Virus record (IMG/VR): IMGVR_UViG_3300034106_004772
Span: 1 to 21,118 of that record
Length of the DNA stretch: 21,118 nucleotides
Strand: one strand, 5' to 3'
Source: a virus
Shown: piece by piece, positions 1 through 21,118 of the stretch
Layout: every line of letters begins with the position of its first letter
Numbering within the stretch: position 1 is the first letter of the stretch
Program-made: the position numbers and the translations under genes
Notes under the pieces: generated by a model
Seen by the model: only the letters and a program-made list of their open reading frames with translations
Database searches by the model: none
What the model was told of the DNA's origin: nothing

Positions 1-2
1 CT

Positions 3-1205
3 GTTTTAAAAGCAGATCAAGGAGTAGCTTTTCCTATAGGAAATAATAATGAAGAAACATATATTGAGAGTCCTAATGTTGATCCTAACAAAATAATTGT
101 AGCTACAACTCCAGTACCTACTATAACACCAACTCCATTACCATCAGGAACAATAACACCAACACCCACCCCAACTCCTACTTTACCAACTACAGAAGAT
201 ACACCTCCTGAGCCTGCTATAGAATTCTTACCAGAAACTGAATTTGCTCAATCATCAGCTCAAATATTTGATGAGATTGACTACTATAGAAATGTAGAAA
301 TAATTGATGGTTCATTATGGGTATATACAGCAGGATATAGCATTCAATTCCAAGCTTTATATAATAGTGAAAAAAGTGGTGTTAGTACTAAAACTAAATC
401 AGGTAAAGAAGTTGTAATAGCCGCTAAAGCAATGATTGATAAAGCTATAGCTAGATACCCAATGATAGCAGATAAATCAAAGTATCCAGATGCTATGAAT
501 AGATTATTAGCTTTACTTTTAGTAGGATATAATGAAACTCGTTTTACTCCTCAACCTGAAAATCCAAATCATACATTTAATACAGCTCAAAGAGCTAAAA
601 TACTCAAAACAGGATTTAACACATTAGATACATTCTACGCTAAATTTGGAGTTAAACCTGGAGATGAAAGTAAAAAAGCCAGTGGTGATGCTAAAACAGC
701 AAACCCAGAAAATATATTCAATGCAGCATATGGTAACACTTATGAAAACGGTCCTGAGTCAAGTGGAGATGGATATAGATATAGAGGTAGAGGGTATTAT
801 GGAATAACTTTTAAAGCAGGTTATAGACGCGCTGGTAAATTACTTTATGGAGATGAAAATAAATTTTTAAATGATCCTGATTTAGTTAACACTGAACCAA
901 TTGCTACTGAGATGTTTTTAAAAGCTATGTTTGAAGGTGGATTTTGCGCTTTAGAAGTTGGTTTATTAGCTTACACAAATACACCTGGTAAGGTAGGTAA
1001 ATATAATGTTGGTTCATTAGTGGATGTAACTTTACCTGATGGTACTAAAAAGAAAATAAGAGGAGATTTAGCATCAAATTACACAACATTTAAAGGAGCT
1101 AATAACCTAGTGAATGGAAATACAGCTCAAGGATATGTAGATAATTTTTCAAATATATTTAATAGCCAAGAATTAAGAGATTATATAAACAGTAAATTAA
1201 AATAA
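3..1205 (+). CDS. P/T-linked GH19/lysozyme-like virion cell-wall hydrolase, 5'-truncated
   Basis: The frame is open from the left edge of the window, so this is the C-terminal 400 residues of a longer protein. The internal ATG at 432 is not the likely start, because coding sequence continues upstream of it. Residues about 37-66 of the visible part form a Pro/Thr linker. The remainder looks like a GH19 chitinase/lysozyme-type domain: a NETRF segment carries the probable catalytic Glu (codon at 534-536), and a YGN...ENGPESSGDG...RGRGY segment matches the same region of the endolysin at 5658. The predicted role is to cleave peptidoglycan during tail penetration, as the lysozyme domain of T4 gp5 does. 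The neighbours support this: a beta-helix spike gene starts 2 nt after the stop, and gp25 and gp6 genes follow. The missing N-terminus may hold a hub or spike domain. The hydrolase fold is fairly secure; the virion location is inferred. Confidence 0.72.
   Translation, partial: VLKADQGVAFPIGNNNEETYIESPNVDPNKIIVATTPVPTITPTPLPSGTITPTPTPTPTLPTTEDTPPEPAIEFLPETEFAQSSAQIFDEIDYYRNVEIIDGSLWVYTAGYSIQFQALYNSEKSGVSTKTKSGKEVVIAAKAMIDKAIARYPMIADKSKYPDAMNRLLALLLVGYNETRFTPQPENPNHTFNTAQRAKILKTGFNTLDTFYAKFGVKPGDESKKASGDAKTANPENIFNAAYGNTYENGPESSGDGYRYRGRGYYGITFKAGYRRAGKLLYGDENKFLNDPDLVNTEPIATEMFLKAMFEGGFCALEVGLLAYTNTPGKVGKYNVGSLVDVTLPDGTKKKIRGDLASNYTTFKGANNLVNGNTAQGYVDNFSNIFNSQELRDYINSKLK
111..200 (+). repeat. 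Short Pro-Thr linker tract
   Basis: About 30 codons here are dominated by Pro and Thr, with a TPTPTPT core. They separate the upstream, mostly unseen part of the protein from its hydrolase domain. It is a shorter version of the Pro-Thr blocks in the two fiber-like genes at 14363 and 15661. Confidence 0.75.
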
Positions 1206-1207
1206 TA

Positions 1208-1648
1208 ATGGCTGCTACATCATATAAAGGAGAACAAATATTAATATCATCAGAACGTTTAGTTTTTAACTCAACTAGTGATGATATTCAAATAAAATCA
1301 AAAGGAATTATTCACTTTTCAGCGGGTAATTCTGTTAGATTAGATGTTGGTCCTAAAGGAACAACAGACCCCGCTAATTTTTTTATTATCAATTCTCCTA
1401 ATATTCAGCTTGGATATGACACTAAAGGTAGAACAGTTGAACCAATTACTAAAGCGGATGCTTTAGAGTCAACTGTGAATGATCAAAATGAGGCTATAGC
1501 TAATTATGGTAAAATGATGGAGGCCGCTGTTAATTTTCCTGCTTTAGCTCCTATCGCTTCTGCTTACTTAAAAATGAAAATGCAGAACACTAAAAATTCT
1601 TTAGCTGAACCAGGCAATGTTAAATCAGATACTGTATCAACAATATAA
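1208..1648 (+). CDS. Baseplate spike-like beta-helix protein (gp5 C-terminal/VgrG-like)
   Basis: 146 residues. The first ~75 alternate short beta strands (ISSERLVFNS, DDIQIKSKGIIHFSAG, VRLDVG, FFIINSPNIQLG). This is the pattern of triple-stranded beta-helix spikes such as the T4 gp5 C-terminus and the DUF2345-type part of VgrG. The second half is helical and Ala/Met-rich. It probably forms or extends the trimeric membrane-puncturing needle under the baseplate hub. It starts 2 nt after the hydrolase stop and shares one base with the next gene (TAATG), so the three genes are probably co-translated. Having hydrolase and spike as adjacent polypeptides, where T4 fuses them, fits this role. Similarity was judged by eye and no metal-binding tip motif was seen. 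Confidence 0.6.
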   Translation: MAATSYKGEQILISSERLVFNSTSDDIQIKSKGIIHFSAGNSVRLDVGPKGTTDPANFFIINSPNIQLGYDTKGRTVEPITKADALESTVNDQNEAIANYGKMMEAAVNFPALAPIASAYLKMKMQNTKNSLAEPGNVKSDTVSTI

Positions 1649-2868
1649 TGGGAACAATAGGAAACATACCACCACAATACTCACAACCAGGTAACATAAA
1701 TAGTGTACCTGAGAGTCTTACTTCTACTTTAAGTCCTAATACTTTAAAGCAATTAAGTCCAGCTCAGTTAGACGCTATTAAAAGTTTACCTCCTGAGAAA
1801 CTAGCATCACTTAATAACGTACCTATTGATCAGTTAAAAAAACTAGATCCAAAACAACTTCAGAACTTCACATCCAAATTACCTAATTCAAATGAGGTTA
1901 AAAATAAACTTGATAAGACACAAAAACAAATAAAGGATCGTAAAGATAAAGAAAAGAAAAAATCAGAAGAACTTGAAAAATCACTTGATGATAAAAAAGG
2001 ATTTTTAAAAGATCAAGTAGGACAAACAGCTAAAAATGCTAAACTTCAAATAGCTACTATAGCTACACCTATATTAATGTCATTTATTAGGGCTGAGAAT
2101 ATAGCTGACTTATTAATTAAAAAACTAACTAAAGACACTAAAAAACAACTTCAGAATAAAGGTACATTAATTATTGAAAATGGTGTGTTTACTTTTACTC
2201 CATCAAACCCAGGTAATTATAGTGTATTTAAAAGTAATTTTGATAGACGAGTATCTAATTTAAAAAGAACTATATCTACTCTTAATAATATAGTCACAAC
2301 ATTAAACAACATTGTTAAAGTACTTAATATAGCTTTAACTGTAATAAAATTATATATTAAAGTTAAACAAAGACTAATGTTAGCTAGATTAGCTAGAATA
2401 ACAGCTGAATTAGCATCTCCATCACCTTCTAAACCAACAACAGGTTTAGCATTATTTAACACAATTAGAAGTTTACAACAATTAGAAAAAGATAATAAAA
2501 AAGTAGATCAATATCAAGCCGCTATTATCGCGCTTCAATTATTTTTAACTATTTTTAAAGAAATGATCACTAAAATACAAATTAAAGTTAATCAACTTCG
2601 ATTTGATATCGCTAATGAGCCTGCTAATACTACTAATAATGACTTAACATCTGCTTTAGCTGATGCTAATAGAGCTGTACCTGACACTGAAAATTATACT
2701 AGTGCTAATGGTAAATCATATATACTAAAACTTATAACATTACCTAATGAACAACGTCAATATCAGGCGTTAGATTCATTTAGTAAATTAAAAATCACTC
2801 AAACAGCACCAAGTCGTATTAAGACTAACGCTGAATTACTTGAAGAAATTAAACAAATACTAGGATAA
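1648..2868 (+). CDS. Unrecognised baseplate-region protein with PxxL repeats and amphipathic helices
   Basis: 406 residues, not assigned to a family. Residues about 24-80 contain a tandem pattern of LSPxxLxxL / LPPEKLxxL / LDPKQLxxF units, each 8-11 residues long. A Lys/Glu-rich, probably coiled-coil stretch follows (about 85-120). Next come a hydrophobic segment (ATIATPILMSFI, about 135-148) and a long Leu/Ile/Asn/Val-rich helical region (about 195-250). The C-terminus is helical with an acidic tail. There is no signal peptide. The gene overlaps the spike gene by one base and lies two genes upstream of gp25, so a virion or assembly role near the hub is likely. At this size it is too short for a normal tape-measure protein, although its helical, partly membrane-like character is similar. 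Function unknown. Confidence 0.6.
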   Translation: MGTIGNIPPQYSQPGNINSVPESLTSTLSPNTLKQLSPAQLDAIKSLPPEKLASLNNVPIDQLKKLDPKQLQNFTSKLPNSNEVKNKLDKTQKQIKDRKDKEKKKSEELEKSLDDKKGFLKDQVGQTAKNAKLQIATIATPILMSFIRAENIADLLIKKLTKDTKKQLQNKGTLIIENGVFTFTPSNPGNYSVFKSNFDRRVSNLKRTISTLNNIVTTLNNIVKVLNIALTVIKLYIKVKQRLMLARLARITAELASPSPSKPTTGLALFNTIRSLQQLEKDNKKVDQYQAAIIALQLFLTIFKEMITKIQIKVNQLRFDIANEPANTTNNDLTSALADANRAVPDTENYTSANGKSYILKLITLPNEQRQYQALDSFSKLKITQTAPSRIKTNAELLEEIKQILG

Positions 2869-2873
2869 TAAAA

Positions 2874-2881
2874 TATTTATA
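2874..2881 (+). promoter_or_regulatory. TATTTATA intergenic motif, copy 1
   Basis: Exact TATTTATA in the 16-nt gap between the stop at 2868 and the ATG at 2885. It is one of four exact copies found in the larger gaps. The motif ends only 3 nt before the ATG, so here it cannot act as an ordinary -10 element for this start; a processing or translation signal is an alternative. Confidence 0.35.
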
Positions 2882-2884
2882 ATC

Positions 2885-3340
2885 ATGAAAGCTGATACAT
2901 TTGTAAAATTATTACGTAAGGTTATACGAGAAGAAGTACAAGCTGTTGTAAGGGAAGAGCTTGGAATATTGCTTGAGGCACCGGAACCCAAGCCAGTGGT
3001 GGCAGAGGCCAGACAAACCACAGTAAAAAATTCCATGGTTGAGTCAATAAAACCTGCCAAACCTACACAGCCTCTTAAACCTATGAATTTTACTAATAAC
3101 AATATATTAAATGAGATATTGAATGAAACAGCTACAAGTGGCGATTGGCACTCAGTAGCTAATATGAATTCAAGTATGGCTCGAGGTTTTAGTGGTCCTG
3201 TTGATGTACCTGTTGTAAACAGTGTAGATCAAATGTTAGCTAGTACAAGACCAGCGGGAGATATCAATGCTGTTAAGATTGATGTTGTACCTGACTTTAG
3301 CGCGTTAATGAATAAAATGAAACAAGACGGTAAAATATAA
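2885..3340 (+). CDS. Hypothetical phage protein upstream of gp25
   Basis: 151 residues with no recognised family. The N-terminus is a charged amphipathic helix (LLRKVIREEVQAVVREEL). A Pro/Lys/Ala-rich, probably disordered linker follows (about 31-68), then a polar C-terminal half (NEILNETATSGDW, VPVVNSVDQML, VVPDFSALMNKM). The stop overlaps the gp25 start by one base (TAATG), suggesting a baseplate-linked job such as an assembly factor or a small wedge component. The linker is encoded by a locally GC-rich stretch (2977-3021, 29 of 45 bases G or C) that differs in codon use from the AT-rich surroundings. Start chosen at the first ATG after the upstream stop; the next in-frame ATG would remove the conserved-looking helix. 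Confidence 0.6.
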   Translation: MKADTFVKLLRKVIREEVQAVVREELGILLEAPEPKPVVAEARQTTVKNSMVESIKPAKPTQPLKPMNFTNNNILNEILNETATSGDWHSVANMNSSMARGFSGPVDVPVVNSVDQMLASTRPAGDINAVKIDVVPDFSALMNKMKQDGKI

Positions 3341-3774
3341 TGGCTGTTAGACAAATATATAGACTTAACCCTCAAGACTTTGGGCAACCAAAGGGTATTG
3401 GCATCAGTGTGTTATATAGTAACAATACTAGTGTTTTCAAATCAACTGTCACAACTAAAGATCAGATTAAATCTAATTTAATTAATTATGTTTTAACTAA
3501 TAAGGGTGAACGTTTATATGATCCTAATTTTGGTGGAGATGTTAGACGAGCTATATTTGAAGCTAATGATGATTTAACATTTGACGCAATAGCATCTAGA
3601 CTAGAGACAGAAATATTACAGTATGTTCCTAACATTATTTTACAATCTATAATTATTAAAAGAGCCCCAGATGAAAATTTGGTAAACATAATTATAAATT
3701 ATCAACTTAACCAACAAAATCAACAAGTTGTAGTAAATGTTGAAACAAGAGGACTTATTAATTTAATCAGATAA
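3340..3774 (+). CDS. 25: Baseplate wedge protein, gp25/GPW family
   Basis: 144 residues, the usual size for T4 gp25-like proteins. The family core is plain at residues 51-74: VLTNKGERLYDPNFGGDVRR followed by AIFE, matching the L-T-x-x-G-E-R-x-x-x-P-x-F-G pattern. The C-terminal half is alternating beta strands (IILQSIIIKRA, LVNIIINYQL, VVVNVET). In contractile tails this protein sits at the sheath-baseplate interface and joins the wedge to the first sheath ring. It overlaps the upstream gene by one base and is followed one base later by the gp6-like gene. That gp25-gp6 adjacency is typical of contractile tail and injection-system clusters. Strong assignment. Confidence 0.93.
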   Translation: MAVRQIYRLNPQDFGQPKGIGISVLYSNNTSVFKSTVTTKDQIKSNLINYVLTNKGERLYDPNFGGDVRRAIFEANDDLTFDAIASRLETEILQYVPNIILQSIIIKRAPDENLVNIIINYQLNQQNQQVVVNVETRGLINLIR

Positions 3775-3775
3775 A

Positions 3776-5647
3776 ATGGCAACACAACCAGACATAAAAT
3801 ATTATAATAAAGATTTCACGTCGTTAAGACAAGACTTAATTAACTACGCTAGAACATACTTCCAGAATACATACATGGATTTTAGTCCATCTTCTCCTGG
3901 TAATATGTTTATGGAAATGGCAGCATATGTTGGTGATGTTTTATCATTTTATACTGATAATCAATTACAAGAAACATTATTATTATATGCTCAAGAGAGA
4001 AAGAATATTATTGCTTTAGCATATGCTTTAGGTTATAGACCTAAAATAACAACAGCTTCTACAGCTGTGTTAGATGTATATCAACAAATACCATCATTAG
4101 GAGCTCCTAATTATGAACCAGATTGGAGATATACTTTTAAAATTGAACAAAACTCAACTATACAATCTAAATCAAATCCAAGTATAACTTTTATAACTGA
4201 AGATTTAGTTGACTTTGGTTTCTCATCTTCATTTGATCCAACAACTGTTTCTATATACCAGTATGATAATTTAGGTAACCCACAATTCTATTTACTTAGA
4301 AAACAAGTGAAAGCATACTCAGGTACTATTAAATCAACTACTTTTACTTTTGGAAATCCAACTCAATTTCCATCTGTTACTATAAATGATACTAATATTA
4401 TTCAAATATTAGGTGTGACAGATAGTGATGGAAATCAATGGTATGAAGTACCTTACTTAGCTCAAGATACTATATTTGATGAAACATTAAACATAGCATC
4501 TAATGAGCCTAATTATGCTGATGAGAATGATAATGCTCGTTTTATGTTACGTTTGAAACGAGTACCAAGACGTTTTATTTCTCGTTTTGATGATGATAAT
4601 AATTTAACTTTAGAATTTGGTAGTGGTGTAACATCAGTACCTGATGAAACTATTATCCCAAATCCAGATAATGTTGGTTTAGGTTTAGTAGATGGAATTA
4701 GTAAATTAAATCAAGCTTATGATCCATCAAACTTCTTATATACAAATGAGTATGGTATTGCTCCTGCAAATACAACTCTAACAGTTCAATATATTGTTGG
4801 AGGAGGAATAGAAACTAATTTACCATCTGATGACATTAATGTTAATTCAACTGTGAATACATTTATTGATTCTTATAATTTAGATGCTAATCTAATCACA
4901 TCAATTCAAAATTCTATTAGATTTAATAATTCTCAACCATCATCAGGTGGAGGACCAGGTGAAACAACAGAACAAATTCGTTTACAAGCATTAGCTAACT
5001 TCCCAACTCAAAATAGAAATGTCACTAAAGCTGACTATTTAGTTAGAACACTTTCAATGCCTGCTAAATATGGTTATATAAGTAAGGCTTATGTAGTACA
5101 AGATTATTTAGTAGCTAATGATACTGATAGACAAAATTTCTTAAATAATAATCCATTAGCACTTTCAGTTTATGTTTTATCAACTGATATTGATGGTAAA
5201 ATAGTTAGAGTATCTGATGCTATTAAACAGAATTTAAAAACATATTTAGCTTATCATAAAATAGCTAGTGACGCTATCTTAATTAAAGATGCTTATTATG
5301 CTAATATAAAAGTATCATTTGACATTACTGTCTCTCCAGCTTATAACTCACAAGAAGTATTATCTAGAGCTATAACAGCTGTTAAAGAATATTTTGATGT
5401 AGATAAATGGGAAATTAACCAACCAATTATCTATTCAAATGTTTATAATTTAATTGGTACTGTTATGGGAGTTCAATCAGTTATTAAAGTAGATATTGTA
5501 AATCTAGCTGGTGGAGATTATTCTCAATACTCATATGATATTAAAGGCGCTACAAAACAAGGTGTAGTTTATCCTTCACTTGATCCTATGATTTTTGAGG
5601 TAAGATATCCTGACACAGATATTTATGGTAAAGTAGTAACTTACTAA
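3776..5647 (+). CDS. 6: Baseplate wedge protein, gp6/baseplate J-like
   Basis: 623 residues, close to T4 gp6. The N-terminus (KDFTSLRQDLINYARTYF, then SPSSPGNMFMEMAAYVGDVL) is the characteristic start of T4-type gp6 proteins. A baseplate-J core lies at about residues 385-440: a Gly-rich GGGPGETTEQIRLQA segment, then FPTQNRNVTKADY. Beta-rich wedge domains follow. In the baseplate, gp6 dimers form the ring that ties the wedges together and switches conformation before sheath contraction. The start is one base after the gp25 stop, and the spacing favours translational coupling. Identity is well supported; the exact domain edges were estimated by eye. Confidence 0.92.
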   Translation: MATQPDIKYYNKDFTSLRQDLINYARTYFQNTYMDFSPSSPGNMFMEMAAYVGDVLSFYTDNQLQETLLLYAQERKNIIALAYALGYRPKITTASTAVLDVYQQIPSLGAPNYEPDWRYTFKIEQNSTIQSKSNPSITFITEDLVDFGFSSSFDPTTVSIYQYDNLGNPQFYLLRKQVKAYSGTIKSTTFTFGNPTQFPSVTINDTNIIQILGVTDSDGNQWYEVPYLAQDTIFDETLNIASNEPNYADENDNARFMLRLKRVPRRFISRFDDDNNLTLEFGSGVTSVPDETIIPNPDNVGLGLVDGISKLNQAYDPSNFLYTNEYGIAPANTTLTVQYIVGGGIETNLPSDDINVNSTVNTFIDSYNLDANLITSIQNSIRFNNSQPSSGGGPGETTEQIRLQALANFPTQNRNVTKADYLVRTLSMPAKYGYISKAYVVQDYLVANDTDRQNFLNNNPLALSVYVLSTDIDGKIVRVSDAIKQNLKTYLAYHKIASDAILIKDAYYANIKVSFDITVSPAYNSQEVLSRAITAVKEYFDVDKWEINQPIIYSNVYNLIGTVMGVQSVIKVDIVNLAGGDYSQYSYDIKGATKQGVVYPSLDPMIFEVRYPDTDIYGKVVTY

Positions 5648-5657
5648 AAATTAAAAT

Positions 5658-6257
5658 ATGAATTTAGACAAATTAAAAGGACACATCCCTGACAAAGTAA
5701 TTAGCCAAATTCCAGGAGTAATGGAAAAATTCCAAATCAACACTCCACTACGTTTAGCTCACTTTTTAGCTCAATGTGGTCATGAATCAGGTGGATTTAG
5801 ACTAACTAAAGAAAACTTAAACTATAGTGCTAAGGGTTTAACAGGCACTTTCAAAAAATATTTCCCAACTGAAGCATCAGCTGCTGCTTACGCTAGACAA
5901 CCAGAAAAAATTGCCAATAAAGTGTATGGTAACAGAATGGGTAATGGTCCTGAAGCATCAGGTGACGGCGCTAAATTCTGTGGCCGTGGTTATATTCAGT
6001 TAACAGGTAAAGATAACTACACAGCGTTTGGTAAATCTATTAATGAAGACTTAACTAAAGATCCAACATCAGTAGCAGACAAATATGCTTTATTATCAGC
6101 TGCTTGGTTCTTTAATAAAAATGGTTTGCATAAAATGGCTGATGAAGGTGCAACTGACGCAGTTGTAACTAAAATTACTAAACGTGTTAATGGTGGTACT
6201 ATTGGTTTAGCTGATCGTATCAAACACTTTAAAGAATATCATCACTTACTAGCTTAA
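5658..6257 (+). CDS. GH19-family endolysin (chitinase-like peptidoglycan hydrolase)
   Basis: 199 residues forming a single GH19-type domain. Key segments are HFLAQCGHESGGF with predicted catalytic Glu43, ENLNYSA with a possible second acid at Glu52, KYFPTE, and YGNRMGNGPEASGDG leading into FCGRGYIQLTGKDNY (about residues 90-121). This is the standard phage endolysin form of GH19, which cuts the glycan backbone of peptidoglycan. No signal peptide or transmembrane segment is visible, so export would need a holin, and none is seen here. It lies inside the baseplate cluster, 10 nt after the gp6-like stop. It could therefore be a virion component instead of, or as well as, the lysis enzyme. It shares its core motifs with the hydrolase at 3-1205. 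The enzyme family is secure; its stage of action is open. Confidence 0.9.
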   Translation: MNLDKLKGHIPDKVISQIPGVMEKFQINTPLRLAHFLAQCGHESGGFRLTKENLNYSAKGLTGTFKKYFPTEASAAAYARQPEKIANKVYGNRMGNGPEASGDGAKFCGRGYIQLTGKDNYTAFGKSINEDLTKDPTSVADKYALLSAAWFFNKNGLHKMADEGATDAVVTKITKRVNGGTIGLADRIKHFKEYHHLLA

Positions 6258-6274
6258 TCTCTGTAATTATCCCA

Positions 6275-6282
6275 TATTTATA
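6275..6282 (+). promoter_or_regulatory. TATTTATA intergenic motif, copy 2
   Basis: Exact TATTTATA in the 45-nt gap between the endolysin stop and the ATG at 6303, ending 20 nt before that ATG. The spacing would suit a -10-type element giving a short leader. Nothing else is evident in this gap: no hairpin followed by a T run. Confidence 0.4.
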
Positions 6283-6302
6283 CTAGAATAATACTAATAT
6301 AA

Positions 6303-7397
6303 ATGGGTGTTTACAAAATATTTCCTTCACAGGATACAACAATTTATACAGACTATAATACTCTAAATGCAGGGTTAGACGCTATTTTAGATTTATCTAA
6401 AAACGCGCCTAACCTATTTGCATCTTCATCAACAAGCCGTATATTAATTAAATTTGATAATACTGATATAGCTGATGTTATATCTAAATCAGGCGTTAAT
6501 TACACTGCCTCTTTAAAGTTATATAATGCTCATGTTGATGGAATACCAACCAATTTTAATATTGATATTAACCCAATATACCAAAGTTGGGATATGGGTA
6601 CAGGACGTTTTAACAATGTTCCTGAGACAGATGATGGATGTAGTTGGCAATATAGAAGTTCAAACCAAACAAATGCTTGGGCTGTAACTAGTTTACCAGC
6701 TGGTGTTGAATCATCTTATTTCATAGGTGATCAAGGAGGTGCGGCTTGGTACACAGCTTATTCTGCCTCACAAACATTTAATTACTTTTCAACTAAAGAT
6801 ATTAATGTTAATGTGACATCAATAGTAGCCGCTTGGACCGCTAGTGTAATTCCTAATAACGGATTTATTATTCGTAACACAGGCTCACTTGAATTTGATG
6901 TTAATTACCAATACACATTCAATTTCTTCTCAAGAGATACTAACACTATTTATCCACCTTATTTGGAGTTTAAATGGAATGATAGTACATTCAGTACCGG
7001 TTCAAGTACTGTTGTAAGTAATAATAACATATTAGTGTCATTATCAAACAATAAAAACACTTATTATGACAGTGAGTATGTTAAGTTAAGAGTATACGCT
7101 AAAGACAGATACCCCGCTAGAACGTTTGTAACTAGTTCTTTACAAATATACAATAAAATATTACCTGAGACATCTTACTACTCTATTATTGATTTACAAT
7201 CAAATCTAAAAGTAATTGACTTTGATACTTCAGCTACTAAATTAAGTGCTGATGCTACAAGTAGTTTCTTTATGATGTATATGAATGGACTAGAACCTGA
7301 TCGTTATTATAAAGTACAAATCAAATCACAAATTGATGGTGGTACTTACATTTATGATGATGATTATTATTTCAAAGTAATACAAACTATTGATTAA
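6303..7397 (+). CDS. DNRLRE-like beta-sandwich tail protein
   Basis: 364 residues. The N-terminal ~215 residues resemble DNRLRE-type carbohydrate-binding-like domains: an opening DTTIYTDYNTLNAGLDAIL, then SRILIKFD, a YQSWDMGTG segment, and the closing INVNVTSIVAAW...NNGFIIR strand pair. The rest is beta-rich with many Tyr/Asp residues and may be one or two further sandwich domains. A structural role on the baseplate or as a surface-binding module is likely, given the baseplate genes before it and the giant tail gene after it. It overlaps the next gene by one base (TAATG). The domain family was recognised by pattern only; the ligand is unknown. Confidence 0.6.
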   Translation: MGVYKIFPSQDTTIYTDYNTLNAGLDAILDLSKNAPNLFASSSTSRILIKFDNTDIADVISKSGVNYTASLKLYNAHVDGIPTNFNIDINPIYQSWDMGTGRFNNVPETDDGCSWQYRSSNQTNAWAVTSLPAGVESSYFIGDQGGAAWYTAYSASQTFNYFSTKDINVNVTSIVAAWTASVIPNNGFIIRNTGSLEFDVNYQYTFNFFSRDTNTIYPPYLEFKWNDSTFSTGSSTVVSNNNILVSLSNNKNTYYDSEYVKLRVYAKDRYPARTFVTSSLQIYNKILPETSYYSIIDLQSNLKVIDFDTSATKLSADATSSFFMMYMNGLEPDRYYKVQIKSQIDGGTYIYDDDYYFKVIQTID

Positions 7398-7744
7398 TGG
7401 CTGAAATAGTAAAACTAGAAAAAACTATTTATAGTAACAGTATTAATAATGTTATTAATAATGGATTTACTCAATTAGTTCCACAATCAACAGAAGTAAT
7501 CGCTACTCCTGATTTAGATGTTAATGGTTTCTTTGAACAATATAATTTATTGTTTTTTGAAATACCTCCATCTGGCTCAGATGATTCACATTTAGGATTA
7601 GCAACTAAAAGCTTAGATTATTTAGGTGTGTCTTTAGAAGATTTACAAAGCGAATTAGATTACCTAAGACAAGAAAATGTTGAGTTAAAAAATCAAATTT
7701 TACAAGTCACTGGACTTAACCCTGGTGAAATAGAAGAAATATAA
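7397..7744 (+). CDS. Small coiled-coil virion-region protein
   Basis: 115 residues, no family recognised. The N-terminal two thirds are mixed and polar, with a hydrophobic YNLLFFEIPPSG segment. Residues about 75-104 (LGVSLEDLQSELDYLRQENV onward) have the heptad spacing of a short coiled coil, followed by an acidic tail. The start codon overlaps the previous stop, and the next gene starts 2 nt after its stop. It therefore sits in tight translational coupling between the DNRLRE-like protein and the 1622-residue tail protein. It may be a chaperone or small connector for one of them, which is inference only. An exact TATTTATA at 7426-7433 lies within this gene and is probably coincidental. Confidence 0.55.
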   Translation: MAEIVKLEKTIYSNSINNVINNGFTQLVPQSTEVIATPDLDVNGFFEQYNLLFFEIPPSGSDDSHLGLATKSLDYLGVSLEDLQSELDYLRQENVELKNQILQVTGLNPGEIEEI

Positions 7745-7746
7745 TT

Positions 7747-10700
7747 ATGGCTATTAATGTTATAAAATTACAAACTAGTAATAATATATTACAAGGTTCA
7801 GAAACTAATCTTGTAGCAACAACTAACCAAACTAGAAATTTTGGAGTAGAAGGTGACTACGTTGAGATGAATGTATATGATCCTTTAGATAATTTTTTAT
7901 ATCAAGCTAGCCCATTCTATGGTTATAAAATACCAGGAACTTATCAAGCAAACTCAGAAGGAACTTTCACTCAAGAATTAGAATTTTTACCTGAGAATGA
8001 CTCTGTATCTTTAGGATTCTCATATGGTGTGTATAAGATGGAATATAACATCTTACGCCCTAAAATTATTAATACTTCCAATAAAATTTTCTTTATAAAA
8101 GAAATTTCAGCGGATAGAACTGAAATTAGATTATCAACAAATAGTGTATCAAATACAGCATTAACTGATGGTACATTAGCTTTTATTAATGAAAACCAAG
8201 ATCTAGGATATTTTAAAGAATTCTATATTAATTTTGGTCAAGGTAATTTACAACCAGCTATTAACATAGCTTTAGATCAGAATACTACTCCATCTAGTAT
8301 ATTGGTTAAATTACTTAACCCATTACCTTTAAATATAGCTGTTAATGCTTTAGCTTCTGTAGCTGAAAAAATATCTAATAGTCAATCTTATCAAGTTGAT
8401 ATAACACCAGATCCAGTTATTATCACTTATCCATCTTTACGTGGACCTAATTTTGATCTTGAATTAGATAATACTAGAGTAAATCCAACTGAATATTATA
8501 ATTTAAGTGGATTAACTACTTCTAAAGCAAGTGTTAATTCTAACTTACAATCTTTACTTGGAATAATAAGTTCATCTCAGTTTCAAATAAATGTTGACTA
8601 TACTGATTATAGTAATTTTATTCATTACTCTTCAGCTCAACAAAGATTAGATGGATTTAAATATAAATTAACACAAATTGAAGATTACACTGCAGCTAGT
8701 GCTTCTGCTGCTACTGGTGGTAATACAACAACTCAATTAGACGCTCAAAACTATCAATATAAAATAGATGGTGTTATACAAGGATTTGATGGATATGAGA
8801 AATTCTTATATTATGAGTCTAGTTCATATGCTTGGCCTAAAACAACATCAACTAAACCTTACATAAACGCATCTACATCATCTGTAGCTGCTTTTAATTT
8901 CTATACTAGTCAATCTATTATTTCTTCAGATTATGATAATAGAAACCAAGACTATTTAATATATGCTTTACCAACATACGTAAATGAAAATTCTGGTAAC
9001 CAAGAATTATTTAGATTCATTGGTTCTATAGGAACCATGTTTGATGAAGTTTGGTTATATACTAAGGCAATAACTGATCTATATAAAAGTAGAAATGCTT
9101 TAGACCAAGGTATTTCTAAAGATTTAGTGTACTATGCTCTTCAATCAATGGGTATAAATGTATACACTGATGAAGATGGTACTGATGTATTTCAATACTT
9201 GTATGGTGTAAATCCTGATGGTACTTATCTACCTAACACAGGCTCATACCAAACCGCGATCACTGCTTCTCAGTATCAAATATCTGGTCAAGACCAACAA
9301 AAAGGAATTTATAAACGTTTATATTCAAACTTACCTTTATTACTTAAATCTAAAGGTACAACTCGTTTTATTCAATATTTGAATACTATATTTGGTATTC
9401 CACCAACAATCATGTCTTATCTTGAGTATGGTGGTGTTGACAAAACTGAATCTACATCTGAATATGAATATGATAGATTCACTTATACTTTACAATTATC
9501 AGGATCAAGCGCTGTAAGTATACCTTGGAATTATACATCTCAAAGTTTATCTAGAACAGGATATAGTGATATAGCTCCTAATGGTATTGAGTTTAGATTT
9601 AAAGCTTCACCAAGCTACTCTACTACTCAATCATTATTCCATAATGGATCTAACTATAATTTACATTTATTATACACTAACACTGGCTCAGCTAATTCTA
9701 TATACTCAGGCAGTGTAGGTAAATTTGGATATTTACAATTTAACTTAGGTTCAACTTCTGTTACAACACCTACTGTACCTGTGTTTATGACAGGATCAAC
9801 AGGTGAAAACAGTTGGTATAGTGTATTAGTACAAAGAACAAATCCAGATCTAAGAATAGGTGATGTAAGCACATCTCAAACATACAATGTTTATATTAAA
9901 AATAACGTTTGGGGAGAAGTAGGACATGTAGCAAGTGCTAGTTTAACTACAACAACTCAAAATAGTTCTTGGTACACTAATGGAACAACACTTACTTTCG
10001 GTAGTGGTTCTTACCCATTTAGTGGATCAATTCAAGAAACAAGATTATGGTCTAATTTCTTATCTGAATCAGCATTTGACTCACATGTTTTAAATCCTGA
10101 ATCATATGAAAGTAACTATACATCTTCAGCTTATAATGATTTAGCTGCTAGATTTACTTTAGGTAACAACTTATACACTTATAATCATAGTGTAACTACA
10201 ACTGTTGCTTCAACAGCTCCAAACCAAGTAATTCAAAAGTGGACAGCTTCATTTAGTAATTTTGCTAATAAAAATAACTACACATCCTTTGTAGAAACAT
10301 ATTATGCTGATGTCGCTAACTCAGGATATGCTAACCCAGTTACTGATAAAGTTAGAATTGTAAGCAGTAGTTTATATGGTACTCAATTATTACCTAATAA
10401 GAGTATTGAACTACAACCTATACTTCCAACATCAAAAGATATACATTTATTAGATGCTGGTTTATCACCTCAAGATGAAATCAATAAAGACATCATCGCT
10501 CAATTAGGTTCAACTTATACTATTGATGAATTTATAGGTGACCCAACAGGTAAAGGATATGATGAGTTAGCTGATTTAAGAACTGAGTACTTTAGAAAGT
10601 ATGTGAATGAATTCAATTATAAAGATTTTATAAATCTAATTGAATACTTCCATAACTCATTATTCAGAACATTAAAAGATTTCACACCAGCTAGAACTAA

Positions 10701-12615
10701 TGTTGCTACAGGTATTATTATAAAACCACACTTACTTGAAAGACCAAGTGTTGATATACCTGCTCCTCAAGTAGCTAGACATAATAACCAAAGTGGTTCT
10801 ATTGATACTTTATTTATTACAGCTAGTAATGGTGGTGGATATAGTCAATCACTTTATAACATAACCTATAATACAAATCTTGGCCCTACAACTATAATAT
10901 CAGATGCTAGAGATTTCTTTACAGGTGAGTTACCTTCATCATCTATTTTCATACATGATGATTTTGATATAGCTAACTTTAATCCATTTGCTGTTGGATT
11001 TGAGTCAGATAATACAAGTTCATATTCTGAAAGTATTTGGAATGTAAATTACAATCCATTATTAAATAATGTTGAGTTAAATCAAACTTCTAGTAAAAGA
11101 AAATCATTAACAGTATTAGAAAATCTTACTAATGTAACTCAAAGTTTACAATATCAAGATTTTACAGACTCATATCAACGCCATATAAGACCAAGATATG
11201 AAGGTTCAACTACAACAAGTACATTATATAATGTATTCTCAAATGGTGATACTACATTTGGTAAAACAGCAGCCATTGATAAAAATACAAGACAATTTGC
11301 TTTCTTTAGTGAAATAGTAGCTTCAGGATCTGATTTATTATCAATGCCTGAACGTAGTAATGTTTACATTAAGTATTTGATTGATGAAACAGGTTCATTG
11401 ACTGAGTTAACAAAACGTAACTACGAATTACTAACTGAAGATCAAAAATATAATTTATACCAAGTACAAAGTATTTTCAAGACTGAAGATACAATTAATA
11501 TTGGTTTATTTGATAATCAAAATCCAACTAAACAACAGTTATTAGATGGTAATAAGCATATATTTGCTGGTGGGTTTAGATTTTCTCCTGTATTATGGAG
11601 AAGAACTGATTCAGCTGCTTTAACTTATAATTTAGTAAAACCTAAATTAATTAGGGTAACAACACAACAAAGTGGTGGATCAACTACTCCTCCTTATTTG
11701 TTAGGTGATTTTAGTTACACACTCAACTCTACAATAGATCCTAATACTGATTTTAGATTATTCCAAGTCACTGTTAATTATATTGGAGCTACACCATTAG
11801 TTGATAATATAAATGTAGGTGTTATTATACAATATGCTTATGGAGGTTCAAGTTATAATTTTGCTGGATTTCGAGTTCCTATAAATGGGCGAGAAGGACA
11901 AACTCAAAATTCATTCACTTATGACACTCAAAGAATAGGTGATACACTTGTAATAACATCTGGTCTTGGTCCAATAACTTATCAACCAGGTGGAGGAACA
12001 GGTACAGGTGGAACAAGTACTTATAATACTTTTATAAGTTCATCTCTTGAAGCAACTGATCAAGGACATTTTAGAGTACATGTTAGTCAATCAAATATAT
12101 TAATAGCTCCAAAAGTTATGTCTGAATTTTACTATGGAGTTGTTAGTGGTAGTTACACTAGTGATGGATTTTATTTTAATGGTGTAGATGGTGGTTCACC
12201 TGTTTATGGTGAGGCTGATTATCCATTTATTTTGCATCCTGGTGACTTGATTAGATTATATAATACTGGATCATCAGCTCAAGGTTTCTCAATTTTAGAA
12301 GAATATGAGATAACTAGTATTCATACCCCAACATCTACTAATGATTCAATGTCATTCTCATTAAATAAAAATATTGACTTAGGTACAATCCAAGCATTTT
12401 CAGCTAATAGTTTAACAGGTAGTATTAAACGATATATCATTAGTAGAAAAATACCTGATGAAACTAATATTGTAATTGATTACCAAAAACGTGATGGTCA
12501 AACATCAGCTGGAGTTGTTAAAAATACTAATTTAGCTTCTGATATTGATGCTAAGATGGCTAACATAGTAAGTGACTTGAAGAGTAAGATATTTAGTACA
12601 GTTCTCATTCCATAA
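7747..12615 (+). CDS. Giant baseplate/tail-fiber protein with gpI/gp7-like core and LamG-like domain
   Basis: 1622 residues, the largest gene here. The N-terminal ~400 residues are beta-rich. At about 416-565 a helical region (FRFIGSIGTMFDEVWLYTKA, then LPLLLKSKGTTRFI and FGIPPTIMSYLEYGG) resembles the tail-protein I-type domain of contractile tails, with its L-P-x-x-x-x-K-G-T signature. At about 610-785 a LamG/concanavalin-like sandwich is suggested by GIEFRFKASP, WYSVLVQR, FSGSIQETRLW and a following HVLNPESY. At about 900-1000 a helical segment includes EYFRKYVNEF, FRTLKDFTPARTNVATG and IIIKPHLLER. The C-terminal 600 residues are beta-rich and could bind a receptor. The position after gp25 and gp6 matches that of T4 gp7 or Afp12-type proteins. 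It probably links the wedge to fibers and may bind glycans. Domain limits are approximate. Confidence 0.72.
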   Translation: MAINVIKLQTSNNILQGSETNLVATTNQTRNFGVEGDYVEMNVYDPLDNFLYQASPFYGYKIPGTYQANSEGTFTQELEFLPENDSVSLGFSYGVYKMEYNILRPKIINTSNKIFFIKEISADRTEIRLSTNSVSNTALTDGTLAFINENQDLGYFKEFYINFGQGNLQPAINIALDQNTTPSSILVKLLNPLPLNIAVNALASVAEKISNSQSYQVDITPDPVIITYPSLRGPNFDLELDNTRVNPTEYYNLSGLTTSKASVNSNLQSLLGIISSSQFQINVDYTDYSNFIHYSSAQQRLDGFKYKLTQIEDYTAASASAATGGNTTTQLDAQNYQYKIDGVIQGFDGYEKFLYYESSSYAWPKTTSTKPYINASTSSVAAFNFYTSQSIISSDYDNRNQDYLIYALPTYVNENSGNQELFRFIGSIGTMFDEVWLYTKAITDLYKSRNALDQGISKDLVYYALQSMGINVYTDEDGTDVFQYLYGVNPDGTYLPNTGSYQTAITASQYQISGQDQQKGIYKRLYSNLPLLLKSKGTTRFIQYLNTIFGIPPTIMSYLEYGGVDKTESTSEYEYDRFTYTLQLSGSSAVSIPWNYTSQSLSRTGYSDIAPNGIEFRFKASPSYSTTQSLFHNGSNYNLHLLYTNTGSANSIYSGSVGKFGYLQFNLGSTSVTTPTVPVFMTGSTGENSWYSVLVQRTNPDLRIGDVSTSQTYNVYIKNNVWGEVGHVASASLTTTTQNSSWYTNGTTLTFGSGSYPFSGSIQETRLWSNFLSESAFDSHVLNPESYESNYTSSAYNDLAARFTLGNNLYTYNHSVTTTVASTAPNQVIQKWTASFSNFANKNNYTSFVETYYADVANSGYANPVTDKVRIVSSSLYGTQLLPNKSIELQPILPTSKDIHLLDAGLSPQDEINKDIIAQLGSTYTIDEFIGDPTGKGYDELADLRTEYFRKYVNEFNYKDFINLIEYFHNSLFRTLKDFTPARTNVATGIIIKPHLLERPSVDIPAPQVARHNNQSGSIDTLFITASNGGGYSQSLYNITYNTNLGPTTIISDARDFFTGELPSSSIFIHDDFDIANFNPFAVGFESDNTSSYSESIWNVNYNPLLNNVELNQTSSKRKSLTVLENLTNVTQSLQYQDFTDSYQRHIRPRYEGSTTTSTLYNVFSNGDTTFGKTAAIDKNTRQFAFFSEIVASGSDLLSMPERSNVYIKYLIDETGSLTELTKRNYELLTEDQKYNLYQVQSIFKTEDTINIGLFDNQNPTKQQLLDGNKHIFAGGFRFSPVLWRRTDSAALTYNLVKPKLIRVTTQQSGGSTTPPYLLGDFSYTLNSTIDPNTDFRLFQVTVNYIGATPLVDNINVGVIIQYAYGGSSYNFAGFRVPINGREGQTQNSFTYDTQRIGDTLVITSGLGPITYQPGGGTGTGGTSTYNTFISSSLEATDQGHFRVHVSQSNILIAPKVMSEFYYGVVSGSYTSDGFYFNGVDGGSPVYGEADYPFILHPGDLIRLYNTGSSAQGFSILEEYEITSIHTPTSTNDSMSFSLNKNIDLGTIQAFSANSLTGSIKRYIISRKIPDETNIVIDYQKRDGQTSAGVVKNTNLASDIDAKMANIVSDLKSKIFSTVLIP

Positions 12616-12617
12616 TA

Positions 12618-12625
12618 TATTTATA
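12618..12625 (+). promoter_or_regulatory. TATTTATA intergenic motif, copy 3
   Basis: Exact TATTTATA inside a 14-mer ATATTTATATAAAA (12617-12630) that recurs identically at 17342-17355. It contains the perfect palindrome TTTATATAAA (12620-12629). It lies in the 26-nt gap after the giant tail gene and ends 16 nt before the ATG at 12642. Confidence 0.42.
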
Positions 12626-12641
12626 TAAAACACATTAAAAG

Positions 12642-13310
12642 ATGTCATTTTTAAACAACCAATTAGTAACGATTGATGCCGTATTAACAAAGAAGGGTCG
12701 CGAATTGATGGCTCGTAACGACGGATCATTTCAGATTACACAATTTGCATTAGCTGATGATGAGATTGATTATACTCTATATAATCCTAGTCACCCATCT
12801 GGTTCAGCTTTCTTTGGTGAAGCAATTGAAAAAATGCCTTTATTACAGGCGTTCACTGATGAAACACAAAACTTAAAATATAAGTTAGTAACTTTACCAC
12901 GTGGTACTTCAAAACTACCAGTATTAAATCTTGGTTATACAACTGTGACATTACGTCAGTCAGCTGCTTTAACTATCACTCCTCAAACATTAAACTACTT
13001 AGGTGCTGTTTCAACATTTGAACCATCTGGTTATTTAGTAACTGTGGGAGATTCAAGATTCTTAAGTACATTTACAGGTGCAGGTATTGATACAACTTCA
13101 TTAGCTACAAATACAACTGTTCCAAATGCTAGTGGAGCTAGTTTATCAGTAAGCCAAATTGGTACTTCATTTAGTTTAATTGCAACAACAATTAATACAT
13201 TATTTGGTACTTCAGCCTTACCAGGAGCTACTATCACAACTACAATAACAGCTATTGGTAGAGATAGTGGTGCTAGAATTACTATACCTTTAACTATAAT
13301 TAAAACCTAA
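12642..13310 (+). CDS. Conserved phage virion protein with Ig-like C-terminal region
   Basis: 222 residues. The N-terminal ~105 residues (VLTKKGRELMARNDGSFQIT, then FALADDEIDYTLYNPSHPSG, then an AIEKMPLLQAF segment) match, from memory, a conserved structural protein found in many environmental T4-like and related tailed phages. The C-terminal ~110 residues are Ser/Thr-rich beta strands typical of an Ig-like fold. The gene follows the giant tail gene and precedes three more virion proteins, so a fiber or collar attachment role is plausible. The enzymatic look of the TKKGREL segment is not supported by any catalytic motif. Start at the first ATG after a 26-nt gap holding the TATTTATA motif. Virion assignment moderately sure, exact role unknown. 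Confidence 0.62.
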   Translation: MSFLNNQLVTIDAVLTKKGRELMARNDGSFQITQFALADDEIDYTLYNPSHPSGSAFFGEAIEKMPLLQAFTDETQNLKYKLVTLPRGTSKLPVLNLGYTTVTLRQSAALTITPQTLNYLGAVSTFEPSGYLVTVGDSRFLSTFTGAGIDTTSLATNTTVPNASGASLSVSQIGTSFSLIATTINTLFGTSALPGATITTTITAIGRDSGARITIPLTIIKT

Positions 13311-13317
13311 TTAATAT

Positions 13318-14352
13318 ATGTCATTTACAGCTTTTAGTCCTGATGATTCAGTGATAAGTTCAGATGCTTCCATTGCTCCAATGTGGAGCGGAGATGTGAC
13401 TACATTAACTGCTCTTTACTCAAGTTCAGTTCAAGAATCTTCAGCACCAGGAAAATTTTATTTAGATGTTTATCAAACTGGTTCATCTAATGCAGATGCT
13501 GAAGTTCAATTTTCTGTAGCCTATGGACATATAAGTGGTTCAGGTTCAGCTTATTTTAATCCTTCTGTTCCTGATAAGACACCAACAAGAGATATCTATG
13601 GTCAATTTAGAACATTGATCTATGGAGATGAAAATACATCTTTCTCATTTGGTTCATCAACAAATGTGTCTAAAGACATTGTTGTATTATCAGTTAATAG
13701 AGCTCAATTTAAAGAATCATTTAATCCAGGTTCATTAACATTAACATTAGCTAGTGGAGGTAATACTCTTAAATTAACTGATGATTCTACTGTAACAACT
13801 TCTGCTACTTATATTGGTACATCTCGTGTTTACCAATTATTAAGTGGATCTTATAACAGTGTTTATTCTTCAGCTTACACAGTTAGTGGTTCTTATGGTA
13901 TTGTAATTCCTGATGAAGGATTAATCATATTAAACCCAAGAGCTTTAGCTTTATCAGCTGGTGCTTTAGGAGGTTTAGGTGTGACTTGGAATGAAGATAG
14001 TTCAAATACTGTAGCTTCAGCTAACCCATCTTACAACTACAATAACAGGATAGTTTATAATTTAATAAACTCAGGAGCTGGTTTCCGTTTACAAAACTAC
14101 GAAACAATTTCATCTCGTTATTTCTTTGTACGTGTTAAAAACGCTGAAAACAACTACACAACAAACCCAACTGTAATTGATTCAAATGGTAACTTATTAT
14201 ACACATCATTAATTTACAACCCACAAACATTTATAACAACAGTTGGTATGTATAATGATGCTGGTGATTTAGTTGCTGTAGCAAAATTAAATAAACCATT
14301 AGTAAAAGATTTTACTAAAGAATTACTGTTAAGAGTTAAATTAGATTTCTAA
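13318..14352 (+). CDS. Virion structural protein carrying a TVGxYND module
   Basis: 344 residues, beta-rich with many Ser/Thr/Gly/Tyr and only a few charged clusters, as in phage tail-surface proteins. The opening ([20 protein letters not shown]) and the middle ([20 protein letters not shown]) look like conserved features of environmental phage structural proteins. The last 38 residues begin [18 protein letters not shown] and end in a short beta strand. The same module occurs at residues 90-107 of the protein at 15661 ([18 protein letters not shown]). That makes the two genes partial paralogues and suggests a shared docking site on the tail. Starts 7 nt after the previous stop. No enzyme motif seen. 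Confidence 0.62.
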
Positions 14353-14362
14353 TGTTCCGCCA

Positions 14363-15640
14363 ATGTCAGCATTTAAACGAATTAACGTATCAGACTATTT
14401 TGTAGTACCTTATACAGCCAATAAAAGCTGGGATATTAGGTCTGGGTCTTTAGCTGACAATCAAATAACTGTAAACGCAGGAGTTAAGTTTACTAGTTCG
14501 CTATTTGATCCCTACAATGAACTTGAAACTAACGGTCAATATGATCGTTTGGTTTATGACATGGTAAACGCTACTTATTACCCTAGATTTCTTCCAGGGT
14601 ATGTAAATACTAGTTCAATGCAAGGTACTATCTTTAATGATGGTACCTTGTCTACATCTTCTTATAATGACGGAATTGTTAATTTAGGTAATTTAGATAC
14701 TGTAAGATATTTTCCAACAGGAAATGGATCATTAATTTACGCTATTAATTTTCCACGTCAATTAACTGGTGATAAAATTTTACCAACAACATTTGAATTA
14801 TCATATGTGAGTGCATCTGCTGATTATAAAATATATGATGATGGAAATTATAACTTATTTTACAGCGGTAGTGATGTTAGTTCTTCTATTGGAACAGTAT
14901 TATCTCAGAGTTCATATGTAGGTAATGTGTTTTATGAGCAAAATATAGCCATATTAAGTATAATTCCTAATGGATTTATGCCTACGCCAACACCAACCCC
15001 TACTCCAACCCCAACTCCAACTGGAACACCAACACCTACTCCTACAGCTACTAATACACCAACTCCAACCCCTACACCAACTAATACTGCTACTCCTACA
15101 GTAACACCAACACCAACTAATACTTTTACTCCTACTCCAACACCAACAAATACCATTACACCAACCCCAACTAATACTTTCACTCCAACACCAACACCAA
15201 CTAACACACCAACCCCTACACCAACACCTACTCCGACACCAACACCAACTCCAACTCCTACTCCAACAACACCAACATCTATTTGGACAATTAGAAACTT
15301 TAACTGTGGATTTGGAACAATTAATGATGTTGGTATTAATGGTGACTTTATGGGCTCATTAAGTGGTCCTTCAAACTTCCCATTAACATCAACTTTATAT
15401 GGACTTAAGTATAGTCCAAGTAGTATAAACTATGGTGGTTCAAATACAATTCAACTTAATGTAACTACTAATTTACCAGGTACAGGAAACTGTGGTATAT
15501 TAAGAGTATATGTTAATAGTACTGTAGTTGGTGTATCATATTTCTCTTCAAATCCATTCCCACAAATAACAGGTATAGTAATTAATGCTGGTGATCAAGT
15601 TACAGTAGAAACAGATTGTGTGGCAGGAGCTTGTCCATAA
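14363..15640 (+). CDS. Modular adhesin-like tail protein with Pro-Thr linker
   Basis: 425 residues in three parts. Residues 1-206 are a beta-rich virion-type domain ([20 protein letters not shown], then [15 protein letters not shown], then [16 protein letters not shown]) that probably anchors the protein to the particle. Residues 207-305 are almost pure alternating Pro-Thr with occasional Ala, Asn, Val, Phe and Ile, expected to form an extended stiff stalk. Residues 306-425 are a separate small beta-rich domain with four cysteines ([18 protein letters not shown] at the end) that could be the binding head. The predicted role is presentation of a receptor-binding or surface-adhesion domain away from the baseplate. 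The head was not matched to any family. Start at 14363; an earlier ATG at 14352 is out of frame and hits a stop. Confidence 0.65.
14981..15277 (+). repeat. Pro-Thr coding repeat block, first fiber gene
   Basis: 99 codons of Pro/Thr dipeptide repeats, with a 6-bp protein period in which a Thr occurs nearly every second residue. The plus strand is very G-poor. Codons alternate among CCA/CCT/CCC and ACA/ACT/ACC with no fixed order. Confidence 0.9.
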
Positions 15641-15660
15641 CATAAATTAAATAATAAGAG

Positions 15661-17340
15661 ATGATTAGAACTATAGTACCAAATTTCGATGTTAAGTTTA
15701 AAAACAACCATGTTGTTTATGAGACTTTCATCAAATGTACTATAAAGGACTATGAATTTAACACATCATATAACCCAACATTATTATCAGGTTCACAAGG
15801 TGTTATGACACCATATAGTTCATCTGATAGCGGAAGTGTAGTATATGTTACTCCACAGGATAGTTTTGGTATATTGAAAGATTTTGCTACTGGATCTATT
15901 TCTGGTTCAGAATTTTCACCGTATGTGTCAACAGTAGGTTTATATAATGACGCTCAAGATTTAATAGCGGTAGCTAAAATGGCAGAACCAATTCCTATTT
16001 CATCAAATACTGATCAAACATTTTTGATTAAGTGGGATTTGAACTATAACGATGGATTTTATCCAACTGCTACTCCTACCCCTACTCCAACTGCTACACC
16101 AACTCCAACCCCAACACCTACTGCTACTAATACACCAACACCAACAGCAACACCTACTGCTACAGCAACTCCAACTGCTACAGCAACACCTACTGCTACT
16201 CCAACTCCTCCACCACCAACTGATACGCCAACCCCTACTCCAACATTACCACCTACTAATACACCAACACCAACACCAACACCAACTCCAACCCCTACTA
16301 ATACTCCACCTCCACCTACTGACACACCAACTCCAACCCCAACTAGTACACCAACTAATACACCAACCCCTACACCAACTCCTAACCCATCAGGTAGTTT
16401 ATTCTTTGATGCGTCAACAGGTGTTGGTGGTTATAGTGTCACTGCTATTGATGTAAATGGTGTAACACCTACATTAACTAGTGGAACTAATGTTCCATTT
16501 AGTACTGATGGACATGGTTTTGCTACTAATCAAACTGGTAATAATGAAACTTTAAATATAACAATAGGTGGATTTACATTAAATGGATGTATTCAAGTTA
16601 CAGATAGTGGGGCGAATTATTATCAACAGAATGTGAGTGGAAATGGAACTATTTCCTTTACTGGTCTTGTAATAAACAATACAACAACAGTTCAGGTTGT
16701 ATTAGCTGATGGATCTTGTTCTTCATCTACCCCAACACCAACTCCAACTTCATCACCAACCAACACCCCAACCCCTACACCAACATCTCCGGCACCAACT
16801 AATACACCAACTCCAACTCCATTACCAACAGACACACCAACCCCAACTCCTGTGCCAACTAACACCCCAACACCTACACCAGTACCAACTGACACGCCAA
16901 CACCTACTCCAACCTCTCCTGCTCCAACAAATACACCTACACCAACCCCTGTACCTACTGACACACCAACACCAACACCTGCTCCTACTAATACACCAAC
17001 ACCAACACCTACATCTACACCGGTTGAGAATCAAGTACTTGTTTACACAAAATATAAAACTACTGCACCCACGGGAAATTTACAATTTAGTATAAATAAT
17101 GGAACATTTATCAATGCTGGTCCAGTGACAACCACATCTTGTACTTATAGTTTTGCAATTAGTGGATTAGAAATTGGAGATACAATTGATTTCAATAACA
17201 CATCAACATTTACAGTGGCAGGAAGTACATCAGTTTGTCCTGATGGGCCAGGTGGATTCAGTTGTGACTTTAGCTATTCTGTTTTATCATCAGGTCCACA
17301 AAATGTTTACATCACAGTGGATGGTTCTACCGCCTGTTAA
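15661..17340 (+). CDS. Two-linker modular adhesin-like tail protein
   Basis: 559 residues with five visible parts. Residues 1-134 are a virion anchor domain ([36 protein letters not shown]) sharing the TVGxYND module with the protein at 13318. Residues 135-243 are a Pro-Thr linker. Residues about 244-356 are a beta-rich domain ([20 protein letters not shown], then [10 protein letters not shown]) with two cysteines. Residues 357-454 are a second linker built of 10-residue units. Residues 455-559 are a third, different beta domain with cysteines ([25 protein letters not shown], and a Cys as the last residue). The likely role is a tail appendage carrying two binding domains on stalks. The neighbouring gene has the same plan with an unrelated head. 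Head functions unknown. Confidence 0.65.
16063..16389 (+). repeat. Pro-Thr coding repeat block, second fiber gene, linker 1
   Basis: 109 codons dominated by Pro and Thr with interspersed Ala and Asn ([18 protein letters not shown]). It separates the anchor domain from the middle beta domain. Alternate frames and the reverse strand give long low-complexity open frames that are shadows. Confidence 0.9.
16729..17022 (+). repeat. Pro-Thr coding repeat block, linker 2, 30-bp units
   Basis: Eight copies of a 10-residue unit P-T-(N/D)-T-P-T-P-T-P-x can be read, with a three-residue SPA insert after unit 1 and again after unit 5. Each unit is 30 bp. No two are identical in DNA, because Pro and Thr third positions vary between copies. 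Confidence 0.88.
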
Positions 17341-17342
17341 AA

Positions 17343-17350
17343 TATTTATA
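17343..17350 (+). promoter_or_regulatory. TATTTATA intergenic motif, copy 4
   Basis: Exact TATTTATA directly after the stop at 17338-17340, within the same 14-mer (17342-17355) seen at 12617, including palindrome TTTATATAAA (17345-17354). It ends 12 nt before the ATG at 17363, at the junction of the structural and replication modules. Confidence 0.42.
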
Positions 17351-17362
17351 TAAAATAATGTT

Positions 17363-17791
17363 ATGAAATGGAATTATTGGGATAAATTAGATCCCGAAGA
17401 TTATATTGGTTTTGTTTATAAAATTACAAACTTAGCTAATAGTAAATTTTACATTGGTAAAAAGTATTTTTGGTACAACAAAAAGAAAAAACTAACCAAA
17501 AAACAACTAGCTGAATTACCAGTCACTCCAGGTCGTAAACCAACACATGAAATTGTTCGTGTTGAAAGCGATTGGAAAACATATTGGGGCTCATCTAAAG
17601 AATTATTAACTGATGTTAATGAACTAGGATCAGAGTTTTTTGAGTGTCTAATACTCAAACCATGTAAAACAAAAAAAGAACTCACATACTATGAAATGCA
17701 TTATCAATGTAAATTTGAATGCCTAATTCCAGGTACTAATAGTTACAACGATAATATACTAGGTAAGTTCTTCACTAGAGATTTGGCCTAG
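17363..17791 (+). CDS. GIY-YIG family endonuclease
   Basis: 142 residues. The nuclease core is at the N-terminus: GFVYKITNLANSKFYIG (residues 16-32) gives the two-strand GIY...YIG signature with FVY in place of GIY. A SDWKTYWGSSKELL segment follows in the middle, and YYEMHYQ supplies the probable metal-binding Glu111. This is the common short form in phages. There it is often a free-standing homing endonuclease, but it can also be a DNA-degradation or repair enzyme. It stands alone with 22-nt and 27-nt gaps on either side, between the virion genes and the primase. That is the kind of site where mobile endonuclease genes settle. Family confident; homing activity is inferred. Confidence 0.83.
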   Translation: MKWNYWDKLDPEDYIGFVYKITNLANSKFYIGKKYFWYNKKKKLTKKQLAELPVTPGRKPTHEIVRVESDWKTYWGSSKELLTDVNELGSEFFECLILKPCKTKKELTYYEMHYQCKFECLIPGTNSYNDNILGKFFTRDLA

Positions 17792-17818
17792 TAAAATAAT
17801 TTAGCTATATTATAGGTT

Positions 17819-18754
17819 ATGATCAATGCAGCCTTACTACATACTGTAAACAGTGTATTAGGAAAAGGAAAAGAAACAAGCAGTAACAACTACGCTTATA
17901 AATGTCCTTTTTGTAATCATCATAAACCTAAACTAGAGGTGAACATGGTTCCTAATATGAAAGGAGAGAATCCATGGCATTGTTGGGTATGTAACGCTAA
18001 AGGTAAAACATTAGTAGGTTTATTTAAAAAGATCAAAGTCGCTTCTGATAAAATATCTGAGTTAAAATCAATACTTGGTTTCACTCAAAAAGAAGAAGTT
18101 GTTAGTGACAAAACAAAAGTTGAATTACCTAAAGAATATAAACCACTTATTAATCTCGCACGTACAGATATCGCCGCTAAACACGCTTTAATGTATTTAA
18201 AGAAACGAGGTATTAATAAGTCGGATATATTGAAGTATAATATAGGTTATTGTGAAGAAGGCAGGTATGCCAACAGAATTATTGTACCATCATATGATAC
18301 TAATGGTGAATTAAATTATTTTATAGCCAGGGATATTAATCCTGACTCAAAGAAAAAATATGATGCTCCTAAATGTAACAAAAATGAACTAATAGGACTT
18401 GAATATTTCATTAACTGGGATGTTCCTGTTATATTATGTGAAGGTATTTTTGATGCTATTGCTATTAAACGTAATGCAGTACCATTATTAGGTAAATCAA
18501 TACCAAAAGCGCTAATGTTAAAATTAGTACAACCAAGTGTTAAAACAGTATACGTGTCTTTAGATAGGGACGCCTTAAAAGATGCTCTAAAATACGCAGA
18601 AGAATTACTCAATCTAGGCAAAGACGTTTATCTAATTGATTTAAAGGATAAAGATCCATCAGAAATGGGCTTCGAAAAATTCACTAAATTAGTTCATGAA
18701 GCCGAGCAACTATCTCTAGGTGAACTAATATACAAAAAACTAGAATTAGCATGA
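17819..18754 (+). CDS. DNA primase with zinc finger and TOPRIM domain
   Basis: 311 residues. The N-terminal zinc-binding domain has Cys29-x2-Cys32 (KCPFCNHHKP) and Cys55-x2-Cys58 (HCWVC). A TOPRIM catalytic domain follows, with Glu208 in VILCEGIFDAIAI and Asp249/Asp251 in VYVSLDRDA. DKDPSEMG near the C-terminus is another typical primase element. The protein makes RNA primers for lagging-strand synthesis, recognising its template site through the zinc finger. No helicase motif is fused to it, so it resembles the stand-alone T4 gp61 arrangement more than T7 gp4, although the Cys4 zinc ribbon is T7-like; a separate helicase would be encoded elsewhere. Its stop overlaps the next start (ATGA). 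Confidence 0.88.
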   Translation: MINAALLHTVNSVLGKGKETSSNNYAYKCPFCNHHKPKLEVNMVPNMKGENPWHCWVCNAKGKTLVGLFKKIKVASDKISELKSILGFTQKEEVVSDKTKVELPKEYKPLINLARTDIAAKHALMYLKKRGINKSDILKYNIGYCEEGRYANRIIVPSYDTNGELNYFIARDINPDSKKKYDAPKCNKNELIGLEYFINWDVPVILCEGIFDAIAIKRNAVPLLGKSIPKALMLKLVQPSVKTVYVSLDRDALKDALKYAEELLNLGKDVYLIDLKDKDPSEMGFEKFTKLVHEAEQLSLGELIYKKLELA

Positions 18755-19536
18755 TTGATAGAAATGTCAACATAATTAAAGACCCTAAAATCAAACGCAT
18801 TGTAGAATACAATGAGGGAGATAGGCAAGTAAATGTATTAGACTCTCGTTTTTACAGACGTGGGGAAGAATACTATCCATCAGTGACATCAGTATTAAAT
18901 TATTTCCCTAAAAATCAGTTTTTTCACAATTGGTTAAAAGATGTAGGACATAATTCAGACATTATTGCTTCTAAAGCAGCAGCTGAAGGTACTCAAGTAC
19001 ACACTGCTATTGATCGTTTTTTAAACGGAGAAGAAATTCAATGGTTAGATCAAAATGGTAGAGCAGAATATAGTATGGATGTATGGAAAATGATCCTTAA
19101 GTTTGCTGACTTTTGGAACACACACAAACCAGAACTTATAGTAGGTGAGTACCATTTATTTTCTGATGAACATAAGTATGCTGGTACAGCTGACTTAGTT
19201 ATTCGTATGAATGAAAAGTTATGGTTATTAGATATTAAAACATCTAACTCACTTCATACATCATATGATTTACAATTAGCAGCTTACTCTAAAGCATGGA
19301 ATGAAACACATACTGATAAAATAGAAGAAACAGGTATTTTATGGCTTAAAGCTAACACACGTAGTGAAGGTAAAAAAGATAAAATACAAGGTAAAGGATG
19401 GGAACTTAAAGTAATAAGTGATATTGAAGCTAACTTTAAGATGTTTATGAATGTATATGAAATATACAAACTTGAAAATCCAAATTTTAAGCCTATGACT
19501 GAATTATTACCAACATCAATTAAATTGATTCAATAG
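18751..19536 (+). CDS. PD-(D/E)XK exonuclease, RecB/Cas4-like
   Basis: 261 residues. Nuclease motifs appear in the RecB-like order: YPSVTSVLNYF near the N-terminus, EGTQVHTAIDRFL with His84, Glu133 in VGEYHLF, AGTADLVI with Asp148, LLDIKTS with Asp161 and Lys163, and QLAAYSKAW with Gln175 and Tyr179. The Cys residues of the Cas4 iron-sulfur cluster are absent, so it is a plain PDDEXK exonuclease. It is translationally coupled to the primase by a 4-base ATGA overlap, which suggests work at the replication fork, in recombination-dependent replication, or in end processing. Host DNA breakdown is an alternative. There is no adjacent cas1, cas2 or repeat array, so a CRISPR role is unlikely. Confidence 0.83.
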   Translation: MIDRNVNIIKDPKIKRIVEYNEGDRQVNVLDSRFYRRGEEYYPSVTSVLNYFPKNQFFHNWLKDVGHNSDIIASKAAAEGTQVHTAIDRFLNGEEIQWLDQNGRAEYSMDVWKMILKFADFWNTHKPELIVGEYHLFSDEHKYAGTADLVIRMNEKLWLLDIKTSNSLHTSYDLQLAAYSKAWNETHTDKIEETGILWLKANTRSEGKKDKIQGKGWELKVISDIEANFKMFMNVYEIYKLENPNFKPMTELLPTSIKLIQ

Positions 19537-19548
19537 ATATTTATCTAT
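19533..19548. promoter_or_regulatory. Inverted repeat across stop/start junction, containing TATTTATC
   Basis: Perfect 7-bp arms ATAGATA / TATCTAT separated by TT. They span the nuclease stop codon (19534-19536) and end one base before the GTG start at 19549. A one-mismatch copy of the intergenic motif (TATTTATC, 19538-19545) lies inside. It could be an operator or a weak RNA hairpin that hides the start. Confidence 0.35.
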
Positions 19549-20253
19549 GTGAATAATAATCAATTTACAATAGTCATTCCTTGTAAAAATGAAGGTATAA
19601 ATATATACGATTGTTTAGGATTCATTTGTAAACAAAAAGGAATAGGAAATACCAGAGTTATCATTGCTGATAATTCAGATGATGAAGAATCATTAAATTG
19701 GTTATATAGAGCTCAAACAGATTACAAATATTCTATTAAAATAGAAATTATCAAAGGAGGGTATCCAGCTAAAGCGCGCCTTGAAGGTTCGAAATTAGTG
19801 GATACCCCTTATATATTATTTCTAGATGCGGATGTGATGCTACTAGATAATAAATTATTTTATAATATACTTGGTTTTAATTTAGATTTATTAACAGTAC
19901 CATTTCAAACAGAAAAAGGATGGAATTGGGTGTTTCGTATATTTGATTTATTTCAAAATTTAAGTGTGAAATTAGGTACACCATTTGCGGTAGGTGGTTT
20001 TCAATATTGGAACACTCAAACATATTGGGAACTAGGTGGTTATAAAGAAGATGAATTATTCGCGGAGGATTATTCTTTATCATCTAAAGTTAAACCTAAA
20101 AAATTTTGGATACATGGATCAAATGGGGTATTCACCTCAGCTAGACGTTTTAGAAAAAAAGGTATTGGATATATGTTTTGGATTATGATTAAAAGTTATC
20201 TCAATAGAAACAACCCAGAATTTTTCAAAAAACATCATAACTACTGGAAATGA
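19549..20253 (+). CDS. Family 2 (GT-A) glycosyltransferase
   Basis: 234 residues, with a GTG start because no in-frame ATG precedes the conserved N-terminus. The GT-A fold is clear: FTIVIPCKNEG at the start (nucleotide-sugar binding), FLDADVML with the metal-binding D93-x-D95, an AVGGFQYWN segment, and an AEDYSLSSKV segment with Glu173-Asp174 as the probable catalytic-base motif. The C-terminus is basic and has one hydrophobic stretch (GYMFWIMIKSYL) that could rest against a membrane. It would transfer a sugar from a nucleotide donor, either to a host envelope glycan or to phage DNA or virion protein. It is coupled by an ATGA overlap to an LpxH-like hydrolase, which favours envelope glycolipid chemistry. 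Donor and acceptor cannot be read from the sequence. Confidence 0.83.
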   Translation: MNNNQFTIVIPCKNEGINIYDCLGFICKQKGIGNTRVIIADNSDDEESLNWLYRAQTDYKYSIKIEIIKGGYPAKARLEGSKLVDTPYILFLDADVMLLDNKLFYNILGFNLDLLTVPFQTEKGWNWVFRIFDLFQNLSVKLGTPFAVGGFQYWNTQTYWELGGYKEDELFAEDYSLSSKVKPKKFWIHGSNGVFTSARRFRKKGIGYMFWIMIKSYLNRNNPEFFKKHHNYWK

Positions 20254-20996
20254 GATACCAAGCCATTATAATATCAGATTTACATTTAGGTACTAAAGAC
20301 TCTAAAGCGGAGGAATTTATTGAATTTTTAGAAAATCATCCTACTGATCTTTTAATATTAAATGGTGATATTGTAGATGGATGGGCGTTAAATAGAGGTA
20401 CAAAATGGAAAAAACAACACACAAAAGTTATTTCTAAGTTATTAAGATTATCAAATACAACCCAAATAATTTGGATAAGAGGAAACCATGACGAATTTAT
20501 ACAAGACTTTATTGGCACCCACTTGGGCGCAATTGAAATTAGAGAAGATTACATCATCAATACAAAAGTTTGGGTGGAGAATGATGTATATAGGAATGAA
20601 AATTATTATGTTTTTCATGGAGATGTTGTGGATGTTTTTATAACAAAATATAAATGGCTATCTAAAATAGGAGCTGTTGGATATGATTTTGCACTTACTC
20701 TTAATCGTTGGTACAATAATTACCGCAAATGGAGAAAATTACCATACCAATCCATATCTCAGAAAATTAAAGGCGGAGTTAAAGCAGCTACTAATTACAT
20801 AAATGATTTTGAAACCACAGCATTATCCATGGCTCATAAAAAAGGATGTAATGGTGTTATTTGTGGACATATCCATCAACCAGAAGATAGAATACTTAAT
20901 GGTAAACGTTACTTAAATAGTGGAGATTGGATAGAAAATATGAGTGCTATATTAATAGATAACTATAGTAATATAACATTATATAAACACAGCTAG
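20250..20996 (+). CDS. Calcineurin-like metallophosphoesterase, LpxH-like
   Basis: 248 residues. All five metal-site motifs are present: ISDLHLG (Asp10, His12), LNGDIVD (Asp40), RGNHDE (Asn79, His80), FHGDVVD (His123) and CGHIHQPE (His207, His209). The spacing and the long insert between the fourth and fifth motifs (YDFALTLNRWYNNYRKWRK) resemble the UDP-2,3-diacylglucosamine diphosphatase (LpxH and LpxH-related) group. Members of that group cleave a pyrophosphate in lipid A assembly. Phages more often carry other calcineurin-like enzymes, such as lambda-type protein phosphatases or SbcD/gp47-type nuclease subunits; length and motif context argue against both. It is translationally coupled to the glycosyltransferase by ATGA. 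Metallophosphoesterase is certain; the lipid substrate is inferred. Confidence 0.8.
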   Translation: MRYQAIIISDLHLGTKDSKAEEFIEFLENHPTDLLILNGDIVDGWALNRGTKWKKQHTKVISKLLRLSNTTQIIWIRGNHDEFIQDFIGTHLGAIEIREDYIINTKVWVENDVYRNENYYVFHGDVVDVFITKYKWLSKIGAVGYDFALTLNRWYNNYRKWRKLPYQSISQKIKGGVKAATNYINDFETTALSMAHKKGCNGVICGHIHQPEDRILNGKRYLNSGDWIENMSAILIDNYSNITLYKHS

Positions 20997-21014
20997 ACTG
21001 ACCGCGACTATTGG

Positions 21015-21050
21015 CATATCTTTATTATATAATAAGAAATAAAAGATATG
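21015..21050. promoter_or_regulatory. Nested inverted repeat overlapping the last start codon
   Basis: Outer arms CATATCTTT (21015-21023) and AAAGATATG (21042-21050) are perfect reverse complements, and the right arm ends in the ATG of the next gene. A 14-bp perfect palindrome TTATTATATAATAA (21022-21035) lies within. It sits in the 51-nt gap after the phosphoesterase. A start-masking hairpin or a repressor site is possible; there is no T run as in an intrinsic terminator. Confidence 0.4.
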
Positions 21051-21118
21051 AACACACAAGAATTAATGAGTAAAGAAGTTTTAACAGCGGAGGAACGCGA
21101 TATTATAAACTCTACTAA
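21048..21118 (+). CDS. Start of an unidentified gene, 3'-truncated
   Basis: The frame is open from the ATG at 21048 to the window edge and encodes MNTQELMSKEVLTAEERDII plus a few more residues. The segment looks helical and acidic. It is too short to name. The A-rich leader just upstream and the continuing plus-strand direction support a real start. Confidence 0.5.
   Translation, partial: MNTQELMSKEVLTAEERDIINST

Follow-up and report, generated by a model that had tools for sequence, protein, structure and literature searches.

The virus fragment IMGVR_UViG_3300034106_004772 of IMG/VR, whose 21,118 bases constitute the window analyzed here, carries a GT2-family glycosyltransferase gene coupled to a metallophosphoesterase (MPE) gene whose product, by its sequence, belongs to the PlcP family and not to LpxH. 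The two genes are conserved together, both are under purifying selection, and both encode intact catalytic motifs. We propose, with a probability of about 0.6, that phages carry them as a PlcP-Agt-type module for remodelling membrane lipids, which would convert phospholipid into phosphate-free glycolipid. Lipid remodelling by PlcP and Agt is an established process in bacteria; the novelty resides in a version borne by phages with a GT2 partner, and the open-licence literature that we searched held no account of a phage-borne PlcP or of a phage-borne module of PlcP and glycosyltransferase.

Besides a primase, an exonuclease, and two GH19-like lysins, the window encodes baseplate proteins of a myovirus (gp25-like and baseplate J-like). 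The isolated phages most similar to it are those of the immuto group of Flavobacterium phages (56% identity for the exonuclease and 46.5% for the baseplate wedge). The large phages with the GT2-MPE cassette probably infect Bacteroidota. The PD-(D/E)XK exonuclease gene (18751..19536, plus strand; phrog_298, E = 1.7e-38) is a neighbour located outside the cassette, and profile matches confirmed both this gene and the primase upstream of the pair as genuine. Twelve bases past its stop, a GTG codon starts the GT2 gene (19549..20253, plus strand, 234 amino acids), followed by the MPE gene (20250..20996, plus strand, 248 amino acids), the product of which is a proposed phospholipase C. The ATGA overlap of the two frames (20250..20253, plus strand), read directly from the sequence, likely results in translational coupling of GT2 and MPE. 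This overlap, as well as a complete set of metal motifs in the esterase, had been pointed out in an initial annotation of the window, and both were verified. GT2 and MPE match PF00535 (Glycos_transf_2, E = 9e-12) and PF00149 (Metallophos, E = 6e-15), respectively, each above the curated cut-off, and the MPE metal ligands D10-x-H12, GD40 (NGDI), GN79-H80-D81, H123 (FHGD), and GH207-I-H209 are all present, in motifs that are invariant across 19 relatives.

Both proteins are small and have no predicted membrane spans, and their dN/dS values against near relatives (0.03-0.09 for MPE and about 0.10-0.17 for GT2) indicate purifying selection. In GT2, the motifs IPCKNE, GGxPxxAR, LFLDAD, PFAxGGF, AEDY, and RRF are conserved in 41 sequences, among which DAD (93-95) and AED (172-174) are invariant or nearly so. 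Thus, the Pfam match, these residues, and the fold match account for the DxD-type metal site, the catalytic acidic residue, and the GT-A fold. The AlphaFold model (pLDDT 94) depicts a compact GT-A enzyme, for which the nearest solved structures are GT2 enzymes for polysaccharides and teichoic acids, and the basic C-terminus (pI 10.8) might aid membrane binding. No GT2 homologue was found among annotated phages. The earlier remark that the pairing is not a standard phage module was supported. Since 395 Bacteroidota genomes gave distant matches only (best E = 9e-22, for a gene in L219 with no adjoining MPE), the origin of GT2 was not traced to the host.

The initial annotation had also likened the esterase to the LpxH enzymes of lipid A synthesis, an assignment that did not survive our analysis. 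Automatic models do label the window MPE as LpxH, weakly, as it reaches 47 bits with the LpxH equivalog model against a cut-off of 134, and true PlcP proteins likewise score far under this cut-off. Its identity to LpxH is about 21-25% over long alignments. Two PlcP references were taken from a plasmid collection, one of P. aeruginosa (L093) and one of S. meliloti (L094), the latter adjoining an acyl-homoserine-lactone synthase gene and its regulator and being presumably the PlcP gene SMc00171. The window MPE is 39.8% and 38.5% identical to these references, respectively, over the full length, and up to 49% identical to its nearest Bacteroidota relatives. The two references share 47% identity, against a published 46% between the PlcP of S. 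meliloti and PA3219 (PMC8528852), and in L093 a GT4 gene is next with an ATGA overlap, in the order described for PA3219-PA3218. Moreover, the cap motif GY..N..R..PYxSxS..K..K is common to the window MPE and PlcP and absent in LpxH. An Arg replacing the catalytic His (GNRD) is described as constant in known LpxH (PMC5016852), whereas the window MPE and all its relatives have GNHD; this difference carries little weight, because His also occupies this position in most LpxH-like proteins of Bacteroidota. All eight Bacteroidota genomes tested hold a PlcP-like gene and a separate, better-scoring LpxH-like gene. A fold search with the predicted MPE model, in which the cap is weakly modelled (pLDDT 80), returned LpxH first and generic MPEs after, with poor superposition, and was not taken as evidence for LpxH.

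The phylogeny, run as initially suggested against Bacteroidota LpxH, led to the same family. The LpxH of E. coli and eight LpxH-like proteins from Bacteroidota genomes separate at 100/100, the window MPE being outside. The phage MPEs form one clade (98/98), into which the long-branch phage sequence L092 is drawn, and this clade has an SH-aLRT of 99.8 when long-branch sequences are left out. It joins the Bacteroidota PlcP-like proteins at 99/98, and the PlcP references come next. A topology with phage MPEs and LpxH on one side of a branch was not rejected by the AU test (p 0.48), which we read as an uncertain root on the long LpxH branch because the phage MPEs are not inside the LpxH clade. On the PlcP side, the phage MPE clade may be the sister group of the Bacteroidota clade or may branch more deeply. 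An LpxH or lipid A identity of the MPE was rejected on its low score with the LpxH model, its percent identity, its place in the tree, and its cap motif. An affiliation with SbcD-type nucleases or protein phosphatases, which the initial annotation had named as evidence that would count against it, was likewise rejected on the tree and on the model score (20 bits with SbcD model TIGR00619, cut-off 77.65).

A scan of viral contigs with the MPE recovered 77 loci, on contigs between 4.7 and 287 kb in length, with an ORF called in 76. GT2 is directly upstream of MPE in 69 of these 76 IMG/VR loci and separated from it by one small gene in 3 more, while its place is taken by a PF13528 glycosyltransferase in 2 (L068 and L073). 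Hence, a glycosyltransferase is linked to MPE in 74/76 loci, the other two (L011 and L050) having none adjoining. As some contigs are near-duplicates, independent cases are fewer than these counts; the gene order, recurring in 69/76 related loci, is far beyond chance, and short overlaps of GT2 and MPE are found in most of them. Far from being unlinked in all relatives, the outcome that the initial annotation had named as refuting, GT2 and MPE go together in almost every relative. The surroundings of the pair vary, with about 20 different gene clusters immediately upstream and clearly different neighbourhoods (exonuclease-linked, or with a non-specific nuclease or PA14-domain genes in the vicinity). 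Among the 69 loci in which GT2 directly precedes MPE, the exonuclease (cluster c7) is immediately upstream of the pair in 18, and among 15 long contigs tested, the window baseplate protein is present in 8 and the window exonuclease in only 2. Moreover, Flavobacterium phage immuto provides an empty site, in which the cassette is missing and genes of another kind come after the exonuclease. These varying neighbourhoods and the empty site argue for the pair being a unit and not a part of the replication module. A tight tie to replication genes is ruled out by the variable context, and the proximity noted at the outset holds for the window, with its primase and exonuclease, but not generally. Beside these observations, a small hydrophobic protein (about 95 amino acids) is encoded between GT2 and MPE in two loci (L007:5711-6004 and L015:5711-6004) and ahead of MPE without GT2 in a third (L050:5720-6004), and it may be a further part of the cassette.

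The closest cellular relatives of the MPE are from Bacteroidota (44-49% identity, 80 loci). A PF13528/GT28-like glycosyltransferase gene comes after the MPE relative in 68 of these 80 loci, often with a short overlap or ATGA, so that the search for the gene pair in bacterial genomes recovered the pairing with a glycosyltransferase but with PF13528 as the partner, not GT2. A member of the same glycosyltransferase family overlaps MPE in L068 and L073, both of them divergent phage loci, while most phages have the unrelated GT2. In Proteobacterial relatives, a GT4 gene follows the MPE gene. Since the families differ (GT2, PF13528, and GT4), the coupling of MPE to a glycosyltransferase outlives partner replacement, as in PlcP-Agt. 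The simplest reason for MPE keeping a partner though its family changes would be that the glycosyltransferase acts on diacylglycerol, the MPE product. In phosphate-related settings, a Bacteroidales contig encodes MPE, glycosyltransferase, polyphosphate kinase, and Ppx consecutively, and a Mitsuaria PlcP relative adjoins ppk1 and ppx. Unlike the phage pair, Bacteroidota operons may add a diacylglycerol-kinase-like gene, which is near the MPE relative in 9 loci and just downstream in 8. In these eight loci (L106:5696-6751 and related loci), the diacylglycerol-kinase/YegS-like gene comes after the genes of the MPE and the glycosyltransferase, which makes a three-gene lipid operon possible in these bacteria. 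Phosphate depletion strongly upregulates PlcP (Fjoh_4577) of Flavobacterium johnsoniae as well as a pf04101 glycosyltransferase (Fjoh_0541) of this species, both of which are on the lipid-remodelling list (PMC8115612). The plcP gene of this species is described as an orphan uncoupled to a glycosyltransferase.

The known PlcP-Agt systems (P. aeruginosa PA3219-PA3218, S. meliloti PlcP, and SAR11 PlcP-Agt) likewise couple a PlcP-family phosphoesterase tightly to a glycosyltransferase, and the conversion of phospholipid to MGDG and GADG by PlcP and a GT4 Agt has been proven experimentally (PMC8528852, PMC9239053, and PMC4796936). The phage pair has in common with them the catalytic and cap motifs and 38-40% MPE identity. 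It differs in being phage-borne, in its reversed order with the glycosyltransferase first, and in its glycosyltransferase family: P. aeruginosa Agt1 matches GT4 Pfam models, whereas the phage enzyme is a GT2 of GT-A fold, unrelated to the GT4/GT-B Agt. PlcP is characterised as a phospholipase C that works with Mn2+ and is induced under phosphate stress, traits that the phage MPE may share.

We propose a model in which the MPE, acting as a metal-dependent phospholipase C like its family, would cleave host glycerophospholipids into diacylglycerol and the phosphorylated headgroup. GT2, expressed from the same message and regarded by analogy as a candidate diacylglycerol glycosyltransferase, would then move a sugar from a nucleotide sugar onto this diacylglycerol, resulting in a phosphate-free glycolipid. 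The headgroup phosphate would be available for phage DNA synthesis, while diacylglycerol would be removed and the membrane kept intact. We infer phospholipid as the MPE substrate from the family and diacylglycerol as the GT2 acceptor from the pairing; the sugar and the gain for the phage are likewise inferred, and the acceptor and donor of GT2 represent the weakest link of this argument. The role at the host membrane suggested by the initial annotation is plausible, and its alternative of a lipid-linked sugar comes nearer than lipid A, although phospholipid is the likelier substrate. Phages contain much phosphorus, and the phosphate supply of the host often limits them. A bolder and more tentative hypothesis, to which we give somewhat less than even odds, could be that large Bacteroidota phages mine host phospholipids for phosphate, with a PlcP-type MPE freeing the headgroups and a dedicated GT2, unrelated to the host enzyme, rebuilding the membrane with glycolipid. 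The MPE partner would then have been replaced in evolution, PF13528 being found on host chromosomes and in divergent phages and GT2 in most phages.

The main rival explanation concerns the benefit. The pair could alter the host envelope, through a glycolipid or a lipid-linked glycan, chiefly for adsorption, superinfection exclusion, or membrane properties and not for saving phosphate, by a chemistry that could equal the one proposed above. Membrane lipids do affect phage adsorption in at least one system, as a Ruegeria pomeroyi olsA mutant binds its phage about 4-fold less (PMC9938194), and the solved structures nearest to GT2 act on surface polymers. Nevertheless, the phosphate-related settings of MPE relatives (Ppk/Ppx and PstS-like), the nature of PlcP as a phosphate-stress enzyme, and the lack of a link to receptor or adhesin genes in the related loci inspected make a surface role unlikely.

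Two further explanations appear less probable than a surface role. The cleavage of UDP-2,3-diacylglucosamine or of a related lipid A precursor would agree with the weak LpxH model matches and with LpxH being the best solved relative of the MPE by sequence and by fold, the two sharing a calcineurin-like fold, metal ligands, and a helical insertion at the same place. The PlcP-type cap residues, the low identity, the position outside the LpxH clade, a score as far under the cut-off as that of true PlcP, and the separate LpxH-like gene in the Bacteroidota genomes tested nevertheless leave such a reaction very doubtful. Alternatively, GT2 could glycosylate modified phage DNA bases, with the MPE as a nuclease or nucleotidase working with the primase and exonuclease, behind which the pair is located in the window; weak MPE matches to DNA-repair phosphoesterases go in the same direction. 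However, the exonuclease neighbourhood is confined to a minority of the directly paired loci, the MPE groups with PlcP-like proteins, and its close chromosomal relatives are paired with glycosyltransferases of other families, so that a nucleic acid role is just as improbable as the lipid A reaction.

If phospholipid remodelling by the pair is true, the recycling of phosphate from the membrane would be a new route for phages, the known phage phosphate genes acting, to our knowledge, mostly on uptake (e.g., PstS), and it would newly connect phage infection in natural waters with the lipid composition of membranes. In virome studies, 'lpxH' figures among the auxiliary genes for lipopolysaccharide (PMC9611531 and PMC10653327). 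These counts may in part represent PlcP-family genes, which would correct a recurring annotation.

A PlcP-family gene of Pelagibacter phage Mosig (L089:7995-8732) is annotated as a putative UDP-2,3-diacylglucosamine hydrolase and adjoins the genes of a phosphate ABC binding protein and of a 2OG-Fe(II) oxygenase. Like the window MPE, it is a phage-borne PlcP-family phosphoesterase; unlike it, it has no adjoining glycosyltransferase, groups with Proteobacterial PlcP, and is 37% identical to the window MPE, probably representing a separate acquisition from another host phylum. The GenBank record MT836169 (L091), named 'Bacteriophage sp.' and originating from faeces, was rejected as a phage relative: it holds bacterial genes only (tyrosyl-tRNA synthetase-like, ppk, ppx, and others), its gene content is that of a piece of a Bacteroidales chromosome, and its MPE groups with Parabacteroides, which indicates a mislabelled bacterial contig.

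The defence-system search gave a single weak PADLOC match, to a candidate family, and the number of sites in the promoter scan was not above chance. Elsewhere in the window, the two GH19 chitinase/lysozyme-like genes (432-1205 and 5658-6257) belong to one sequence cluster, one of them lying between baseplate genes. Immediately before the primase, a gene of the SegE-like GIY-YIG endonuclease family (17363-17791, Pfam E = 5e-27) has a homologue in phage immuto that is annotated as NAD synthetase, probably a wrong label. Finally, two adjacent proteins of the virion region (14363-17340) contain long PT-rich (TPTPTP) repeats, which render the plus strand sharply C-rich, with a GC skew of -0.5.
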